In this document: positions 1 through 64,000 of the stretch, piece after piece | Layout: each line of letters starts with the position of its first letter | How positions within the stretch are numbered: position 1 is the stretch's first letter | Assembly (NCBI RefSeq): GCF_004804335.1 | Contig: NZ_SRXY01000008.1 | Span: forward strand, 124,001 to 188,000 | DNA from: Pacificoceanicola onchidii | Lineage (GTDB): Bacteria; Pseudomonadota; Alphaproteobacteria; Rhodobacterales; Rhodobacteraceae | Reading direction: 5' to 3' | Length of the DNA: 64,000 bases | Notes under the pieces: model-generated | What the model saw: the letters and a program-made list of their open reading frames with translations, nothing else | The model's database searches: none | Told to the model about the DNA's origin: nothing | Program-made: the position numbers and the translations under genes

Positions 1-5
1 CAAAA

Positions 6-1412
6 GTGGTCTGGCCGTTCCGTTGGCTGGGGGAAAAGGGCGATCCGTCGATGCCCGCGCCGTCTCGCGCGCTCTCCGCGCTTGGGCCTGCTTACATCAA
101 GTTCGGGCAAATCCTGTCGACCCGCCCGGACGTGGTTGGCGATGAGATGGCGCAGGAGTTGCGCATCCTGCAGGACAAACTTCCGCCGTTCTCGATCGAA
201 CAGGCCAAAGAAGCGGTCGAAGCCGAGTTGGACCGCCCGGTGAGTGAGGTGTTTTCGGAGTTTTCCGAACCGGTTGCCGCAGCATCCATTGCGCAAGTGC
301 ACAAGGCTCGTCTGGCCGAAACCGATGAAATTGTTGCAGTCAAAGTGCTGCGGCCGGGGATCGAACGCCGTTTTCGCAGGGACATCGACGCCTTCTACTT
401 TTCCGCGTCGGTTATTGAATTCCTGTCTCCGGCCTCCCGGAGACTGCGTCCTACGGACGTGATCGAACACTTCGAAGGCGTGGTCATGGGGGAGTTGGAC
501 CTCCGCCTTGAAAGCGCCGCAGCCAGCGAGTTCGCGGCTAACACCGTCGGCGATGATGGCTTTCAACTGCCTGAAATCAAATGGAACCATTCCGGCCGCC
601 GCGTCATGACGCTTGGTTGGGCAGACGGGGTGCCGCTTGGCGACAACGATGCCCTCGATGCCATGGGTCACGACCGAGTCGCGCTCTCCGAACGGGTTCT
701 CCAGCTTTTCCTGAGCCATGCGCTGCGTGACGGTTTTTTCCACGCCGACATGCACCAGGGCAACCTCAAGGTTGCCGCCAATGGCGATATCATCGCGTAT
801 GATTTCGGAATCATGGGGCATATCGACGAGTACACACGTCGAGTCTACGCCGAGATTCTCTACGGGTTCATTCGCCGGGACTACCGCCGCGTCGCCGAAG
901 TTCACTTCGAAGCTGGCTATGTTCCCGCAGACCAGGACGTTGACGAGTTCGCGCGCGCGCTGCGCGCTGTTGGCGAACCCATCTTCGGAATGGACGCAAG
1001 CGGCATTTCCATGGGCAAACTGCTGGCGTACCTGTTCGAAGTGACTGAGCGTTTTGGCATGGAAACCCGAACCGAACTCATCCTTCTGCAACGCACGATG
1101 GTGGTGGTTGAAGGGGTGGCCCGCTCGCTGAACCCACACATGAACATCTGGACTGTCGCAAAGCCCGTCGTTGAAGACTACATCAAGCAGAGCATCGGGC
1201 CGAGGGCTGTTGCCAACGACCTGGGGAAAACTCTGCGTGTCCTTGCCCGATTTGGCCCTCGACTGCCCGACCTTGTTGAATCGGCTCTGATCAACCAGTC
1301 GCACCCGCCGGTTGACCGACCAAAATCGCAATGGCGCGGTCAGGCACTGTTCCTGATGGCCGGTCTCGCGCTTGGCGTAGCGTGCGCATTAACAATAAGC
1401 GCGATTCTCTGA
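6..1412 (+). CDS. ABC1/AarF/UbiB-family atypical kinase-like protein (5' end probably outside window)
   Basis: Members of this family are atypical protein-kinase-like ATPases, best known from ubiquinone biosynthesis (UbiB/COQ8). Visible motifs are the family-specific KFGQ (residues 32-35), SIAQVH (about 94-99), the ATP-binding lysine in AVK (about 113), the catalytic HADMHQGN (246-253) and DFG (266-268). A hydrophobic segment closes the C-terminus, as in UbiB. The frame stays open to the window edge, and the first in-frame start here is a GTG at position 6, lying close to the KxGQ motif. Relatives have a longer N-terminus, so the true start is probably upstream. The gene converges on flgD. 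Whether it is the ubiquinone gene or a paralogue cannot be told from this window. Confidence 0.85.
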   Translation: MVWPFRWLGEKGDPSMPAPSRALSALGPAYIKFGQILSTRPDVVGDEMAQELRILQDKLPPFSIEQAKEAVEAELDRPVSEVFSEFSEPVAAASIAQVHKARLAETDEIVAVKVLRPGIERRFRRDIDAFYFSASVIEFLSPASRRLRPTDVIEHFEGVVMGELDLRLESAAASEFAANTVGDDGFQLPEIKWNHSGRRVMTLGWADGVPLGDNDALDAMGHDRVALSERVLQLFLSHALRDGFFHADMHQGNLKVAANGDIIAYDFGIMGHIDEYTRRVYAEILYGFIRRDYRRVAEVHFEAGYVPADQDVDEFARALRAVGEPIFGMDASGISMGKLLAYLFEVTERFGMETRTELILLQRTMVVVEGVARSLNPHMNIWTVAKPVVEDYIKQSIGPRAVANDLGKTLRVLARFGPRLPDLVESALINQSHPPVDRPKSQWRGQALFLMAGLALGVACALTISAIL

Positions 1413-1417
1413 CCAGC

Positions 1418-1434
1418 CTCGCACTCACCGCGAG
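1418..1434. terminator. Possible weak hairpin between convergent genes
   Basis: A 5-bp stem (CTCGC / GCGAG) with a 7-nt loop lies in the 42-bp gap between the kinase-like gene and flgD, followed by TTGTT on the plus strand. It could end transcription from the left, but the stem is short. Confidence 0.25.
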
Positions 1435-1454
1435 TTGTTACCTAGGATCTGCCG

Positions 1455-2126
1455 TCAAGTCGTTGGTGACCTCAGTCCAGTAATCATGGATGGCGGCACC
1501 TCGCTGCCGTCCGACAAACGAACCATCACATCATCACCGTTTGCCCTGACCTCGATGATCCGACTGTAGGCTTGAGGTGTCGAAATTTCGATCACCTCTT
1601 CTCCTTTATATTGCTCGATCTGAAAACTGTACGTCCCCACCGGCAGGAGATTGCCGTCTGCGTCGGCGCCTGTCCACATGATGTCTTCTGGCAAATCGTC
1701 CAATTCGAACGTCTGAATGGTCTCTCCTGCAGAGTTCTTGACCATAAGCTTCGCGTGAGTCGCGTTCTCCGCATATTCGGCCCGGATTGCGATTGGCGAG
1801 TCAGAGAAGAATACCGGCGAGCGCGTCAGCGCTTCCTGACCAATCCAATCCGCGGCCTGTTGCAATGCATTGCCCGCCAGCTTGGCGCCCATCTCTTTCA
1901 AAAGATCGTTAGTCAGGATTTGCTGCTCAACCGATGAGAACGTTGCAAGTTGAGAGGCGTAATCGCTTGAATCAATGGGATTAAGCGGGTCCTGATTCTG
2001 GACTTGTACCGTCAACATCTGCACAAACGTGTCAAAATCCGAACTCAATGCGGACCGGCTGTTGCTTGTCTGAGATGTCGGCGAACCTGCTGTTGTCGCA
2101 GTTGTGGGCGCAATAGCATCTACCAT
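1455..2126 (-). CDS. flgD: Flagellar hook assembly (hook-cap) protein FlgD
   Basis: FlgD forms the scaffold cap on which hook subunits (FlgE) polymerise outside the cell. The protein is 223 aa, the usual length. The conserved N-terminal region (about residues 25-85) contains the family pattern FVQMLTVQVQNQDPLNP followed by YASQLATFSSVEQQ. It is followed by a beta-rich FlgD-Ig-like part with WTGADADGNLLPVGTY (about 150-170). There is no cleavable signal, as expected for a substrate of flagellar type III export. It lies 9 bp downstream of fliK on the same strand, so the two are probably co-transcribed. Confidence 0.95.
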   Translation of the reverse strand: MVDAIAPTTATTAGSPTSQTSNSRSALSSDFDTFVQMLTVQVQNQDPLNPIDSSDYASQLATFSSVEQQILTNDLLKEMGAKLAGNALQQAADWIGQEALTRSPVFFSDSPIAIRAEYAENATHAKLMVKNSAGETIQTFELDDLPEDIMWTGADADGNLLPVGTYSFQIEQYKGEEVIEISTPQAYSRIIEVRANGDDVMVRLSDGSEVPPSMITGLRSPTT

Positions 2127-2135
2127 GGTGTTTCC

Positions 2136-4346
2136 TTATAATCTAATATCCAAACCGTCTGTCGCGGCGCTCTGCCTTTGGACGGGTCCGTTTTCCGAAA
2201 GCTCGGGGTCGACGTGAGAACTGGCCGCAGTACCGTTCGGTCGCGCATGGGCGTTTCGATCATCCTGTTCGTTTTGCGGACTGCTGTCCCCAAAGGAAAA
2301 TCCGGCCGTCTCATAACCCACATCCGCCAACTCCCGGGCGAGTTGGTCAACGTTACGCCTCAGCAGGTCCAGTGTTTCGGGGCGATCGGCCTGAACCTGA
2401 ACAGACAATCCGAGATCAGTGGAAATCATTTGCATCCGAACGCGGCCCAACTCTTCGGGGTTCAGCCGTATTTCGATCTTGCCTTCGGATAGCTTCGGCA
2501 TCTTGTCCAGGATCTGGCGCATGATCACAGCATTTTGCGGACGAACGTTTTGAGATGAGACCAACGGTTGAGACCCCTGTGCAGACATCACGCGACCGTC
2601 GTCAACGCGCGCAGGCGCGAAGCCTTCTTCTGTTTCGAAAGTCTGCCTCGCCAGATCCGCTGATCGGTCGACGGGTTGCCGCACCTGACCAGGTGCGGCA
2701 GCGCCTATTGCCTGCCCCGCGCGAACCGAATGCACTTTGCCAGGAATCGCGGCCTTCACTTGCGTTTCTGACGCGTTAATCCGTGTATCGCTTTTGTCCA
2801 ATCGAGCGTGGCGCAACTCTGTTCCAAGTTGCGCTGATTGGGCCTGCATTTCGGTGAAAGAAGGTGCTAGCAAAGTCCGTCGACCGGGCTTGCCGGATTC
2901 GACAGCACGCGTGATGCTTTCGATTCGCTCCTGAGACAGCAACTCGAGGCTTGTACCAAGCACTGCGGGTTTCATGGACGCAGGGTCAGACCGAACAGTG
3001 TCTGTTTTTCCGACGGCTTCGCCGGGCTTCACTGGCACGTCAGATGTGCTGCCCCCGATAAGCACTTTGGTATCCAATTCGCGCCCTTTAGCACCCCTTT
3101 CATCGAGCGAAACTTTCAGGTTTGAAGTCAACGCCGATGGTTGCCCAGCCTTCGCATTGGCTTCGATCTCAGAGCGTTCAGGCCGCTGGGAGGTCAAAAC
3201 GGTTGCGTGACCGGGTTTGACGGGCTCCGAAACATTCAAGCGCGACGCCTCTGGAAACGTCGGACCGGCTGTCACCAGAGTTTGCTCAGGGTTTTGCGCT
3301 TGGTAAGCTCCGCCAGGTGTTTCCCAAACGGCTCCGCGTTGCCCATTAAACGGCCGCATTTCATCACTGACAACCGCAGATCGGATCGCTTGCGGTAGCG
3401 ACCTTGCCCGGTGCTGTTGCGCTTGTGGGCTTTCGCCGCCGTACGAAGATGAAACACTTGATTTTTTGACACGTTCACTTGACGGAAAAGCAAACGTCCG
3501 GTCGGCAGAACGGGCGTCTTCTGCCGGCAAGGAAAGCTTGTCTTGGCCGCGTGTTTCCGAAACCATTGGAGCGATGCTCACCTTCGCAGAAACACTCGTG
3601 CCCATTTGGTCAACAATGCGCGCCGATTCACTTCTGATGAGTGCAGCATCTGCATTCAAAGTAGCTTGAGTAGCTGCCCCAGATTGCCCGGCAAGCCTAT
3701 GTGTCTCCGAGTTAATTGAGCCAGTTTCGGATCCGGTTTTGTAAGCTCTCTCCCCCGCGAATTCGCCGATTCCCGCTTCGCGCCCGTCATCCACAGCAGA
3801 TCTCATTGAACGTAAGTGGTCTTCCTCGAGTTCATGGGAAACTCCCAGGCGATCTGAGCCATTCGTACCCGTGGCGTAACGGATTGCCACAGGCTCTTCC
3901 AAAATACCTGTGTCCGTCTCAAAGTTCCGATGAGTCCGCTGTTCTCTGTCATGGTCCGCACTTGGCATTCTTGCACGCGATTCATCGTCGACCGGAACAT
4001 CCTCAATCGACGCTGACGCAGTGGCACGGATCTCTACATCAAGCTCGGCGGAGTTATTTGCGACCTCATGTCCGCGGTCTCCTTCGACCGAATGCAGAAC
4101 CTCGTTTCGGCGACGTCCCTGCTCCGTCTTTTTGTCAGTATCCGAAGAAGCTTCTTCATCACCGGACAGTTGAGCGGCTTCAGCTTTCCTGGGTTCCGTC
4201 TCGGACCCATGCTGATCTTGTCTTGAGCGCTCCGCTGCGTCCTCAAAAACAGACGCGAAGTCCGCCGAATCGGTTTTGGCTTGCCCCGCGATTGGAGGAT
4301 CTGACCTTGTGTTCTGAGTGAGAAAAGCTGTGAGTTGATTCAGCAT
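2136..4346 (-). CDS. fliK: Flagellar hook-length control protein FliK
   Basis: FliK is the secreted ruler that sets hook length and switches export specificity through FlhB. At 736 aa it is long for the family. Most of it (about residues 20-560) is low-complexity, polar and apparently disordered, rich in Ser, Glu, Arg and Gln. The recognisable part is the C-terminal Flg_hook domain, with LNPEELGRVRMQM starting near residue 628 and the amphipathic helix that follows. It starts the minus-strand pair fliK-flgD and shares a 111-bp divergent promoter region with the rod-binding gene. The identification rests on the C-terminal domain and gene position, because the N-terminal part is not conserved between species. 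Confidence 0.9.
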   Translation of the reverse strand: MLNQLTAFLTQNTRSDPPIAGQAKTDSADFASVFEDAAERSRQDQHGSETEPRKAEAAQLSGDEEASSDTDKKTEQGRRRNEVLHSVEGDRGHEVANNSAELDVEIRATASASIEDVPVDDESRARMPSADHDREQRTHRNFETDTGILEEPVAIRYATGTNGSDRLGVSHELEEDHLRSMRSAVDDGREAGIGEFAGERAYKTGSETGSINSETHRLAGQSGAATQATLNADAALIRSESARIVDQMGTSVSAKVSIAPMVSETRGQDKLSLPAEDARSADRTFAFPSSERVKKSSVSSSYGGESPQAQQHRARSLPQAIRSAVVSDEMRPFNGQRGAVWETPGGAYQAQNPEQTLVTAGPTFPEASRLNVSEPVKPGHATVLTSQRPERSEIEANAKAGQPSALTSNLKVSLDERGAKGRELDTKVLIGGSTSDVPVKPGEAVGKTDTVRSDPASMKPAVLGTSLELLSQERIESITRAVESGKPGRRTLLAPSFTEMQAQSAQLGTELRHARLDKSDTRINASETQVKAAIPGKVHSVRAGQAIGAAAPGQVRQPVDRSADLARQTFETEEGFAPARVDDGRVMSAQGSQPLVSSQNVRPQNAVIMRQILDKMPKLSEGKIEIRLNPEELGRVRMQMISTDLGLSVQVQADRPETLDLLRRNVDQLARELADVGYETAGFSFGDSSPQNEQDDRNAHARPNGTAASSHVDPELSENGPVQRQSAATDGLDIRL

Positions 4347-4395
4347 TATCGGGTCTCCGGATTTCTTCCGTTCTCATCACTTAACCGGATCATCC

Positions 4396-4411
4396 TTACC
4401 GGTTCTTTACC
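4396..4411. promoter_or_regulatory. CtrA-like site between fliK and the rod-binding gene
   Basis: TTAC, 7 bases, then TTACC. The spacing equals that of the alphaproteobacterial CtrA consensus TTAA-N7-TTAAC, with the fourth base of each half changed. It sits in the middle of the only promoter region for fliK-flgD (minus) and the 4458 gene (plus). Similar sites lie upstream of flagellin, flgE and motB. This is inference from the pattern only. Confidence 0.35.
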
Positions 4412-4457
4412 GCAATCGCAGAAAACAGATTCATGTGAGTCGAATTGGAGGCAAATC

Positions 4458-4727
4458 ATGGAAGTTAATTTTTTGTTGCCTGGAGGAATGCAGACTAAAC
4501 ACGAATCCCTACGGGACGCCGCACAAGCGCTTGAGGCAAATTTCCTTGCTGAAATGCTAAAGGCAGCAGGCGCGGGAAAAACCCCTGAAGCGTTCGGTGG
4601 AGGCGCAGGCGAGGATCAATTCTCGTCTTTCCTAATCCAGGAGCAAGCTCGCGCTATGGCGGCGAAAGGCGGCATAGGCCTTGCAGAACAGCTTTTTCAA
4701 TCAATGAAGGAACAACTCAATGAGTGA
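4458..4727 (+). CDS. Rod-binding protein (FlgJ N-terminal-domain type)
   Basis: A small 89-aa protein matching the Rod-binding domain that in enterobacteria forms the N-terminal half of FlgJ and helps assemble the flagellar rod. Visible family features are a helix with ALEANFLAEMLKAAG (about residues 24-38), FSSFLIQEQARAMA (about 57-70) and GIGLAEQLFQSM near the end. The muramidase half of classical FlgJ is absent, as is usual in alphaproteobacteria. I chose the ATG at 4458 because GGAG lies 7 bases upstream and the longer frame (from 4335) runs through the promoter region. It overlaps the next gene by 8 bp. Confidence 0.8.
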   Translation: MEVNFLLPGGMQTKHESLRDAAQALEANFLAEMLKAAGAGKTPEAFGGGAGEDQFSSFLIQEQARAMAAKGGIGLAEQLFQSMKEQLNE

Positions 4728-5067
4728 CAATGTAAAGCTCGATCAGCTCAAAACGCTTATTTCAGAGGAGCGAAACGCTCTGATGAATGGGGATTTCGAC
4801 CGCATCGCGGAACTCATGGAAGAAAAGGAGCGGCTGGCCGCCGATCTGGGAGGGCTTGACGAGGATGATGCAGACGTGGCCCCGATCCGCGATGGTCTGC
4901 GCCGAAATCAAGAACTGTTCGATCATACATTGGCAGGGATTCGAAACGTCGCAAATCGGTTGGGTGAAGTGAATAGAGTGCGCCGAAACCTCGAAACCTA
5001 CGACGAAAATGGTCGAAAGAAGAACCTTGGAAGTCCTGAAATCAAGAAGCTCGAGCGAAGAGCATGA
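4720..5067 (+). CDS. FlgN-like flagellar export chaperone (probable)
   Basis: A 115-aa, almost wholly helical, highly charged protein with the heptad-like pattern expected of FlgN/FliT-type cytoplasmic chaperones, which keep hook-associated proteins FlgK and FlgL export-competent. No catalytic motif is visible. The start overlaps the rod-binding gene by 8 bp, indicating translational coupling, and flagellin follows downstream. The assignment rests on size, coiled-coil character and context, so it is less certain than that of its neighbours. Confidence 0.6.
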   Translation: MSDNVKLDQLKTLISEERNALMNGDFDRIAELMEEKERLAADLGGLDEDDADVAPIRDGLRRNQELFDHTLAGIRNVANRLGEVNRVRRNLETYDENGRKKNLGSPEIKKLERRA

Positions 5068-5105
5068 TCAATTCAATCAAATTGGCTGGAATCCGGACAT
5101 GTGCA

Positions 5106-5121
5106 TTAGCCCTACGTTAGG
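5106..5121. promoter_or_regulatory. CtrA-like spaced repeat upstream of flagellin
   Basis: TTAG, 7 bases, TTAGG, about 145 bp upstream of the flagellin start. It has the half-site spacing of CtrA sites, but G replaces the last A of each half. This 199-bp gap (5068-5266) must carry the flagellin promoter. I could not recognise a convincing sigma-28 or sigma-54 promoter in it. Confidence 0.25.
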
Positions 5122-5266
5122 ATTCGAGCCCCATGTTGGCGCTGCACTCGAAAGGGTGGCGCAAATCAGGAAACTGCTGGTTTGCACGCGTCAGAAAGAC
5201 GTCAGAGATGCCTCTTTTGGCAAATGAAACCGGCGCAAAAGCGCCACTACAAAGCAAGGACAAAAC

Positions 5267-6547
5267 ATGTCTAGCATCCTGACGAACAACGGCGCCATGG
5301 TGGCGCTGCAGACCCTGAAGTCGATCAACTCCAACCTGAGCACCACACAGTCGGAAATCTCCACAGGCAAACGCGTCGCGAGTGCCAAGGACAACTCCGC
5401 TGTTTGGGCCATTTCCAAAGTTATGGAAGCGGACGTGAAGGGCTTCAAAGGCATTTCGGACAGTCTAAACCTCGGTCAATCCACTGTTGCGGTCGCGCGT
5501 CAAGCCGCTGAAACCACCACCGAGCTGCTGACCGACATCAAAGGCAAGATCGTTGCAGCGCAAGAAGAAAACGTTGACCGCGACAAGATCCAGGCCGACA
5601 TCAACGCCCTTCGCGACCAGATCAACGCAGTGACGGGCGCCGCCCAATTCAACGGATTGAATCTTCTGTCGAACACTGACTCGACCGAAGGAACGGGAAG
5701 CATCAACGTACTTGCCTCCCTCGACCGTTCCTCGACCGGTGTTGCCGCAAGCGACATCAACGTGGGTAAGCAGGACCTCGGAACTAGCGCGGCGGCGGCT
5801 GGTACGATGGGCAGTGACGTCTCTGCAGGTAACGGTGCAGCCGTCGGAGCCACTGCTGTCTTCACGACTTTTGACGGCATCGGAGCAAGCGACGACATTG
5901 TTGCAGGCGCATCGTTCAGTGTTTCGGCAACCGCGTTTTCTGGCGACGATAGCGGCGATGCATATGACTTCAATGCAGCTGTTGTCTACGTTGCGCGAGA
6001 AGGCGACACGTTCTCCGACGTTATGGACCAGATGGTTACCCGCCTGAATGTTGCAGCGGCTGAGGCTGGCTTGGAAGTCACCTTCGCGGAAAACGCGACG
6101 ACGGCTGGTCAGATTGACTTCACTAACAACTATGATGAAGCCATCACAGACGGCAGTACCGTCGAACAGTCTGATAATGCCGACCTTGCTACTATGCAAA
6201 GCGAAGCGGATGGCACAATCGGTGGCGGTCTGGAGATTCTGGCAGGTTTTGATGTTTCGACTGACGACGGCGCAGAAGCCGCACTGGTTGGCATCGAAAG
6301 TCTGATCCAGACGTCGATCGACGCAGCTGCAGCCTTCGGTTCAGCTCAGGGGCGCATTGAGACGCAGACCAACTTTGTCCAAGGCCTGACTGATGCTCTG
6401 AAGTCCGGCATTGGCACCATGGTCGACGCGGACATGGAAGAGGCCTCTGCGCGTCTTCAAGCACTGCAGGTTCAACAGCAGCTTGGCGTTCAAGCACTGT
6501 CCATCGCAAATCAGGCGCCGCAACAGCTTCTCTCGCTGTTCCGCTAA
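5267..6547 (+). CDS. fliC: Flagellin
   Basis: The structural subunit of the flagellar filament, 426 aa. The N-terminal D0/D1 region (residues 1-150) has the flagellin signatures SILTNNGAMVALQTL, LSTTQSEISTGKRVASAKD and the helix with DIKGKIVAAQEE. The C-terminal D1/D0 region (about 345-426) contains GSAQGRIETQTNF and ends in QQLLSLFR. The central part (about 165-330) is Ala/Gly/Asp-rich, beta-prone and likely surface-exposed and variable. The start has AAGGA 8 bases upstream. It is followed by a strong hairpin terminator and then by flaF and flbT, the usual alphaproteobacterial regulators of flagellin synthesis. Confidence 0.97.
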   Translation: MSSILTNNGAMVALQTLKSINSNLSTTQSEISTGKRVASAKDNSAVWAISKVMEADVKGFKGISDSLNLGQSTVAVARQAAETTTELLTDIKGKIVAAQEENVDRDKIQADINALRDQINAVTGAAQFNGLNLLSNTDSTEGTGSINVLASLDRSSTGVAASDINVGKQDLGTSAAAAGTMGSDVSAGNGAAVGATAVFTTFDGIGASDDIVAGASFSVSATAFSGDDSGDAYDFNAAVVYVAREGDTFSDVMDQMVTRLNVAAAEAGLEVTFAENATTAGQIDFTNNYDEAITDGSTVEQSDNADLATMQSEADGTIGGGLEILAGFDVSTDDGAEAALVGIESLIQTSIDAAAAFGSAQGRIETQTNFVQGLTDALKSGIGTMVDADMEEASARLQALQVQQQLGVQALSIANQAPQQLLSLFR

Positions 6548-6551
6548 TACA

Positions 6552-6583
6552 AAGCTGGAGGCCGGCTTCCCGGCCTCCAGTTT
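6552..6583 (+). terminator. Strong terminator after flagellin
   Basis: A perfect 11-bp GC-rich stem (CTGGAGGCCGG / CCGGCCTCCAG) closed by a CTTC loop begins 7 bases after the flagellin stop, with A-rich and T-rich flanks. The trailing T run is short (TTT). It probably separates abundant flagellin mRNA from flaF-flbT, or acts as a 3' stabiliser with partial read-through. Confidence 0.8.
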
Positions 6584-6620
6584 CCGAAAAATCAGACAAT
6601 CATGACCAGAAGGTTCTGAA

Positions 6621-6998
6621 GTGAACGCACATTCTCTTGCCCAACGTGCTTATTCTCAAACCGGTCGCACCACCAAAACTGCGCGCAGTACAGAATATGA
6701 ACTGATTGCTCACGTTACGCACCGTATCAAAGCAGCCGCAGAAGCTGGTCCGTTGGCCTACCCCAAACTTGTAGAAGCGCTGTCAGACAATCAGCGTATT
6801 TGGACTTTCCTAGCAGCCGACGTTTCGGACAAGGAAAACGCGCTGCCTCAAGATCTTCGCGCACGAATATTTTACCTCGCCGAGTTTGTTCAACAACATA
6901 CGGGGAAAGTCCTAATGAAAAAGGCACGTATCACGCCTTTACTGGAAATCAACGCCGCAGTCCTGCGTGGCCTGGGTGCGAGAAGGAGCCGAAAATGA
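6621..6998 (+). CDS. flaF: Flagellar biosynthesis regulator FlaF
   Basis: FlaF (125 aa) is found in alphaproteobacteria, where it works with FlbT to couple flagellin translation and export to hook completion; in Caulobacter it is needed for flagellin synthesis. The family pattern is visible in AYSQTGRTTKTARSTEYELI near the N-terminus, the LVEALSDNQRIWTFLAADV block in the middle and the IFYLAEFVQQHT helix. Its stop overlaps the flbT start (ATGA), which indicates translational coupling. Confidence 0.92.
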   Translation: MNAHSLAQRAYSQTGRTTKTARSTEYELIAHVTHRIKAAAEAGPLAYPKLVEALSDNQRIWTFLAADVSDKENALPQDLRARIFYLAEFVQQHTGKVLMKKARITPLLEINAAVLRGLGARRSRK

Positions 6999-7399
6999 GT
7001 GGGCTTGTACTTAAACTCGGACCAAGAGAGCGCGTCTTAATAAATGGCGCTGTCATCGAAAACGGAGATCGTCGTAGTCGTCTTTCAATTGTCACACCAA
7101 ACGCAAACGTCCTTCGGCTTCGAGATGCCATTCACCCGGATGAAGCGAAAACCCCGGTGAGGCGGATTTGCTATGCAGCTCAACTTGTTTTAACCGGTGA
7201 CGCAGACCCTCGCGAAGCGAAAAACCAAATTCTCCTAAGGATCGAGGAGTTGAGTCAAATTCTGGTGGATCCTGATAGTCGAAGACTACTGACACAGGCA
7301 AGTAGCGCGCTCCTCGGAGAACAGTACTATCAATGCCTTAAGGCCCTTCGCGCGTTGATTCCACGAGAGGACCGGCTTTTGTCCGCGCCAGAGCAATGA
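6995..7399 (+). CDS. flbT: Flagellin translational regulator FlbT
   Basis: FlbT (134 aa) is the RNA-binding repressor or regulator of flagellin mRNA described in Caulobacter and relatives. The start LVLKLGPRERVLINGAVIENG is a typical FlbT N-terminus, followed by the RRICYAAQLVLTGD block. I chose the ATG at 6995, preceded by AGGAG and overlapping the flaF stop by 4 bp, over the much longer frame starting inside flaF. The next gene starts 4 bp before its stop. Confidence 0.93.
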   Translation: MSGLVLKLGPRERVLINGAVIENGDRRSRLSIVTPNANVLRLRDAIHPDEAKTPVRRICYAAQLVLTGDADPREAKNQILLRIEELSQILVDPDSRRLLTQASSALLGEQYYQCLKALRALIPREDRLLSAPEQ

Positions 7400-8214
7400 C
7401 GTTCCAACCGGTACTCGTAGGATCTGGTCTGGTCGCCTGGCAATTTCTCAAATCAACTGGGGAAGCGCAAAGAACAACTTTCAACTCTTCAAGCGAAATC
7501 ACGCGTGATACTGACTATTTTGAAGAAAAAATTGGCTCGATACGAACTACCGATGAACTGGTTGCAGACCGCAGGCTGCTCAGAGTCGCTCTCGGCGCTT
7601 TCGGGCTTCAGGATGACATTGACAACAAGTTCTTTATTAAAAAGATCCTTGACGAAGGAGGTGTCGACAACGATGCCTTGGCGGTAAAACTCGCGGACGA
7701 ACGCTATAAGAGCTTTGCTTCAGCATTTGCTTTCGATTCTCCCGTAGGACCGCGCACGCAGTTAAGCTTTTTCGGGAACGAAATCGTGACGCGATTTAGG
7801 GACCAGTCATTCGAAGTCGCCGTCGGCAATCAGGACAATGATCTAAGACTGGCACTCAACCTAAGTCGAGCTCTTCCCGAAATCGCAGAAGGGGAGTCGT
7901 CGGATTCGACCAAATGGTTCAAAGTTATGGGAACAACAGCTCTACGGAAGGTATTTGAAACTGCGCTTGGTCTGCCCAGCAGTTTCGCCCAGATCGATCT
8001 GGACAAACAGCTTGAGGTCTTCAAGGAAAAGTCCGCCAGTCGATTTGGTGTTTCCACAATTGATGAATTGGCACAGCCTGAGAACTTAGAGAAGGTTGTA
8101 CAATCTTTCTTACTGCAGTCACAAATCAGTCAATCGGCTTCTATTGGATCAGGTACAATTGCCTTGTCACTGCTCCAGTCCATCCCCCGGACATCAATTT
8201 CGCAGCAATACTGA
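7396..8214 (+). CDS. DUF1217-family flagellar protein
   Basis: A 272-aa protein of the DUF1217 family, repeatedly found beside flaF/flbT or fliI in Rhodobacteraceae. The N-terminus (FQPVLVGSGLVAWQFLKST) and the block with LLRVALGAFGLQDDIDNKFFIKKIL (about residues 60-90) are the family hallmarks. No signal peptide, membrane segment or catalytic motif is visible. Operon position (4-bp overlap with flbT) implies a role in flagellum assembly, but the biochemical function is unknown. It converges on fliI. Confidence 0.8.
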   Translation: MTFQPVLVGSGLVAWQFLKSTGEAQRTTFNSSSEITRDTDYFEEKIGSIRTTDELVADRRLLRVALGAFGLQDDIDNKFFIKKILDEGGVDNDALAVKLADERYKSFASAFAFDSPVGPRTQLSFFGNEIVTRFRDQSFEVAVGNQDNDLRLALNLSRALPEIAEGESSDSTKWFKVMGTTALRKVFETALGLPSSFAQIDLDKQLEVFKEKSASRFGVSTIDELAQPENLEKVVQSFLLQSQISQSASIGSGTIALSLLQSIPRTSISQQY

Positions 8215-8338
8215 CGATACTACCATCGTCACATCGGTAATTGGCAACGGAAACAGTACGTCGCTGCGTCGGAAAGTGTCCCCGGTCAAGCTTTAGACTT
8301 GAATGTGTGTCTATGTCTGTTCACGGTTTCCTCTAGTT

Positions 8339-9739
8339 TTAATCTGATCTCACTTGGCTTCTCACCGCAGTGGATTTAGCGCTTCCAACTGCAGGTGTCT
8401 TGCTGGTCGGCCGAGACGCGCCAGAACGGCGCAATAGTAGATCGAGTTTCTTAAACGCCATCGCCGGTCCGGTGGGGGAAGTATCAGAGAGAAATCCATC
8501 GAGTGGTGCCCATGCGCGGATAGCTTGGTCCAGGACCAGGTCTTCGCCATCACGATACAACCCAGCGCGAACCATGGTTTCGGAACGCGCGTAAGATCCC
8601 ATCAATTGACGCACAGTCGTGATCAGATCGTTTTCCTGAGCACTTGCGGCTTCTGGCAAGCTGCGTGAAACCGAACGGAGCAAATCAATGGCTGGAAACC
8701 GACCACGTTCGGCGATTTGCCGATCCAGAACCACATGACCGTCAAGAACACCCCGCAAGATGTCGGCAACTGGCTCATCCATATCAGACCCTGCTACCAA
8801 AACGCTAAAGACTGCAGTAATGTCTCCTTCGTTTTCTATCGCTCCAGGACCGGCTCGCTCTGCGAGACGCATGATCTGGTGCGCCACAGATGGGGGATGT
8901 CCACGTAGTGCTGGCAGTTCTCCAGAAGCAATTGCGACTTCCCTGTGGGCTTCGGCGAATCGTGTAATAGAATCAGCCAGATACAAGACATGTTTACCTT
9001 GATCTCTGAAATACTCTGCAATTGTCATCGCGGCCAATGGGCATCTTCGCCGTTCCAGCGGTGACCGATCAGAGGTGGCGGCGACAACGACACTGCGAGC
9101 CATTCCTTCTGGGCCAAGCACTGATCGAACGAAATCTTGAACCTCTCGTCCCCGCTCGCCGACCAGAGCAAGAACAACCACATCCGCTTCCATACCCTGA
9201 GCGAGCTGCGCGAGGAGGCGCGATTTGCCGACGCCGGAACCCGCAAACAGACCGATTCGTTGGCCTTTTACAATGGGGAGGAGAGTGTCGAACACAGCGA
9301 GCCCGGTCCCAAGCCGCTCACCAAGACCGCGCCGCGCCGCAGCCGGCGGCGGGCTTGCGCGGAACGGTCGACGGTGCGTCCCGGGGCCAAGAGGGGCGCC
9401 ATCCAAAGGGCGACCGTAAGGATCGATGACCCGCCCGATCCACGAATCACAAGGTGCCAGAACCGGCGCACCCAAGACCGCAACGCGATCCCCCTGACTG
9501 ACCCCATCTGCGGCTTCATCTGGCAGCATCGCTACCAATTCATCTCGAATTCGCAGTACTTCGCCTTCCAAAGTGCCGCTCGGGTGAAACAATCTCAAAC
9601 GATCGCCAATACAAGCCGTATGGGCGAGGCCTGTTATCCAAATGGCAGTTCCATCGACGGAACGGACACGGCCCACACTGCGCACTGATTGCATTTGCGC
9701 GATTCTCTTGCTCAGACCCTGAATGACATTCTTGTCCAT
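8339..9739 (-). CDS. fliI: Flagellum-specific export ATPase FliI
   Basis: FliI is the soluble hexameric ATPase at the base of the flagellar type III export apparatus. The 466-aa protein has the F1-beta-like fold signature: Walker A GSGVGKS (167-173), a QDFVRSVLGPEG block, the DSITRFAEAHREV region and SGELPALRGHPPS. The N-terminal beta-barrel (1-100) and C-terminal helical domain are present at normal length. It is divergent from flgB, with an 85-bp shared promoter region. Its usual partner FliH is not in this window. Confidence 0.96.
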   Translation of the reverse strand: MDKNVIQGLSKRIAQMQSVRSVGRVRSVDGTAIWITGLAHTACIGDRLRLFHPSGTLEGEVLRIRDELVAMLPDEAADGVSQGDRVAVLGAPVLAPCDSWIGRVIDPYGRPLDGAPLGPGTHRRPFRASPPPAAARRGLGERLGTGLAVFDTLLPIVKGQRIGLFAGSGVGKSRLLAQLAQGMEADVVVLALVGERGREVQDFVRSVLGPEGMARSVVVAATSDRSPLERRRCPLAAMTIAEYFRDQGKHVLYLADSITRFAEAHREVAIASGELPALRGHPPSVAHQIMRLAERAGPGAIENEGDITAVFSVLVAGSDMDEPVADILRGVLDGHVVLDRQIAERGRFPAIDLLRSVSRSLPEAASAQENDLITTVRQLMGSYARSETMVRAGLYRDGEDLVLDQAIRAWAPLDGFLSDTSPTGPAMAFKKLDLLLRRSGASRPTSKTPAVGSAKSTAVRSQVRSD

Positions 9740-9786
9740 CGTTCGCTCCGTAAATGTTTCTGCAAACCGTTTCTAAAGGAATCACA

Positions 9787-9804
9787 GTTAAGTTTTGGCT
9801 TAAG
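9787..9804. promoter_or_regulatory. Direct TTAA repeat between fliI and flgB
   Basis: On the minus strand this reads TTAA, 8 bases, TTAAC, in the 85-bp gap between divergent fliI and flgB. It resembles a CtrA site but has 8 rather than 7 spacer bases. It lies about 20 bases upstream of the flgB ATG. Weak evidence. Confidence 0.25.
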
Positions 9805-9824
9805 CAATCGAGGGAGAAGCCCCG

Positions 9825-10202
9825 ATGTTCCAAAACTTGGACGTCTTTAGAACGGCGATGGCCATGGCCCGACACGCAGGTACCAAACAGGCGTTGTCCG
9901 CACAGAATATCGCAAATGCCGATACCCCCCGGTATCGCGCCCAGCAGGTCCCAGAGTTCAAGGATACGCTCCGCGGCTCCATGATCGGGCAACGCGCTAC
10001 GCGTTCCACCCACCTGAATGGCGCGGCGGACCGCTCCGTTCCGATTCTTGAACGACAAAAAGGCATGGATCCGAACGGCAACACCGTTTCCCTCGAGCTG
10101 GAGATGGTAACTGCTGTGGACGCAAAGCGGCAGCATGACCGTGCATTGGCAATCTATCGCAACAGCCTGTCCGTGATTCGGGCAAGCCTTGGTCGCACCT
10201 AA
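9825..10202 (+). CDS. flgB: Flagellar basal-body rod protein FlgB
   Basis: FlgB builds the proximal rod next to the MS ring. The 125-aa protein has the rod-protein N-terminal motif SAQNIANADTPRYRAQ (about residues 25-40) and a C-terminal helix ending in ALAIYRNSLSVIRASLGRT, as in other FlgB proteins. It starts the plus-strand operon flgB-flgC-fliE-fliQ-flgF-flgG-flgA-flgH-fliL, whose gaps are all under 45 bp. Confidence 0.95.
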   Translation: MFQNLDVFRTAMAMARHAGTKQALSAQNIANADTPRYRAQQVPEFKDTLRGSMIGQRATRSTHLNGAADRSVPILERQKGMDPNGNTVSLELEMVTAVDAKRQHDRALAIYRNSLSVIRASLGRT

Positions 10203-10214
10203 GGGATTTGATTT

Positions 10215-10604
10215 ATGAGTGCTTTTTCTGATGCATTGAACGTTACGGCTGCGGGATTGAAGGCTCAGGCAACGCGCCTGCGCTTGGTATCCGAAAACAT
10301 CGCAAACGCCGATACACCAGGGTTTCGCCGGAAATCTGCACCTTTCAAGCTGGAACAAGGTGAAGGAACACTTGATCTGGTCAAAACCGGACGGGTGCAG
10401 TTCGATCGATCTGACCTTGAACTGATCTATGACCCGTCTCACCCGCTTGCGGATGAAAGCGGCCACTACGAAGGATCGAATGTCGAACTGGTGATCGAAA
10501 TCGCGGACGCGCGCGAAGCACAGCGCAGCTACGAGGCCAACCTGAAGATGTTCGATCAAACCCGCCAAATGTCGTCGAGCCTAATGGAGCTGCTTCGACG
10601 CTAA
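10215..10604 (+). CDS. flgC: Flagellar basal-body rod protein FlgC
   Basis: FlgC is a proximal rod subunit. The 129-aa protein has the shared rod/hook N-terminal motif LVSENIANADTPGFRRK (about residues 24-40) and the C-terminal motif EIADAREAQRSYEANLKMFDQT. It lies 12 bp after flgB and 41 bp before fliE, in the family's normal order. Confidence 0.95.
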   Translation: MSAFSDALNVTAAGLKAQATRLRLVSENIANADTPGFRRKSAPFKLEQGEGTLDLVKTGRVQFDRSDLELIYDPSHPLADESGHYEGSNVELVIEIADAREAQRSYEANLKMFDQTRQMSSSLMELLRR

Positions 10605-10645
10605 CACAACAACACAGACCTGAAACGTCGTGAAAGGAGACCAGA

Positions 10646-10939
10646 ATGGACGTCCGATCGCTTTACGCTGCGCAAAGCTATGCCGCCTCTCGCCCGGCAA
10701 CAGAACCAGACGAAACAACTTCCGGTGGATTGCAGGAAAAATTCACCGAAGCCGCAACCGACTTCGTCGGAACACTACGAGAGGCCGAAGAAACCGCGCA
10801 AGCCAGCATGACGGGCAACGCCGATCCGCATGCGCTTGTCGAAGCACTGGCGCAATCAGAGCTCGCTGTTGAGACCGTTGTTGCCGTGCGCAACAAGGTG
10901 GTTGAGGCCTACCAGGAAATCCTGCGGATGCCGGTCTAA
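10646..10939 (+). CDS. fliE: Flagellar hook-basal body complex protein FliE
   Basis: FliE (97 aa) forms the junction between the MS ring/export gate and the rod. The C-terminal half shows the family pattern AQSELAVETVVAVRNKVVEAYQEILRMPV. AAGGAG lies 8 bases upstream of the ATG. The gene is tightly linked to fliQ, whose start lies 4 bp after the fliE stop. Confidence 0.94.
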   Translation: MDVRSLYAAQSYAASRPATEPDETTSGGLQEKFTEAATDFVGTLREAEETAQASMTGNADPHALVEALAQSELAVETVVAVRNKVVEAYQEILRMPV

Positions 10940-10943
10940 CGGC

Positions 10944-11213
10944 ATGATAACAGAAGCCATCTTCTTCGACACGCTGCGGCAAGGTCTCTGGATCGCGACG
11001 ATAACGTCCTTTCCGATCCTGGCCGCCGCGCTGCTCGCCGGTGTTAGCGTCGGTTTGTTCCAGGCGTTGACGTCCATCCAGGAAATGACCCTGACGTTTG
11101 TGCCGAAACTCATGGCCATCGTCATCGTGTTCTGGATGTCGATGAGCTTTATGACACGCACGTTAGTCGAATTTTTTCAATCACATATCATCCCAATCGT
11201 GACCGGAGGATAA
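10944..11213 (+). CDS. fliQ: Flagellar export gate protein FliQ
   Basis: FliQ (89 aa) is a two-helix membrane component of the FliPQR export gate. Two hydrophobic segments are visible: about residues 15-38 (ITSFPILAAALLAGVSVGLF) and 52-72. The family motif GLFQALTSIQEMTLTFVPK lies between them. I chose the ATG at 10944, just after the fliE stop, over the upstream in-frame extension within fliE. FliP, its partner, is not in the window; FliR is at 31614. Confidence 0.95.
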   Translation: MITEAIFFDTLRQGLWIATITSFPILAAALLAGVSVGLFQALTSIQEMTLTFVPKLMAIVIVFWMSMSFMTRTLVEFFQSHIIPIVTGG

Positions 11214-11214
11214 C

Positions 11215-11928
11215 ATGGAATCCGCTGGATATGCCGCCCTATCGCGCCTTTCTGGTTTGAAGAAGGAAATGCAGGTGATCGCGAACAATATCGCGAACGC
11301 CAACACCACCGGCTTTCGTCAGGAAGGCGTCATTTTTTCGGAGTATGTCGAGAAAGCGGACGGCGGAACAGATGTCGCCATGTCAGCGGGCCGGGTACGC
11401 AACACCTCTTTCGATCAAGGCACGCTCAAACAGACAAACGGCACTTTCGACCTCGCGATTGAGGGCGATGGGTTCTTTTTGATCAACACCCCCAATGGTG
11501 AACGGCTTACCCGGGCCGGTGCCTTCATGCCTTCGGCGGCTGGAACGCTTGTGACCCCTGATGGGTACGATGTGCTCGGCGACGGCGGCGCTCCGGTCTT
11601 TGTACCCCCTGATGCATCGGATCTTGCCTTTGCGCCGGACGGCACCATGAGTAGCGACGGCGTTCCGCTTGGCCGAATTGGCGTCGTTCGACCGTTGGAG
11701 CCTCTTCAGATGGTTCGGGAGGGCGGGGTGATGTTCCGCGCGGATGACGGATTCGAACCACTCGAAGAACCGCGCATTTTGCAGGGCTTTGTCGAAGCTT
11801 CGAACGTGGACCCAATCCTGCAGGTCTCCCGCATGGTCGAGGTCCAGCGGGCCTACGAGATGGGGCAGAGTTTTCTGGAACGCGAGGATGAGCGCATTCG
11901 CGCAGCCCTCAAGACCATGGTTAAGTAA
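11215..11928 (+). CDS. flgF: Flagellar basal-body rod protein FlgF
   Basis: FlgF (237 aa) is a minor proximal rod subunit. It has the N-terminal motif VIANNIANANTTGFRQEG (about residues 19-36) and a C-terminal helix with VDPILQVSRMVEVQRAYEMGQ that pairs with the N-terminal helix in the assembled rod. The start is one base after the fliQ stop. It is shorter than FlgG and lacks its extra sequence, which supports the FlgF call. Confidence 0.94.
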   Translation: MESAGYAALSRLSGLKKEMQVIANNIANANTTGFRQEGVIFSEYVEKADGGTDVAMSAGRVRNTSFDQGTLKQTNGTFDLAIEGDGFFLINTPNGERLTRAGAFMPSAAGTLVTPDGYDVLGDGGAPVFVPPDASDLAFAPDGTMSSDGVPLGRIGVVRPLEPLQMVREGGVMFRADDGFEPLEEPRILQGFVEASNVDPILQVSRMVEVQRAYEMGQSFLEREDERIRAALKTMVK

Positions 11929-11940
11929 AGGAATACCAAT

Positions 11941-12726
11941 ATGCGTGCTTTGCAGATTGCAGCCACCGGTATGGCCGCACAACAGACCCGGGTAGAGGTG
12001 ATTTCCAACAACCTCTCCAACATGAGTACAACTGGATATAACACGCGCCGCGCCGAGTTCGCCGACCTGCATTACCAGCAGGCGACACGCCCCGGCACGA
12101 TCAACGCCTCGGATGGGACGGTTCTCCCGACGGGTGTTCAGCTCGGTCTCGGGGTTCGGCCTTCGAGCGTCTCCGTGATGCTGTCCCAAGGCGCTCTCGC
12201 CGCATCCGGCGGCGACCTGGACGTTGCGATTGAGGGGTCCGGTTACCTTGAAGTCACGCTGCCGTCCGGGCAGCCAGCCTACACTAGGGATGGTGCGCTC
12301 AAACGCACAGGCGAAGGGTTGATTGTAACCTCGGAGGGCTTTGCCGTCGCTCCGGAAGTCACCATCCCCGACGATGCGGTGAGCATCTCCATCAACCCGG
12401 ACGGCGAAGTCTACGCGTATTTCCAGGAAACCGCAGAAGCGCAGCTTCTTGGTCAGTTCAACCTGGTTGGGTTTACCAACGCAAAGGGTCTGCAAGCCAT
12501 TGGCGACAATCTCTTTCTGGAGACAGAAGCCTCCGGTGCGGCGCTGCAGTCAACGCCCGGGCAGGACGGGCTAGGGACGTTGCGTCAGGGATTTCTTGAG
12601 GAAAGTTCCGTGGATCCGGTCCGCGAGATCACCAACCTGATCGAAGCCCAGCGCGGCTACGAGCTCAACTCCAAAGTGATCTCCGCTGCCGACCAGATGC
12701 TTGCCGCTACGAGCCAGGTCCGGTGA
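11941..12726 (+). CDS. flgG: Flagellar distal rod protein FlgG
   Basis: FlgG (261 aa) forms the distal rod that passes through the P and L rings. It has the canonical start MRALQIAATGMAAQQTRVEV, the motif ISNNLSNMSTTGYNTRRAEF (about residues 21-40) and the C-terminal block SVDPVREITNLIEAQRGYELN. The stop overlaps flgA by 4 bp. Confidence 0.96.
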   Translation: MRALQIAATGMAAQQTRVEVISNNLSNMSTTGYNTRRAEFADLHYQQATRPGTINASDGTVLPTGVQLGLGVRPSSVSVMLSQGALAASGGDLDVAIEGSGYLEVTLPSGQPAYTRDGALKRTGEGLIVTSEGFAVAPEVTIPDDAVSISINPDGEVYAYFQETAEAQLLGQFNLVGFTNAKGLQAIGDNLFLETEASGAALQSTPGQDGLGTLRQGFLEESSVDPVREITNLIEAQRGYELNSKVISAADQMLAATSQVR

Positions 12727-13142
12727 TGCTCCGGCTGGCTCTCCTCGTCTCGCTTCTGGCAGGCACGGCTTATGCGGAATCGGTGGTCGCAACCCGCACG
12801 ATCCGGCCACAGCAGGTCATCATGCCCGGAGACGTTCGGCTCGATCAGGCAGAGATTTCCGGCGCCTTCAAACGCCTGGACGCGGTGATCGGTCAGGAGG
12901 CGCGCTTTGCGCTCTATCCCGGGCGCGCGGTGATGCAGGGCTCAATCGGAGAACCGGCCGTCGTAGACCGCAATCAGGTGGTCGAACTGATTTACATTCA
13001 CGGCGGGCTTCGGATCGCTGCCGAAGGCCGTGCTCTCGGGCGCGGCGGGGTCGGAGAACGCATCCGCGTCATGAACACCGGCTCCCGCACTGTGCTGTTC
13101 GGAGAAATCGCCCCGAACGGCACGATTATCGTCTCGAAATGA
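12723..13142 (+). CDS. flgA: P-ring assembly chaperone FlgA
   Basis: FlgA is a periplasmic chaperone for P-ring (FlgI) polymerisation. The 139-aa protein has a Sec signal peptide (residues 1-18, cleavage after AYA) and a SAF-like domain with RTIRPQQVIMPGDVRL, PGRAVMQGSIG and GRALGRGGVGERIRVMN. It is at the short end of the family, lacking the extra N-terminal domain of enterobacterial FlgA, as is common in alphaproteobacteria. Start and stop are both coupled to its neighbours. Confidence 0.92.
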   Translation: MMLRLALLVSLLAGTAYAESVVATRTIRPQQVIMPGDVRLDQAEISGAFKRLDAVIGQEARFALYPGRAVMQGSIGEPAVVDRNQVVELIYIHGGLRIAAEGRALGRGGVGERIRVMNTGSRTVLFGEIAPNGTIIVSK

Positions 13143-13150
13143 GGAAGACT

Positions 13151-13879
13151 ATGCTGAAGAACCTGTGCCTTATCGGCCTGATTGTCCTGGCCGCCGCCTG
13201 CGGGCGCATCAAGCACATCGGCCAGGAGCCGAAGTTCACGCCCCAGACCCAAAGCCCGGAACGTGTGGCGATGATTGCAGAGGGACTTCCCGAAGCGCCT
13301 CCGCCGCGCCGCGCGACGGAACGCGCCTCACTCTGGAGCAGCCGGCAAGGGTCTCTCCTCGGGGATCGCCGCGCGATCAAGCGCGGGGATATTCTGACTG
13401 TGGTCATCGACATTCAGGAACAGGCCTCGATCAAGAACAGCACGTCGCGGTCCCGGTCCGGCTCTGAATCCCTCGGCATTCCCGATTTCTTCGGCGTTCC
13501 GGAGCGTATCAACCAGAACATCACCGATGGGGCCAGTCTGGACAGCGCGGTATCGCTCGACAGTGCGAGCAGTTCCAGCGGCGATGGTTCCGTCAAGCGC
13601 AGCGAGCAATTGACCCTGCGCGTTGCCGCCACGATCACAGATGTGCTCCCCAACGGGGTTTTGTCCATCGAAGGCAGTCAGGAGGTGCGCGTGAACTTCG
13701 AGCTGCGTGAACTTCTGGTCACGGGCTATGTCCGCCCCGAAGACATCTCTCGCAAGAATGAAATCACCTATGACAAAATCGCATCCGCGCGGATTTCCTA
13801 CGGCGGCCGCGGGCATATCACGGACGTGCAACAACCCCGGATCGGCCAGCAGGTGCTGGATGTGATCCTGCCGTTCTAA
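13151..13879 (+). CDS. flgH: Flagellar L-ring lipoprotein FlgH
   Basis: FlgH forms the outer-membrane L ring. The 242-aa protein begins with a lipoprotein signal ending in the lipobox AAAC (Cys at residue 17). The family core includes SLWSSRQGSLLGDRRAIKRGDILTV and the C-terminal strands VRPEDISRKNEITYDKIASARISYGGRG. I prefer the ATG at 13151 because GAGGA lies 4-5 bases upstream. An in-frame ATG at 13139 overlapping flgA would add only 4 residues. Confidence 0.95.
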   Translation: MLKNLCLIGLIVLAAACGRIKHIGQEPKFTPQTQSPERVAMIAEGLPEAPPPRRATERASLWSSRQGSLLGDRRAIKRGDILTVVIDIQEQASIKNSTSRSRSGSESLGIPDFFGVPERINQNITDGASLDSAVSLDSASSSSGDGSVKRSEQLTLRVAATITDVLPNGVLSIEGSQEVRVNFELRELLVTGYVRPEDISRKNEITYDKIASARISYGGRGHITDVQQPRIGQQVLDVILPF

Positions 13880-13889
13880 GGAGGTTACC

Positions 13890-14390
13890 ATGCGCAAACT
13901 TCTACCCATCCTTCTGGCCCTGATCGGCACAGGTGCAGGCGTTGGCGCGGGGTTTTTCCTGATGCCTGCCCCGGAAGAACATGCCGAGGGTGAGATGGTC
14001 GAATGCATCACCCCCGAAGAATATGCCAAGGCAGAAAAGCCGCCCGAAGAAGAGCACGAACCGGAGACGCGGGAGTATGTCAAACTGAACAACCAGTTTG
14101 TCATCCCAATCATGTCCGAAGACCGGGTCAGCGCCCTTGTGGTAGCCGCCTTGAGTGTCGAGGTTACCACGGGGTCGACTGAAATCGTCTATACCCGAGA
14201 ACCGAAGCTGCGCGATGTATTCCTTCAGGTTTTATTCGATCACGCCAACATCGGCGGATTCAAGGGTAACTTCACCAACGGCGGCCGCATGGAAGACTTG
14301 CGCGGTGCCCTGCTCGAAGCCGCCCGCCCGGTGCTAGGCGATGCTGTGAGCGATGTCCTGATCACAGAAATCGCACGCCAGGATTCCTGA
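13890..14390 (+). CDS. fliL: Flagellar basal-body-associated protein FliL
   Basis: FliL is a single-pass inner-membrane protein that surrounds the stator and supports torque. The 166-aa protein has an N-terminal membrane segment (about residues 5-24), a Glu-rich linker (about 30-60) and a periplasmic stomatin-like domain including YVKLNNQFVIPI and LRDVFLQVLFDHA. It is the last gene of the flgB operon here. In related genomes fliF usually follows, but here the next gene is a convergent aminopropyltransferase 3 bp away, so the flagellar cluster breaks at this point. Confidence 0.9.
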   Translation: MRKLLPILLALIGTGAGVGAGFFLMPAPEEHAEGEMVECITPEEYAKAEKPPEEEHEPETREYVKLNNQFVIPIMSEDRVSALVVAALSVEVTTGSTEIVYTREPKLRDVFLQVLFDHANIGGFKGNFTNGGRMEDLRGALLEAARPVLGDAVSDVLITEIARQDS

Positions 14391-14392
14391 GA

Positions 14393-15925
14393 TCACTGGA
14401 ACCACGCGTCCCAGCCTTCGAGATAGTAGGTTACCAAGGCGTGGCTCTGGATGTTGTTGATCTCGACATCCACCTGCCCCGTATCCCGGCCAAAAACCTG
14501 CGCGCTGCGCCACGTTTCGGAACTCAGGTACAAAAGCCCGTCAGGCAGGTCAGGCATACGCGCTGCCAATGGCGAAAAACCGGCCATGACGAATCCCCAT
14601 TCGCCAAAACTCGGCACATGCACGTGGTAAGGTGTGATCGAAAGCCCCCCGCCGGGAGCATAGGGGTTCCCGGTCGCCTCGATTGTTTGAGCGACAGACC
14701 AGTACGCGTTGCGCGCAAACAGCGGTGAGCCCGCCTGCGTGACCATAAGGCCGGTCGCTGAAAGCCGCTGAACAAGCAGCCCATAGAATTCCCGAGAATA
14801 GAGCTTGGACAAAGCGATGTTCTTTGGATCGGGCAAGTCGAGAAGGATAACATCGAATGTCTCCTCTGACTCTTCAATAAACCGCCAAGCATCCTGGTTG
14901 ATGATGCGCACGCGCGGATCACGCAACGCACCGGAGTTCAACGCGGCAAGATCCGCCTGATCGCGAAACAGTTCGGTTACGCGCGGGTCCAGATCCACGA
15001 GGGTGACCCGATCAACCCCGTCATGTTTCAGTACCTCGCGAACCGCCATTCCGTCGCCGCCGCCAAGGATCAGAACAGACGCAACACGTGGTGCAAGGCC
15101 CATGGCGGGATGCACCAGCATTTCGTGGTAACGGTGCTCGTCCTTTGTGTCGAATTGGATGGAATAATCGAGGAACAGCCGAACACGATCCCGAAACCGG
15201 GTGACCGTGATCTGCTGGTACGGCGTAGCCTCCGACAGGACCACATCATCTTCGAAGAGTTGCGCTTCGGTGACGGATACCATGCGCTCACTCTGGAGAA
15301 GCGCCGTCAGCGTAGCCAGAAGGGCGACAGCCCAGACCACCCATTGCAACCGCGTGGCCACATCTCGAAACAGAAACAGCGACAGCCCCGCGACAACAAG
15401 ATTCAACGCGCCGAAGACAAGGCTCGCCGACATCAGACCAAGGTGCGGGATCACCAGAAGGGGAAACGCCAGAGAGGCGACAAGCGCGCCGACATAGTCC
15501 ACCGTCAGCACGTTTTCGAACCGGAAATCCGGTGCGCCAATGCTCTTCAAAACCCTTGCGATCAAGGGAATTTCCATGCCGGAAAGCACGCCCACGGCAA
15601 CCAGCATTCCATAGAGCGGCACCGCCACATCGCCAAGCCATGCGTAGGAAAAGAACAGCGCCGGCGCCATGAACCCGCCGATGATCCCGAGGCTGATCTG
15701 CGCCCAAGAAAACCCGCGCATGGCCTCTCCCACGAACCTCGATGCCCATGCGCCGATGCCCATCGAAAACAGGAAAACACCAATGACGATGCTGAATTGG
15801 CGCACGCTGTCGCCAAGTAGGTAGCTCGAAACTGTCGCCGCGATCAGTTCATAGATCAGCCCCGCGACTGCAATCAGGAAAGTCGCGGCGAGCAGCCATG
15901 TCTCGCGCAGACGCGCGTGTGTCAC
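14393..15925 (-). CDS. Membrane-anchored spermidine-synthase-like aminopropyltransferase
   Basis: A 510-aa fusion of an N-terminal membrane domain (about residues 10-215, roughly six to seven hydrophobic helices) and a C-terminal spermidine-synthase domain (about 225-500). Catalytic-fold motifs are visible: DEHRYHEMLVHPAM (the Tyr-His gate region), LILGGGDGMAVREVLKH (nucleotide-binding loop), LVDLDPRVTELF and LLDLPDPKN with the Asp-x-x-Asp-Pro arrangement that carries the catalytic Asp. It is therefore probably an active aminopropyl transferase using decarboxylated SAM, acting at the membrane on an unknown amine. No SAM decarboxylase gene lies in the window. It is the last gene of a five-gene operon with DUF350 and DUF4178 proteins and starts 4 bp before the DUF350 stop. 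Confidence 0.85.
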   Translation of the reverse strand: MTHARLRETWLLAATFLIAVAGLIYELIAATVSSYLLGDSVRQFSIVIGVFLFSMGIGAWASRFVGEAMRGFSWAQISLGIIGGFMAPALFFSYAWLGDVAVPLYGMLVAVGVLSGMEIPLIARVLKSIGAPDFRFENVLTVDYVGALVASLAFPLLVIPHLGLMSASLVFGALNLVVAGLSLFLFRDVATRLQWVVWAVALLATLTALLQSERMVSVTEAQLFEDDVVLSEATPYQQITVTRFRDRVRLFLDYSIQFDTKDEHRYHEMLVHPAMGLAPRVASVLILGGGDGMAVREVLKHDGVDRVTLVDLDPRVTELFRDQADLAALNSGALRDPRVRIINQDAWRFIEESEETFDVILLDLPDPKNIALSKLYSREFYGLLVQRLSATGLMVTQAGSPLFARNAYWSVAQTIEATGNPYAPGGGLSITPYHVHVPSFGEWGFVMAGFSPLAARMPDLPDGLLYLSSETWRSAQVFGRDTGQVDVEINNIQSHALVTYYLEGWDAWFQ

Positions 15926-16146
15926 GACAGGATCACGGCCGCGATAATGATCGAAAGCGCGACGAAGACTGAGCCAATCAGGATGGCGAGCGACGTGTTC
16001 TGGTCTTCTTCAATTTCCTTGATCACCGAAAACGGCGTCATGATGTTGATGATCCACCAGCAGAAGGCCATCAGAACAACGCCCAAGACCGTGAAAAAGA
16101 TGGTGCTGACGACCTCCGCCAGCTGAATTGCGGAAAACAGATCCAT
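15922..16146 (-). CDS. DUF350-family small membrane protein
   Basis: A 74-aa protein made of two hydrophobic helices (about residues 8-36 and 50-73) joined by a charged turn with SVIKEIEEDQNTSLAILIG, a pattern typical of one DUF350 repeat unit. Many DUF350 proteins have two such units; this one has one and would need to dimerise. It overlaps the aminopropyltransferase start by 4 bp and follows the 54-aa gene by 12 bp. Function is unknown. To my knowledge DUF350 proteins (such as E. coli YjfL) recur beside polyamine or glutathionylspermidine synthase-type genes, which fits here. Confidence 0.8.
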   Translation of the reverse strand: MDLFSAIQLAEVVSTIFFTVLGVVLMAFCWWIINIMTPFSVIKEIEEDQNTSLAILIGSVFVALSIIIAAVILS

Positions 16147-16158
16147 AAGATCCCCCTG

Positions 16159-16323
16159 TTATTTTACCCTGCCGACGACGCCGATGACGTTACCGCCCGA
16201 GCCTCGCCTGACGGATTGATCCAAGTCCGAACTTTCCCCGCCGGCGCCGTAGTATGAGACATAGCTCGTGCCTGCGACGGCGAGCGTTGTGAAGGTGACA
16301 AAAGCCATTCGAAAGAGGTTCAT
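16159..16323 (-). CDS. Small exported or membrane protein of the DUF4178/DUF350 operon
   Basis: A 54-codon frame too short for usual gene callers. The ATG (16323-16321) shares one base with the stop of the upstream DUF4178 gene (TGATG), and the TAA is at 16161-16159. The protein begins MNLFRMAFVTFTTLAVAGTS, which looks like a signal peptide or membrane anchor. It continues with YVSYYGAGGESSDLD and ends in a Gly/Val-rich basic tail (SGGNVIGVVGRVK). The tight coupling on both sides is the main evidence that it is real. I do not recognise a family. It may be the counterpart of small proteins seen in similar operons elsewhere. Confidence 0.65.
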   Translation of the reverse strand: MNLFRMAFVTFTTLAVAGTSYVSYYGAGGESSDLDQSVRRGSGGNVIGVVGRVK

Positions 16324-17612
16324 CAGTCATCACTCCAATCGCTGTGGCTCCACCGGCGCGCGCGGTGCATGAATTTCTTGCCATAGGTCACGGCGGACAG
16401 AATGCCGAACCCGAACGCCAATAGCAGCAGCCACATACCGGAGGATTGCCCCTCGCGGGCGGACACCGTGACGGCGGTTGCGTTTCTGCCATTGCCCCAG
16501 ATCCCGGCTTCGGGCTGGTCTATGGTCAGCGTGTAAGTCCCCGGCGCAGGCGGGCGGAACGTCAGGCTGGACGAGCGATTGCCCTCACTCCAGGACTCAC
16601 CATCCTGCCGGCCATAGTAATACTCGACGGTACGGCCCGCTTCGAACACCGGCACATCTTCGGGATCGGTCAACTCCATTTCGAAGTAGGACCAGGCGTT
16701 GGAGACGTTGGCGCTGATCTTGATCGTAGCGAGCTTGTCCGTATCCCGCAGATCAAAGGTCACATCGCGCGGCAACGCCCGCAACCCTATTTCAGTCGGG
16801 GCAAGCACCTGGTATCCGGGCAGAGAGATGAAGGTGATCGCAATAATGAGGCAGCAGGCCGCCGCAACACCGGAGACAAAGGCAACGAACCCCGTGTTTT
16901 CCCCCGCCTTGTAGGGCTGCAGCGCGTGTACCCCATGCGCCTTGAGATCACCGGATTTGAGGCCAAAACTCTTTTTGACCTCCGCCTGTGGCAGATACTC
17001 GGACTTGTAGATCTCCCGCTCCGTCCCGGTCTCGGAGAAATCCAGCATCCCCGAAAGGCACATCGCAGAAATGGTGGTTGTCACGTCGCCCACGGTCGGA
17101 GACCAGGTGAACTCGCCTTCCACAAAGGTCAGGCGGCTCTTCGTGGTTTGCAGGTATTTGTAGCTTTCACCGTTGTAACTGGCCGTCGGCGCACTTTCAG
17201 CGTTTTCGACCCAGTATTCGCTCATCCAGAGCCCCTGCGGCGTGCCGCGCAGACGCCGCGAATAGACCAGATGACCATCCTCGACGGTCAGCCAGGCATA
17301 GCCATGGGTTTCGGAGAAAAGCTGATGTTCGACCCATTCCCAGGTCTTGCCGCCGTAATCCTCGCGGTGGCCAAGCGTGCCGATGATCGTCCACTCGATC
17401 CCCTTGATCACGCCTTTCATGCCAAGCGTGAACGGGGTGTTTGGGCGCGGCATGTCAGAGAATTGCCGCAGCGCGCGATAGCCGTGCAGCGCGTCAAGCT
17501 CCGTCCCGCAATAGCCGCAGACATGCGTTGTCACCCGCCCGCCGCCGAGAATGTCGAGCCCCGCGCCACAGGCTGTGCAGTTGATCGCCTCAAGCGTCGC
17601 CGCGCGGGTCAT
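16323..17612 (-). CDS. DUF4178 protein with zinc ribbon and membrane segments
   Basis: A 429-aa multidomain protein. The N-terminal zinc ribbon has C12-x2-C15 and C32-x2-C35. The DUF4178 beta-rich domain follows (about residues 58-235, starting FTLGMKGVIKGIEWTIIG). A hydrophobic helix spans about 250-272. A beta-sandwich-like region (about 290-385) contains FRPPAPGTYTLTIDQPE. A second hydrophobic helix spans about 396-413, with a short basic tail after it. The layout suggests a cytoplasmic sensor or scaffold part and an extracytoplasmic beta domain. It overlaps the upstream DUF4178 gene by 4 bp. Molecular function is unknown. Confidence 0.8.
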   Translation of the reverse strand: MTRAATLEAINCTACGAGLDILGGGRVTTHVCGYCGTELDALHGYRALRQFSDMPRPNTPFTLGMKGVIKGIEWTIIGTLGHREDYGGKTWEWVEHQLFSETHGYAWLTVEDGHLVYSRRLRGTPQGLWMSEYWVENAESAPTASYNGESYKYLQTTKSRLTFVEGEFTWSPTVGDVTTTISAMCLSGMLDFSETGTEREIYKSEYLPQAEVKKSFGLKSGDLKAHGVHALQPYKAGENTGFVAFVSGVAAACCLIIAITFISLPGYQVLAPTEIGLRALPRDVTFDLRDTDKLATIKISANVSNAWSYFEMELTDPEDVPVFEAGRTVEYYYGRQDGESWSEGNRSSSLTFRPPAPGTYTLTIDQPEAGIWGNGRNATAVTVSAREGQSSGMWLLLLAFGFGILSAVTYGKKFMHRARRWSHSDWSDD

Positions 17613-18223
17613 GGCAGCGCCTCCACGCGGATATCAAACGGGTCGTGCCAGAAGCCCAGGTACCAGGATTTTCCGCCCTGCCAGAACTCGCCGGACATCA
17701 GCGCGCCGTTCTCCGATTGCAGGTTCAAAAAGCGATAGGTCTCCCCCACTGTCAACTGCTCGCCGAAAGAGCCGCGCAGGGCGACGCACTCCGCCTTGTC
17801 GGCTTCGGCCACACGCCAGGTCTCGTCGCGATGCTCCCAGGCCATGCCAACACCGGCTCCGGCGGGAATATCCGGCCACATCTCCTGGCGGATCGGGTAC
17901 TGCAGGACAACATCGCCTTCATCGACCGAAACCCAGACGCCGCGCTGGTCTTCGTCGAGGCCCCAGAATTCATCCCACCAGCCGCGCCCATAAGAATAGC
18001 GCGCATGGCCCATGATCTGCACGGAGTTGCCACCGAAATGCACGGTGTCGCCGATACCGAAAAGCGAAGGCCCGTCATGCATCTCTCCGGACTGACCGGC
18101 GTTACGCAGTTGCGCGCCATCAAGGTAAAGCGTGGTGCTGCAGGACGGGCAGGTGACCATGGTCACATAAGAAATCTGCTCCGGAACCGCATCGCCGCAA
18201 TTGGGACAAGTCAAATCGGACAT
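17609..18223 (-). CDS. DUF4178 protein with N-terminal zinc ribbon, soluble
   Basis: A 204-aa protein, first gene of the five-gene operon. Its zinc ribbon has C6-x2-C9 and C25-x2-C28. The DUF4178 domain follows, containing FGIGDTVHFGGNSVQIMG (about residues 55-72), the aromatic-rich YGRGWWDEFWGL and FWQGGKSWYLGF near the end. No membrane segment is seen, unlike the second DUF4178 protein, so the pair may form a soluble/membrane partnership. The 56-bp gap upstream, before paaX, must hold the operon promoter. Confidence 0.8.
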   Translation of the reverse strand: MSDLTCPNCGDAVPEQISYVTMVTCPSCSTTLYLDGAQLRNAGQSGEMHDGPSLFGIGDTVHFGGNSVQIMGHARYSYGRGWWDEFWGLDEDQRGVWVSVDEGDVVLQYPIRQEMWPDIPAGAGVGMAWEHRDETWRVAEADKAECVALRGSFGEQLTVGETYRFLNLQSENGALMSGEFWQGGKSWYLGFWHDPFDIRVEALP

Positions 18224-18279
18224 GCCGCGAAAATGCTCTTATACCGGATGCAATTGCAACGGGAAATTGCAGGTAATCT

Positions 18280-19023
18280 TCACAGGGAGTCCAATGCCGC
18301 GTGGACCGTGCGCCGCGTCACCGCCCCCTCCCAGTCTTCGCCAAGCAAGGCGTCCGCGAGCGGCGACTGCCGCAGCACAAGACGCCGCCAGTGATGCAGG
18401 ATCAAAAGCCGCAACGCCGCGCGCTTTTCGGGATCATCCGGGCAGCGCTCCATGCCTTCAAGGGTCGCTTGCGTCAGCGCCTTGCAGGCCGCGCGATGCG
18501 CCGTGGACGCGATGCTTTGGCACACCCAATCGGGCAACGTCCCGGCAAGCGGCGTCGTCAAATACGCCCCCTCTGGCACCGCCCCGGAAATAAGCCCGCT
18601 TCGGCTGGTCAGCTGAACGGACCGGCCCGGCGGCAGGCTTTGCGCCAGCGGTGCTGCCAAATCCGGGGGCGATACAACCAGAGACACAGGGCCGATCTCG
18701 GGCGGTTGCACAGAGTAGATCAGCGGACGCACAGCTTCCGTTTCCCGGCGCGCTGAGGCGGTCAGAAAATGCACGGAACTTCGCCCGTCCCGGCGGCTTT
18801 CGATCCAGCCATCCTTCTTGAGCCGGTGCACCGCAACCCGAAGCGCCTGATCGGTGATGCCAATGGCCCCAACCCGCGCCGCCAGTTCCTTTCCGCCGAT
18901 CCCCTGCCCCGCGCCGCGCAGTGTGTCGCCCATGATCGTCACAATCACAGACCACGTCCGAAGCGGGCCCAGACCTTCAAAAAGGGCAATCTCTTCAGCA
19001 ATCTGCGGCATAGGCTGAGGCAT
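18280..19023 (-). CDS. paaX: PaaX-family repressor of phenylacetate genes
   Basis: PaaX is the phenylacetyl-CoA-responsive GntR-like repressor of paa operons. The 247-aa protein opens with a winged-helix region (about residues 20-90: SVIVTIMGDTLR, ITDQALRVAVHRLKKDGWIESRRDGRSS with the wing). The PaaX central and C-terminal parts follow, ending in the helical region with LLILHHWRRLVLR. It lies 30 bp downstream of paaZ on the same strand and is probably co-transcribed with it. A second, TetR-type regulator is encoded at 23675. Confidence 0.9.
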   Translation of the reverse strand: MPQPMPQIAEEIALFEGLGPLRTWSVIVTIMGDTLRGAGQGIGGKELAARVGAIGITDQALRVAVHRLKKDGWIESRRDGRSSVHFLTASARRETEAVRPLIYSVQPPEIGPVSLVVSPPDLAAPLAQSLPPGRSVQLTSRSGLISGAVPEGAYLTTPLAGTLPDWVCQSIASTAHRAACKALTQATLEGMERCPDDPEKRAALRLLILHHWRRLVLRQSPLADALLGEDWEGAVTRRTVHAALDSL

Positions 19024-19053
19024 ACCGCACCCTATGCCGCCGCTGTCAGAGCC

Positions 19054-21069
19054 TCAAGTGGCGTTCATCGTCAGAAGCTCATACTCGGCAACCATGTCTT
19101 CCGCGCTGTCGAGAATACGCACGTGCCAGCGCACCTCGCCATACTCTTCGTTGCGCGGCGTCTTCGCCTTCACCGTCAAACGCACGTGGATCGATTCCCC
19201 CGCCGCGACCGGCTTCATGAAACGCAGATTGTCGAGGCCGGTGTTGGCCAGAACCGGCCCTTCGTTCGGCTCCACAAACAAACCCGCGGCAAAGCTGAGC
19301 AGCAGATAGCCATGCGCCACACGGCCCGGGAAAAACGGGTTTCGTGTGGCGGCGGCATCGTCCATGTGGGCATAGAACGTATCGCCGGTGAACGCCGCAA
19401 AGTGCTCGATGTCTTCCAGGGTAACGGTGCGCGGCGCGGTTACGATGGTCTCGCCCGGCGTCAGTTCGGTGAACCGGCGGGTAAACGGATGTGCACCGCC
19501 GCTCGTTTCCGGCGCGCCGGGAACCCATCGCCCACCCAATGCGCTCAGCATACGGGGCGAGCCCTGCACCGCGGTGCGTTGCATGTAGTGCTTGACCGCG
19601 CGCACGCCGCCAAGCTCCTCACCACCACCCGCACGGCCCGGCCCGCCATGGATCATATGCGGCATCGGTGCGCCGTGGCCTGTGCTTTCCTTCATGCTGT
19701 CGCGATCGTTCAGGTAAACCCGCCCGTTCCAGGCCGCGACGCCCATCACCGCCCGCTGCGCAACCTCCGCATCATGGGTGATCACCGAGGTTACAAGCGA
19801 GCCGCCGCCACGATTGGCAAGCGCGATGGCGTGATCCAAATCGCGGTACGGCAGGACCGTGCTCACCGGCCCGAAAGCTTCGGTATCATGCACACGCTGC
19901 GCAGCGTCAGGATCGTTGCACCGCAGCAATGTTGGCGTCAGGAAGGCGCCTTTTTCCTCTGCAAAAGCCTCCGGATCGCCGCAAATCAACTCCGCCTCGC
20001 TGCGCAGCATTTCAATCTTTTCAAGCACATCCGCGCGCTGACCCGCGCTGACCAGAGAGCCCATACGCGTGTTTTCTTCGCGCGGGTTACCAATCGTGAT
20101 TTTCGCCAGCTGTGCAGATAGGGCCGCCTCCACCGCGTCCAACTGGGTTTCCGGCACGAGGATGCGGCGGATGGCCGTGCATTTCTGGCCCGCCTTGACG
20201 GTCATTTCGCGGGATACCTCTTTGACAAAGAGATCAAACTCCGGCGTACCCGGCTCCGCATCAGGACCAAGGATAGAGGCGTTCAGGCTGTCCTGCTCCG
20301 CCACGAACCGTACACCCTGACTCAGGATGTTCGGGTTGGACCGCAGGCGTCCGGCTGTGGCCGCGGATCCGGTGAAGCCCACCACATCCTGGCAGGTAAG
20401 ATGATCGAGCATATCCCCGACCCCACCGGCCACGAACTGCAGCGCGCCGTCTGGCAGGATACCGCTTTCCAGCATGATCCTGACGGCCAGTTCGGTCACA
20501 TAACAGGTATCCGTTGCCGGTTTGACGATGGCTGGCACCCCGGCCAGCAGCGTCGGCGCGAGCTTTTCCAACATGCCCCAAAGCGGAAAGTTGAACGCGT
20601 TGATGTGAACCGCGACGCCCAGAAGAGGGGTGCAGATGTGTTGGCCAAGGAAGCTGCCAGTGCGGCCAAGCTGCTCTGTTCCGCCGTCGAGGTATACTTG
20701 GTGGTCCGGCATCTCCCGGCGTCCCTTGGAAGCGAACACGAACATCGTGCCAATGCCGCCGTCGATGTCGAAGGCGTGATCCTTTTTCGTCGCGCCGGTC
20801 AGGTAGCTGATCTCATAGAGCGCGTCTTTGTGCTCCTGCAACGTGAGGGCAAGCGCCTTGAGCATCCGCGCCCGATCGTGGAACGTCAGCGCGCGCAGCG
20901 CGGGCCCGCCGGTGGAGCGTGCGTAGTCCAGCGCTTCCGCCACATCCCAGTCCCCGTCCCCGGCCCGCGCAATCAGCGTCCCGTCATAAGCACACGCAAC
21001 CTCCCGCGCCCGCGCCCCCGGCGAAACCCAACGCCCCGCCACAAAACTCCCAACGTCCCGAATATCCAA
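19054..21069 (-). CDS. paaZ: Bifunctional oxepin-CoA hydrolase / semialdehyde dehydrogenase PaaZ
   Basis: PaaZ opens the oxepin-CoA ring with its C-terminal hydratase domain and oxidises the resulting semialdehyde with its N-terminal aldehyde dehydrogenase domain. The 671-aa protein has both parts. The dehydrogenase shows FTGSAATAG, the catalytic Glu in AEQDSLN and the catalytic Cys in [11 protein letters not shown]. The MaoC-type hydratase (about 530-671) has FYAHMDDAA and [11 protein letters not shown]. The only well-placed start is a TTG at 21069 with GGAGG 8 bases upstream. It is divergent from paaG, with a TetR-like operator between them. Confidence 0.95.
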
Positions 21070-21101
21070 AGCCGTTCCTCCAAAACCTTTCTAAATTATT
21101 G

Positions 21102-21115
21102 ACCGAGCGTTCGGT
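21102..21115. promoter_or_regulatory. Candidate PaaR (TetR) operator between paaZ and paaG
   Basis: Inverted repeat ACCGA-N4-TCGGT in the 79-bp gap between divergent paaZ and paaG. ACCGA/TCGGT half-sites are typical of TetR-family operators in catabolic gene clusters. A related repeat (CGACC-N4-GGTCG) lies upstream of the thiolase-paaABCDE operon. Assignment to the TetR protein encoded at 23675 is inference. Confidence 0.45.
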
Positions 21116-21148
21116 TTATGCAAGCTCAAGCAACAGGAGGAGCGTTGG

Positions 21149-21934
21149 ATGAACGGATTTGTTTTGGTGGAGGACCGGGGGGAATGGGTTGAGGTTACGC
21201 TTAACCGCCCGGAACGATTGAATAGTTTCAACGATGTGATGCATCGGGAGTTGCGGGCGGCGCTGGAGGAAGCGCGGGACCGGGGCGCACGATGCATCCT
21301 TTTGACCGGCGCGGGACGGGGATTCTGTGCCGGGCAGGACCTTGGAGACCGGGATCCGTCGAAAATGGACGGCCCACCGGACCTGTCGAAAACCGTGCGG
21401 ACTTTCTATGCGCCGCTCGTGCGTTTGATCCGCTCCATAGAGGCCCCCGTCATCTGCGCCGTAAATGGTGTCGCCGCCGGGGCCGGGGCAAACCTTGCGC
21501 TGGCCTGTGATATTGTCCTTGCCGCACAGAGCGCCAAGTTCATCCAATCCTTCTCCAAAGTCGGACTGATCCCGGATACCGGCGGCTCGTGGCATCTGCC
21601 CAGACTGCTGGGAGAAGCGCGCGCCAAGGGGCTTGCCCTGACAGCCGAGCCACTTCCCGCGCAAAAAGCCGAAGACTGGGGCCTGATCTGGAAAGCCCTG
21701 CCAGACGAAGATCTGATGACGGAAGCCCGCGCCATGGCCGAAAAATTCGCGAACGGGCCAACGCTCGGCTACGCTCTGACAAAACAGGCCATACAGACCG
21801 CCGCGACGGACACGCTGCATGATCACCTCGAACTGGAGGCGGATTTCATGAAGCGGTGCGGCGAGAGCGCCGACTATGCCGAAGGCGTCAGCGCCTTCCT
21901 TGAGAAACGCAGCCCGGAGTTCAAAGGCAAATGA
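21149..21934 (+). CDS. paaG: Ring-1,2-epoxyphenylacetyl-CoA isomerase PaaG
   Basis: PaaG, an enoyl-CoA hydratase/isomerase (crotonase) superfamily enzyme, converts ring-1,2-epoxyphenylacetyl-CoA to oxepin-CoA. At 261 aa it has the usual length. It shows LTGAGRGFCAGQDLGDR (about residues 50-66), the oxyanion-hole loop AVNGVAAGAGANLALACD (about 108-125) and FIQSFSKVGLIPDTGG (about 131-146). AGGAGGA lies 6-7 bases before the ATG. It is the first gene of paaG-paaI-paaK-paaR, with a 4-bp overlap to paaI. Context makes PaaG more likely than other crotonases. Confidence 0.92.
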   Translation: MNGFVLVEDRGEWVEVTLNRPERLNSFNDVMHRELRAALEEARDRGARCILLTGAGRGFCAGQDLGDRDPSKMDGPPDLSKTVRTFYAPLVRLIRSIEAPVICAVNGVAAGAGANLALACDIVLAAQSAKFIQSFSKVGLIPDTGGSWHLPRLLGEARAKGLALTAEPLPAQKAEDWGLIWKALPDEDLMTEARAMAEKFANGPTLGYALTKQAIQTAATDTLHDHLELEADFMKRCGESADYAEGVSAFLEKRSPEFKGK

Positions 21935-22362
21935 CCCCGCACATCCGCGCCAAACGCTCCGCCGAGGCCATGTGGGCCAATGACAAGGCCAGCCAGTGGC
22001 TGGGCATGGAAATCGCTGACGTAAATGAGGGCACCGCCACGCTGACGCTGGTTGTGCAGGCGCATCATTGCAATGGTCACGCCATTTGTCACGGCGGCTT
22101 TATCTTTACGCTGGCCGACAGCGCCTTTGCCTTTGCCTGCAACAGCCGCAACGCCGTAACCGTCGCTCAGCACAACACCATCAGCTTCATCGCTCCGGGC
22201 AAGCTGGGAGACACGCTCACGGCCACCGCGCGCGAGGTGTCCCTGCGCGGACGCAGCGGGCTTTATGATGTGACCGTCACCAATCAAAATGGCGAGACAA
22301 TCGCCGAGTTCCGGGGTGCCTCGCGCACCATTCAGGGCCAGCTATTCTCGGAGGAGGAATAA
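21931..22362 (+). CDS. paaI: Hydroxyphenylacetyl-CoA thioesterase PaaI
   Basis: PaaI is a hot-dog-fold thioesterase thought to rescue CoA from dead-end phenylacetyl-CoA derivatives. The 143-aa protein shows the PaaI pattern HHCNGHAICHGGFIFTLADS (about residues 47-66) with the HGG motif, then an LTATAREVSLRGRSGLYDV strand region. It overlaps paaG by 4 bp and lies 2 bp before paaK. Confidence 0.93.
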   Translation: MTPHIRAKRSAEAMWANDKASQWLGMEIADVNEGTATLTLVVQAHHCNGHAICHGGFIFTLADSAFAFACNSRNAVTVAQHNTISFIAPGKLGDTLTATAREVSLRGRSGLYDVTVTNQNGETIAEFRGASRTIQGQLFSEEE

Positions 22363-22364
22363 CC

Positions 22365-23675
22365 ATGATCGACCTGACCCCAGATCGCAAAACGCTCGAC
22401 CCGATTGAAATCGCCTCGCGCGATGAGATCGGTGCCCTGCAACTCGACCGCCTGAAATGGTCGCTCAAACACGCCTATGACAACGTGCCGATGTACCGTC
22501 AGCGGTTTGACGAAGCAGGCGTGCACCCGGACGATCTTCAAAGCTTATCTGATCTGTCGAAGTTCCCCTTCACCTACAAATCGGACCTGCGGGACAACTA
22601 TCCTTTTGGTCTGTTTGCCGTCCCGCGCGAACAGATCGCCCGCGTGCATGCCTCCTCCGGCACCACCGGCAAGCCCACAGTGGTTGGCTATACGGCCAAT
22701 GATCTGAGCAACTGGGCCGATCTGGTCGCTCGCTCCATGCGCGCCAGCGGCACGCGCCCCGGCGACGTTGTCCATATTGCCTATGGCTATGGTCTGTTCA
22801 CCGGCGGTTTGGGCGCGCATTACGGCGCGGAGCGGCTTGGCTGTACGGTTGTGCCCATTTCCGGCGGGATGACGGAGCGGCAGGTCACGCTCATTCAGGA
22901 CTTCCAGCCGACCACCATCATGGTCACGCCATCCTATATGCTCAACATCCTTGAAGCCTGCCACAAGGCGGGGATTGATCCACGCGAGACCTCGCTTCAG
23001 GTGGGGATTTTCGGGGCCGAACCCTGGACCGATTCCATGCGCTCGGAGGTCGAAGCGGCATTTGATATGCACGCGGTCGACATCTACGGTCTGTCCGAAA
23101 TCATGGGGCCGGGTGTGGCAAATGAATGCGTTGAGACCAAGGACGGGCCGGTTATCTGGGAGGACCATTTCTATCCGGAAATCATTGATCCCGTGACCGG
23201 CGAGGTGTTGCCCGATGGCGAAATGGGCGAGTTGGTGTTCACCACGCTGACCAAGGAAGGCCTGCCCATGGTGCGTTATCGCACCCGCGATCTGACGCAG
23301 CTTCTGCCCGGCACGGCGCGGAGCATGCGGCGCATGGCCAAGATCACAGGGCGTAGCGATGACATGATGATCCTGCGCGGCGTGAATGTCTTCCCGTCCC
23401 AGATCGAAGAGCAGGTCATGGCAACGGGCGGCCTTGCGGCGCACTACCAGATCGAACTGTTCAAGTCGGGCCGCATGGACGCGATGCGGGTCATGGTGGA
23501 GGCGGAGGCTTCGGCCGCGGATGAGGCCTCGCGCAATGCCGCGGCGCGAATGCTGGCCAAGCGGATCAAGGATATCGTTGGTGTCTCGACCGAGATCGTT
23601 GTAGGGGACCCGGGCAGCGTCGAACGCTCTCAGGGCAAGGCGCGGCGTGTCGTCGACAATCGCGGGGAGGGCTGA
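22365..23675 (+). CDS. paaK: Phenylacetate-CoA ligase PaaK
   Basis: PaaK activates phenylacetate with ATP and CoA, the entry step of the pathway. The 436-aa protein has the ANL-family loop VHASSGTTGKPTVVGY (about residues 91-106), the YGLSEIMGPGVANEC motif (about 242-256), the RTRDLTQLLPG region and the C-terminal GRSDDMMILRGVNVFPSQIE block (about 329-348). The stop shares one base with the paaR start. Confidence 0.96.
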   Translation: MIDLTPDRKTLDPIEIASRDEIGALQLDRLKWSLKHAYDNVPMYRQRFDEAGVHPDDLQSLSDLSKFPFTYKSDLRDNYPFGLFAVPREQIARVHASSGTTGKPTVVGYTANDLSNWADLVARSMRASGTRPGDVVHIAYGYGLFTGGLGAHYGAERLGCTVVPISGGMTERQVTLIQDFQPTTIMVTPSYMLNILEACHKAGIDPRETSLQVGIFGAEPWTDSMRSEVEAAFDMHAVDIYGLSEIMGPGVANECVETKDGPVIWEDHFYPEIIDPVTGEVLPDGEMGELVFTTLTKEGLPMVRYRTRDLTQLLPGTARSMRRMAKITGRSDDMMILRGVNVFPSQIEEQVMATGGLAAHYQIELFKSGRMDAMRVMVEAEASAADEASRNAAARMLAKRIKDIVGVSTEIVVGDPGSVERSQGKARRVVDNRGEG

Positions 23676-24271
23676 TGGCCCGGACCATCGCCAAGGATCA
23701 CGAAGAGAAACGCGGACACATCATGACGTGCGCCGCCAAGATCTTTGCGACCCTTGGCTATCACAAGGCGTCGATGACCCTGCTCGCGCAGGAGTGCGGC
23801 ATGTCAAAGGCCAACCTCTACCACTACTACGACAGCAAGGACGCGATCCTGTTTGATCTGCTGGATCTCTATTTGTTTAACCTGCGCAATCGGATCCTGA
23901 TCCTCGATTTGCGCGGGATGAGCTCAGAGGCGCAGTTTCGTCATGTGGTGCGTGAGATTCTGCTCGCCTACGAAGGTCAGGACGACCAGCACAAGGTGCA
24001 GATGAACGCGCTGGAGTCCCTGCCGAAGGACCAGCAGGAACATCTGCGCAATTACCAGCGCTCGCTGGTTGGGTTCATGTCCCAGATCATCGCCTATGCC
24101 GGGCCGGAAAGCCTGTCGGACGATCTGAACCGCCTGCGCGGCGTGACCATGTCGGTCTTTGGCATGCTGAACTGGTTCCACATGTGGAACGCAAAGGCGA
24201 ACCAGCAGGAGCGGGAAGAGTACGCCACGCTTGTCTGTGATCTGACCCTGAAAGGGCTGAACGAGATGTAA
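23675..24271 (+). CDS. paaR: TetR-family regulator, PaaR-like
   Basis: A 198-aa TetR-family repressor. The N-terminal helix-turn-helix is visible in IFATLGYHKASMTLLAQECG followed by MSKANLYHYYDSKDAIL (about residues 25-65). The C-terminal ligand domain is of the type found with paa or fatty-acid degradation genes. The ATG overlaps the paaK stop by one base, with GGGAGG upstream, so it is made from the paaGIK mRNA and may autoregulate it. The symbol rests on context. Confidence 0.8.
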   Translation: MARTIAKDHEEKRGHIMTCAAKIFATLGYHKASMTLLAQECGMSKANLYHYYDSKDAILFDLLDLYLFNLRNRILILDLRGMSSEAQFRHVVREILLAYEGQDDQHKVQMNALESLPKDQQEHLRNYQRSLVGFMSQIIAYAGPESLSDDLNRLRGVTMSVFGMLNWFHMWNAKANQQEREEYATLVCDLTLKGLNEM

Positions 24272-24285
24272 GGGGCCTGCGCCCC
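24272..24285. terminator. Small GC hairpin between convergent paaR and paaE
   Basis: A GGGGC / GCCCC stem with a CTGC loop fills the 14-bp gap between the two stop codons. There is no T run. It may act as a short bidirectional stop or mRNA end stabiliser. Confidence 0.3.
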
Positions 24286-25353
24286 CTACTGATCGTAATC
24301 GACCACTACGCGGTCCGTGAGCGGGTAGCTCTGGCAGGACAGCACGTAGCCCTTTTCCACCTCGTAGTCTTCGAGCGCGTTGTTCACCAGCATCTCGACC
24401 TCGCCTTCGACCACCCGGCACTTGCAGGTCGAACAGACCCCGGCCTTACAGGCGTAAGGCGCATCGAGGCTGTTTTCGAGCGCCGCTTCGAGGATCGATG
24501 TATCGCGGTCCATCTCAAGGCTCTGCGTGGCGCCATCGAGGGTGACGCGGGCTTTGACCGTGCCTGTCTTGGCGCTGTCCTTGCTTGCCGCTTTGCGCTT
24601 GGCGCGGCCTTGCTGGCCGCTCGCAAACAGCTCGTATTTGATCTGCTTGTCGTCCAGACCATGCGCCTTGAGGGCCGAGACGATCCCCAGCATCATCGGC
24701 TCCGGACCGCAGATGAATGCGAGATCGACCGAGGCAATATCGACCCAGCCGGAACGGAACAGAGCCGCGCATTTTTCTTCCGTCACAAGGCCGGTAAAAA
24801 GGTCGATGTCCTGCGCGTCGGTCTCCAGCACATGGATCACGTTGAAACGGCCCATGTGGCGGTTTTTCAGGTCTTCCAGCTCCTCCCGGAACATGATCGA
24901 ACTGACGGATTTGTTCGCATAGACCAACGTAAAGGCGCTCTGCGGCTCCCGCGCGAGAACCGTGCGGATGATCGACAGAACAGGCGTGATCCCTGACCCG
25001 CCCGCAAACCCGAGATAATGGCGGGCCGTGTCCGGATCCAAAGCTGCGTGGAAGGTGCCCATGGGCGGCATGGCTTCGAGCACGTCACCAACCTTCAGCT
25101 CTTCATTGGCATAGGTCGAAAACGCACCGCCATCGACCCGTTTGATGCCCACCTGCAGCGTCGCATCGTCGAGCCCTGCGCAAATCGAATAGGACCGCCG
25201 CAGCTCTTCGCCGTCGAAGGATTTGCGGAACGTCAAATACTGGCCCTGAACGAATTCGAACGCCTCGGGGTCAGTGGGCCGAAGCGTCACCTCCACCGCG
25301 TCGCGGATCGTTTTGCGCAGGCCTGTCACTTCAAGCTGATGAAATCGCGCCAT
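24286..25353 (-). CDS. paaE: Phenylacetyl-CoA epoxidase reductase subunit PaaE
   Basis: PaaE passes electrons from NADPH through FAD and a 2Fe-2S centre to the di-iron monooxygenase PaaABC(D). The 355-aa protein has a ferredoxin-NADP-reductase-type module (RRSYSICAG FAD motif, FAGGSGITPVLSI NAD(P) motif) and a C-terminal plant-type ferredoxin domain (about 255-355). The ferredoxin cysteines appear in CKAGVCSTCKC and later LSCQSYP. It is the last gene of the minus-strand operon thiolase-paaABCDE, 13 bp after paaD. Confidence 0.96.
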   Translation of the reverse strand: MARFHQLEVTGLRKTIRDAVEVTLRPTDPEAFEFVQGQYLTFRKSFDGEELRRSYSICAGLDDATLQVGIKRVDGGAFSTYANEELKVGDVLEAMPPMGTFHAALDPDTARHYLGFAGGSGITPVLSIIRTVLAREPQSAFTLVYANKSVSSIMFREELEDLKNRHMGRFNVIHVLETDAQDIDLFTGLVTEEKCAALFRSGWVDIASVDLAFICGPEPMMLGIVSALKAHGLDDKQIKYELFASGQQGRAKRKAASKDSAKTGTVKARVTLDGATQSLEMDRDTSILEAALENSLDAPYACKAGVCSTCKCRVVEGEVEMLVNNALEDYEVEKGYVLSCQSYPLTDRVVVDYDQ

Positions 25354-25366
25354 GCCGTGGCTCCCT

Positions 25367-25825
25367 TCAGATACATTTGAAATAGTCGAACGGTTCCAGA
25401 CACTCCGTACAGCGCCATTGCGCCTTGCACGGGGTCGAGCCGAACTGACTGAGTTTCTCTACGGCTGTGCTTCCGCAATGCGGGCAGCGCTCCGGGCCAC
25501 CGGCGGGCTGCGGCGGCGCAATGCCGTATTCTTCGAGCTTTTCGCGCCCCTTGTCCGACAGCCAATCGGTGGTCCAGGCCGGGGAGAGCTGACGTTTGAG
25601 CTCAATCTTTTCAACGCCATGATCGCGCAAGGCTGTCTCGATATCGAGGTTGATGATGGAGGTCGCTGGGCAGCCCGAATAGGTCGGCGTGACCGTGACC
25701 TGCAGGGTATCCCCCGCCCATGCCACGTTCCGAATGATCCCCAGATCCACAAGAGAAATTACCGGAATTTCCGGATCCGGCACCGCGTCCAGCCAATCCC
25801 AAACCTGCTCAACCGAGGCAACCAT
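25367..25825 (-). CDS. paaD: Phenylacetyl-CoA epoxidase maturation protein PaaD
   Basis: PaaD is a MIP18/SufT-type protein needed for active epoxidase, probably through metal-cluster assembly. The protein shows the DUF59-like part PDPEIPVISLVDLGIIRN and TPTYSGCPATS, and a C-terminal zinc-ribbon-like segment with CPHCG, FGSTPCKA, YRCTECLEPFDYFKCI-type cysteines. I chose the ATG at 25825, just after the paaC stop, giving 152 aa. The frame is open back to 25879 within paaC and a 170-aa form cannot be excluded. Confidence 0.9.
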   Translation of the reverse strand: MVASVEQVWDWLDAVPDPEIPVISLVDLGIIRNVAWAGDTLQVTVTPTYSGCPATSIINLDIETALRDHGVEKIELKRQLSPAWTTDWLSDKGREKLEEYGIAPPQPAGGPERCPHCGSTAVEKLSQFGSTPCKAQWRCTECLEPFDYFKCI

Positions 25826-25830
25826 GGCGC

Positions 25831-26604
25831 TTACCACTTCGCCCCGGGATAGGCCCGCTGCAACCACTGCATGGTGCACAGGATATGGCCGAGGTGCTCT
25901 GTGTGCATCCCCCCGTCGCGCCCGCCCTTGTGCGCAAAATCCCCTTCCGGAACGGTCAGCGTCGCCTCTGCCAAAGCCGGCAGAACAATCGCGTCGAACT
26001 CGGCCCGCAGAGACGCGGGATCCGGCGCGACACCGGCCGCCAGCATCGCGGCATCGGTCTCGTCCGAGGCAAACATCTCGCCCACGTAGGGCCAGAGCCG
26101 CTCAAGCGCCGCCTGCATACGTGCATTGCTTTCCTCGGTGCCGTCCCCAAGGCCAATCACCGTCCCGCGCGAGCGATCCAGATGGTAGGCCACTTCCTTG
26201 GAGGCTTTCTCGGCAATCTCGGACACGCGTGTGTCGGACGAGCGCACCAAATGCCCCAGCATCACAACCTGCCAAGCATCAAACAGAAACTGCCGCATCA
26301 GGGTCTGGCCGAAATCGCCGTTCGGCAGTTCCAGCATCAGCACATTGCGAAAATCCCAGACGTCGCGCAGGAAAGCCAGATCATCCGCAGAGCGCCCTTT
26401 GCCTTCGACCTCGGCGGCGTATTCCAGCCAAAGCTGGGTCTGGCCAATCAGGTCAAGCGCGGTGTTGGCCAGCGCGATGTCCTCTTCGAGCACCGGCGCA
26501 TGGCCGCACCATTCGGACACCCGGTGCCCGAGGATCAGCGTGTTGTCCCCCATGCGGCAGAGGAATTCAAACAGCGCGGTTTTCTCCATCACCTCGGCCA
26601 TCAC
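25831..26604 (-). CDS. paaC: Phenylacetyl-CoA epoxidase structural subunit PaaC
   Basis: PaaC is the ferritin-like structural partner of the catalytic PaaA subunit. The 257-aa, mostly helical protein shows FLCRMGDNTLILGHRVSEWCG near the N-terminus, DIALANTALDLIGQTQLWL and the YHLDRSRGTVIGLGDGTEES block (about residues 133-152). It overlaps paaB by 4 bp. Confidence 0.95.
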   Translation of the reverse strand: MMAEVMEKTALFEFLCRMGDNTLILGHRVSEWCGHAPVLEEDIALANTALDLIGQTQLWLEYAAEVEGKGRSADDLAFLRDVWDFRNVLMLELPNGDFGQTLMRQFLFDAWQVVMLGHLVRSSDTRVSEIAEKASKEVAYHLDRSRGTVIGLGDGTEESNARMQAALERLWPYVGEMFASDETDAAMLAAGVAPDPASLRAEFDAIVLPALAEATLTVPEGDFAHKGGRDGGMHTEHLGHILCTMQWLQRAYPGAKW

Positions 26605-26885
26605 ATGTGCCCAACTTCATCAGGAATGTCGAAAAAGGTCGGGTGGCGGTACACCTTGGACTCGGACGGCTCATAGAGCGGGCCCTTGTCCGAGGGCGAG
26701 CTTGCAGTGATCTGCGATGCCTCAACCACCCAGATCGACACGCCTTCATTCCGGCGCGTGTAGACGTCCCGCGCATTGCGGATCGCCGTTTCCGCATCCG
26801 GCGCGTGCAGACTGCCGACATGACGGTGGCTCATGCCGTGCTGACCACGGATGAAGATTTCCCAAAGAGGCCATTCCCTGGACAT
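26601..26885 (-). CDS. paaB: Phenylacetyl-CoA epoxidase subunit PaaB
   Basis: PaaB (94 aa) bridges PaaAC heterodimers in the epoxidase complex. It starts with MSREWPLWEIFIRGQHGMSH and contains HVGSLHAPDAETAIRNARDVYTRR-type sequence typical of the family. The ATG at 26885 has GGAGGG 6 bases upstream and gives the usual length. The longer frame from 26915 is not needed. Two hairpins lie just upstream, between paaA and paaB. Confidence 0.95.
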   Translation of the reverse strand: MSREWPLWEIFIRGQHGMSHRHVGSLHAPDAETAIRNARDVYTRRNEGVSIWVVEASQITASSPSDKGPLYEPSESKVYRHPTFFDIPDEVGHM

Positions 26886-26914
26886 GTACGTCCCTCCATA
26901 AATCATTGAGCGCA

Positions 26915-26936
26915 CAAGAGTTTTCGAAAACTCTTG
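26915..26936. repeat. Perfect 22-bp palindrome between paaA and paaB
   Basis: Arms CAAGAGTTTTC / GAAAACTCTTG form a perfect palindrome centred on TTCGAA. One base separates it from a second hairpin. It lies 30 bp upstream of the paaB ATG. Such a structure could pause transcription, stabilise mRNA ends or bind a dimeric protein. Confidence 0.75.
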
Positions 26937-26937
26937 G

Positions 26938-26960
26938 CAAATTCCCTCGCAGGGAATTTG
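26938..26960. repeat. 10-bp-stem hairpin directly after the paaA stop
   Basis: Arms CAAATTCCCT / AGGGAATTTG with a CGC loop, abutting the paaA stop codon at 26961. With the adjacent palindrome it makes a double hairpin inside the paa operon. Without a U tract it is unlikely to be a full terminator. Processing, attenuation or mRNA protection is more likely. Confidence 0.75.
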
Positions 26961-27938
26961 TTACTCTGCCGCGACCTTGGCCGCCTTTTTCTTTTCGGCG
27001 TGGGCCAGAAGACCCTCGCGCACCCATGCGCCGTCATCCCAAGCCTTGTTGCGCGCATCCATGCGCTCCACATTGCAGGGGCCGTTGCCCTTGAGAACGT
27101 TGAAGAACTCGGTCCAGTCCGGCTCCGAGAAATCGTAGCCGCCCTTCTCCTCGTTCCAGGACAGGTTCTCGTCGGGAATGGTCAGGCCGAGGTATTTTGC
27201 CTGCGGCACGGTCTGATCGACAAACTTCTGGCGCAGGCCGTCATTGCTGTCGATCTTGATCTTCCACTTCATGCTTTGCGCCGAGTGCACGCTTTCCGCG
27301 TCCGAGGGGCCGAACATCATCAGCGAGGGATACCAGAAGCGGTTGAGCGCATCCTGCGCCATGCGTTTTTGCGCTTCGGTGCCCTGCGCCATCTTCATCA
27401 TGATGTCGTAGCCCTGCCTCTGGTGGAAGGATTCCTCCTTGCAGATACGGATCATCGCGCGGGAATAGGGGCCGAAAGACGTGCGCTGCAACGGCACCTG
27501 GTTCATGATCGCTGCGCCATCCACCAGCCAGCCCACCGCGCCAATGTCGGCCCAGGTCAGCGTGGGGTAGTTGAAGATGGACGAGTATTTCATGCGCCCG
27601 TCGAGCAGCATTTCCGTCATCTCATCGCGGCTCACGCCGAGCGTTTCAGCCGCGCAATAGAGGTAGAGCCCATGGCCCGCCTCGTCCTGCACCTTGGCGA
27701 GCAGGATCGCTTTGCGCTCCAGCGTAGGCGCACGGGTGATCCAGTTGCCTTCGGGCAGTTGGCCGACGATTTCCGAATGGGCGTGTTGGCCGATCTGGCG
27801 GATCAGCGTCTTGCGATAGCCCTGAGGCATCCAATCCTTGGGTTCGATCCGCTCGCCTGCGTCGATGCGCGCCTGAAAGGCTTCGAGCAGTTCAGGATCG
27901 TCATTGGTGGCTTCGGACTTGACCATTTGTGCATACAT
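26961..27938 (-). CDS. paaA: Phenylacetyl-CoA epoxidase catalytic subunit PaaA
   Basis: PaaA carries the di-iron centre that epoxidises the aromatic ring of phenylacetyl-CoA. The 325-aa protein shows the ferritin-like ligand segments: [17 protein letters not shown] (about residues 91-107, ExxH type) and the later [15 protein letters not shown] (about 169-183, ExxH). The C-terminus is Lys/Ala-rich. AAGGAG lies 8 bases before the ATG at 27938. The gene is 12 bp after the thiolase stop. Confidence 0.96.
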
Positions 27939-27950
27939 CGGATCGTCTCC

Positions 27951-29159
27951 TTATACCCGTTCGAGGATCAGCGCGGTGCCTTGTCCGACACCCACGCACA
28001 TGGTGCACAGCGCGTAGCGCCCGCCCGTGCGTTGCAATTGGTAGGCCGCCGTCAGCACAAGGCGTGCCCCGGACATGCCGAGCGGATGGCCCAGCGCGAT
28101 GGCCCCGCCGTTGGGATTCACGTGGGGCGCATCATCGGGCACCCCAAGTGCGCGCAGCGTGGCAAGCCCCTGCGCGGCAAAGGCTTCGTTCAATTCTATC
28201 ACATCCATCTGGTCGATGGTGAGACCTGTGCGGCTCAGCACCTTGCGCGTGGCCGGAACCGGGCCAATGCCCATGATACGCGGTTCCACCCCGGCGCTTG
28301 CCATGCCGACGATGCGGGCCATGGGGGTTAGATTGTTTGCTTTGGCGGCGGTTTCATTGGCGAGAAGGATCGCCGCTGCGCCATCGTTGACCCCCGAGGC
28401 ATTGCCTGCCGTGACCGTCAGATCGGGACCGTTGACACCTTTGAGTTTGCCCAGCTTGGCGGCGTCAGTTCCGGGACGCGGATGCTCATCGGTGTCTACG
28501 ACAACAGGATCGCCCTTGCGCTGCGGAACCGAAACCGGCGTGATTTCATCCGTGAAAAGGCCGGTCTTGTTTGCTTCGTCCCAACGCGCTTGCGATCGAG
28601 CGGCAAAAGCATCCTGATCCGCGCGGGAGATGTTGTAGTCCTCGGCCACATTGTCAGCCGTCTGCGGCATGGAATGGGTGCCGTACATCTGGTCCATCTT
28701 CGGATTGACGAAGCGCCAGCCGATGGTGGTGTCATAAACCGCATTGGCCCGGGTGAAGGCCTGCGTCGCCTTGGGCATGACAAAAGGCGCGCGGGACATG
28801 CTCTCGACACCGCCCGCAATCACCATGTCGTAATCCCCGGCCTTGATCCCGCGCGAGGCCATACCAACCGCATCCATGCCACTGGCACACAGGCGATTGA
28901 TCGTTGTCCCCGGCACATCAACCGGCAGGCCCGCCAGAAGCGCCGCCATACGCGCGACGTTGCGGTTGTCCTCACCCGCCTGGTTGGCGCTGCCGTAGAT
29001 CACATCATCTACGGAGGCCCAATCCACATTCGGATTGCGTGCCTTCAACGCAGTGATCGGCAAGGCCGCCAGATCGTCCGCCCGAATGGACGACAAAGCG
29101 CCACCATACCGCCCAATGGGCGTACGTGTGGCATCGCATATGAATGCTTGGGATGTCAT
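27951..29159 (-). CDS. paaJ: 3-oxoadipyl-CoA / 3-oxo-5,6-dehydrosuberyl-CoA thiolase
   Basis: A 402-aa thiolase (acetyl-CoA C-acyltransferase) that would perform the chain-shortening steps of phenylacetate breakdown, giving acetyl-CoA and eventually succinyl-CoA. The acyl-accepting Cys sits in INRLCASGMDAVGMA (about residue 90). The NEAFAAQG motif and the C-terminal CTMCVGVGQGTALI with the second catalytic Cys are present. I chose the ATG at 29159 (GGAGGAG upstream), which gives the standard thiolase N-terminus. It leads the paaABCDE operon. PcaF of the beta-ketoadipate pathway is the alternative name, and context favours PaaJ. Confidence 0.9.
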   Translation of the reverse strand: MTSQAFICDATRTPIGRYGGALSSIRADDLAALPITALKARNPNVDWASVDDVIYGSANQAGEDNRNVARMAALLAGLPVDVPGTTINRLCASGMDAVGMASRGIKAGDYDMVIAGGVESMSRAPFVMPKATQAFTRANAVYDTTIGWRFVNPKMDQMYGTHSMPQTADNVAEDYNISRADQDAFAARSQARWDEANKTGLFTDEITPVSVPQRKGDPVVVDTDEHPRPGTDAAKLGKLKGVNGPDLTVTAGNASGVNDGAAAILLANETAAKANNLTPMARIVGMASAGVEPRIMGIGPVPATRKVLSRTGLTIDQMDVIELNEAFAAQGLATLRALGVPDDAPHVNPNGGAIALGHPLGMSGARLVLTAAYQLQRTGGRYALCTMCVGVGQGTALILERV

Positions 29160-29190
29160 TGTGTTCGCGTCTCCTCCCGCCGGCATTCGC

Positions 29191-29204
29191 CGACCGTATG
29201 GTCG
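29191..29204. promoter_or_regulatory. Candidate TetR-type operator upstream of the thiolase-paaABCDE operon
   Basis: Inverted repeat CGACC-N4-GGTCG, 32 bases upstream of the thiolase ATG, similar in arm length and spacer to the repeat between paaZ and paaG. The rest of the gap to 29282 is AT-rich and should contain the promoter. Binding by PaaR is inference. Confidence 0.4.
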
Positions 29205-29282
29205 AAATAACGCGACAGACGATTCGGCGCAAGAAAAACGTTACAAAAATCTATCTGTTCTATTTTTCGTGTAACGAATTAT

Positions 29283-30038
29283 TCAGCTCGTCATGATGTA
29301 TCGAACCGAACCCGGCTCGATCAGGGCCGCAGTCAACTGGCCGGTCGCATAAGCGCCCGTATCCAAAGGAATGCGTCCCTGCTCTGCTTTTGGCTTGCGG
29401 GTGATGATGTGACCGTAGGCCACCCAAGTCCCATCCGATCTCACCTTGTTGAAGAACCCGGACCGCCCCCAAAGCAGCTCCTTTTCGCCCTGCGCCTTGA
29501 TCGGAAGTTCAGGATCAGCGCCCGCGTGGGTCACCGCAACGTTGCCTGACTGCCAATGAAGCGGCAGGTCTCGGAGCCAATCCACAAGGTCCTCCCCCAT
29601 CTTGGCCCGCAATTTCTGGCTCAAGGTTACCCATTCCGTTTCGCTGCCGGTTTCGGGCACGCCGCGCAGACCATAGCTGGCCAATGTCTGCAGCCCGCCA
29701 TTGCGCTGCCAGCGAAAGCCCCGCGCGGGCGGATCATCCAGGAAATCGAGCAACATGCGTTCGTGATTGCCCATCAGGCAAACCATCATGCCACCCGCGG
29801 ATTTCTCCAGCAGGTGCAACCTTTGCAAAAGACGCGCACTGTCATCCCCCCGATCCACGTAGTCGCCGACGCAGATGAACCGGGCGCTGGGATGGGCGTC
29901 TTTTTCAAGCTGAATCAAGAGCCGTTCAAACAACGCGTCACAGCCATGCAGATCGCCCACCGCATAAAACGGCGCCTCCGGCGCAATCGGGGCGGCGAAT
30001 TCTGTCTGGCTAGACTGATTTTTTCGAAACAGGCGCAT
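29283..30038 (-). CDS. PPP-type metallophosphoesterase (serine/threonine phosphatase-like)
   Basis: A 251-aa calcineurin-like phosphoesterase with the three PPP signatures: GDLHGCD (about residues 28-34), GDYVDRGDD (about 58-66) and GNHERML (about 90-96), plus later metal-binding His residues in VTHAGAD and AYGHIITRK. It resembles bacterial protein phosphatases and also Ap4A hydrolase-like relatives. The substrate cannot be told. It sits alone between the paa operon and the fliJ-like gene, 57 bp from the latter. Confidence 0.85.
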   Translation of the reverse strand: MRLFRKNQSSQTEFAAPIAPEAPFYAVGDLHGCDALFERLLIQLEKDAHPSARFICVGDYVDRGDDSARLLQRLHLLEKSAGGMMVCLMGNHERMLLDFLDDPPARGFRWQRNGGLQTLASYGLRGVPETGSETEWVTLSQKLRAKMGEDLVDWLRDLPLHWQSGNVAVTHAGADPELPIKAQGEKELLWGRSGFFNKVRSDGTWVAYGHIITRKPKAEQGRIPLDTGAYATGQLTAALIEPGSVRYIMTS

Positions 30039-30095
30039 GTACGTGACCTAGGCGCTTTCTTGCAGAAGGCCAAGTGGCCGAAGGACGCGGAAGCG

Positions 30096-30524
30096 CTAGA
30101 ACGCCCGGCCCAGCGCATTGCGCAGGCGGCCAAGAGCTTCGAGGTCTTCGGTCTGCGCCAGCTGACGTCTTTCGAGCGACTTCTTGTGCTCTTCCCGTGC
30201 CATCTCCTGCGCCGCTTCGAAGCGCGATTGCGCGCGGCGTGCCTGGACAAGGCTCTCGCCTTCCAACGCGCGTGCCATGGCCATTTCCTGCAGAATCGTA
30301 GCACGGCGGGTCACAAGCCAGGTCTGCCAAAGGGTGTCGGCCCCGGACATTTGACGCGCGTTCAAGGACGCGCCGTCCTGCTGAACCGCCTTTCGCAAAT
30401 CATCAATCTGCGCAAGCTCGTCGTTCAACCGTTTGGTTTCCGCCATGTTCTTGCGGTGTTTTTCCAGCGCGCGCTCCTGAAGGATGTCGCTCACCCGGAT
30501 GATATCGTCGAATTGACCGCTCAT
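30096..30524 (-). CDS. FliJ-like coiled-coil flagellar protein (probable)
   Basis: A 142-aa, strongly helical, charged protein with continuous heptad-like pattern, the size and character of FliJ, the export-apparatus stalk that links the FliI ATPase to FlhA. The ATG at 30524 overlaps the flhB stop by 4 bp (ATGA), so it is translated with flhA-fliR-flhB. An upstream TTG would add two residues. FliJ sequences diverge greatly, so the call rests on size, coiled coil and operon. Confidence 0.6.
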   Translation of the reverse strand: MSGQFDDIIRVSDILQERALEKHRKNMAETKRLNDELAQIDDLRKAVQQDGASLNARQMSGADTLWQTWLVTRRATILQEMAMARALEGESLVQARRAQSRFEAAQEMAREEHKKSLERRQLAQTEDLEALGRLRNALGRAF

Positions 30525-31609
30525 TTCCAACCTTTCCGGCGCGCTTTCGCCCGCATGGCATCGGCAAATCGGATCGCCGCCGCGACGGGGCGGTAATGCT
30601 CCGTGGCAATTTCGTCACCAACATTCGTGGTCGCGAAAAGCGCGCGCGCCGTGGGCGGATCCGAATGGATCGGGACGTCATTCTCTTCGGCCAGAGCGCG
30701 GATCTTGGCCGCGATTTCATCCACACCCTTGGCGACACACTCTGGCGCAGCACCTGGCTGGCGGCTCCATTTCAGCGCAACGGCATAATGCGTCGGGTTG
30801 ACGATCACCACATCGGCCTCGGGCACGTCACCCATCATCTGGCGCATGGCAAGCTCTTGTGCGCGGCTGCGGCGCGCCTGTTTAAAATGCGGATCGCCCT
30901 CGGATTCCTTGAACTCGTCGCGGACTTCCTTGTGGGTCATGCGGTTCTTGCGCAGGTGCTCCGCCCGCTGCCAGAAGAAATCAATCCCGCCGATGACCAT
31001 GGCGATCAGGACCACCAGAACCAGGAAGTCCATCATGAGGCTCATCATCATGACCGTGCTTTCCGCGGCACCAGCATAGATGCTGCCGACGATCACTTCG
31101 AGCTTGCCATTCAGGAACATGCCGAGGCAGACCGAGTAGACGAAAAGCTTGACGAAGCTCTTGAAAAACTCGAACAATCCACGCCGCCCGTACTTGTTCT
31201 GGGCGTTGGATATCGGGTTCAACCGCTGGCCCTTCGGGGTCAGTTTCGACGGCGTAAACAGGATGCCTTTCGAGGCGAGCAGCGTGAGCAGGACCATCCC
31301 TCCGGGCACGAGAAATATCGGCAAGGCAGGGACCAGTGTGGCGGTCATCACTTCACCGGCCACCTCGGTTGCACCATCGCGGAAGAACAAGGCTTCGAGG
31401 CGGTCCGGCTGCTCGATCAGCGGCAAAAGCGCGGTGGCGAACTCCTGCAATACGGGCGCTCCAAGCGTGAGCCCGCAGAGTAACAGGCCAAGGTAGGACA
31501 TTGCTGTCGAAAGGTCCGGCGCACGCGCGATTTCACCCTTCTTTCGGGCATCCTCCAGTTTCTTTGGGGAGGGTTCGTGACTCTTTTCCGCGCCTTCTTC
31601 CTCTGCCAT
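30521..31609 (-). CDS. flhB: Flagellar export switch protein FlhB
   Basis: FlhB is the inner-membrane export component whose cytoplasmic domain autocleaves at NPTH to switch from hook to filament export. The 362-aa protein has four hydrophobic segments within residues 30-215. The cleavage motif VNPTHYAVALKW lies near residue 270 and the helix VDEIAAKIRALAEENDVP follows. Its N-terminus shows EKSHEPSPKKLEDARKKGE, the FlhB signature. It follows fliR by 4 bp. Confidence 0.96.
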   Translation of the reverse strand: MAEEEGAEKSHEPSPKKLEDARKKGEIARAPDLSTAMSYLGLLLCGLTLGAPVLQEFATALLPLIEQPDRLEALFFRDGATEVAGEVMTATLVPALPIFLVPGGMVLLTLLASKGILFTPSKLTPKGQRLNPISNAQNKYGRRGLFEFFKSFVKLFVYSVCLGMFLNGKLEVIVGSIYAGAAESTVMMMSLMMDFLVLVVLIAMVIGGIDFFWQRAEHLRKNRMTHKEVRDEFKESEGDPHFKQARRSRAQELAMRQMMGDVPEADVVIVNPTHYAVALKWSRQPGAAPECVAKGVDEIAAKIRALAEENDVPIHSDPPTARALFATTNVGDEIATEHYRPVAAAIRFADAMRAKARRKGWK

Positions 31610-31613
31610 CCGA

Positions 31614-32384
31614 TCACCTCAACGGATTTGCCAGGAAGGCTTCGACCGTTTCCAGCCAGACAGTCAGGATGATGGGCGCACAAAGGAACAGCATGGCGAT
31701 GGAGCCAAACGTGATCACCGGGGATCCAACGAAAGCGACCATCAACTGCGGCATAGCCTTGTTGATGACGCCAAGCGTCAGGTTATAGAGCACCGAAAGG
31801 ATGACAAAGGGCGCGGCCAGGCTAAACCCGAGCGCAAAGGTTTGCCCGATCCTTTGTCTCCCGGCATCCGCAATCGCGGCCGGATCCGGGAACTGAAGCG
31901 GCGCCAGAATCTCGTAGGACAAAACCAGAAAGGCCGCCGCCTTGACGTGAAATCCCGTTGCCATCAGCAGGGCAAGCGCTGCAATCGTGAGAACATGACC
32001 AATGGCAGGCAAGGGGTCGAGACCTTGCGAGCCGAGGATCTGCGCCAGCGACGTGGATTGCGCAGCGATGGAGCCCGCAATCTGAATCGCGAAAATGAAC
32101 AGGCGCAGCATGAGACCAAGGAAAAGGCCGGACAGCGTTTCGGTCATCAGGGCACCGACGAAGTTACCGAAGCTGGGCGCAGGCAGGTCAATCGTGTTCA
32201 GAACTGACGGAGCCACAATCGCCGTCAGGGCAAGCGACAAGATCAGGCGAACACGAACCGAGAGCAGCTGCTCTCCGAGGCCAGGCAAAACAAACATGGC
32301 AGCCGCCACGCGCAGAAAGACGATAAGGCCGCCCCAGAAACCAGCGGCTGTTAGCCCGACAACATCTTCGAGACCGGCGATCAT
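31614..32384 (-). CDS. fliR: Flagellar export gate protein FliR
   Basis: FliR (256 aa) is the integral membrane export-gate subunit that plugs the FliPQR pore. Multiple hydrophobic helices cover most of the length. Family features include FLRVAAAMFVLPGLGEQLLSVRVRL near the start (about residues 24-48) and the late MLFLCAPIILTVWLETVEAFLANPLR end. It overlaps flhA by 4 bp. Confidence 0.95.
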   Translation of the reverse strand: MIAGLEDVVGLTAAGFWGGLIVFLRVAAAMFVLPGLGEQLLSVRVRLILSLALTAIVAPSVLNTIDLPAPSFGNFVGALMTETLSGLFLGLMLRLFIFAIQIAGSIAAQSTSLAQILGSQGLDPLPAIGHVLTIAALALLMATGFHVKAAAFLVLSYEILAPLQFPDPAAIADAGRQRIGQTFALGFSLAAPFVILSVLYNLTLGVINKAMPQLMVAFVGSPVITFGSIAMLFLCAPIILTVWLETVEAFLANPLR

Positions 32385-34471
32385 GCCGCAACCACACCAA
32401 TCAACGCTGGCCGCGCTTCCAATCCGATTTCTTCAAACGACATGACGGGGTTGGTCATCCCCTTAGCCGCCATGACCGTTCGCAAGAACCGCCTGCGCCG
32501 GGAGGTTGTGACAACGGCTGGCATGACGCCTTTGTTGCCAGCATCGTTAATTTGCTCCGCCAACCCATCGGTCAAGGCCTCGAACCGATCCGGTGGAAGC
32601 GCGACGTCCAACGAGCCCTGACCGCCTTCGATCTGGTAGGACATGAATGTGTCCTCCCACTCCGGCGCCAGTTGAATCAGCGGGATCGTACCATCGTCGC
32701 GCCGCAATCCCGCAACCAGTTGGAAACCCAAGCGTTTGCGTACGTGCTCGCAGATTTCTTCCGGTTGGTTTTGCTGGCCACGCATCTCGGCAATGGCTTC
32801 AAGAATCAGCGGCAGGTTACGGATCGATACCTGTTCATCAAGAAGCAGCCTGAGCACATGATGCAGCGTATCGATCTGAACCTTGTCCGGGATCAACTCG
32901 TCGATCAGTTTCCGGTTCGCTTCCGCACGCGCAACATTGCTCAAAGAAGTCATTTCATCAATCAGCCGACGGAGTGCTTTCAACGTCAGGAGCCTCCCGA
33001 AATTGCGCCGGATCACTTCAAGCAGGTGAGTCGCCAGAACTTCCGTCGGCGTGACAATCGTCGCTCCGGTAATCGCGGCCCGTTCTTGGTCTTCGGGTCG
33101 GATCCAGCGTGCCGGCGCACCATAGACCGGTTCGGTTACATCCTGACCAGATGGCAACGCCGCATGATCCTCCGGCATCAAGGCAAGCACGAAATCGGGG
33201 TTGAGCTCTCCCCTTGCCATTTCGACACCGTGAATCTTCACGACATAGGTTCCCGCGCGCAGTTCAGGCGCATCCGTCAGACGCATTTCCGGCAAAATCA
33301 GACCGTAGTGCGACGCGACGTGAGTCCGCATGTTGGCGATGCGGGCGTCCAGTCCGGTACCGGGATCCAGTACCATGTTCACCAGATCCGGAGAGAACTC
33401 CACGTGTATGTCGTCGAGGTCCAGAACGTCTCCCATTCTCTGCTCCTGCGGAACACTCTCCTCTTCATCGCTCTCGGCCGCTTCGTCTTCGGGCTCAGGT
33501 CGTTTGGCCAGCCACCACGACGACACTCCCAAAACAATCGCTCCTGCCATGAAAGGCACAAAGGGCAAGCCAGGAACCAATGCAAACAACCCCATGAGCA
33601 CTGCGACTGTCGCCAATGCGGACGGATGACGACCAAGTTGACCCAAAATCGCAAGATCAGTCGCACCGGTTGTCCCCCCGCGCGCGAGAAGCAAGCCCGC
33701 GGCGATAGAAATGATCACGGCCGGGATCTGGGTAACGAGACCGTCTCCGACAGTCAGTATGGCGTAGGTTTCAACGGCGTTGGAGAAGGCCATGCCGTGG
33801 ACAAAAACCCCCATAGCGATGCCCATGATCAAGTTGAGGCCGGTGATCAACAACCCGGCGACGGCATCGCCTTTTACAAATTTGGATGCACCATCAAGCG
33901 ATCCGAAAAACGTGGTTTCCTGCTGCTCGCGATCTCGACGCGCTTTGGCTTCCGCGTGATCGATCGCGCCTGCCGCCATATCAGCATCGATGGCAAGCTG
34001 CTTCCCTGGCATGCCATCCAAAGCGAAACGCGCGGACACCTCTGCCATGCGAGCCGCGCCCTTCGTTATAACAGCGAAGTTTACGATCATGAGAACGCCG
34101 AATACGACCAGGCCAAGGAAGACGCTTCCACTCATTACGAAGCTTGCGAATCCTTCAATAACCTCACCGGCAGCGCCGGTTCCGGAATGGCCATTTCCGA
34201 TGATGAGTTTTGTTGAACTGACGTTCAAAGACAGGCGCAACATCAAGGATGTGAGTAGAATTGTCGGAAAGGCCGAGAAATCCAAAGGGCGCTCAATAAA
34301 CAGTGTTACAGTAAAAATCAGAATCGCGAGGCCAAATGAAGCGGCCAGCCCGATATCGAGAACCCATGACGGCATTGGTAGTATCATCATGACGATGATT
34401 GCCATCAAGGCCAAAGCAAGTAGAATCGTAGGTTTTCGGAAAGATGCGAGACTAAGATTCATATAGTTCAC
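32381..34471 (-). CDS. flhA: Flagellar export gate protein FlhA
   Basis: FlhA forms the nonameric ring of the export gate. The 696-aa protein has the N-terminal membrane domain (about residues 1-320, with FHIPEP-family signatures such as FPTILLTSLMLRLSLNVSSTK and RFALDGMPGKQLAIDADM). The large cytoplasmic domain runs from about 350 to 696 (ELGEV-equivalent region, LQRLL-type helices, LIDEMTSLSNVARAEANRK). It heads the minus-strand operon flhA-fliR-flhB-fliJ-like, each overlapping or within 4 bp of the next. Confidence 0.97.
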   Translation of the reverse strand: MNYMNLSLASFRKPTILLALALMAIIVMMILPMPSWVLDIGLAASFGLAILIFTVTLFIERPLDFSAFPTILLTSLMLRLSLNVSSTKLIIGNGHSGTGAAGEVIEGFASFVMSGSVFLGLVVFGVLMIVNFAVITKGAARMAEVSARFALDGMPGKQLAIDADMAAGAIDHAEAKARRDREQQETTFFGSLDGASKFVKGDAVAGLLITGLNLIMGIAMGVFVHGMAFSNAVETYAILTVGDGLVTQIPAVIISIAAGLLLARGGTTGATDLAILGQLGRHPSALATVAVLMGLFALVPGLPFVPFMAGAIVLGVSSWWLAKRPEPEDEAAESDEEESVPQEQRMGDVLDLDDIHVEFSPDLVNMVLDPGTGLDARIANMRTHVASHYGLILPEMRLTDAPELRAGTYVVKIHGVEMARGELNPDFVLALMPEDHAALPSGQDVTEPVYGAPARWIRPEDQERAAITGATIVTPTEVLATHLLEVIRRNFGRLLTLKALRRLIDEMTSLSNVARAEANRKLIDELIPDKVQIDTLHHVLRLLLDEQVSIRNLPLILEAIAEMRGQQNQPEEICEHVRKRLGFQLVAGLRRDDGTIPLIQLAPEWEDTFMSYQIEGGQGSLDVALPPDRFEALTDGLAEQINDAGNKGVMPAVVTTSRRRRFLRTVMAAKGMTNPVMSFEEIGLEARPALIGVVAA

Positions 34472-34494
34472 TCAATTCTTGAGGTTTGAGAGTC

Positions 34495-34512
34495 TCGAAC
34501 TTACGAGTTCGA
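34495..34512. promoter_or_regulatory. Inverted repeat upstream of flhA
   Basis: Arms TCGAACT / AGTTCGA (7 bp, perfect) with a TACG spacer, 24 bases upstream of the flhA start in the 167-bp gap between flhA and the 34639 gene. It could be an operator for the flhA operon or the 5' UTR hairpin of its mRNA. A second small stem, CCTTTT / AAAAGG with a TTGG loop, lies at 34539-34554 and may serve as a terminator for the upstream gene. Confidence 0.4.
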
Positions 34513-34638
34513 AACCCTACCTTCCCGCTCTCCCGCGACCTTTTTTGGAAAAGGGGTGGGTTATTTTGGAGGCCTTCTGGGTTTATGGCATACTCTTATG
34601 AAAATTGATTAAAATTGAGTTTCAGATCGATTTCCTTG

Positions 34639-36894
34639 CTATGGGTCGATGCTGGTTTCCGCAAGAAGCGCTCTTAGCGTTGCACGGCTTTCCGCGACAC
34701 CGCTTGTCAATCCCTCTACGTACTCGAGGCTTGGAAATTCAGGCGCAGCTCGCTCAACTTCTATTAGGCGCGCGGCACGAGCCAAGGCTGTATCATCGTT
34801 TTCTGCGACGCGCGCCCAGTCAGAAGACAGCCAAGCATTTTTCAACGCTGACGTGTCATCGCCTAAAATTTCATACAACTCCCGAGCATAGTTGTGATCC
34901 CCCATCCTTTGCCTTGCCTCAGCTCGCAGGGTGTCAACCACGTCACCCCTTAATCCAACGAGGTGTATTTCCGCTTGTTCTGGCTTCCCTAAATCTAGGA
35001 GCGCGCTGGCACGCAAAACCCTGAGCTCCCGCCCATCGCTTTCGGTTTTCATAGATTGCATCATGTCCAAAGCAACATCCGACAAACCGGTTGAAACCAA
35101 ACGACGAACTATTTTCAGGTTGATTTCTTCGGGACGAGCGCGTGCGTCTTTCAGCTTTCCGCCCATCAAGTATTTGAGAAACGGAATGTCCGCGGCGTTC
35201 TCGACAACCGCACGCATTACCGCCGTATGCATTTCGCTCATTACTCGATCAGGAACGCCGCTGCCGTCGCTCAAAATGCGGAAACTCTCATCGTAATTCT
35301 TGTCGAGCAATAGAGTCCTCAACTGGGCCTTCCAAAGATCTGGGCCCAATGGGCTATCGCGGAGTTCCGACGCATAGGCCGCTGTTAACTCCGAGACTTC
35401 TCGCGAAACGGGCTCTTGTTTTGCGTGGGCAATTTCAACACTAGTAGTAATTGCATGCGGAGCATCTTCCTCAGGAAGCGCAGTAATCGAGCTCAGATGT
35501 ATTTCAGCTTCTTCGAAATTTCCGTCCATTGCCTCAATGGCGGCGACGCCCAATTTCAAACGGTCTGTCGGGCCACCATGCAACCGCTCCAGACGACGCA
35601 GAACGTCTTTAGCAATATCGGACTTACCTGCCGCAGATAACTTCGTCGCCAGATGTTGACCCAAATATCCTCGAAGATGCTGAGGAAGATTTTCCATTCC
35701 ACCAATGATCGCAGGCGCGTTGTAGTGAGTGCTTCCCTCTTTTACCGCGCCACTAAGAGCGGCCCAAAAAGCAGCATAACCATCACAATTTGCCTGCATC
35801 GCAAACCATCCCGTAGGGTCCACTTCCCCATCAAGCAGGTAACTCATAGACCACAGGATTGGGTCGGGATTATCTGAAACGGCCTGCAAAGCCGCGCGAG
35901 CCTCCGCACCAAATCCAAAGTGTAGCAAACTTTGAACGTATGCTTGCGCTGACTTAGAGTTCACGTCGTCAAACTCGCCGAACAAAGCACGCCTGCCATC
36001 GGCCATAACATCCAGAACAGAGTTTGCCGAAGACCATTCGGAGATATTGAGTCCGTTGTTGGGCGTACAATGATTGGCTCCAATCGATATCGTCCCATTT
36101 TCAAATGGAAAAGTCTCTACTTCCATCAATTGACTCACTGCGTAGCTCTGCGATGAGCGAACATTGCCCAAAGTTTTTTCGTCATTATTTGGCCACGAGT
36201 CTCGATCACGGTTTGTCACTTCTGGTACAGTCGGATCAAGTAAACCTTCGGTTGTTGCCCTAGCCAAACTGCTAGCGATATCTCGGCTCAAATCAAATGC
36301 CGAGGCATTTTCGGACTGGTCCGAAAATCCTTCAAAATCATTCAAACGCCCTGGCCGCAAAATGTTCACGGTGGGGATGAGCGGTTCTCGTCTCACAACA
36401 GGTCCTATGCTCGGAGTCCCGCCAATCCGAATATCCGAAAGCTCCAATGCCAACTCACGCACATTTTCAACGGATTCGGGCAAGCGCGGCTTTTCCGCTA
36501 CATCCACGGCCATTACCGAATCTTCCGTTGTAGATGAATCGCTAAAATCCAGAACAATCATGGATTCACGCAAAGTGAATGAGCTATGGTCGCAGGAACA
36601 GTTCAATGTGATTTCAACAACGGATTCGCCTGGCACTTGTTCCACCGACTGAATCCTATTTTTATTTATCCTATCAAAAATCTGATCCAGCTCGAATTCT
36701 AAGCCTGATTTTTGCAACTCTACGCGAACCGTTCTACCATCTTCCGCTTCCACCACGTCATAGCCTACTTCCGTAGGTACAGAAAAAACCAATCTGGTGA
36801 AATCGCCGTGCTCCCCACTTCTTGCGACAACAGTTTGCGCATGGGGAAACGTCGGTAGAAGAATCACGAGTAAAGACAGAGCAAACCGTATCAT
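34639..36894 (-). CDS. Unrecognised periplasmic repeat protein co-transcribed with motA
   Basis: A 751-aa exported protein. Residues 1-19 form a Sec signal peptide. Residues 20-120 are beta-rich, with a pattern like an AMIN-type peptidoglycan-binding domain (FTRLVFSVPTEVGYDVV, TVRVELQKSGLEFEL). A long Ser/Asn-rich linker follows. About 300-745 is a helical solenoid with TPR-like pairs (for example NFEEAEIHLSSI, LGKPEQAEIHLVGL, NYARELYEILGDD). It overlaps the motA stop by 4 bp, which implies a role in the stator or basal body, for example in anchoring to the cell wall. I do not recognise a named family. Confidence 0.7.
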   Translation of the reverse strand: MIRFALSLLVILLPTFPHAQTVVARSGEHGDFTRLVFSVPTEVGYDVVEAEDGRTVRVELQKSGLEFELDQIFDRINKNRIQSVEQVPGESVVEITLNCSCDHSSFTLRESMIVLDFSDSSTTEDSVMAVDVAEKPRLPESVENVRELALELSDIRIGGTPSIGPVVRREPLIPTVNILRPGRLNDFEGFSDQSENASAFDLSRDIASSLARATTEGLLDPTVPEVTNRDRDSWPNNDEKTLGNVRSSQSYAVSQLMEVETFPFENGTISIGANHCTPNNGLNISEWSSANSVLDVMADGRRALFGEFDDVNSKSAQAYVQSLLHFGFGAEARAALQAVSDNPDPILWSMSYLLDGEVDPTGWFAMQANCDGYAAFWAALSGAVKEGSTHYNAPAIIGGMENLPQHLRGYLGQHLATKLSAAGKSDIAKDVLRRLERLHGGPTDRLKLGVAAIEAMDGNFEEAEIHLSSITALPEEDAPHAITTSVEIAHAKQEPVSREVSELTAAYASELRDSPLGPDLWKAQLRTLLLDKNYDESFRILSDGSGVPDRVMSEMHTAVMRAVVENAADIPFLKYLMGGKLKDARARPEEINLKIVRRLVSTGLSDVALDMMQSMKTESDGRELRVLRASALLDLGKPEQAEIHLVGLRGDVVDTLRAEARQRMGDHNYARELYEILGDDTSALKNAWLSSDWARVAENDDTALARAARLIEVERAAPEFPSLEYVEGLTSGVAESRATLRALLAETSIDP

Positions 36895-37760
36895 GCAGCT
36901 TCCTGTTTCACGGACTTCAACGCTTCTTCCAGATCGATAAAGCTTGGACGGAAATGTGACGGAGCGTTTTGCCGACCAACCTCAATACAGATATTTGTTG
37001 CGTGGTTGTGCAGGTTAGCGATCAGAACTTCGCGGATTAGCTGATAGAAGTGCATGTCCTCTTCAACAACACCCTTAACTTTCGAGGCGAAGGGGGCGGC
37101 AAGTCCATAAGCTAGAAAAACTCCAAGGAAAGTTCCGACTAGGGCACCCCCAATCATCTTGCCCAGAACTTCAGGGGGTTGGTCGATCGACGCCATGGTC
37201 TTGATCACACCGAGGACCGCCGCGACGATTCCCAAGGCTGGCAAAGCATCCGCCAAGGCCTGGATAGCGTGGCTGGAGTGCAGTGCGTGATGCTGCATAC
37301 CTTCAATGCGCTTGTCCAACACTTCTTCGACTTGATGAGGGTCGTCATAGTTCATCGAGACGGAACGCATGGTATCACAAATCAGTTCGATCGCGTATTT
37401 GTCCGCTAGAATTCGCGGGTACTTTTGGAAAATCGTCGATTCCGCCGGAGATTCGATGTGTTCTTCGATCGCGACCGGACTACTCCGGGCCAGCCTGATC
37501 AACTCGAAAAGAAGACAAAGCAAATCGCGGTAGTCATCTGGCTTCCATTTGGCACCCTTGAAAACCTTGCCAACGTCTTTCAGCGTGTGCTTTACAGCGC
37601 CACCGTCATTACTGATGAGGAATGCGCCCGCCGCAGCACCCCCGATCATCATAAACTCGAAAGGCAAGGCCTTGAGAATGATACCGAGCTTACCGCCTGC
37701 GAGCATGTAGCCACCGAATACCATGACAAAGATCACGGCGATACCGACGATACTTAGCAT
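36891..37760 (-). CDS. motA: Flagellar stator protein MotA
   Basis: MotA (289 aa) forms the proton-channel stator with MotB. It has four hydrophobic segments (two near the N-terminus, two about residues 170-220). The MotA/ExbB signature is visible in LADALPALGIVAAVLGVIKTM and IGGALVGTFLGVFLAYGLAAP. The cytoplasmic loop carries charged residues for contact with FliG. motB is not adjacent but lies 5 kb away at 42855. The gene is followed, with a 4-bp overlap, by the unknown periplasmic protein. Confidence 0.95.
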   Translation of the reverse strand: MLSIVGIAVIFVMVFGGYMLAGGKLGIILKALPFEFMMIGGAAAGAFLISNDGGAVKHTLKDVGKVFKGAKWKPDDYRDLLCLLFELIRLARSSPVAIEEHIESPAESTIFQKYPRILADKYAIELICDTMRSVSMNYDDPHQVEEVLDKRIEGMQHHALHSSHAIQALADALPALGIVAAVLGVIKTMASIDQPPEVLGKMIGGALVGTFLGVFLAYGLAAPFASKVKGVVEEDMHFYQLIREVLIANLHNHATNICIEVGRQNAPSHFRPSFIDLEEALKSVKQEAA

Positions 37761-37838
37761 TTTTTACTCCCGAAAGACTCCGTGATCCCAGCATGACACC
37801 GAGCCGTTAAGAACCTCTCACCGGCTCCAAAAAATCTG

Positions 37839-38948
37839 CTACATCACCAGGAATTCGGCGTGCAAAGCCCCAGCGGCCTTGATGCTCTTTAGGATGTCGA
37901 TCATGTCCCTGGGGCTGACCCCAAGAGCATTTAGTCCAGCTATGACTTCGGACAGAGATGTGCCGGAGGGCACTTCCGCAAGCCCAATACCCGGCTCCTC
38001 TTCGATCCCAGCCGCCGTCCGCGGGATCACGACGGTTTCACCTTCAGCAAAAGGGTTTGGCTGCACGACAAGTGGAGCTTCCTGAATGCGTAGGGTTAGG
38101 TTGCCCTGAGACACGGCAACACGGGAAATCCGAACATCCGCGCCCATGACAATCGTGCCAGACCGCTGATCTACCACGACCCGCGCTTTACGCTCCGGTT
38201 CAACCGAGAGGTTCTCAAGCGCAACAACTGCGCGCGCGGGTGAAACTGCGCCCGTTTTTTGCAGATTCACCGAAACCGTTCCCGCGTCCAGCATCGTGGC
38301 CGCGCGGCGACCGACGCGGCGATTGATGACTTCTTCGATCCGCGCCGCCGTCGTAAAATCTGGTTCCCGCAAGGCCAGCCGCAGAGTAGAAAGCTGAGTA
38401 AAATCGAACTCGACCTCGCGTTCCACACGGGCTCCGGAAGGGATAACGCCGGCCGTGGGCACCCCCTGAATGACCGCTGCTGCCTCCCCTTCTGCCGCAA
38501 CACCTCCAGCGATTACGGTTCCCTGGGCGACAGCGTAAATCTGACCATCAGCTGCATTCAAAGGCGTCATGATCAACGTTCCACCAAGCAAGCTGCTGGC
38601 GTCACCAATCGCAGACACTGTAACGTCTATCTGGTTCCCCGTGCGCGCAAACGCGGGCAAGCGAGCGGTGACAATCACGGCTGCAACGTTCTTGGGCCTG
38701 AACTGCTCGCCAGTCACATTCACCCCGAGACGTTCAAGAATGTTTGACATGATCTCCTCGGTGAAAGGCGCATTCCTCAGGCCATCCCCGGTTCCATTTA
38801 GACCGACAACCAGTCCATAGCCGACCAGGTCGTTCGATCGAACACCGTCCACCTCGACAAGATCCTTGATCCGAACCGACTGTGCCTGAGCGATGCTCGC
38901 GCCGAGAAAAATCATGAAAAAAACGGTGAGAAATTTACGCAGTCGCAT
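37839..38948 (-). CDS. flgI: Flagellar P-ring protein FlgI
   Basis: FlgI forms the periplasmic P ring. The 369-aa protein has a Sec signal peptide (about residues 1-22, cleavage after AQA), then the family start VRIKDLVEVDGVRSNDLVGYG and GLNGTGDGLRN. Later come GVAAEGEAAAVIQGVPTAG and the C-terminal NALGVSPRDMIDILKSIKAAGALHAEL-like block. The ATG at 38948 shares one base with the flgL stop. A TTG codon before it is in frame but less likely. It is the last gene of flgE-flgK-flgL-flgI. Confidence 0.96.
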   Translation of the reverse strand: MRLRKFLTVFFMIFLGASIAQAQSVRIKDLVEVDGVRSNDLVGYGLVVGLNGTGDGLRNAPFTEEIMSNILERLGVNVTGEQFRPKNVAAVIVTARLPAFARTGNQIDVTVSAIGDASSLLGGTLIMTPLNAADGQIYAVAQGTVIAGGVAAEGEAAAVIQGVPTAGVIPSGARVEREVEFDFTQLSTLRLALREPDFTTAARIEEVINRRVGRRAATMLDAGTVSVNLQKTGAVSPARAVVALENLSVEPERKARVVVDQRSGTIVMGADVRISRVAVSQGNLTLRIQEAPLVVQPNPFAEGETVVIPRTAAGIEEEPGIGLAEVPSGTSLSEVIAGLNALGVSPRDMIDILKSIKAAGALHAEFLVM

Positions 38949-39946
38949 CAAAGAAACTCCGCTAGGGACAGTCTCTGCGAGCGGGCCGTAATGGCGTAGA
39001 GGCTTTCGAGCTGGCCTCGAATGACCTCGTATCGCGACGCGGTTTCATAGGGCTCCGCGCCAATCAACTCCAATTTGGCGCTACTGGCTGCGGTTCGCTC
39101 CGCGGAATTTCGCGTTTTGGTCTCTTCGATGCGCGCCTCGAGTGCGCCTAGACCCGCCCGAAGTTCAACGATGGGCGACTGCGCCGCCAGCAAATCCCGG
39201 CCAGCTTGTGTCAGAAGTTCGACCTTTACGTTGTCGTCCAACGTCAAACTGGCGTTGGATGCCACTGCCGCCATGGCCAAAGGCTTCAGAAGTTCGCGAA
39301 AGGTCGCATCCGTTGCACGGATGTCGACGCTTGCCGTTTCGTTTTCGCTCAAACGAATTGGACTGAGGCCCGTATCTGACCCTTGATAGATCGTTGTCTC
39401 ATATGCTCCACCGGTGTCAAAAAAGGCATCGAGTTCCGCCTCGATTCCGGCAAAATCCGTCTGACCCACCAGGGCGGTCGACAATTCGGACATCATGTCT
39501 TCGACCGTGGCAACCGCTGCTCGGTCGGTCGCCGTTCCCGCAAACAACGAGCGCCCGGCGACAGAACGATTGAGAGCGCTCAACATCTGACCCATCGCGC
39601 TCATCCCATCGTCGGACATGGTCGCCAATAGCTCGCCCGATGGAGTCAACTCGGCGGCAATCAACGTTTGGGAGAGCGTTTGCGTGCGGGATTGCATTTC
39701 GCCAAGCGTGGTTTGGATCGTACTTGTTATGTACGTCGCCTCGGTCACATTCACCGCAAATGCATCCAGCTTGCTGAGCGTACGGTCAATGGAAAGCAGG
39801 TTGCTCAGGTCACCATTGAGGTATTTTCCGGCATCTTTCACGAGACCCGTTGAAACCTCCACGGCCAGTTTGTCCATTTCCTCACGCAACCGCACTTGAT
39901 TTGTCCGAAGCACAAGTGAGCGGGCCAGATTACCGACAGAATCCAT
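38948..39946 (-). CDS. flgL: Hook-filament junction protein FlgL
   Basis: FlgL (332 aa, also called HAP3) joins the hook-associated FlgK ring to the flagellin filament. It has flagellin-like N- and C-terminal helices (LVLRTNQVRLREEMDKLAVEVSTG near the start; ASSAKLELIGAEPYETASR near the end). GGAGG precedes the ATG. It lies 10 bp after flgK and overlaps flgI. Confidence 0.93.
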   Translation of the reverse strand: MDSVGNLARSLVLRTNQVRLREEMDKLAVEVSTGLVKDAGKYLNGDLSNLLSIDRTLSKLDAFAVNVTEATYITSTIQTTLGEMQSRTQTLSQTLIAAELTPSGELLATMSDDGMSAMGQMLSALNRSVAGRSLFAGTATDRAAVATVEDMMSELSTALVGQTDFAGIEAELDAFFDTGGAYETTIYQGSDTGLSPIRLSENETASVDIRATDATFRELLKPLAMAAVASNASLTLDDNVKVELLTQAGRDLLAAQSPIVELRAGLGALEARIEETKTRNSAERTAASSAKLELIGAEPYETASRYEVIRGQLESLYAITARSQRLSLAEFL

Positions 39947-39956
39947 CTTTTCCTCC

Positions 39957-41405
39957 TTAGATGTTCATCAGCCGCGCAAGCAGCTCGTCCACGGTTTGCA
40001 TGACCTTGGCATTGGCGGCGTAAAGCTGCTCGATTTCCATGAGGTTCTGCAGTTCGAAATCTGTATCGACGCCTTTCGACAATTCGACTTCTTTCAGGCC
40101 CGTGTTCTGGGACAGGGCAAAAATGTGACGGTTCTCCGCGCGGACCCGTTCGCCGACAACGTCGGACGCAAAGTTTGCAACTTGGTTCATGAAGCTTGAT
40201 GAAACCGGGTCCAGAGTCGCGGACGACGGGAGGACTTTTTCCTCCAGTGCTGCAGTTATGGCCGTCAAGAGCGTAGCGTCGCCAACCTCACCTTGTGTGA
40301 GCGCACCCAAACCGTCTCGCAGACGCCATGTTCCGCCGCCACCCGGGGCAACCAGGTCATTCAATTCGATGCGCTGGGCGATGCCGACTTCCTCAGTCGG
40401 ATCAAAAGCCAGACCTTCATCCGTAAACAGGCCAGGATCCCCTACAGCCAGCGTTGTGTCGGGTCCGCCGGGTTCAAAACGCTCGATCAGATCGCGGGCG
40501 ATTCCGTCCAGCTGCGCTTGCCGTTGAACGGCAATATCATCGCGCAGCTCAAAGGCCGCCCCGAGTGTCCCGCCGGCGAGTTGGCCGCCGTTGCGCGAAC
40601 TGACCGGGATTCCATCCAATGTCAGCCCACTCAGATCTCCCGCTGCAAGCGTCATGTATGGGCTGATGGTGTTTGATTCGGAAAACCCGATTTCAAAGGG
40701 TTTGCCATCGAGCAAAACAGCTCCACCCTGCGTATAGACAGCTATCGTATTGTTTTCCCGAGGAACAATCCTCAGAGGGACGATGTCCGACACGGAGTCC
40801 AGCAATCGTGCGCGCTCATCCAGCATCGGAGAGATGTCCGCTCCGGTGGTTCCTGCCTTGACGAGGTCATTGTTGAGTTCCTCAAGACTCGCCATGGTTT
40901 CATTCAGAGTCCGCACCTGAGCCGCGATGGCGGAGTCGGCGTTGACCCTTTCTTCCTGAACCAGGTTCGAAAGCTGGTTCAGCTTGCCTGCAAGATCATT
41001 GGCGGCGGTTGCGATGCTCTCCAACCTTTGTGTCGAAGCCGGATTGGCGGCGCCGGTCAACAAAGTGTTTTCGAATACCGTAACCAAATCCGTCAGCGCG
41101 CCCGGTGTCCCGGTTTCGCCGACACCCTCCTCCAGTCTGTTGGCAAACGACAATAGATCGTTCGCCCATCCAAGACTGGAATCAGACACGCGCCGATCTG
41201 AAATAAGGGCGGCGTCCGTGTGGCGCACAACGCCGTCCACGCGGACGCCGCCAATCGATCCGATCGAATCCGAGGAGAGAGCCAAAGAGCGGCGTCCGTA
41301 GCTTTCGGTGGTTGCGTTTGCGATATTGGTCGAAACGATGGCCGCACCGCGCGACGTGGCACGCAAACCACTGAATGCGTTCATGAGTGTTCCGGAAAGC
41401 GACAT
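39957..41405 (-). CDS. flgK: Hook-associated protein FlgK
   Basis: FlgK (482 aa, HAP1) forms the first junction ring above the hook. The N-terminal rod/hook motif appears as IVSTNIANATTESYGRRSL (about residues 23-41). The C-terminal helix has GVDTDFELQNLMEIEQLYAANAKVMQTVDELLARL. AAGGAG lies upstream of the ATG. It is in the usual flgE-flgK-flgL order. Confidence 0.95.
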   Translation of the reverse strand: MSLSGTLMNAFSGLRATSRGAAIVSTNIANATTESYGRRSLALSSDSIGSIGGVRVDGVVRHTDAALISDRRVSDSSLGWANDLLSFANRLEEGVGETGTPGALTDLVTVFENTLLTGAANPASTQRLESIATAANDLAGKLNQLSNLVQEERVNADSAIAAQVRTLNETMASLEELNNDLVKAGTTGADISPMLDERARLLDSVSDIVPLRIVPRENNTIAVYTQGGAVLLDGKPFEIGFSESNTISPYMTLAAGDLSGLTLDGIPVSSRNGGQLAGGTLGAAFELRDDIAVQRQAQLDGIARDLIERFEPGGPDTTLAVGDPGLFTDEGLAFDPTEEVGIAQRIELNDLVAPGGGGTWRLRDGLGALTQGEVGDATLLTAITAALEEKVLPSSATLDPVSSSFMNQVANFASDVVGERVRAENRHIFALSQNTGLKEVELSKGVDTDFELQNLMEIEQLYAANAKVMQTVDELLARLMNI

Positions 41406-41439
41406 GACTCAGTCTCCTTGGGGTTCGATTTTCAAACCG

Positions 41440-42747
41440 TTATCGTTTGATGTTCGTGGTTTCCTGGAGCATCTCATCGACGGTCTGGATGACTTTGGCG
41501 TTCGAAGAATAGGCGCGCTGCGTCTTGATCATCGACGTCAGCTCCTGCGCGACGTCAGTTGTCGATTCTTCACGGGCATAGCTTCGGATGTCACCCGTCG
41601 GGCCATCGCCTGCGTCCCAAAGGAAGTATGGCCCGCTGGCAGGGGACGGTTTGAAAGTCTGGTTGTCCGTTGGAATCATCCCATTCGGATTCGGAAGATA
41701 CGCCAGTGGAACCTGGTAGAGAGTCTGGCTCGCGCCGGTGTCATAGAGGGCCGTAACATAGCCGTTTGCATCCACTTCGACAGACACCATATTACCGACT
41801 TCAGACCCATCCTTTACGATGGAGATCGGGGAAAATCTGTCGGACAGTTGTGACAGACCGCTGATGTCGCCAATGGCACCAATGTCAAACTCGATAGGTC
41901 CGCCAGCGACATCAACAATCGCGAGGCCACTCACGGGATCGTACGCCCCGCCCGTTACAGTTGTGACGTTCAGAATCTGACCGCCGTCATCGCGGGACGG
42001 ATCGAACTCGACGACATATTCACCAATTACGGCCCCAGCCTGCGCCGAATCCGTCATGACCATGGTCCATTCGTTCGATTGACCACCGCCCGCTGCGGGA
42101 ACGGTCGGGGTGAAGGTCATGGAAATTGACTGAGACACGCCAAGGTTATCAAAATACTCCACGGACAGGTTATACGGATCGCCAGAGGACCCTTCGACCG
42201 TATCGGAAGCAGGTAGGTTCAATGACATTTGCACAGCCGTGGTCGGATCTGCTGTCAGCGTCAGGCTGAACTGAACAGGCTCCAGCCCGTCCGTTGTATC
42301 GCGGGGATATGACGGCACGGTGCCATCGGGGTTCGCTGGCCAACCCATCAGGTAGTACCCTGCCTCATTGGCCAGGTAGCCGTTTTCGTCCAGCCGGAAA
42401 GACCCGGTGGTCGTCAGCAGCAATTCCGGATCCGACGTCGCATCAAATTTCGACGCAGAAACAACGGGAAGCATCCCGCCGCCACGAACCGCAAGGTCGG
42501 TCGCGTTGTCTGTTGAGACCAGAGAACCCTTCTGGTCGATCAGTCGGATATTGGACGAGGCCACGCCGCCCGCTGTATAGGTGCGCCCGCCGTTCGGCAT
42601 GACCAGAGCATTGAATTCCGTTTCCGCCCGGCGGTAGCCATAGGTCGAGCTGTTGGCGATGTTGTCGGAAATCGTACCAAGCCGGGCTGCGTTGGCCGTC
42701 AGACCAGAGACACCGGCATTGAGGGAAGAGGAAATTGTCATGGACAC
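41440..42747 (-). CDS. flgE: Flagellar hook protein FlgE
   Basis: FlgE builds the hook (the universal joint). The 435-aa protein has the N-terminal motif TISDNIANSSTYGYRRAETEF (about residues 24-44). Its beta-rich central region contains the flagellar-hook YDNLGVSQSISMTF-type segment (here EYFDNLGVSQ). The C-terminal block has DVAQELTSMIKTQRAYSSNAKVIQTVDEMLQETT. It is the first gene of its operon, and a CtrA-like site lies about 52 bp upstream. Confidence 0.95.
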   Translation of the reverse strand: MSMTISSSLNAGVSGLTANAARLGTISDNIANSSTYGYRRAETEFNALVMPNGGRTYTAGGVASSNIRLIDQKGSLVSTDNATDLAVRGGGMLPVVSASKFDATSDPELLLTTTGSFRLDENGYLANEAGYYLMGWPANPDGTVPSYPRDTTDGLEPVQFSLTLTADPTTAVQMSLNLPASDTVEGSSGDPYNLSVEYFDNLGVSQSISMTFTPTVPAAGGGQSNEWTMVMTDSAQAGAVIGEYVVEFDPSRDDGGQILNVTTVTGGAYDPVSGLAIVDVAGGPIEFDIGAIGDISGLSQLSDRFSPISIVKDGSEVGNMVSVEVDANGYVTALYDTGASQTLYQVPLAYLPNPNGMIPTDNQTFKPSPASGPYFLWDAGDGPTGDIRSYAREESTTDVAQELTSMIKTQRAYSSNAKVIQTVDEMLQETTNIKR

Positions 42748-42798
42748 GCCTTTCTGCTGTCGCGGTTCAAATCCGAGACAACAGATAGAGGCGTTAGG

Positions 42799-42814
42799 TT
42801 ACCGGGTGGCTAAC
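42799..42814. promoter_or_regulatory. CtrA-like site upstream of flgE
   Basis: TTAC, 7 bases, CTAAC, in the 107-bp gap between motB and flgE. It closely resembles the site upstream of motB (TTACC-N6-TTAAC), with one further mismatch. Pattern-based inference. Confidence 0.35.
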
Positions 42815-42854
42815 AGTTAAAAATCAAGCTTTTCTTCCCGCACATTTTTCCCAA

Positions 42855-43703
42855 TCACTCCTTGTTCGACGCATTCCTCAGGAAAACGATTTCCAGACGG
42901 TCGTTACGAACATCCATGCGATTGCTGACTTTTGGCTCGCGGTCGGCATGGGCTGTCACGCGATCCACGCGATCTTCGGGCAGCCCTGCGCGAAACATCA
43001 TATCGCGGAACTGATCGGCCCGATCCCCGGAAACGTCCCATTTCGGATTCTCTGCGATAACGAGTGGATAAGCCGCTGTGTGCCCTTCAATGGCAATCGG
43101 ATTGGTCACCATCTTCGAGGCCTGGACAATCACCTGAGACAATTCACGCAGCAACCGTGTCGGTTCACCCTTCTCATCGAACAGCCGGGCATTGCGTGTC
43201 CCGAAGAGCTCGATAACGAGGCCTTCATCCGTCACTTCGGTGTAGATGTGCTTCATCAGCTCATCCGCAACCATGCTTTCGCCGCCGCGTCCCATAAGCA
43301 TGTCTTCGGCCTGTTCGAAAACCTCGTCTTCGGCGGCTTTCTCAACATCTTCGCCTTGAGAGAAGCTGCCCTTCTCCCGATTGTCCGCAGTCGGACGCAA
43401 GCTTGTTGAGCCCGTACCCATGCGCGGAAGGACGTTCTCTGCAAACACGGACTCGCCGCCCAAAGGACCATCACCGCCGCCGGACACGCGGGCGAGGGCA
43501 ATTGTTGGCGTAAAGTAATCCGCAATACCTTTGCGCTGTTTTTCTGTTGTCGCATTCAGCAACCACATCAGCAAAAAGAAAGCCATCATCGCGGTCACGA
43601 AGTCAGCGTAAGCCACCTTCCACGCGCCACCGTGGTGTCCATCACCACCGGAGACTTTCTTTCGTTTGATAATGATTGGTGCGACCTGATTGTCGCCACT
43701 CAT
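42855..43703 (-). CDS. motB: Flagellar stator protein MotB
   Basis: MotB anchors the stator to peptidoglycan and carries the proton-binding Asp. The 282-aa protein shows the plug/TM start WKVAYADFVTAMMAFFLLMWLL with the likely proton-carrying Asp at residue 34. A periplasmic linker follows, then a C-terminal OmpA-like domain (about 160-280: IAIEGHTAAYP, SGDRADQFRDMM, RVTAHADREP). It is monocistronic here, separated from flgE by 107 bp and divergent from the exopolysaccharide gene yjbH. Confidence 0.95.
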   Translation of the reverse strand: MSGDNQVAPIIIKRKKVSGGDGHHGGAWKVAYADFVTAMMAFFLLMWLLNATTEKQRKGIADYFTPTIALARVSGGGDGPLGGESVFAENVLPRMGTGSTSLRPTADNREKGSFSQGEDVEKAAEDEVFEQAEDMLMGRGGESMVADELMKHIYTEVTDEGLVIELFGTRNARLFDEKGEPTRLLRELSQVIVQASKMVTNPIAIEGHTAAYPLVIAENPKWDVSGDRADQFRDMMFRAGLPEDRVDRVTAHADREPKVSNRMDVRNDRLEIVFLRNASNKE

Positions 43704-43748
43704 CTCACCACCTCTTTTCCCACCGGAGCCGGTATAGCGTGAGGAGTT

Positions 43749-43764
43749 TTACCAGCGACTTAAC
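43749..43764. promoter_or_regulatory. CtrA-like site upstream of motB
   Basis: TTAC, 7 bases, TTAAC, which matches the alphaproteobacterial CtrA consensus TTAA-N7-TTAAC at 8 of 9 positions. It lies 46 bases upstream of the motB start in the 251-bp divergent gap to yjbH. Nothing else distinctive was seen in this gap apart from an AGGGGGAAAG ribosome-binding site for yjbH. Confidence 0.45.
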
Positions 43765-43954
43765 AAATAAAAATGTCGCGTTAATGCGCCGGGAGACTTG
43801 GAAGATGCCAGGGACAGGACCCCAGAGCATGCACAAGTGGCGGCGGCGTGCCGATAATCACACAAACCCCCAACTATGGCGGGTGATGAATGGACAGCGC
43901 CGGGCAAAATGACTAGCAACAAGAAAGTCGCATGACAGTCGAAGGGGGAAAGCC

Positions 43955-46117
43955 ATGCCGAAGAGTAGATCGGCGAGATCTCGGCTCAAGTTTTGGGTGC
44001 CGGGGGCCGCTGCTGGCATCGCGACAGCTGTTTCCGCTTTCAGTGCCTACGGTCAGGAAACGCCCTTTGTACCGAGCCGCAACTCCTTTGGTGTTCCGGG
44101 TCTGATTGACATGCCCACGGCAGAGGTTGATCCGGACGGGACTCTCTCGGCGACCATGGCCAAGATCGGCGACAGCACGCGGACGACGATCACCTTTCAG
44201 ATCACGCCGCGCCTGTCTGGATCGTTCCGCTATACAGGCATCGAAAACTTCAACCATCCGGCAAGCAATGCGGATGGCGTCTATTATGACCGCTCTTTCG
44301 ATCTGCGTTATCAGCTGATCAAGGAATCCGACTACCTGCCCTCGGTTGTCATTGGCCTGCAGGACTTTGTCGGCACCGGCATCCTGGGCGGCGAATACAT
44401 CGTCGCGACAAAATCCGTGGCCCCCGGGGTCAAGATTACCGGCGGTTTGGGTTGGGGCCGTCTTGGCAGCTACAACAGTTTCGGCACCACCGGCAGCCGG
44501 CCCAACGTGGTGCTCGCAACCGGCGGTGTGCCAACCTATGATCGCTGGTTCCGTGGCCCTGTCGCCGGTTTTGCCGGGATCACCTACGCCCCGAACAGCA
44601 AATGGAACTTCTCGCTCGAGTATTCCTCGGACAACTACACCGAAGAAACCCGGCTTGGGCAGATGTCCAAGGACAGCCCGTGGAACTTTGGTGTGGACTA
44701 TCGCTGGAAGAGCGGTTCACAGCTTTCGCTCTACCATGTGAATGGCAATGAGGTCGGAGCGCAGTTCAGCATCGTGCTGAACCCCAAGACTTTCGGCATT
44801 CCCGGCGGCAATGAACCTGCGTCTTATCCGGTGCGTGTCCGCCCCGCGGGGTCCGCAAACGATTTGGGTTGGGTCGGGAATGACGCCGTCGCCGCTTCGG
44901 CAAAGAGCGAGCTGCGCGCACTGACCCAGAAAGACGGCCTGACCGTCGAAGGCCTGCATCTTGAAGCGCGGCGTGCCACGGTTCGGCTTGTAAACCCGAC
45001 GTATGGCGCACCCAGCCAGGCCATCGGTCGCACCGCGCGGGCGATGAGCCGCACGATGCCAACCTCCGTCGAAGAATTCGTTGTCATTCCTGTGGTCAAC
45101 GGCATGGCCATGTCCGCCGTTACCATGCGGCGCTCGGATCTTGAACGGCTGGAACACGACAATGCCGACGCCATGCTGGCCCGCACGGCAATCTCGGACG
45201 CCTATGGCCGCCTGCCCAAAGCCGATCCCGGCATCTACCCGAAATTCAACTGGTCGCTTGGGCCTTACCTCGCGGCCACGCTGTTTGATCCCAACAATCC
45301 CGTTGCAGTGCGCGGCGGTCTGAGGGCCACGGCCGATTGGGAAGTCGCGCCGAACATCACCGTGTCCGGCTCTGTCACCACGAAACTCTTCGAGAACGGC
45401 AACGGCGCCATTCGTCAAAGCGAAAGCGCGTTGCCACGTGTGCGGACCGACGCGCCGCTCTACAAGCAGGCAGACAATGCGATTGAGTATCTGACCGTTG
45501 CGCTGCATGGCCGCCCCGGCAAAAACCTCTACTCGCGCCTGACTTTCGGCTATCTCGAACCGATGTACGCCGGTGTCTCCGGCGAGATCCTTTGGAAGCC
45601 GGTGAACAGCAGGCTCGCAATCGGGGCCGAGCTGAACTACGTCCAGCGCCGTGATTTCGACATGGGCTTTGGGCTTCAGGACATGGTCACGGTTGACCCG
45701 GTCACCGGCGCGCGCCGCGAGATTCCCAACCTGAACGGCCATATCTCTGCCTATTATGCCTTCGGAAACGGCTTCCACGGGCAGGTTGATGTGGGTCGTT
45801 ACCTTGCTGGCGACTACGGCGCGACTGTCGCCATCGACAAGGAATTTGCCAACGGCTGGCGCATCGGTGCCTACGCGACAAAAACCAACGTCTCGGCGGA
45901 GGATTTTGGCGAAGGGTCCTTTGACAAGGGCATACGGTTTACCGTGCCGTTTGCCACGCTTCTGGGAACGGCAACCCGCAGAACCGACAATATCACGGTG
46001 CAATCGCTGTCCCGCGACGGCGGCGCAAAACTGTCCGTCCGTGGACGCCTGTACGATCAAGTCCGGGAATACCACGAACCGGATGTGGCACGCTCCTGGG
46101 GGAGGTTCTGGCGATGA
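43955..46117 (+). CDS. yjbH: YjbH-family outer-membrane exopolysaccharide protein
   Basis: YjbH-type proteins are predicted outer-membrane beta-barrel proteins tied to exopolysaccharide production (E. coli yjbEFGH). The 720-aa protein has an N-terminal signal peptide (hydrophobic residues about 16-32, cleavage near AYG). It then shows the family opening FGVPGLIDMPTAEVDPDGTL, repeated amphipathic strands (for example LSGSFRYTGIENF, PNSKWNFSLEYSSDNY) and a C-terminal aromatic-rich part. The ATG has GGGGGAAAG upstream. It overlaps yjbF by 4 bp. In E. coli yjbF precedes yjbH; here the order is reversed and yjbE/yjbG are absent. Confidence 0.88.
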   Translation: MPKSRSARSRLKFWVPGAAAGIATAVSAFSAYGQETPFVPSRNSFGVPGLIDMPTAEVDPDGTLSATMAKIGDSTRTTITFQITPRLSGSFRYTGIENFNHPASNADGVYYDRSFDLRYQLIKESDYLPSVVIGLQDFVGTGILGGEYIVATKSVAPGVKITGGLGWGRLGSYNSFGTTGSRPNVVLATGGVPTYDRWFRGPVAGFAGITYAPNSKWNFSLEYSSDNYTEETRLGQMSKDSPWNFGVDYRWKSGSQLSLYHVNGNEVGAQFSIVLNPKTFGIPGGNEPASYPVRVRPAGSANDLGWVGNDAVAASAKSELRALTQKDGLTVEGLHLEARRATVRLVNPTYGAPSQAIGRTARAMSRTMPTSVEEFVVIPVVNGMAMSAVTMRRSDLERLEHDNADAMLARTAISDAYGRLPKADPGIYPKFNWSLGPYLAATLFDPNNPVAVRGGLRATADWEVAPNITVSGSVTTKLFENGNGAIRQSESALPRVRTDAPLYKQADNAIEYLTVALHGRPGKNLYSRLTFGYLEPMYAGVSGEILWKPVNSRLAIGAELNYVQRRDFDMGFGLQDMVTVDPVTGARREIPNLNGHISAYYAFGNGFHGQVDVGRYLAGDYGATVAIDKEFANGWRIGAYATKTNVSAEDFGEGSFDKGIRFTVPFATLLGTATRRTDNITVQSLSRDGGAKLSVRGRLYDQVREYHEPDVARSWGRFWR

Positions 46118-46785
46118 GCGCTATTCTGAAACGCCGTTTCGGCCTTGCCCTGATTGCAAGCCTCGCGCTGGCCGCCTGTGGGTCTGAACCCAACCCGGCT
46201 GTGGACTACCTCAAAGGCGTTGTTGGCGGCGCGAAGACCGACTCCAATGCAGGCGGCGTTGTAACTGCAGATCAAACCGCACAGGTCCTCGCTGCGACAC
46301 CATCGCCTGTGGAGTTCGTCAACATCGAAGCCCGCAACAGCCAGGCATTGATGATCGGCATCGAGCAGAACGGTCCCTACTCCACTTACGGCACCGCAGC
46401 GCGGCAAAGCCTCGTTTTGCGCAGCGGCATGATCACCGCGACAAGAGGCTTGGGCGGCGATCTGATGAGCAGCGAGGAAGACGCGCTTCTGCGTGCCGTG
46501 CAATCGCGTCAGGCTGGCAATGCCGGCTACCAGATGCATTTTCTGACACCGGGTGATGAAACAAAGACACTGAGCTTCCAGTGCTCCGTCGTTCCCGGCG
46601 GCACCCAGGCGATCAAGGCGGGCGAGATCAACAGCGGCGGGACCGTGATGACAGCCACTTGCCGGGGTGAAGGTGGGCAGTTCGACAACACCTATGTGGT
46701 CGACAAACGCGGCACGATTCTGGCCGGGCGTCAGTGGGTTGGCTTTACCATCGGGTTCATCGGGACGCAGGCGCTGCGTCGCTGA
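46114..46785 (+). CDS. yjbF: YjbF-family lipoprotein
   Basis: YjbF-type lipoproteins (GfcB family) act with YjbH in capsule or exopolysaccharide export. The 223-aa protein has a lipoprotein signal ending at the lipobox LAAC (Cys at about residue 22). The family region follows: VEFVNIEARNSQALMIGIEQNGPYSTYG-like, GMITATRGLGGDLMSS and the terminal RQWVGFTIGFIGTQALRR. Start coupled to yjbH; converges on the sugar transferase. Confidence 0.87.
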   Translation: MSAILKRRFGLALIASLALAACGSEPNPAVDYLKGVVGGAKTDSNAGGVVTADQTAQVLAATPSPVEFVNIEARNSQALMIGIEQNGPYSTYGTAARQSLVLRSGMITATRGLGGDLMSSEEDALLRAVQSRQAGNAGYQMHFLTPGDETKTLSFQCSVVPGGTQAIKAGEINSGGTVMTATCRGEGGQFDNTYVVDKRGTILAGRQWVGFTIGFIGTQALRR

Positions 46786-46799
46786 AAACTGCGGCCCGC

Positions 46800-47417
46800 C
46801 TAGTGCGGGTCGACGCTCTTGAAAACGGTGGCGAACATCACGCGGAAATCCGTGCAGATGTTGCGTTTCGGCTCATATAGCTTGTCGATCCGCGCTTTTG
46901 TCGGAATGCAGCGGCGGCAATAGACCGCTTCGGTATCTTCCGCCGTTTGGCATTGTTCCAGAAGCACCTCTTCGCGCTTGTGAAACACCACGGAAGCAAG
47001 GCCGGTAATTCCCGGCCGTGATCTCAGAACCTCGCGGTAGATTTCCGGGTACATCTCAACGTAACGACGCAGGGGCGGGCGCGGGCCAACAAGGCTCACA
47101 TCACCACGCAAGAGGTTCCAGAGCTGCGGCAGTTCATCAAGCCGTTTGCGCCGGAGCATGGCACCTGTTGCGGTAATCCGGCTGGATTTGTCACCGCCAG
47201 ACACACCGCGATCCCCTGCGTCCGGCTTCATCGTGCGAAACTTCCAAAGCAGGAAGGCCTGATCCGGTGTCTTCATGCGCTCAGCTTTGTACAGCAGCGG
47301 CCGCCCTTCCTTGATCAATAGAAGCAGCGACACCCAGATGATGACGGGCATCAACACGGCGCCCAGCACAAAGGCGCTCAGGATGTCGATCAAACGTCGA
47401 AACGGTGTCATGGCCAT
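46800..47417 (-). CDS. ExoY/WbaP-type priming sugar transferase
   Basis: Transfers a hexose-1-phosphate to undecaprenyl phosphate to start exopolysaccharide repeat synthesis at the inner membrane. The 205-aa protein has a membrane helix (about residues 13-34) and the bacterial-sugar-transferase motifs LLWKFRTMKPDAGDRG, RRKRLDELPQLWNLLRGDVSLVGPRPP (about 89-115) and SRPGITGLASV. It is the short single-domain form lacking extra N-terminal helices. Four extra Cys in the C-terminal third (QCQTAEDTEAVYCRRC) are unusual. It overlaps the epimerase gene by 10 bp. Confidence 0.9.
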   Translation of the reverse strand: MAMTPFRRLIDILSAFVLGAVLMPVIIWVSLLLLIKEGRPLLYKAERMKTPDQAFLLWKFRTMKPDAGDRGVSGGDKSSRITATGAMLRRKRLDELPQLWNLLRGDVSLVGPRPPLRRYVEMYPEIYREVLRSRPGITGLASVVFHKREEVLLEQCQTAEDTEAVYCRRCIPTKARIDKLYEPKRNICTDFRVMFATVFKSVDPH

Positions 47418-48250
47418 TCTCCCGTGGCCTGCGCGCCTTCAACTAGGTGCACAGGATCAGCTGCCTGCTCAGAGAGCGCGCATAAGCCATCAAGCCGCGT
47501 GGTATCAAGCGCCATCCTCTGCATCGCTTGCGGCGGCGCGGGTTTCCATCGTACATCGGCCCCGGCAGCGCGTGCGATGGCTTCCATGGATGTGGTCTGA
47601 GGGGCCGCGACATTGATCGGGCCTTCAAAATCCGATTGCAGAAGGCCGGTAATGCAGGTGGCCAGATCCTGCGGTGCGATGTAGCTGCGCGACGGGCCAG
47701 ACCCATCGGCAAATTGATCCAAGGTTACAGTGCCCTCTGGAGAAAGATTGGCAAAAAGGCTTTCTGCCCCCGCAACATTACCGATGCGCAACTGGACCGC
47801 GCGCGGCCCATGAGGATGTGTTTCCCGCCATTGGGTCACGGCCCGCTCTGCCAAGAGTTTCGAAAGGCCATAGGCGTTTGCCGGTTGCAGGGCGCTGTCT
47901 TCGTTTATCGGTGTCGTCTTGGGTTTGTAGATCGCTTGGGTGGACGCATGCAGCACGCGTTCTGCTCCCAATTCCGTCGCCAAATCCATCGCCGCGACAG
48001 CTAGCCGCGCGTTCGTCGAGAGCGCCTCATCATCCCCTCGCGTCACCCCCCACACACTTATAATTGAATCAATCCGTGGCAAAACTGCCGCATCTTCTCC
48101 GGGCTGCCAGGTGACCGCTCCGGGAAAGTCCGTAAGGGTGCGAAAAACAGGAATGATTTCATAATCTTGCTGCGGGATGTGTCGCCAGACTGCGCGCAAC
48201 ATCCGCCCCAGCTTCCCGCTCGCCCCCAGCATCAAAACGCGTTTGGTCAA
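47408..48250 (-). CDS. NAD-dependent sugar-nucleotide epimerase/dehydratase
   Basis: An extended short-chain dehydrogenase with the Rossmann start KRVLMLGASGKLGRML (GxSGxxG) and a likely active site in YGLSKLLAERAV (Tyr-x-x-x-Lys). Position beside the priming transferase suggests it makes or modifies a sugar nucleotide for the exopolysaccharide. No ATG fits the N-terminal strand, so I prefer the TTG at 48250 (GGGAG upstream, 280 aa). The frame continues upstream to a TTG at 48331. Exact substrate unknown. Confidence 0.8.
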   Translation of the reverse strand: MTKRVLMLGASGKLGRMLRAVWRHIPQQDYEIIPVFRTLTDFPGAVTWQPGEDAAVLPRIDSIISVWGVTRGDDEALSTNARLAVAAMDLATELGAERVLHASTQAIYKPKTTPINEDSALQPANAYGLSKLLAERAVTQWRETHPHGPRAVQLRIGNVAGAESLFANLSPEGTVTLDQFADGSGPSRSYIAPQDLATCITGLLQSDFEGPINVAAPQTTSMEAIARAAGADVRWKPAPPQAMQRMALDTTRLDGLCALSEQAADPVHLVEGAQATGEWP

Positions 48251-48304
48251 TTGCCCGCTCTCCCGGCGCTTGTCATTCTTCTTCCAATCTGGACCGGGAC
48301 TATC

Positions 48305-48328
48305 TATCAACGGTAACAAGTTTTGATA
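48305..48328. promoter_or_regulatory. Inverted repeat between divergent epimerase and export genes
   Basis: TATCAA, 12 bases, TTGATA, in the short gap between the divergent epimerase and polysaccharide-export genes. It could be an operator controlling both. Six-base arms are short, so confidence is low. Confidence 0.3.
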
Positions 48329-48345
48329 CAATATGTTGGTCAGAG

Positions 48346-49479
48346 ATGTCTGGGGGCAACGTGACTGCGAAATTCAAACTCCTGACGGCCTTCGCTGCGT
48401 TTCTGGCGTTGGCAGCCTGCAGCCTTCCACGCGGCGCAGCCCTGCAATCGGAAGTCCTGAGTGAAAGCCAGGCCGAGAGTCCGACCTTTCAGGTGGTACC
48501 GGTCACACGCGAAAACATTCCTGGAATTCTCGCTTGGTCCGCACACAGCGGCTACGGCCACTACCATTGGCCAGCCACATCCAACGGCTCGACATCGTCG
48601 ATGATCCGGACGGGGGATCGGATCGATGTGACGATCTGGGACAGTCAGGACAACTCTCTGATCACCAACCCCGGGCAACGTTTCACCAAGATCGAAAACC
48701 TCGAGGTCGACGGCAACGGTTCGATCTATCTGCCCTATGTAAACAAGGTTGGTGTGCGTGGACTGACAACGTCGGGAGCACGTGCGAAAATCCAAAGCCG
48801 CCTGGAACCGATTGTGCCCTCTGCGCAGGTTCAGCTTAGTCTGCAACAGGGGCGCGATCATTCGATTGACGTTGTTGGCGGTGTGAACAAACCCGGCGCC
48901 TACCCCATGCCGTCGCGCAACTACAAGATCCTGAACGTGATCTCCGATGCGGGCGGCATTCCCAGCGCCATGCGCAACCCGCAGGTTCGCCTGCTCCGCG
49001 GAAGCAAGACCTACGAGATTTCGGCCGACAGGCTTTTCGAAGACGGCTCCAAAAACGCGCTCATGCATCCGCGCGACACCGTTATCGTCGAGCCCGACGA
49101 GCGCGCCTTTACCACGCTTGGCGCCTCTGGAACCGAAAACCTGATCTACTTCCCGAAGGACGAAGTGATGGCCCTCGAAGCCATGTCCTTGATGGGCGGT
49201 ATCGCTGACCTGCGTGCTGACCCGAAGGGCGTTCTTGTCCTGCGTGAATACGCGGCCGAGCACCTGTCCCACAGCGGCCCGGGGCCTGACATGCAGCAGG
49301 TGGTCTTTACCTTTGACCTGACCAGCGCGGATGGTCTCTTCGCGGCCAAGAAGTTCCCGATCCATCCAGATGATACGGTTCTGGCAACGGAAAGCCCGGT
49401 CAACGCGGTGCAAACGGTCTTCAGCCTTGTCGGGTCGGTCTTTGGATTGACGGCGAGCGCGGCCAATCTGGCCCGATAA
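48346..49479 (+). CDS. Polysaccharide export lipoprotein (Wza/KpsD-type)
   Basis: An outer-membrane polysaccharide export protein of about 377 aa. The signal ends with a lipobox LAAC (Cys about residue 25). The Poly_export domain begins MIRTGDRIDVTIWDSQDNSLI (about 86-106) and is followed by SLBB-like beta-grasp repeats (VVGGVNKPGAYPMPSRNYKILNVIS-type and EVMALEAMSLMGGI). It should form the outer-membrane exit for the polymer whose first sugar is added by the 46800 enzyme. The ATG at 48346 is used; a GTG at 48361 just after GGGGG is a credible alternative. Confidence 0.88.
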   Translation: MSGGNVTAKFKLLTAFAAFLALAACSLPRGAALQSEVLSESQAESPTFQVVPVTRENIPGILAWSAHSGYGHYHWPATSNGSTSSMIRTGDRIDVTIWDSQDNSLITNPGQRFTKIENLEVDGNGSIYLPYVNKVGVRGLTTSGARAKIQSRLEPIVPSAQVQLSLQQGRDHSIDVVGGVNKPGAYPMPSRNYKILNVISDAGGIPSAMRNPQVRLLRGSKTYEISADRLFEDGSKNALMHPRDTVIVEPDERAFTTLGASGTENLIYFPKDEVMALEAMSLMGGIADLRADPKGVLVLREYAAEHLSHSGPGPDMQQVVFTFDLTSADGLFAAKKFPIHPDDTVLATESPVNAVQTVFSLVGSVFGLTASAANLAR

Positions 49480-49488
49480 TATCGAAAT

Positions 49489-49533
49489 CAACAATACAGG
49501 CGCGCGACCGAACAGGGGCGCGCTTTTGTTGTT
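49489..49533 (+). terminator. Terminator after the polysaccharide export gene
   Basis: A GCGCGC / GCGCGC stem (49500-49505 with 49518-49523) with further A-T pairing outward and a T-rich tail (TTTTGTTGTTTT). It lies 10-50 bases after the export gene stop and before idi. Confidence 0.7.
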
Positions 49534-49610
49534 TTCCCAATCTGAGACCACGACTGGGTCTTCCCTTGAAACACCACGGAGCATCCTCATCGATGCCAGA
49601 GGCCCCTGAC

Positions 49611-50138
49611 ATGGCAGACGAAACCCCGATCATGATCCCTGCCTGGGTTGACGGGACGTTGACGCCTGTTGAAAAACTCGCCGTCCATCAACGGGGGCTC
49701 AGGCACAAGGCCGTGTCCGTGTTTGTTGTGCGGGATGGAAAAGTTCTGCTGCAACGCAGAGCCCTGGAGAAGTATCACACCCCGGGCCTTTGGGCGAACA
49801 CCTGCTGCACACATCCGCATTGGGGCGAAGCCGCGCAGGATTGCGGCCAGAGGCGCGTAAAGGAAGAGCTGGGCATCACCGGCCTTTCTCTCGCGTTCCG
49901 GCAACAGGTTGAATATCGGGCGGATGTTGGTGGCGGGTTGACCGAACATGAAGTGGTCGATCTGTTTGTGGCGGAAGCGGCGGATGACATGCCGCTTGTT
50001 CCGAACCCTGACGAGGTGATGGACACGGAATGGATCGCCATCAGAGCGCTCAAGAAACGCGTGGCTGAGTATCCAGAACGGTATACGCCTTGGCTGCGCA
50101 TCTATCTTGAAGACCATGCACAGGTTATTTTCGGCTGA
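49611..50138 (+). CDS. idi: Isopentenyl-diphosphate delta-isomerase (type 1)
   Basis: Interconverts isopentenyl and dimethylallyl diphosphate for isoprenoids (quinones, carotenoids). The 175-aa Nudix-fold protein shows VEKLAVHQRGLRHKAVSVFV, the active-site Cys in GLWANTCCTHPHWGE and the Nudix-like helix RRVKEELGITGL, ending in PWLRIYLEDHAQVIFG as in Rhodobacter Idi. I chose the ATG at 49611 (GAGG 8 bases upstream). Upstream in-frame starts at 49593 (ATG) and 49566 (TTG) are less likely. Confidence 0.93.
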   Translation: MADETPIMIPAWVDGTLTPVEKLAVHQRGLRHKAVSVFVVRDGKVLLQRRALEKYHTPGLWANTCCTHPHWGEAAQDCGQRRVKEELGITGLSLAFRQQVEYRADVGGGLTEHEVVDLFVAEAADDMPLVPNPDEVMDTEWIAIRALKKRVAEYPERYTPWLRIYLEDHAQVIFG

Positions 50139-50187
50139 TTGCCGCGTCCGGATTTTGGCCTGAAACAGCCCCCGCAGGCGGAGCTCT

Positions 50188-50622
50188 TTAGTCCTGTTCC
50201 AGCTTCACGCGCAGTTCACGCAGAACAGGCAGCGCGGCGCGGACCTTCTCGTCCCCCAGTTCGCCGACCATTTCCGTGATCAGTGGCGAGATCGCCGCCA
50301 GTCCGGCATCGCGTGCGGATTTTCCGGCGGGCGAGATCGAGACAAGTTTGCGCCGGGCATCATCCCAATCGGGCCGAATATGCACGTAACCGGCCATCTC
50401 CAGTTTCCCGAGTGTATTGGTCATCGCGCCGCGCGTGACATGAAACGCGCGCGCCAACTGCGCCGGGGTGCGCTCGCCGCCGCGTCCAAGGTGATTCAGC
50501 ACGGAAAAGTGCGAGATTTCCATCTTCTTGGGCAGAACTTTGTTCAGACGCGCCCGAAGCAGCTGGTCCGCTGTCAGAAGCTCGCTGAACAGCGAGATGG
50601 CAAGTGTACTGGCGTCATTCAT
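50188..50622 (-). CDS. MarR-family transcriptional regulator
   Basis: A 144-aa winged-helix protein. The MarR pattern is visible in FSVLNHLGRGGERTPAQLARAFHVTRGAMTNTLGKLEMAGYV (about residues 39-80), followed by the wing RPDWDDARRKLVSISPAG. It is the last gene of the minus-strand group comF-grxC-nitrilase-marR and overlaps the nitrilase gene by 4 bp. The effector and targets are not evident; it may control its own operon. Confidence 0.88.
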   Translation of the reverse strand: MNDASTLAISLFSELLTADQLLRARLNKVLPKKMEISHFSVLNHLGRGGERTPAQLARAFHVTRGAMTNTLGKLEMAGYVHIRPDWDDARRKLVSISPAGKSARDAGLAAISPLITEMVGELGDEKVRAALPVLRELRVKLEQD

Positions 50623-51455
50623 AACGGCCCCTCGAATACTCTGTCGTGGGTTAGGGACGGCACTTTCCGGCGCGCCTCGGCCACAGCGGAAAGATCAAGA
50701 TCGACCACGAAGACCCCGGTCTGGGTGCCCGCGTCCAGCAACACCTCGCCCCACGGTGATATGACCATACTATGCCCATAAGTCCTGCGTGTCCGGCCTG
50801 ATCGTGCGTCATGGGTTCCGGTTTGTGCCGGGGCGATGGCAAAGGCACCGGTTTCAATCGCCCGCGCCTGCAAAAGCGGCTGCCAGTGCATTGGCCCGGT
50901 TCCGGGAGAAAAGGCGGCCGGCACGGTCAGAATCTCCGCTCCCGCCTTAGCCAGAGCGCGGTAGAGATAGGCAAAACGAATATCGTAACAGATTGTCATA
51001 CCGATCTTGGCCCAGGGAGTAGCCGCAACCACAGCCCGCTCGCCCGGCGCATAACCGCTTGATTCGCAGTAGGTTTCGGTTTCCGACACCTGCACATCGA
51101 ACATGTGCATCTTGTCATAACGGGCCTTTATCGAGCCCTTGTCGTCAATCAGCAAGGAGCGATTGGCAAACCGTGCCTCTGGCGGATCGGACTTCAGGGC
51201 AAGCGATCCCAAGAGGACCCACTGCTCCCGTTGCGCTGCAAATTCACGGACCGCGCGCAGGGTGTCGTCTTCGGCTTCGGTCTTCAGAACTTCGGTTTGA
51301 TATGCCCGGTCCATGGAGACGATGTTGGTCACCTCGGGCGTCAGAACGAGGTCCGCGCCAGCCTGCGCGGCCTGTTCCAACATCTCAAGAAGCCCGTCCA
51401 GGTTCCGGCTCACGTCATCGCTGGCGCAGGTCTGAAGCAGCGCGACCCGCATCAC
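50619..51455 (-). CDS. Nitrilase-superfamily carbon-nitrogen hydrolase
   Basis: A 278-aa C-N hydrolase. The catalytic triad is visible as Glu in LTPEVTNIVS (about residue 40), Lys in YDKMHMFDV (about 113) and Cys in TICYDIRFAYLYRAL (about 153). Similarity to Nit1/Nit2 proteins suggests an omega-amidase or deaminated-glutathione amidase, which would fit the adjacent glutaredoxin gene. The substrate is inferred, not seen. It overlaps both its neighbours by 4 bp. Confidence 0.87.
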   Translation of the reverse strand: MMRVALLQTCASDDVSRNLDGLLEMLEQAAQAGADLVLTPEVTNIVSMDRAYQTEVLKTEAEDDTLRAVREFAAQREQWVLLGSLALKSDPPEARFANRSLLIDDKGSIKARYDKMHMFDVQVSETETYCESSGYAPGERAVVAATPWAKIGMTICYDIRFAYLYRALAKAGAEILTVPAAFSPGTGPMHWQPLLQARAIETGAFAIAPAQTGTHDARSGRTRRTYGHSMVISPWGEVLLDAGTQTGVFVVDLDLSAVAEARRKVPSLTHDRVFEGPL

Positions 51456-51709
51456 CCGGCCAGCATCGCGTCCAGTTTGCCCGCGCGTTCCAGCGCATAG
51501 AGCTCATCGCAGCCGCCGACGTGTTTTCCGCCGATGAAAATCTGCGGCACCGTGTGACGCCCACCGGCGCGATCCATCATCTCGGGCTTGCGGTTGGGTT
51601 CCTGCAGGACATCCACTTCTGAAAACTTCACATGCTTCTGTTTGAGCAAGCGTTTTGCTGCGTGGCAGAACCCGCAGAGGGGCGAGGTATAGATTTCAAC
51701 GTCTTGCAT
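51452..51709 (-). CDS. grxC: Glutaredoxin 3
   Basis: An 85-aa dithiol glutaredoxin reducing disulfides with glutathione. The active site is C-G-F-C in YTSPLCGFCHAAKRLL (Cys 12 and 15). The GSH-binding TVPQIFIGGKHVGGCDEL motif lies at about residues 54-71. CGFC replaces the classical CPYC, a common variant. It follows comF by 31 bp and overlaps the nitrilase gene by 4 bp. Confidence 0.95.
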   Translation of the reverse strand: MQDVEIYTSPLCGFCHAAKRLLKQKHVKFSEVDVLQEPNRKPEMMDRAGGRHTVPQIFIGGKHVGGCDELYALERAGKLDAMLAG

Positions 51710-51740
51710 GTCGCATGTCCCGTGTGGTGTGGGACCTTAC

Positions 51741-52472
51741 TTAGGCTTCTTTGCCAGCCCGCGCCAGTACACTCACGAAAACCTCACTTGCGCCACACGC
51801 AAGGCAGGCATCCGCCGCCGCTGCGAGGGTCGCGCCGGAGGTCATGACATCATCGACAACCAGTATACTTCGACCCGCCACAAGCGGCTCGTGACTGGGT
51901 GTGACCTGCAACTGTCCCGCCAGAATTTCAAAGCGCTCGTCGCGGCTCTTTCCTTTGAGCATCGGCGTCGGGTGCACCCGGTGCAAGAGGTCCGGCACAT
52001 AGTCGAGATCAAGCACGTCCGCCAAGGTCTGAGCCAGCAAGGCGGACTGATTGTAGCGCCGGGAAAGGTGGCGTCTCACGTGCAATGGAATGGGCACAAC
52101 CAAAGTATCGGGGCGCACGATTGGACGGGTGATCCGCGCCATCCACTGCGCGGCAGGCTTCGCGATATCGTGCCTGTCGCCGTGTTTGAGCGCCAGCACC
52201 AAACGGCGCGCACGGCCTTCGTAAACAAGCGCTGCTCTGCCGCGGCTCCACGGGCGCGCGATGGTAAGACAATCATCGCACAGCTCCTCGCGGTCAGACT
52301 GCCCGGACAGGCGTTTACCACAAAGATCGCAGGACAAACCGGCGATGAATGGTGTTTCCTTCCAACACGCGGCACAAAGACCGAAGTCTTCATCCACCAT
52401 GGCGCCACAGGACAGACAGCGCGGTGGATAGACCATCTGAACGATCGATTGCATCCGATCTACCCAGCCCAT
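51741..52472 (-). CDS. ComF-family phosphoribosyltransferase-like protein
   Basis: A 243-aa ComF/GntX-type protein with an N-terminal zinc-finger region (CLSCGAMV, CAAC, CDLCGKRL, CDDC within residues 18-66) and a C-terminal phosphoribosyltransferase fold (PRPP-like loop ILVVDDVMTSGATLAAAADA, about 199-218). In naturally competent bacteria ComF is needed for DNA uptake; in others the role is unclear. It is divergent from the methyltransferase gene, 12 bp away. Confidence 0.9.
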   Translation of the reverse strand: MGWVDRMQSIVQMVYPPRCLSCGAMVDEDFGLCAACWKETPFIAGLSCDLCGKRLSGQSDREELCDDCLTIARPWSRGRAALVYEGRARRLVLALKHGDRHDIAKPAAQWMARITRPIVRPDTLVVPIPLHVRRHLSRRYNQSALLAQTLADVLDLDYVPDLLHRVHPTPMLKGKSRDERFEILAGQLQVTPSHEPLVAGRSILVVDDVMTSGATLAAAADACLACGASEVFVSVLARAGKEA

Positions 52473-52484
52473 AGTTTTCCCCTC

Positions 52485-53306
52485 ATGTCACAGCCGCTTC
52501 CCTTGACCGACCGCAAGGCCCTGATCCGCAATCGCACGCGTGTTTCCGACCCGGCCGCGCTGTTCCTGCATGAAATGGCTCGGGACGATGTTCATGATCG
52601 CCTCGCGTTGGTTAACAAGGACTTTACAGATCCGGCGATCGTGACGCCTTTCCCGGCGATTTGGCAGGAGGATTTTCCCGAAGCGCGGATCATTTCGGAT
52701 GAAGAAACGCTTGGTCTGGACGAAGCAGCCCACGATCTCATCGTGCACGCCTTGGCTTTGCATTGGGCCAATGACCCCGTCGGTCAGCTGATCCAATGTC
52801 GCCGCGCCTTGCGTCCGGACGGGCTGCTGCTTTGCCTGACCTTCGGAGGTGAAACGCTGCACGAGTTGCGCAGCGCGCTCGCAACGGCTGAAGCGGACAT
52901 AACCGGCGGGCTTTCCCCCCGCGTCCTGCCCATGGGCGAAATCCGCGATCTCGGCGCGGTCATGCAAAGGGCGGGTTTGGCCATGCCTGTCGCGGACTCG
53001 CTGAGCCTGAACACCAGCTACGAAACCCCGCTGCATCTCATGAGAGAGCTACGCGCGATGGGAGAAGCCAATGCTCTGTCCGGGCGTCTGCGGCACCCGA
53101 CACGTCGATCTATTTTAATGAAGGCCGCGCAACTTTATGTCGAGCAGCACGCGGGGCCGGATGGCAGAATACCCGCAACGTTCGACATCATAACCCTGAC
53201 CGGCTGGGCGCCCGACGACAGTCAGCCAAAGCCACTCCGCCCCGGTTCCGCGACGCAAAGTCTCGCTGAGGCGTTGGGAACCGAAGAAACGCCCCTCAAG
53301 GATTGA
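52485..53306 (+). CDS. NDUFAF5-like methyltransferase-family protein with degenerate SAM motif
   Basis: A 273-aa protein whose C-terminal two thirds matches the NDUFAF5/BioC-like group: ALALHWANDPVGQLIQCRRALRPDG, LTFGGETLHELRSAL, GGLSPRVLPMGEIRDLG and RIPATFDIITLTGW. The Gly-rich SAM-binding motif I (DLGCGxG type) expected near residue 45 is not there; the region reads NKDFTDPAIVTPFPAIWQED instead. Activity as a methyltransferase is therefore doubtful, and a hydroxylase-like or scaffold role, as for human NDUFAF5 in complex I assembly, is possible. The ATG at 52485 is chosen; the longer frame runs through comF. Confidence 0.75.
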   Translation: MSQPLPLTDRKALIRNRTRVSDPAALFLHEMARDDVHDRLALVNKDFTDPAIVTPFPAIWQEDFPEARIISDEETLGLDEAAHDLIVHALALHWANDPVGQLIQCRRALRPDGLLLCLTFGGETLHELRSALATAEADITGGLSPRVLPMGEIRDLGAVMQRAGLAMPVADSLSLNTSYETPLHLMRELRAMGEANALSGRLRHPTRRSILMKAAQLYVEQHAGPDGRIPATFDIITLTGWAPDDSQPKPLRPGSATQSLAEALGTEETPLKD

Positions 53307-53363
53307 CGCATCGCGAAAAGGCGATACTTACGCCACAGCCAAAGGGACAAGAGGACGCATGAG

Positions 53364-54425
53364 ATGCGCGACATGACCGACGAAGCCGTAGTGCCAGCCC
53401 ATGCGCCCGCGGATCATCCGGCGATCAAACCCGCCAAAGTGGGTATTCTGCTCGCCAATCTCGGCACGCCGGATGACTACACCTATTGGCCGATGCGCCG
53501 GTATCTGAACGAGTTTCTCTCAGACAAACGTGTCATCGACATCGCATCTTGGAAGTGGCAGCCATTGCTGCAACTGATCATCCTGACCAAGCGGCCTTTC
53601 ACCTCCGGCGCGAACTACAAGTCGATCTGGAACCACGACAAGGGCGAGAGCCCGTTGATGACAATCACCAAAGATCAGACAGCCAAGATGGCCGCAGCCA
53701 TGGAAGAGCGTTATGGCGAACAGGTGATGGTCGATTTCTGCATGCGCTACGGCAATCCATCAACCAAGTCCAAGGTCCGGGCGATGGTCGAGGCCGGTTG
53801 CCAGAAGATCCTCTTTGTGCCGCTTTACCCTCAACAGGCCGGAGCGACCTCGGCAACCGCGAACGACGAATTCTTCCGCGCCTTGATGGAAGAAAAGTGG
53901 CAACCCGCCGTGCGCACCATCCCACCGTATTTCGATCATCCGCTTTATATCGACGCGCTCGCGCAGTCTGTTGAAACGGCCTATGCGGGGCTGGATGACA
54001 AACCCGACATGCTGGTTTGTTCCTACCACGGCATGCCCAAGCGCTACCTGCTCGAGGGCGATCCGTATCACTGCCAGTGCCAGAAAAACACGCGCCTGCT
54101 GAAAGAACGGCTTGGCTGGAACGACACACAGATCTGCACCACCTTCCAGTCTGTCTTTGGCTCCGAGGAGTGGCTGCGCCCCTATACGGTCGAGCATGTC
54201 GCCGATCTGGCCAAGCAAGGCAAAAAGAAGATTGCCGTCATTGCCCCGGCCTTTGCTGCCGATTGCATCGAGACGCTCGAAGAGATCAACGAAGAGATCC
54301 AGGAAAGCTTCGAACATGCAGGAGGGGAACAGTTCACCTACATCCCCTGTCTCAATGATGACGATGCTCATATCGAAGCGCTGAGCGCGGTGATCGAGAC
54401 CAACCTGAAAGGCTGGCTCGAGTAG
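53364..54425 (+). CDS. hemH: Ferrochelatase
   Basis: Inserts Fe2+ into protoporphyrin IX, the last step of heme synthesis. The 353-aa protein shows KVGILLANLGTPDDYTYWPMRRYL near the N-terminus, FVPLYPQQAGATSATANDEF, the metal-site His in CSYHGMPKRYL (about residue 218) and the family signature VIAPAFAADCIETLEEINEE (about 292-311). The protein is of full length. It converges on the 54428 gene with a 2-bp gap. Confidence 0.96.
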   Translation: MRDMTDEAVVPAHAPADHPAIKPAKVGILLANLGTPDDYTYWPMRRYLNEFLSDKRVIDIASWKWQPLLQLIILTKRPFTSGANYKSIWNHDKGESPLMTITKDQTAKMAAAMEERYGEQVMVDFCMRYGNPSTKSKVRAMVEAGCQKILFVPLYPQQAGATSATANDEFFRALMEEKWQPAVRTIPPYFDHPLYIDALAQSVETAYAGLDDKPDMLVCSYHGMPKRYLLEGDPYHCQCQKNTRLLKERLGWNDTQICTTFQSVFGSEEWLRPYTVEHVADLAKQGKKKIAVIAPAFAADCIETLEEINEEIQESFEHAGGEQFTYIPCLNDDDAHIEALSAVIETNLKGWLE

Positions 54426-54427
54426 CG

Positions 54428-54874
54428 TCAGTGGACGGTTCGCCGCCCCATCATGACGCGGAGACGGCAGTCCTCGCAGAGCAAAGGAAGTCCGGCTCGG
54501 CTCGCTGCGTGCATAAGGTTGAGCATGGCGCAGGGTGAAACCAGAAAGCTTGCCTCGGCGAGCGCAACCCCCCGCCTTTGTTCGGTTGCCGCCATGACGA
54601 AACGCGCAATCGCAAGTTCGTCTTCGGAGTAGCCTGTCGCCTCGGGTGAAAGGATCAGCGGGGCGTGCCAGCCGTGTTTCTTTAGCAGGTCGAGCATGTC
54701 TTCGAAACCGTTCAGGCACGACGCGGCGCGTTGCTCCCCAAGGCATTGGCGCAGGTCATGCCAAACGGCCATCTGCGCCGCTTCGCCTTCGGCCCAATGC
54801 CGAAGCATACCGATCAAGCGGCGCTCTGGTCCCCGTAGACCAACGTCAGATCTTTTAATGTCCGAATACCACAC
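54428..54874 (-). CDS. Conserved-looking protein of unknown function, C-terminal Cys pair
   Basis: A 148-aa soluble, mostly helical protein that I do not recognise. It has seven Cys, including CEDCRLRVMM near the C-terminus and CLGEQRAASC in the middle, which may bind a metal or be redox-active. Coding bias looks normal and there is a sensible promoter region upstream with an inverted repeat at 54905-54921. A shorter start at an internal Met (about residue 23) is possible. It lies beside hemH, but no functional link can be claimed. Confidence 0.55.
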   Translation of the reverse strand: MWYSDIKRSDVGLRGPERRLIGMLRHWAEGEAAQMAVWHDLRQCLGEQRAASCLNGFEDMLDLLKKHGWHAPLILSPEATGYSEDELAIARFVMAATEQRRGVALAEASFLVSPCAMLNLMHAASRAGLPLLCEDCRLRVMMGRRTVH

Positions 54875-54904
54875 GAACGCCTCCGAGTTCTCTCGGATTT
54901 ATTC

Positions 54905-54921
54905 CTGACAAAAATTATCAG
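54905..54921. promoter_or_regulatory. Inverted repeat in the promoter of the 54428 gene
   Basis: CTGACAA-AAA-TTATCAG, with 6 of 7 arm bases complementary, 31 bases upstream of the 54428 start. On the minus strand a TTGACT -35-like box lies just upstream. The placement over a promoter and beside hemH suggests an operator, possibly iron-responsive. I cannot name the factor. Confidence 0.35.
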
Positions 54922-54961
54922 CAAAGTCAATCTGGAGACTAATCACCAAGCTCCAAGAGCG

Positions 54962-56146
54962 TCAGAGCCCGGTTTCCTGCTCGATTTGACGCCGTGATTT
55001 GCGTTCCCGCTCTGTCGCGCTCTTGAGCTGACCGCATGCGGCCATGATGTCTTCGCCGCGCGGCGTGCGAATCGGGGAGGCATAGCCGGCCTTGTAGATG
55101 ATGTCCGCAAACCGCTCGATCCGCTCCCAATCGCTGCGCTCATAGGGAGAGCCGGGCCATTCGTTGAAGGGGATCAGGTTGATCTTGGCGGGAATGCCCT
55201 GGATCAGCTTGACCAGCCGCCGTGCATCCGCATCTGTGTCGTTCACATCCTTGAGCATCACGTACTCAAACGTGATACGCTCGGAGTTGGACAGGCGCGG
55301 GTATTCACGCAGCGAGTTCAGCAAGGCTTCGATGTTCCAACGCTTGTTGATCGGCACCAGTTTGTTGCGCACCTCATCGGTGGTGGCGTGGAAGCTGACC
55401 GCCAGAAGACATCCGATCTCTTCGGCGCATTTGGCGATTTCCGGGACAACGCCAGAAGTGGACAGCGTGATGCGGCGGCGCGACAGGGCGATTCCTTCGC
55501 CATCCATCACCACCTTCATCGCGTCGCGCACGTTGTCGAAGTTGTAGAGCGGCTCGCCCATGCCCATCAGAACGATGTTCGACAAAAGACGCGGACCGGC
55601 ATCGCCAGTACCAACACCGGGCTCCGGCCACTCATCCAGATCGTCCCGAGCCATCATAACCTGACCGACGATTTCAGCAGCGGTGAGGTTGCGGACCAGC
55701 TTCTGTGTGCCCGTGTGGCAGAAGGAGCAGGTCAGCGTGCAGCCAACCTGGCTTGAGATACACAGCGTGCCGCGATCGGCCTCGGGGATGTAGACAACCT
55801 CGACCTCATGCCCGCCGGCGATCCGCACGAGATATTTGCGTGTGCCATCGGCGCTTACCTGACGGGAAACAACCTCCGGCACTTCGACCACAAAATGCTC
55901 GGCAAGCTGGGCCCGGTAAGCCTTGGCCAGATTTGTCATCTCCGCAAAATCGCGCACGCCCCAGTGATAGATCCACTGCCAGATCTGGCCGGTGCGCATC
56001 TTGGCCTGCTTCTCGGGCGTGCCCATGCCAATCAGAGCCTCGCGCAGCTTTGCGCGGGTCAGACCAACAAGATTGACCTTCCCGTCCTCCGGCAGTTTGC
56101 GGGGGATGGTCAGAACGTCCTGGGTAATCGGCGCCTCGGTGGCCAT
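54962..56146 (-). CDS. rlmN: Dual-specificity 23S rRNA/tRNA adenine-C2 methyltransferase RlmN
   Basis: A radical-SAM enzyme that methylates A2503 of 23S rRNA and A37 of some tRNAs. The radical-SAM cluster is C136-x3-C140-x2-C143 ([12 protein letters not shown]). The two methyl-transfer cysteines are visible in TLCISSQVG (Cys 129) and [10 protein letters not shown] (about Cys 371). The ATG at 56146 gives 394 aa and the normal N-terminus; the 30 residues upstream in frame look non-coding. Confidence 0.95.
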
Positions 56147-56252
56147 GACACGTATCCTCAAGAAAAGAAGCCTGTCCCATACAGGATTCGCCAGAAAACA
56201 CAAAGGGCCGAGTGACCCCGACCCTTCAAATCTCAACCGCTGCAGCGCGTGA

Positions 56253-56780
56253 TCAGTTGCAGCGCTTTTCCGCGTCCGTCACGGCGGCTGTGAAGCCCAG
56301 CAAAGAGAAAGTGTCTTTGGTTGTTGTCCCACGCGATGACACGGCTGTCATGACAGCGTCAGCGCCACGCTTCATGGCCGTGATCAGTTTCGTGTCGTCC
56401 TGCGGCGTAGCCGGCCAGGCCCATTCGCCCTCTGTATAGAGCTCAAACTCGTTGCCGCTGATGTTCACGTTCACCGTGGATCCATTTGCAAAGGGATAGC
56501 CACCGGTAAAGGCGACCTGTCCCTGTACCTTCGCATCCGGGCGGTAAAACACCATCAGCAGGATTTCGCCGCGGGTCACGGCAACAACGCGGCCATCCTT
56601 GGTGTTGACGCTTTCCTTGAACGTGGTCACCGCCCAGCATTCGCGCGGGTCCTGTCCTTCAAAGACAGACCAGTCCGTCATGGCGTCGACGCGGTTGGTG
56701 CTCTCTTCCTGCGCCGCCGCAAAAGACGCGGTCAGGGTCAGCGCCGTTGCGGCGATCACGCGCACAAAGCTTGATTTCAT
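56253..56780 (-). CDS. Invasion-associated locus B (IalB)-family secreted protein
   Basis: A 175-aa exported protein with a Sec signal (residues 1-23, cleavage after AAA). Family features are [46 protein letters not shown] and [32 protein letters not shown]-type blocks. Two Cys (near residues 48 and 174) could form a disulfide. The family name comes from Bartonella; in free-living alphaproteobacteria it is a common periplasmic protein without known role. Confidence 0.85.
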
Positions 56781-56949
56781 CTCTCGCAGCCTCCAGCTGT
56801 CTTTGCCTCAATCGTACAGGCCCGCCCTTGGGATTCGAACCGCCCTTTGGACAGGGCTAGACCTTTTCTCTCGACGGCGGGACAATAGCCTGAAATAGCT
56901 GAAAAACGAAAGCCCTCTTGGCAGATTATCGCTTAGACGTGAGACACCC

Positions 56950-57945
56950 ATGACAGCCCCAGCCTTGCTTGCAGAAACCTATCGCGGTCCGTTTTTGGAG
57001 AACGCGCACTTTGGACACGCCGTGATCAGCGATGCCTTGGGTGTCGTCGAAGCCTGGGGAGAAGGCGAAACCATCGTTCTGCCCCGCAGTTCTTCAAAGA
57101 TGATTCAGGCCCTACCGCTGGTCGCCAGCGGGGCAGCCGATCATTTTCATCTGACAGAGGCGCAACTGGCCCTTGCCTGCGCGTCACATGAAGGGGCACC
57201 TCTCCATGTAGAGGCCGTGTCCAAGTGGCTCAATGATCTGGGATACAACGAACCCGATCTGATTTGCGGTCCGCAAACGTCGCGCGACAAGGAACTGAAG
57301 TTGCAGATGATTCGCGATGGCGAGAAGCCGTGCAGGATCCACAACAATTGTTCAGGCAAACACGCAGGTTTCCTTACGCTTACGAAATACCTGCAGGCTG
57401 GCGCGGATTACGTTGACCCGGCGCATCCGGTCCAGAAAACCTGCCGCGACGTTTTCGAGACGATCACGGATCGCGACAGCCCCGGTTTCGGCGTAGATGG
57501 ATGTTCCGCCCCGAATTTCGCCACGAGCGTTGCCGCGATGGCCAAGGGCATGGCCTGGTTTGCAGGCGCACACAAACGTGAAGATGCCCTGAGCGTTGCG
57601 GGGGCTCGTCTGGTTCAGGCGATGTATGCCCATCCGATGATGGTAGCCGGGCATGGGCGCGCCTGCACTTTGCTGATGCGGGCTGCCAACCAGCCTGTGG
57701 CCATCAAGACCGGTGCCGACGGTTACTTCATCGCGATTCTGCCCGAGCAGGAGCTGGGCGTTGCCTTGAAAGTGGCGGATGGCACGACTCGCGCCGCAGA
57801 AAGTGCGATTGCCGCGATTCTGGTGAAACTGGGCGTCGTTGATGCGAACCATCCTGACGTTCAGCGATTCCTGTGCCCCGACATCAGGAACTGGGACGGT
57901 CTTGTGACTGGACAGGTTCGACCAGCAATCACCATGGCGCACTGA
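56950..57945 (+). CDS. Asparaginase of the zinc-containing class (R. etli type)
   Basis: A 331-aa L-asparaginase family protein unrelated to the E. coli AnsA/AnsB fold. Family motifs are PRSSSKMIQALPLVASGA (Ser-x-x-Lys type, about residues 46-63), ASHEGAPLH, NNCSGKHAGFL (about 133-143) and GVDGCSAPNFATS (about 180-192). The Cys and Lys of CSGK and the Cys of DGCSAP match the positions reported for the zinc site of the Rhizobium etli enzyme. It hydrolyses asparagine to aspartate and ammonia. A bidirectional terminator follows. Confidence 0.88.
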   Translation: MTAPALLAETYRGPFLENAHFGHAVISDALGVVEAWGEGETIVLPRSSSKMIQALPLVASGAADHFHLTEAQLALACASHEGAPLHVEAVSKWLNDLGYNEPDLICGPQTSRDKELKLQMIRDGEKPCRIHNNCSGKHAGFLTLTKYLQAGADYVDPAHPVQKTCRDVFETITDRDSPGFGVDGCSAPNFATSVAAMAKGMAWFAGAHKREDALSVAGARLVQAMYAHPMMVAGHGRACTLLMRAANQPVAIKTGADGYFIAILPEQELGVALKVADGTTRAAESAIAAILVKLGVVDANHPDVQRFLCPDIRNWDGLVTGQVRPAITMAH

Positions 57946-57962
57946 TCACGCGCCACAAAAGA

Positions 57963-57990
57963 AAAAGGCGCTGCCGTCGCAGCGCCTTTT
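57963..57990. terminator. Bidirectional terminator
   Basis: GGCGCTGC / GCAGCGCC stem (8 bp) with a CGTC loop, flanked by AAAAA on the left and TTTT on the right, between convergent asparaginase and the 58014 small gene. It works in both directions. Confidence 0.88.
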
Positions 57991-58013
57991 CCAATACGTT
58001 CCGTAACTGACGA

Positions 58014-58205
58014 TTAGTCAGCTGCGGCAGCCGCGATGATTGCAACCAGCAGCAGCGGGATCAGCAGACCAGCGGAGGAGGAGGATGCTGCGGCTTCTTC
58101 AACCACAACAACGGGCTCCATCACAACGTCGTCCTTGGCATAGGAACCGGCCATGGCGGTGGATGCTGCACCAGCAAAAGCGGCGGCAAGAGCGATTTTC
58201 TTCAT
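58014..58205 (-). CDS. Small exported protein with C-terminal membrane segment
   Basis: A 63-aa protein: signal peptide (residues 1-19, cleavage after AMA), a short acidic/Val-rich part (DDVVMEPVVVVEEAA), a Ser run, then a hydrophobic C-terminal stretch (GLLIPLLLVAIIAAAAAD). I chose the ATG at 58205, which directly starts the signal peptide, over the longer frame from 58265. I recall similar short proteins as common in Roseobacter genomes, often near hemH, but the function is unknown. The neighbouring terminator supports expression from this strand. Confidence 0.7.
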   Translation of the reverse strand: MKKIALAAAFAGAASTAMAGSYAKDDVVMEPVVVVEEAAASSSSAGLLIPLLLVAIIAAAAAD

Positions 58206-58354
58206 GTTCTTCTCCAGAAATTTGCCCGCCGCGCCCGAACTGAGGAACGCACGACAGGCACCCAAGACTTACCTCGTATGATTGTCTAAGCAGTATTTTA
58301 GGGCGATTGCAATTGCATCTTGGCTTGCCCTAACGGCCGCTCGAAAAAGTGTCG

Positions 58355-58951
58355 TCAAATTAGCAACACTTGTGTGCCAACTTTCGCCATGCCGAAAAGC
58401 TCTGCAATGTGCTCATTATAGAGGCCAATGCAGCCATTGGACGAACGACGACCGATCTTTCGCGTGTCATGCGTGCCGTGAATGCGGTAGTAGGTCCAGC
58501 TCAGGTACAGGGCGTGCGTGCCAAGCGGATTGTCCGGGCCCGGGCCGACGAAATCCGGCCATTCCGGGTTGCGCTTCTTCATGGAGGGCGTCGGCCGCCA
58601 GGACGGGCCTTCTACTTTGCGCACCACTTCGGTCCGGCCTCTGCGCGTCAGGTCTTCGGTCAGCGGAACGGAGGACGGATACAGGTGATAACGCCCGTTA
58701 TCTTCCCAGAAGTGCAGCGCGCGGCTGCTGATATCAACAAGGATCGCCCCACCATTCAGGTTGTTGAAATACGGCTGCCAGTCCAGTGTCCGGAAGCTGG
58801 AAATGTTGCGCCGCACCACCGTGTTGATGTCACGTTCGATCTCTGTGGTGCCTTCATTCACGTCCTGCGCAAGCGCTGGCGCGCCGATAAGCGCGGCGCC
58901 CGTGGCAAGGAAATGACGGCGGTTCATGCCTTTACGTGAGGGAATGGCCAT
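58355..58951 (-). CDS. L,D-transpeptidase (YkuD family), Tat-like signal
   Basis: A 198-aa periplasmic L,D-transpeptidase that would form 3-3 peptidoglycan cross-links or attach proteins. The YkuD signature is visible as HGTHDTRKIGRRSSNGCIGLYN (catalytic His and Cys, about residues 160-182). The N-terminus NRRHFLATGAALIGAPALA resembles a twin-arginine signal. It is divergent from the CAP lipoprotein gene, and a second L,D-transpeptidase is encoded just beyond that. Confidence 0.92.
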   Translation of the reverse strand: MAIPSRKGMNRRHFLATGAALIGAPALAQDVNEGTTEIERDINTVVRRNISSFRTLDWQPYFNNLNGGAILVDISSRALHFWEDNGRYHLYPSSVPLTEDLTRRGRTEVVRKVEGPSWRPTPSMKKRNPEWPDFVGPGPDNPLGTHALYLSWTYYRIHGTHDTRKIGRRSSNGCIGLYNEHIAELFGMAKVGTQVLLI

Positions 58952-59120
58952 GCGCCATACTCCTGTCGAATAACAATTGGATGGCCAATATTATGGCTCG
59001 AATGTCTCAGTCGCAATTCAAACCCGCGTGTTTGGGCGGGCTCACGCCGATGTGGGTTTGATTGGCAACGGCTGGCAAGCTAAGGAAACGTTAACAGTAG
59101 TTGTCCAAGAGACGTCAGAT

Positions 59121-59681
59121 ATGAACCGCCGTAGTTTTCTCGCCCTCTCCACAGCCGTGGTCCTCACTGCCTGTGCAGAGCCGCAATACAGCAACGCGCT
59201 TGGGCCGGACGGCAAACCGCTTCCGAAAGTCTACCGAATCGGAGCCGGCGCTACGGCCAAGATCCAGTTCCGCACGCTCGACTCGGTCAACGCTCTGCGC
59301 CAGGCGGCCGGTGCCCCGCCGCTGCAACTGGATGCACGCCTGACCGCAGCTGCCGCGACACATGCGCGTGACATGTCCGTCCAGAACCGGCCCTGGCATT
59401 TCGGCTCGGATGGCTCTTCCCCGATCGACCGCGTTCAACGCGCGGGCTATCAGGGCCGCATCGTCGGTGAAAACATCTCCGAAACCTTCGAATCCGAGCT
59501 TGAAACACTCGGTGCCTGGATGGAAGACGAAGCCACGCGCAAGGTGATCCTTGATCCCTCCGCCCGCGACCTGGGCTTTGCCTGGCATCAGGAAAGCGGC
59601 GGAAAGATCTGGTGGACGCTGATCACCGGCTCGCCCGAGCTGTCGGTTATTCCCGGCGCAGCGCCTGCGATCCCATCCTAA
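59121..59681 (+). CDS. CAP/SCP-domain lipoprotein
   Basis: A 186-aa protein with a lipoprotein signal (MNRRSFLALSTAVVLTAC, Cys at residue 18) and a CAP domain (about 50-175). Family residues include VNALRQAAGAPPLQLDARLTAAAATHARDM-type helix, HFGSDGSSPIDRVQRAGY, GENISETF and the C-terminal LGFAWHQESGGKIWWTLITG. Bacterial CAP proteins are secreted or surface proteins of mostly unknown role. The ATG at 59121 starts the signal peptide directly; the longer frame from 58977 is rejected. Confidence 0.9.
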   Translation: MNRRSFLALSTAVVLTACAEPQYSNALGPDGKPLPKVYRIGAGATAKIQFRTLDSVNALRQAAGAPPLQLDARLTAAAATHARDMSVQNRPWHFGSDGSSPIDRVQRAGYQGRIVGENISETFESELETLGAWMEDEATRKVILDPSARDLGFAWHQESGGKIWWTLITGSPELSVIPGAAPAIPS

Positions 59682-60188
59682 TTACGGTGTGATACGGATC
59701 GGCGTGCCGTCCTTCACCATCGCATAGATGTCTTCCATCTCACGGTCCCGGACCGCAATGCAACCGGCTGTCCAGTCACGCCGCCCGTCGCGGTATTTGC
59801 GCGGCCTGCCGTGGATGAAGATGTCGCCACCCGGGCTTTTTCCCAAGGCCTCGGCCTCTGCAATGTCCCGCGCGTTCGGATAGGAAATCCCGATACTGAG
59901 GTGGAACTGGCTGTTGGGATTGCGGCGGTCGATCAAATAGTCGCCCTCCGGCGTCCTGCCGTCACCGCGCACCTTCTTGTCCCCTGTCGGGGCAAATCCC
60001 AATCCGACCCGATAAGCCTTCAGCACTTCGCCGTTGTGCAACAGATACATGCGCCTTGCGCTCTTGCTGACAAGCACATGGGTCACTTCCGGACCGTCGT
60101 ATGTCTTGAACTTGCTGCTGCAGGCGCCCAGCCCGAGCAGCATGGCCAGTACCAGCCAGACCTTTAGAAACTGCATCGATCTACCCAT
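59682..60188 (-). CDS. L,D-transpeptidase lipoprotein (YkuD family)
   Basis: A short (168-aa) L,D-transpeptidase with a lipoprotein signal (lipobox LGAC, Cys about residue 23). The YkuD core runs from VLVSKSARRMYLLHNGEVLKAYRVGLG to the catalytic HGRP and DWTAGCIAV (Cys about 146). It lacks the Ser-His-Gly-Cys form, with Thr-Ala-Gly-Cys instead. It abuts the CAP gene stop with no gap. An internal ATG at 60176 would give 164 aa and a cleaner signal. Confidence 0.9.
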   Translation of the reverse strand: MGRSMQFLKVWLVLAMLLGLGACSSKFKTYDGPEVTHVLVSKSARRMYLLHNGEVLKAYRVGLGFAPTGDKKVRGDGRTPEGDYLIDRRNPNSQFHLSIGISYPNARDIAEAEALGKSPGGDIFIHGRPRKYRDGRRDWTAGCIAVRDREMEDIYAMVKDGTPIRITP

Positions 60189-60245
60189 TCAGGTTTTTCG
60201 TTCACCATACCCGAAAACGATAACCCGAAAAAGCTAACTCTTGCA

Positions 60246-61472
60246 TTAAACTTTAAGTGAGAGACCCGCCGCCACTTCCACGTGAGTCGACCAGCGGAAC
60301 TGATCAACCACCTGTACGAAGTCCAGCGTGTACCCCGCCTGCACCAGCGTGGCGCAATCACGCGCGAAGGTGACCGGGTTGCAGGAAACATGGGCCACGC
60401 GTGGCACTTTCGCCCGCGCAATCTCTGCAATCTGCGCCTCGGCCCCGGCGCGCGGCGGATCGATCACCACACCATCAAGCCGATCAAGTTCATCCAGCAT
60501 CAACGGGTTGCGAAACAGGTCCCGCGCTTCATGCGTGACATGCTTCAACCCTTCCGCATTGCGCCAACCATGGTCCAGTGCCTGCACCATGGATTTCTCG
60601 CCTTCGACCGCATGCACCCGCATGTCTCTCGCCAAAGGCAGGGCAAAAGTCCCGCATCCGGCAAAGAGATCCGCGATCTTGGCGTTTTTGCCCATCGCGC
60701 CAAGCGCTTCGCGGACCGCCTCCAGCAACGCTGCTTCGCCTGCTGCCGTGGCTTGCATGAACGAACCAGGCGGAGGCACAACGTCGGCGGTGCCAAAGCG
60801 CTGATACGCTGGACGCCGCGTGATGACTTCGTCATCCCACGCCAGCCGAGCCAGATCGAATTTTCGCGCCAGATCAGACAGGGCCACGCGAAGCTGCGTA
60901 TCAACGTCCTTGCCACCCGAAACAAACACGTCCAGCCCGCCCAGGCTTTCGGTTACGAGCACCGAAAGCTCGCTTTTGCGGCTGGCCCCGAGGATCGCCA
61001 ACGCCTCGACCATGGGCAAAGAGCCGGCAAGCGCAGGCGTGACCAGTTGGCAGTTCGGGACCGAAACAACAATGTCGGAAGCCTTCTGGTGGAATCCCGC
61101 CAAGGCGCCCTTCTTTGTGCGGCGCGCCGAGAAACGCGCTCTGCGGCGCGACTGTGCGGGCGAAGTCACACAGGCGCGAATGTCCGTAGACAACCCGTGC
61201 GCATCCAGAGCACGCGCGACGATGTCGGTTTTCCAGTTTTCGACAAAGGCATCGCTCGCGTGCTGGAGCTGACACCCACCGCAGGACTTGGCATGCGCGC
61301 AAGATGCTTTCACCCGCTCCGGCACCGGGGTCACGATGCTGGGCTTGGCCATTACACCGTTGACGATGTCGCCGGACACTTCTTCGCCCGGCAAGGCTCC
61401 GGGCACAAAGATCGGCCCCGGCGCAATGCCGTCACCCTTGTGGCCGAGCCGTTCTATTGTGATCACTGTCAT
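60246..61472 (-). CDS. TrmA/RlmD-family RNA (uracil-5-)-methyltransferase
   Basis: A 408-aa class I SAM-dependent RNA methyltransferase. Visible: a TRAM-like N-terminus (ERLGHKGDGIAPG), the Fe-S cysteines in CAHAKSCGGCQLQHA (about residues 58-72), the SAM site IADLFAGCGTFALPLA (about 271-286), the catalytic DPPRAGAEAQI and the nucleophile Cys in HVSCNPVTFARD (about 372). It is the RumA/RlmD type that makes m5U in 23S rRNA; the exact site cannot be told. Its start overlaps the end of the P-loop gene by 41 bp. Confidence 0.9.
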   Translation of the reverse strand: MTVITIERLGHKGDGIAPGPIFVPGALPGEEVSGDIVNGVMAKPSIVTPVPERVKASCAHAKSCGGCQLQHASDAFVENWKTDIVARALDAHGLSTDIRACVTSPAQSRRRARFSARRTKKGALAGFHQKASDIVVSVPNCQLVTPALAGSLPMVEALAILGASRKSELSVLVTESLGGLDVFVSGGKDVDTQLRVALSDLARKFDLARLAWDDEVITRRPAYQRFGTADVVPPPGSFMQATAAGEAALLEAVREALGAMGKNAKIADLFAGCGTFALPLARDMRVHAVEGEKSMVQALDHGWRNAEGLKHVTHEARDLFRNPLMLDELDRLDGVVIDPPRAGAEAQIAEIARAKVPRVAHVSCNPVTFARDCATLVQAGYTLDFVQVVDQFRWSTHVEVAAGLSLKV

Positions 61473-62007
61473 GACGCGCCTCTAACCCGGTTACCCCGGC
61501 TTCGTCCAGTCGGCTCAGGAATGCTCGGACCTGTGCCGCATTACGCAGATGATGGCCTGTCTTGCCCGGGCCCACACGCTGCAAAAGCGCCAGAGGTTTG
61601 CGCCGCCCCGTATGGCGCGTGTCCCAGATCCACTTGGTGAATTCCCAATTGAACCGTTCCGGGCAATTCTCCTGCATGTCAGGCCGCGTGCGACCATAGT
61701 GACGGATCGTGCGCCAAAACACGCGCCATGCCCTGACATGCAGCGGGAAATCGAGAAAGATATAGGTGTCCGCCCGCGAAAACCGGTGTTCCCATGTCGC
61801 CGACAGTCCGCCTTCAAAGACCCAGATCGGTTTGGCCTGTTCCGCCATGGCCATGGCGATCTTTTCATCCCGGGGGCGCTCTTGCCAGCCCGGCAAATGG
61901 TGAATGCGATCCACATGCACCACCGGAAGGCCGGTTCTGTCGCCAATCATCCGGGCAAGCGTTGACTTGCCGGACCCCGGTTGCCCGACGATCATCACCC
62001 GTTTCAT
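61432..62007 (-). CDS. P-loop NTPase, adenylate-kinase-like (FlaR-type)
   Basis: A 191-aa nucleoside-kinase-like protein with Walker A VGQPGSGKSTLARMIGD (about residues 7-23), VHVDRIHHLPGW and the lid-like region with RRTIRHYGRTRPD-type basic residues. Such proteins are annotated as AAA ATPase or DNA-topology modulator FlaR; the true substrate is unknown. It overlaps the ABC exporter gene by 4 bp and the RNA methyltransferase gene by 41 bp, so its last 13-14 codons are also coding in another frame. Confidence 0.82.
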   Translation of the reverse strand: MKRVMIVGQPGSGKSTLARMIGDRTGLPVVHVDRIHHLPGWQERPRDEKIAMAMAEQAKPIWVFEGGLSATWEHRFSRADTYIFLDFPLHVRAWRVFWRTIRHYGRTRPDMQENCPERFNWEFTKWIWDTRHTGRRKPLALLQRVGPGKTGHHLRNAAQVRAFLSRLDEAGVTGLEARHDSDHNRTARPQG

Positions 62008-63845
62008 TCCGCCGCTTCCTGCGCTTCGTCCGAGCCAAGGAATCCGCCCGATTGCCGCTCCCAGTAGCGCGCATAAAGCCCGCCCTGCGCGAGCAGCGCT
62101 TCATGCGTTCCCTCTTCGGCGATCTTGCCATCGTGCATCACGATGATCCGGTCCATGCTGCTGATCGTGGAGAGCCGATGCGCGATGGCGAGCACGGTTT
62201 TACCCACCATCACACGTGTCAAAGCGTCTTGAATGCTGGCTTCAACCTCGGAATCAAGGGCGGAGGTGGCCTCGTCCAATACCAGAATCGGCGCATCTTT
62301 CAAAATGGCGCGCGCCAGGGCAATTCTCTGGCGCTGCCCTCCGGACAGTTTCACACCGCGCTCGCCCAAATACGCCTCATACCCTTCGCGGTCTGCATGA
62401 TCTTTCAAACCGAGAATGAAATCGTGCGCTTCGGCACGGTGCGCGGCTTCGAACACCTCCTCGTCGCTGGCATCGGGGCGGCCGTAGCGGATGTTGTCCA
62501 TGGCCGAGCGATTGAACATGGCCGTCTCCTGTGTGACCATGCCGATCTGGCGCCGCAAGCTGTCCTGTGTGACCGTCGCAATGTCCTGCCCGTCGATCAG
62601 AACATCGCCCCGCTCAACGTCATAGAGCCGCATCAGGATCGATACCAGCGTGGACTTTCCTGCACCCGAAGCCCCGACAACACCCAGCTTCTCACCCGGC
62701 GCTATGGTCAGGTTGATGTGCTCTACGCCACCGGTTTCGCGCCCATAGGCAAAGCCGACATCGCGAAATTCGATCCGTCCCTGATCAACCGCCAGCGCTC
62801 CGGCCTCCGGCGCATCCACCAGATCATGCGGCGGCGTCAGCGTCCGCATGCCGTCTTCGACCTCGCCAATGTTGGCGTAGAGCCCCATAAGCGCGAACGA
62901 TACCCAGCCGGTCATCTGAGCCAGCCGCAAAGAAACCGCCCCGGTAGCGGCAATGTCCCCTGCGGAGACCATGCCAAGGCTCCAGAACCAAAGCGCGCCG
63001 CCAACCATCATGACCGGCAACAAACCGGCAAGCGCCATGAGCCAGAAGCGAAATGCGACACTGACACGGCCAAACTCGATGAACCGCGTGCGATAGGTTC
63101 CGATCGCGCCCAGCGCCGCCTGATCCTCATACTCGGAGTGCGCGAAGAGCTTCACGGTCTTGATGTTGGTGACCGTATCCACCATCTGCCCGGTGATCAT
63201 CGCCCGGGCCGCCGCGCGCGCCTTAGACTTTTCACGCACCTTGGGCATGAAATACCGGATCAGGAAACCATAGGCGACCATCCAGACCACCAGACCCGCC
63301 GCGATACGCCAATCCACCGTGCCAAGCAGCAGAACAGCCCCCACCACTGATGCCACGGCAAAAAGCACCGTGTGCAGGATTTCCGTGATGACGTCGTTGA
63401 GCGCCCGTGCGGTCTGCATCTCCTTCTGACTGATCCGCCCGGCGAAATCATTGTCAAAGAAGCTGACCGAATGGCCGATGGTGAACCGATGTACGCGGCT
63501 GAGAATAAGGCTGAACACGTTCGGTTGCGTGACCTGCGTTTGCAGATAGGCGTTCACACCGAACAGCACCGGTCGCAGAACAATGAAAAAGCCCAGTGCG
63601 AAGATAAGCAACAGGACATTCGAGCTGAAAACAGTCTCTGTTCCAGCCGAAAGCGCCCCATCCACCACCCAGCCAAGGATGACGGCTGACGATACTTCAA
63701 CCATTCCGCCCAGCACCGAAAACACGGAGGCAAGGATCAGCGGCGGCCATGCCCCACGGATCGCCCACATCGAAAACCGCCACAGGGTGTCAGGCGGAGG
63801 GCCGTCCGCTTCGGCAAGATGGTTTATCCATTCAGTCGGCTTCAT
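62004..63845 (-). CDS. ABC exporter half-transporter (permease-ATPase fusion)
   Basis: A 613-aa type IV ABC exporter subunit. The transmembrane domain occupies about residues 30-330 (six helices). The ATPase domain has Walker A VGASGAGKSTLVSIL (about 387-401), the signature LSGGQRQRIALARAIL, Walker B ILVLDEATSALDSE and the switch His in AHRLST. It starts 4 bp before the end of a second exporter gene, and their C-termini share the SGGFL motif, so they probably form a heterodimer. The substrate is unknown. Confidence 0.93.
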   Translation of the reverse strand: MKPTEWINHLAEADGPPPDTLWRFSMWAIRGAWPPLILASVFSVLGGMVEVSSAVILGWVVDGALSAGTETVFSSNVLLLIFALGFFIVLRPVLFGVNAYLQTQVTQPNVFSLILSRVHRFTIGHSVSFFDNDFAGRISQKEMQTARALNDVITEILHTVLFAVASVVGAVLLLGTVDWRIAAGLVVWMVAYGFLIRYFMPKVREKSKARAAARAMITGQMVDTVTNIKTVKLFAHSEYEDQAALGAIGTYRTRFIEFGRVSVAFRFWLMALAGLLPVMMVGGALWFWSLGMVSAGDIAATGAVSLRLAQMTGWVSFALMGLYANIGEVEDGMRTLTPPHDLVDAPEAGALAVDQGRIEFRDVGFAYGRETGGVEHINLTIAPGEKLGVVGASGAGKSTLVSILMRLYDVERGDVLIDGQDIATVTQDSLRRQIGMVTQETAMFNRSAMDNIRYGRPDASDEEVFEAAHRAEAHDFILGLKDHADREGYEAYLGERGVKLSGGQRQRIALARAILKDAPILVLDEATSALDSEVEASIQDALTRVMVGKTVLAIAHRLSTISSMDRIIVMHDGKIAEEGTHEALLAQGGLYARYWERQSGGFLGSDEAQEAAE

Positions 63846-64000
63846 AACGCTGCCTCGGCACTGCCTGTGCTGTTGTCTGTATCCGGATCAAGAAACCCGC
63901 CGCTCTGGCGCGCCCAGAACCCAGCATATAGCCCCCCTTGCGCCAAAAGCACCTCATGCGTGCCGTCTTCGACGATACGCCCGTTGTCCATCACCAGAAT
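63842..64000 (-). CDS. Second ABC exporter half-transporter (C-terminal fragment, cut by window end)
   Basis: Only the last 52 codons are in the window. They begin ILVMDNGRIVEDGTHEVLLA, the region after the ATPase switch His, and continue LYAGFWARQSGGFLDPDTD to the TGA at 63844-63842. The stop overlaps the start of the next exporter gene (ATGA). The sequence is like the end of the 62004 protein, so this is its likely partner. Confidence 0.88.
   Translation of the reverse strand: MLVMDNGRIVEDGTHEVLLAQGGLYAGFWARQSGGFLDPDTDNSTGSAEAAL

Follow-up and report, generated by a model that had tools for sequence, protein, structure and literature searches.

A five-gene membrane-bound aminopropyltransferase operon with a possible role in C-terminal lysine aminopropylation

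The window, i.e. the whole stretch of 64,000 nt that was analysed, holds five ORFs between positions 14393 and 18223, all on the minus strand. In gene order from D4178S to MSE, they are joined by a 4-bp overlap, a 1-bp overlap, a 12-bp gap and a 4-bp overlap, and these coordinates confirm the layout given by an earlier sequence-only reading of this DNA. The genes and their features are the following:

17609..18223, minus strand: D4178S, 204 aa, zinc ribbon plus DUF4178 (Pfam DUF4178, E 6.2e-14)
16323..17612, minus strand: D4178L, 429 aa, with a zinc ribbon, a beta-rich DUF4178-like part, TM1, a beta-sandwich and TM2 (AF2 model)
16159..16323, minus strand: Lys-tail protein, 54 aa, proposed acceptor (C-terminal Lys in relatives)
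16162..16164, minus strand: C-terminal lysine codon (AAA) of the Lys-tail protein
15922..16146, minus strand: DUF350 protein, 74 aa (Pfam DUF350, E 1.5e-11)
14393..15925, minus strand: MSE, 510 aa, GTG start, membrane domain fused to an aminopropyltransferase domain (NCBIfam NF002956)
15296..15925, minus strand: MSE membrane domain, residues 1-210, read as seven TM helices
14396..15247, minus strand: MSE aminopropyltransferase domain, residues 227-510, predicted extracytoplasmic (Pfam, PDB fold matches)

In a family sample of 120 genomes, 9 others carry the fusion, and 6 of these have the same five-gene order, so the arrangement is no accident. D4178S is the first gene of the operon in loci L037-L042 as well. 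A site scan gave 1 promoter-like site where chance predicts 1.4, hence no excess, and 8 terminator-like sites where it predicts 4.5, a slight excess; none of them lies in the paaX-operon interval.

MSE matches Pfam Spermine_synth with an E-value of 1.6e-35, above the curated cut-off, and NCBIfam NF002956 (PRK03612, polyamine aminopropyltransferase) with 623.8 bits (cut-off 472); it stays below the cut-off of NF037959, the fused MFS/spermidine synthase family (36.8 bits vs 40). Its AF2 model has a mean pLDDT of 92.4 and a pTM of 0.64, and the best 50 PDB matches listed for the aminopropyltransferase domain are all aminopropyltransferases or spermidine synthases. As the sequence-only reading had described, a membrane domain is fused to a synthase domain with intact active-site motifs, namely the GGGDG nucleotide loop and D-L-P-D-P. 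GGGD 288-291, D363, P365, D366 and P367 are invariant in 81/81 MSE sequences, and only D311 (D or E) and L364 (F or L) vary among the 17 active-site-region positions tallied. MSE thus has the fold and active-site residues for transferring a 3-aminopropyl group, and we infer that it does so. MSE-like proteins with a broken active site are found in haloarchaea, where D262, E263, D366, P367 and Q397 are lost in 3/3.

The catalytic domain of MSE is probably located outside the cytoplasm. This placement follows from the seven predicted TM helices, the third of them kinked and the N-terminus predicted cytoplasmic, together with the positive-inside rule, the signal for which is present in 81/81 sequences by count as well as by density. 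TM2 is weakly hydrophobic, with a 19-residue mean of at least 1.6 in 25/81 sequences (TM7 reaches this value in 63/81), and a helix count off by one would place the catalytic domain inside.

The earlier assignment of two DUF4178 proteins stands, on different grounds for each. D4178S itself matches DUF4178 (PF13785) with 52.8 bits (cut-off 25), whereas D4178L, with no own match to this family listed at E <= 1, is assigned through its CxxC...CxxC pattern and its counterpart in L069, which matches DUF4178 with 47.5 bits (E 2.5e-12). In the AF2 model of D4178L (mean pLDDT 93.3, pTM 0.79), a beta-sandwich at residues 265-390 has GOLD and collagen-binding domains among its best structural matches (Z up to 9.9). 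This sandwich alone fills the structure match list, the DUF4178 part being barely probed, and Foldseek with the whole model gave TM-scores of at most 0.19 of the query in the best 50 rows; no function is therefore read from the fold. The DUF350 protein is a one-unit membrane protein, as noted before, matching PF03994 with 44.9 bits (cut-off 26) and carrying the acidic stretch EIEEDQN between two hydrophobic segments.

Relatives of MSE are spread across phyla, with at least 586 confirmed in a scan of species genomes. A restriction to a few related strains, which the sequence-only reading had named as fatal to its idea, is thus not what was found. Among 299 Pseudomonadota genomes, 31 have an MSE fusion, and the 20 with DUF4178 all belong to these 31. 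DUF4178 goes with the enzyme fusion.

The statement that no SAM decarboxylase is nearby is correct for the 64,000-nt window, where no SpeD was found, but not for the genome. A whole-genome search gave one SpeD on another contig (NCBIfam SAM_DCase_Bsu, 127.9 bits vs a cut-off of 75.65), and an enzyme without a donor was rejected on this basis. With SpeD on a different contig, the layout of a canonical spermidine operon, SpeD adjoining SpeE, is absent. In the family sample, SpeD lies at the fusion locus in 6/10 fusion genomes and is present in all 10, compared to 28/120 in the family (Fisher 1e-7, a value that is not strict because of shared descent). Two genomes with weak long matches (G009 and G037; E 3e-12, frames >800 aa), both without SpeD, were excluded from the fusion count. 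SpeD is encoded in 36 of the 89 MSE loci described below. In a phylum sample, SpeD is present in 24/30 genomes and a class 2 AdoMetDC in 3 others; neither class was found in G156, G176 and G285 (71% complete), and G156 (L153) and G285 (L146) nonetheless have a Lys tail. The genome of the window also contains adjoining CASDC-like and CASDH-like genes, homologues of a separate spermidine route that both score under their curated cut-offs. Given this pair, spermidine need not derive from MSE. CASDC-like genes occur in 5/10 fusion genomes of the family sample.

The remaining 54-aa protein consists of one N-terminal hydrophobic helix followed by a hydrophilic tail with a GRVK end. No Pfam model matches it above cut-off (YdgV comes closest, with 13.6 bits vs 27), nor does any NCBIfam family. 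Among 89 related loci (L037-L125), picked by MSE, D4178L is present in 73, and all 73 encode a predicted membrane-anchored tail with a final Lys, as a separate small gene in 58 and fused to DUF4178 in 15. A fixed rule recovered a separate Lys-ended small ORF in 56 and a fused Lys-ended tail in 15; L085 and L088 were missed, and their Lys tail was seen on reading. Over the 58 gaps, the rule gave a single, Lys-ended ORF in 45, two or three ORFs with one of them Lys-ended in 11, and none in 2. As a control, the same rule was applied behind other operon genes, where 0/48 ORFs were Lys-ended, and on the opposite strand, where 1/42 was. Only the last position of the tail is invariant, preceded by H, G, V or I, and in the 56 separate genes that the rule recovered the Lys codon is AAA in 40 and AAG in 16. 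Since the loci share descent and were selected by MSE, p-values are not strict. A Lys ending as an operon-wide habit was rejected, as a final Lys occurs in 6/296 of the other operon proteins; D4178L was excluded from this count because its 15/73 Lys endings are the fused tails.

The tail extends to other architectures. In the rhomboid variant, a ~200-aa membrane protein ends in Lys in 3/3 loci. Further lineages have the final Lys on predicted lipoproteins, and in L151, L153 and L155-L160 long Lys-ended proteins precede a ~300-aa DUF350. Counts for the former variant and for part of the lipoprotein loci are directed, as candidates were listed by their final Lys. The bacterial plasmid loci that were read have a Lys tail in 4/4. 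Fused tails, plasmid-locus tails, tails of re-examined genomes and part of the lipoprotein tails were read by eye. G418/L064, G280, G176 and G171 yielded no tail.

The link between DUF4178 and the Lys tail was put to a prediction test in 16 genomes that had shown no D4178L with MSE at first pass. DUF4178 was found in 13 of these and a Lys tail in 12 of the 13, with DUF350 absent from the stretch examined in 9 of the 12 and present in the other 3. Retention of the Lys codon for translational coupling to DUF350 is disfavoured, both by the mixed Lys and stop codons and by the Lys being kept in the 9 loci without DUF350 in that stretch.

Taken together, the conservation of the final Lys across architectures and its absence beside the broken MSE-like proteins of haloarchaea suggest that it may be the residue that MSE modifies. 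The sequence-only reading had proposed a membrane system that aminopropylates an amine, lipid or peptide. A membrane-bound aminopropyltransferase is retained here, its acceptor probably not being putrescine, while the small protein, the most telling part, had been passed over. We propose C-terminal lysine aminopropylation, a hypusine-like protein modification, by a membrane-bound aminopropyltransferase complex of the operon products, an unproven reading to which we give about an even chance. Judging from homology, dcSAM would be made by the SpeD encoded elsewhere in the genome. MSE would transfer its 3-aminopropyl group to the side chain of the C-terminal Lys on the operon's own membrane-anchored tail protein, yielding N-epsilon-(3-aminopropyl)lysine, a shorter relative of deoxyhypusine. 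From general chemistry, a putrescine-type pocket could accept Lys, as its side chain is an amine on a four-carbon chain, like putrescine.

The reaction is probably extracytoplasmic, as predicted from the seven TM helices of MSE with the N-terminus inside and from the lipoprotein-borne tails of other lineages; 37/54 small proteins carry a higher net charge in the C-terminal tail than at the other end, which, taken alone, would favour a cytoplasmic tail. In a reaction outside the cytoplasm, the MSE membrane domain would carry dcSAM across, perhaps via polar residues that are invariant, for instance E118, D143 and N175. To our knowledge, there is no known route of dcSAM into the periplasm. The DUF350 and the two DUF4178 proteins may complete the complex and report the membrane state.

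A flavin amine-oxidase-like gene is present in 43/89 loci, and its product could process the new amine in many lineages. The flavoprotein follows the operon in many lineages and has a twin-arginine-like start (by eye). Its PDB sequence matches are weak (putative aminooxidase, E 0.003; spermine oxidase, E 0.009). Pfam Amino_oxidase is above cut-off for the L121 flavoprotein and unlisted for that of L101, and neither reaches an NCBIfam cut-off. The full scheme, a widespread bacterial protein modification in which MSE carries the donor, the dcSAM aminopropyl group is placed on the tail Lys outside the cytoplasm and an exported amine oxidase then acts in many lineages, is put forward tentatively and is rather doubtful as a whole.

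Alternatively, MSE might aminopropylate a small molecule or lipid, e.g. a non-putrescine polyamine or an amino lipid, with the Lys tail docking or regulating, for instance by filling the cation site. The fold of MSE is that of small-molecule aminopropyltransferases, the tail gene of 10 genomes lies beyond the stretch examined near MSE or on the opposite strand, as a regulator could, and polyamine-membrane links are proposed in the accessible text of Ravi 2024 (PMC11237479). However, it is not obvious why docking would require Lys strictly at the C-terminus across several architectures with the remaining tail variable, and according to the accessible part of PMC12803844, citing Li 2019 as reference 32, bacterial membrane-aminopropyltransferase fusions were shown to have no part in making spermidine or spermine. 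We consider this alternative unlikely.

Quite improbable, in our view, is a final Lys that serves as a processing, sorting or attachment signal (a peptidase site, a link to an envelope polymer, a rhomboid or oxidase substrate) without aminopropyl transfer. The predicted membrane or lipid anchors of the tails would fit such a role, as would the flavoprotein and the gene for a rhomboid-GNAT protein beside the tail gene in 3/3 loci of one variant. Besides MSE, the selection criterion, no catalytic family is common enough, though, with the flavoprotein in 43/89 loci, SpeD in 36/89 and the rhomboid-GNAT protein in one variant only, and in haloarchaea the loci whose MSE-like site is broken have lipoprotein-like neighbours that end in KVSPRI, without the final Lys, in 3/3. 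An ordinary spermidine synthase with an incidental membrane fusion agrees with the SpeE-type best folds, the NCBI family name, SpeD in the genome and the 5/10 family-sample fusion genomes without a CASDC-like gene, but is set aside as very improbable given the CASDC- and CASDH-like genes of the own genome, the co-occurrence in G025 of the fusion with a stand-alone SpeE, which SpeD adjoins instead of the fusion, and the published negative for spermidine and spermine (PMC12803844, accessible part), obtained with fusions that may be of another subfamily. The name of NF002956, to which MSE is assigned by score, implies polyamine synthesis, which that same accessible part doubts for membrane fusions.

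The operon is not the undescribed system for which the sequence-only reading had thought it the best candidate. The accessible text of Ravi 2024 (PMC11237479) lists PSP-linked operons with a 7TM-spermidine synthase, DUF350, DUF4178 and a 'Ctha_1186' lipoprotein. The enzyme architecture and the DUF350 and DUF4178 partners are common to both. The operons in that text have a PspA-CesT/Tir dyad, neither of which is among the window's five genes by Pfam, and an 8TM DUF350 instead of one 74-aa unit; the place of the lipoprotein is taken by the 54-aa TM protein. The long Lys-ended proteins of L151, L153 and L155-L160 would correspond to 'Ctha_1186' lipoproteins. In the main text of Ravi 2024, as accessible, "lysine" occurs 0 times. 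An exact-phrase literature search for protein or lysine aminopropylation gave no match, and the best matches of broader searches (for one of them the top 15 of 401), with subscription papers mostly outside their scope, held nothing on a C-terminal Lys in these operons. The operon class is already described, its purpose aside, and the Lys-tail protein is its overlooked part.

Fusions of a membrane protein to SpdSyn, together with AdoMetDC and DUF350, were reportedly described by Li in 2019 (Biochem J 476:2579), with a non-polyamine acceptor inferred. That system reportedly has SpeD and a membrane-fused SpdSyn-like domain, as the present one does, with no acceptor named, whereas a specific candidate is given here, the Lys tail, for a target that has reportedly been an open question since at least 2019. 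If true, the proposal would explain AdoMetDC genes serving no spermidine synthesis and give SpeD a polyamine-independent purpose, in a hypusine-like modification built on dcSAM and with an aminopropyltransferase working outside the cytoplasm. The closest parallel is deoxyhypusine synthesis on eIF5A, where a polyamine-type group is likewise placed on the Lys side chain of a dedicated protein. There, spermidine donates an aminobutyl group to an internal Lys in the cytosol, whereas here dcSAM would donate an aminopropyl group to a C-terminal Lys, probably outside the cytoplasm.

The operon consists of five minus-strand genes, and both the genes and the junctions between them, as described in the sequence-only reading, were confirmed on the sequence. 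They encode two DUF4178 proteins (D4178S, 204 aa, and the DUF4178-like D4178L, 429 aa), a 54-aa small protein with a Lys tail (ending GRVK), a 74-aa DUF350 protein and MSE, a 510-aa fusion of a membrane domain and an aminopropyltransferase domain. The features are as follows.

14393-18223, minus strand: five-gene operon
18224-18279: 56-bp gap between the PaaX-like gene and the operon, both on one strand
18280-19023, minus strand: PaaX-like regulator gene, 56 bp upstream of the operon
End at 14390: fliL-like gene, downstream of and convergent with the operon

Since the gap is only 56 bp, the strand is the same and no terminator-like site was found between them, the PaaX-like gene and the operon may, judging from sequence, form one transcript.

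MSE scores 623.8 bits against NCBIfam NF002956, above the cut-off of 472, and 36.8 bits against the MFS_SpdSyn model, below the cut-off of 40. A genome search found it as the sole Spermine_synth match in its own genome. Its AlphaFold2 model (81-sequence input, mean pLDDT 92.4) contains seven TM helices by our reading, the third being kinked, followed by a spermidine-synthase fold; with a pTM of 0.64, the relative placement of the domains is uncertain. The best 50 PDB structure matches listed are all aminopropyltransferases or spermidine synthases. The nucleotide loop (G288-D291), read earlier as intact, is indeed kept in all 81 sequences, as are Q257, Y266, H267, D313, D345, D363, P365, D366, P367, Q397 and W443. 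The D311 column has D in 65 sequences and E in 16; the L364 column has F in 48 and L in 33. The membrane domain has invariant residues too, namely E118, R124, D143 and N175.

Scanning a genome collection for MSE confirmed at least 586 relatives. The best 80 loci were combined with nine from the family sample (120 genomes of the host family) into an 89-locus set. Based on record titles, these best 80 belong to Alpha-, Beta- and Gammaproteobacteria, Campylobacterota, Acidobacteriota, Bacteroidota, Gemmatimonadota and others, and the proposed association of MSE with DUF4178 and DUF350 recurs among them over several phyla. Profile counts were used for the 89 loci, initial clustering being lower for some families: MSE 89 (by selection), D4178L 73, DUF350 72, D4178S 44, flavoprotein 43, SpeD 36 and SPFH 24, with all seven together in nine loci. 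The fullest gene order is SPFH, SpeD, D4178S, D4178L, small gene, DUF350, MSE, flavoprotein (e.g., loci L076, L089, L106 and L122). In the phylum sample (299 Pseudomonadota genomes), 31 genomes carry MSE (E <= 1e-60) and 20 carry DUF4178 (19 above cut-off), all 20 lying inside these 31 (Fisher 1e-23); DUF4178 was not found in the other 11. The flavoprotein is of the amine-oxidase type and follows MSE in many lineages (e.g., L101:3458-5026 and L121:8472-10082), with an N-terminus that by eye appears twin-arginine-like. Locus L104, from a MAG titled Klebsiella pneumoniae, carries SpeD, D4178L, small Lys-tail gene, MSE and flavoprotein in the same order as the Chitinophagaceae record L113, and its Klebsiella title may be wrong.

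In the 89-locus set, the gene between D4178L and DUF350/MSE encodes one hydrophobic helix and a commonly Gly/Ser-rich tail, with Lys as the last residue. Seven small-protein sequences share little similarity except for the ends GRVK, GRIK or GGVK. Fifteen loci, mostly Burkholderiales per record titles, have no small gene, and in their case a hydrophobic helix and tail (e.g., GGGHK) form the C-terminus of D4178L. A fixed ORF rule applied to the 73 D4178L loci returned 56 separate Lys-ended genes (47-83 aa; codon of the last Lys AAA 40, AAG 16) and 15 fused tails. Both loci missed by the rule (L085 and L088) show the tail on reading, bringing the Lys tail to 73/73. The identical rule gave 0/48 downstream of other operon genes and 1/42 on the opposite strand. 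Lys is the last residue in 6/296 other operon proteins (MSE 2/89, DUF350 0/71, D4178S 0/44, flavoprotein 2/37, SpeD 2/32, SPFH 0/23) and in 3/42 non-overlapping ORFs of >=200 aa in the window.

The remaining 16 of the 89 loci are without D4178L, and four of them (L043, L044, L045 and L070) carry the Lys tail in place. Ten of the other 12, leaving out L084 and L094, were searched genome-wide for DUF4178; nine have a Lys tail that adjoins, or belongs to, a D4178L outside the fetched stretch, and L064 showed no such tail. In total, 86/89 loci (best 80 of at least 586, plus nine) have the tail. In the phylum sample, a directed count, with candidates picked out by a terminal Lys, placed a tail near MSE on the same strand in 24/30 loci. 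In L137 and L138 the tail adjoins a D4178L that is encoded about 1.5 kb off on the opposite strand, and in L132 it is part of a fused D4178L about 10 kb upstream, giving 27/30; in L143, L152 and L154, no DUF4178 was found in the genome and no tail gene at the locus. Overall, the DUF4178 search covered 16 genomes, with DUF4178 in 13 and the tail in 12 of these 13. The four bacterial plasmid loci that were read, from Alteromonas, Burkholderia, Ensifer and Novosphingobium, all have the Lys as well. The fusion also occurs on plasmids of the marine bacterium Tritonibacter mobilis, with 67% identity.

Three haloarchaeal MSE-like proteins form a natural control. Their acceptor site is broken, with D262, E263, D366, P367 and Q397 lost, and the adjoining lipoprotein-like proteins end in KVSPRI, without terminal Lys, in 3/3 cases, probably a single evolutionary event. 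These loci (L129, L187 and L188) are plasmids, with a DUF2617 gene next in L129 and L187.

Regarding topology, the number of Lys+Arg averages 8.1 over the 48 reference positions of the MSE N-terminus with loops 2-3, 4-5 and 6-7, but 1.6 over the 29 positions of loops 1-2, 3-4 and 5-6; the bias runs the same way in 81/81 MSE sequences, by count and density alike. Together with the seven helices, of which TM2 is the weakest, this predicts an extracytoplasmic aminopropyltransferase domain. The D4178L model shows a zinc ribbon with a beta-rich part, a TM, a beta-sandwich and a second TM; should the zinc-ribbon end lie in the cytoplasm, a tail attached behind a single TM would be outside. In eight loci from Pseudomonadota other than Alphaproteobacteria (L151, L153 and L155-L160), the terminal Lys belongs to a protein of 311-576 aa that adjoins a DUF350 protein about 300 aa long. 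Six of these eight proteins (L151 and L156-L160) show a lipobox by eye, as does the Alteromonas plasmid protein ending PSSGK, and such tails would sit outside the cytoplasm. However, in 37/54 small proteins the C-tail has a higher net charge than the N-terminus (equal in 8), for which the positive-inside rule favours the opposite orientation.

The donor, dcSAM, would be made by SpeD. The own genome has a single SpeD match, on contig C15, passing the NCBIfam AdoMetDC cut-off (127.9 bits, cut-off 75.65). It is a lone gene (L005:8529-8969, minus strand) away from MSE, with neighbours named by eye as a thioesterase-like gene and an aminotransferase-type regulator. For the separate spermidine route, the genome encodes a CASDC homologue that scores 388.1 bits with the nspC model (under the cut-off of 409.05) and, next after it, a CASDH homologue with 443.2 bits (E 1e-132) in the carboxynorspermidine synthase model (under the cut-off of 800). 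In the family sample (n=120), the full fusion occurs in 10 genomes, including the own, and SpeD in 28, among them 10/10 fusion genomes (Fisher 1e-7). The five-gene order is kept in 7/10 (the own and 6/9 fetched). SpeD adjoins the fusion in three order-keeping loci (L037, L038 and L041), is two genes upstream in L043-L045 and is on a different contig in G054, G084 and the own genome; in genome G025 its neighbour is a stand-alone SpeE. In the phylum sample, SpeD is found in 24/30 MSE genomes, own excluded (partial matches in G126 and G171), and class 2 AdoMetDC in 3 of the 6 SpeD-less ones; neither class was found in G156, G176 and G285 (the latter 71% complete) among the 30 searched. L043-L045 represent a divergent variant, in which all three loci encode a rhomboid protease-GNAT fusion (L043:7417-8730, minus; L044:2613-3926, plus; L045:3196-4479, plus) between SpeD and a Lys-tail protein of about 200 aa; DUF350 and DUF4178 were not found within these loci (Pfam on L045 only).

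The linkage and the terminal Lys are thus conserved, the active-site residues are intact and the donor enzyme is assigned by homology; we infer that the terminal Lys of the tail protein is the aminopropyl acceptor. The Lys side-chain amine is carried on four methylenes, like that of putrescine, and therefore the synthase pocket could take Lys with little change. More speculatively, dcSAM might pass through the MSE membrane domain; what DUF350, DUF4178 and the flavoprotein do in the system is likewise a matter of speculation.

A literature search with exact phrases for protein or lysine aminopropylation returned no paper. PMC12803844, citing Li 2019, states that experiments showed the bacterial counterparts of a fungal membrane-APT fusion to have no part in spermidine or spermine synthesis. 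The suggestion that the system is undescribed does not hold, as Ravi 2024 (PMC11237479) described operons that combine DUF350, DUF4178 and a lipoprotein with a 7TM-spermidine synthase fusion and proposed that the system monitors polyamines or the aminopropylation of other substrates; the word 'lysine' is absent from the main text of that paper. The window operon belongs to this published class as a compact alphaproteobacterial form. What the analysis adds is the lysine-tail protein, whose last residue is a single testable candidate for the MSE substrate.
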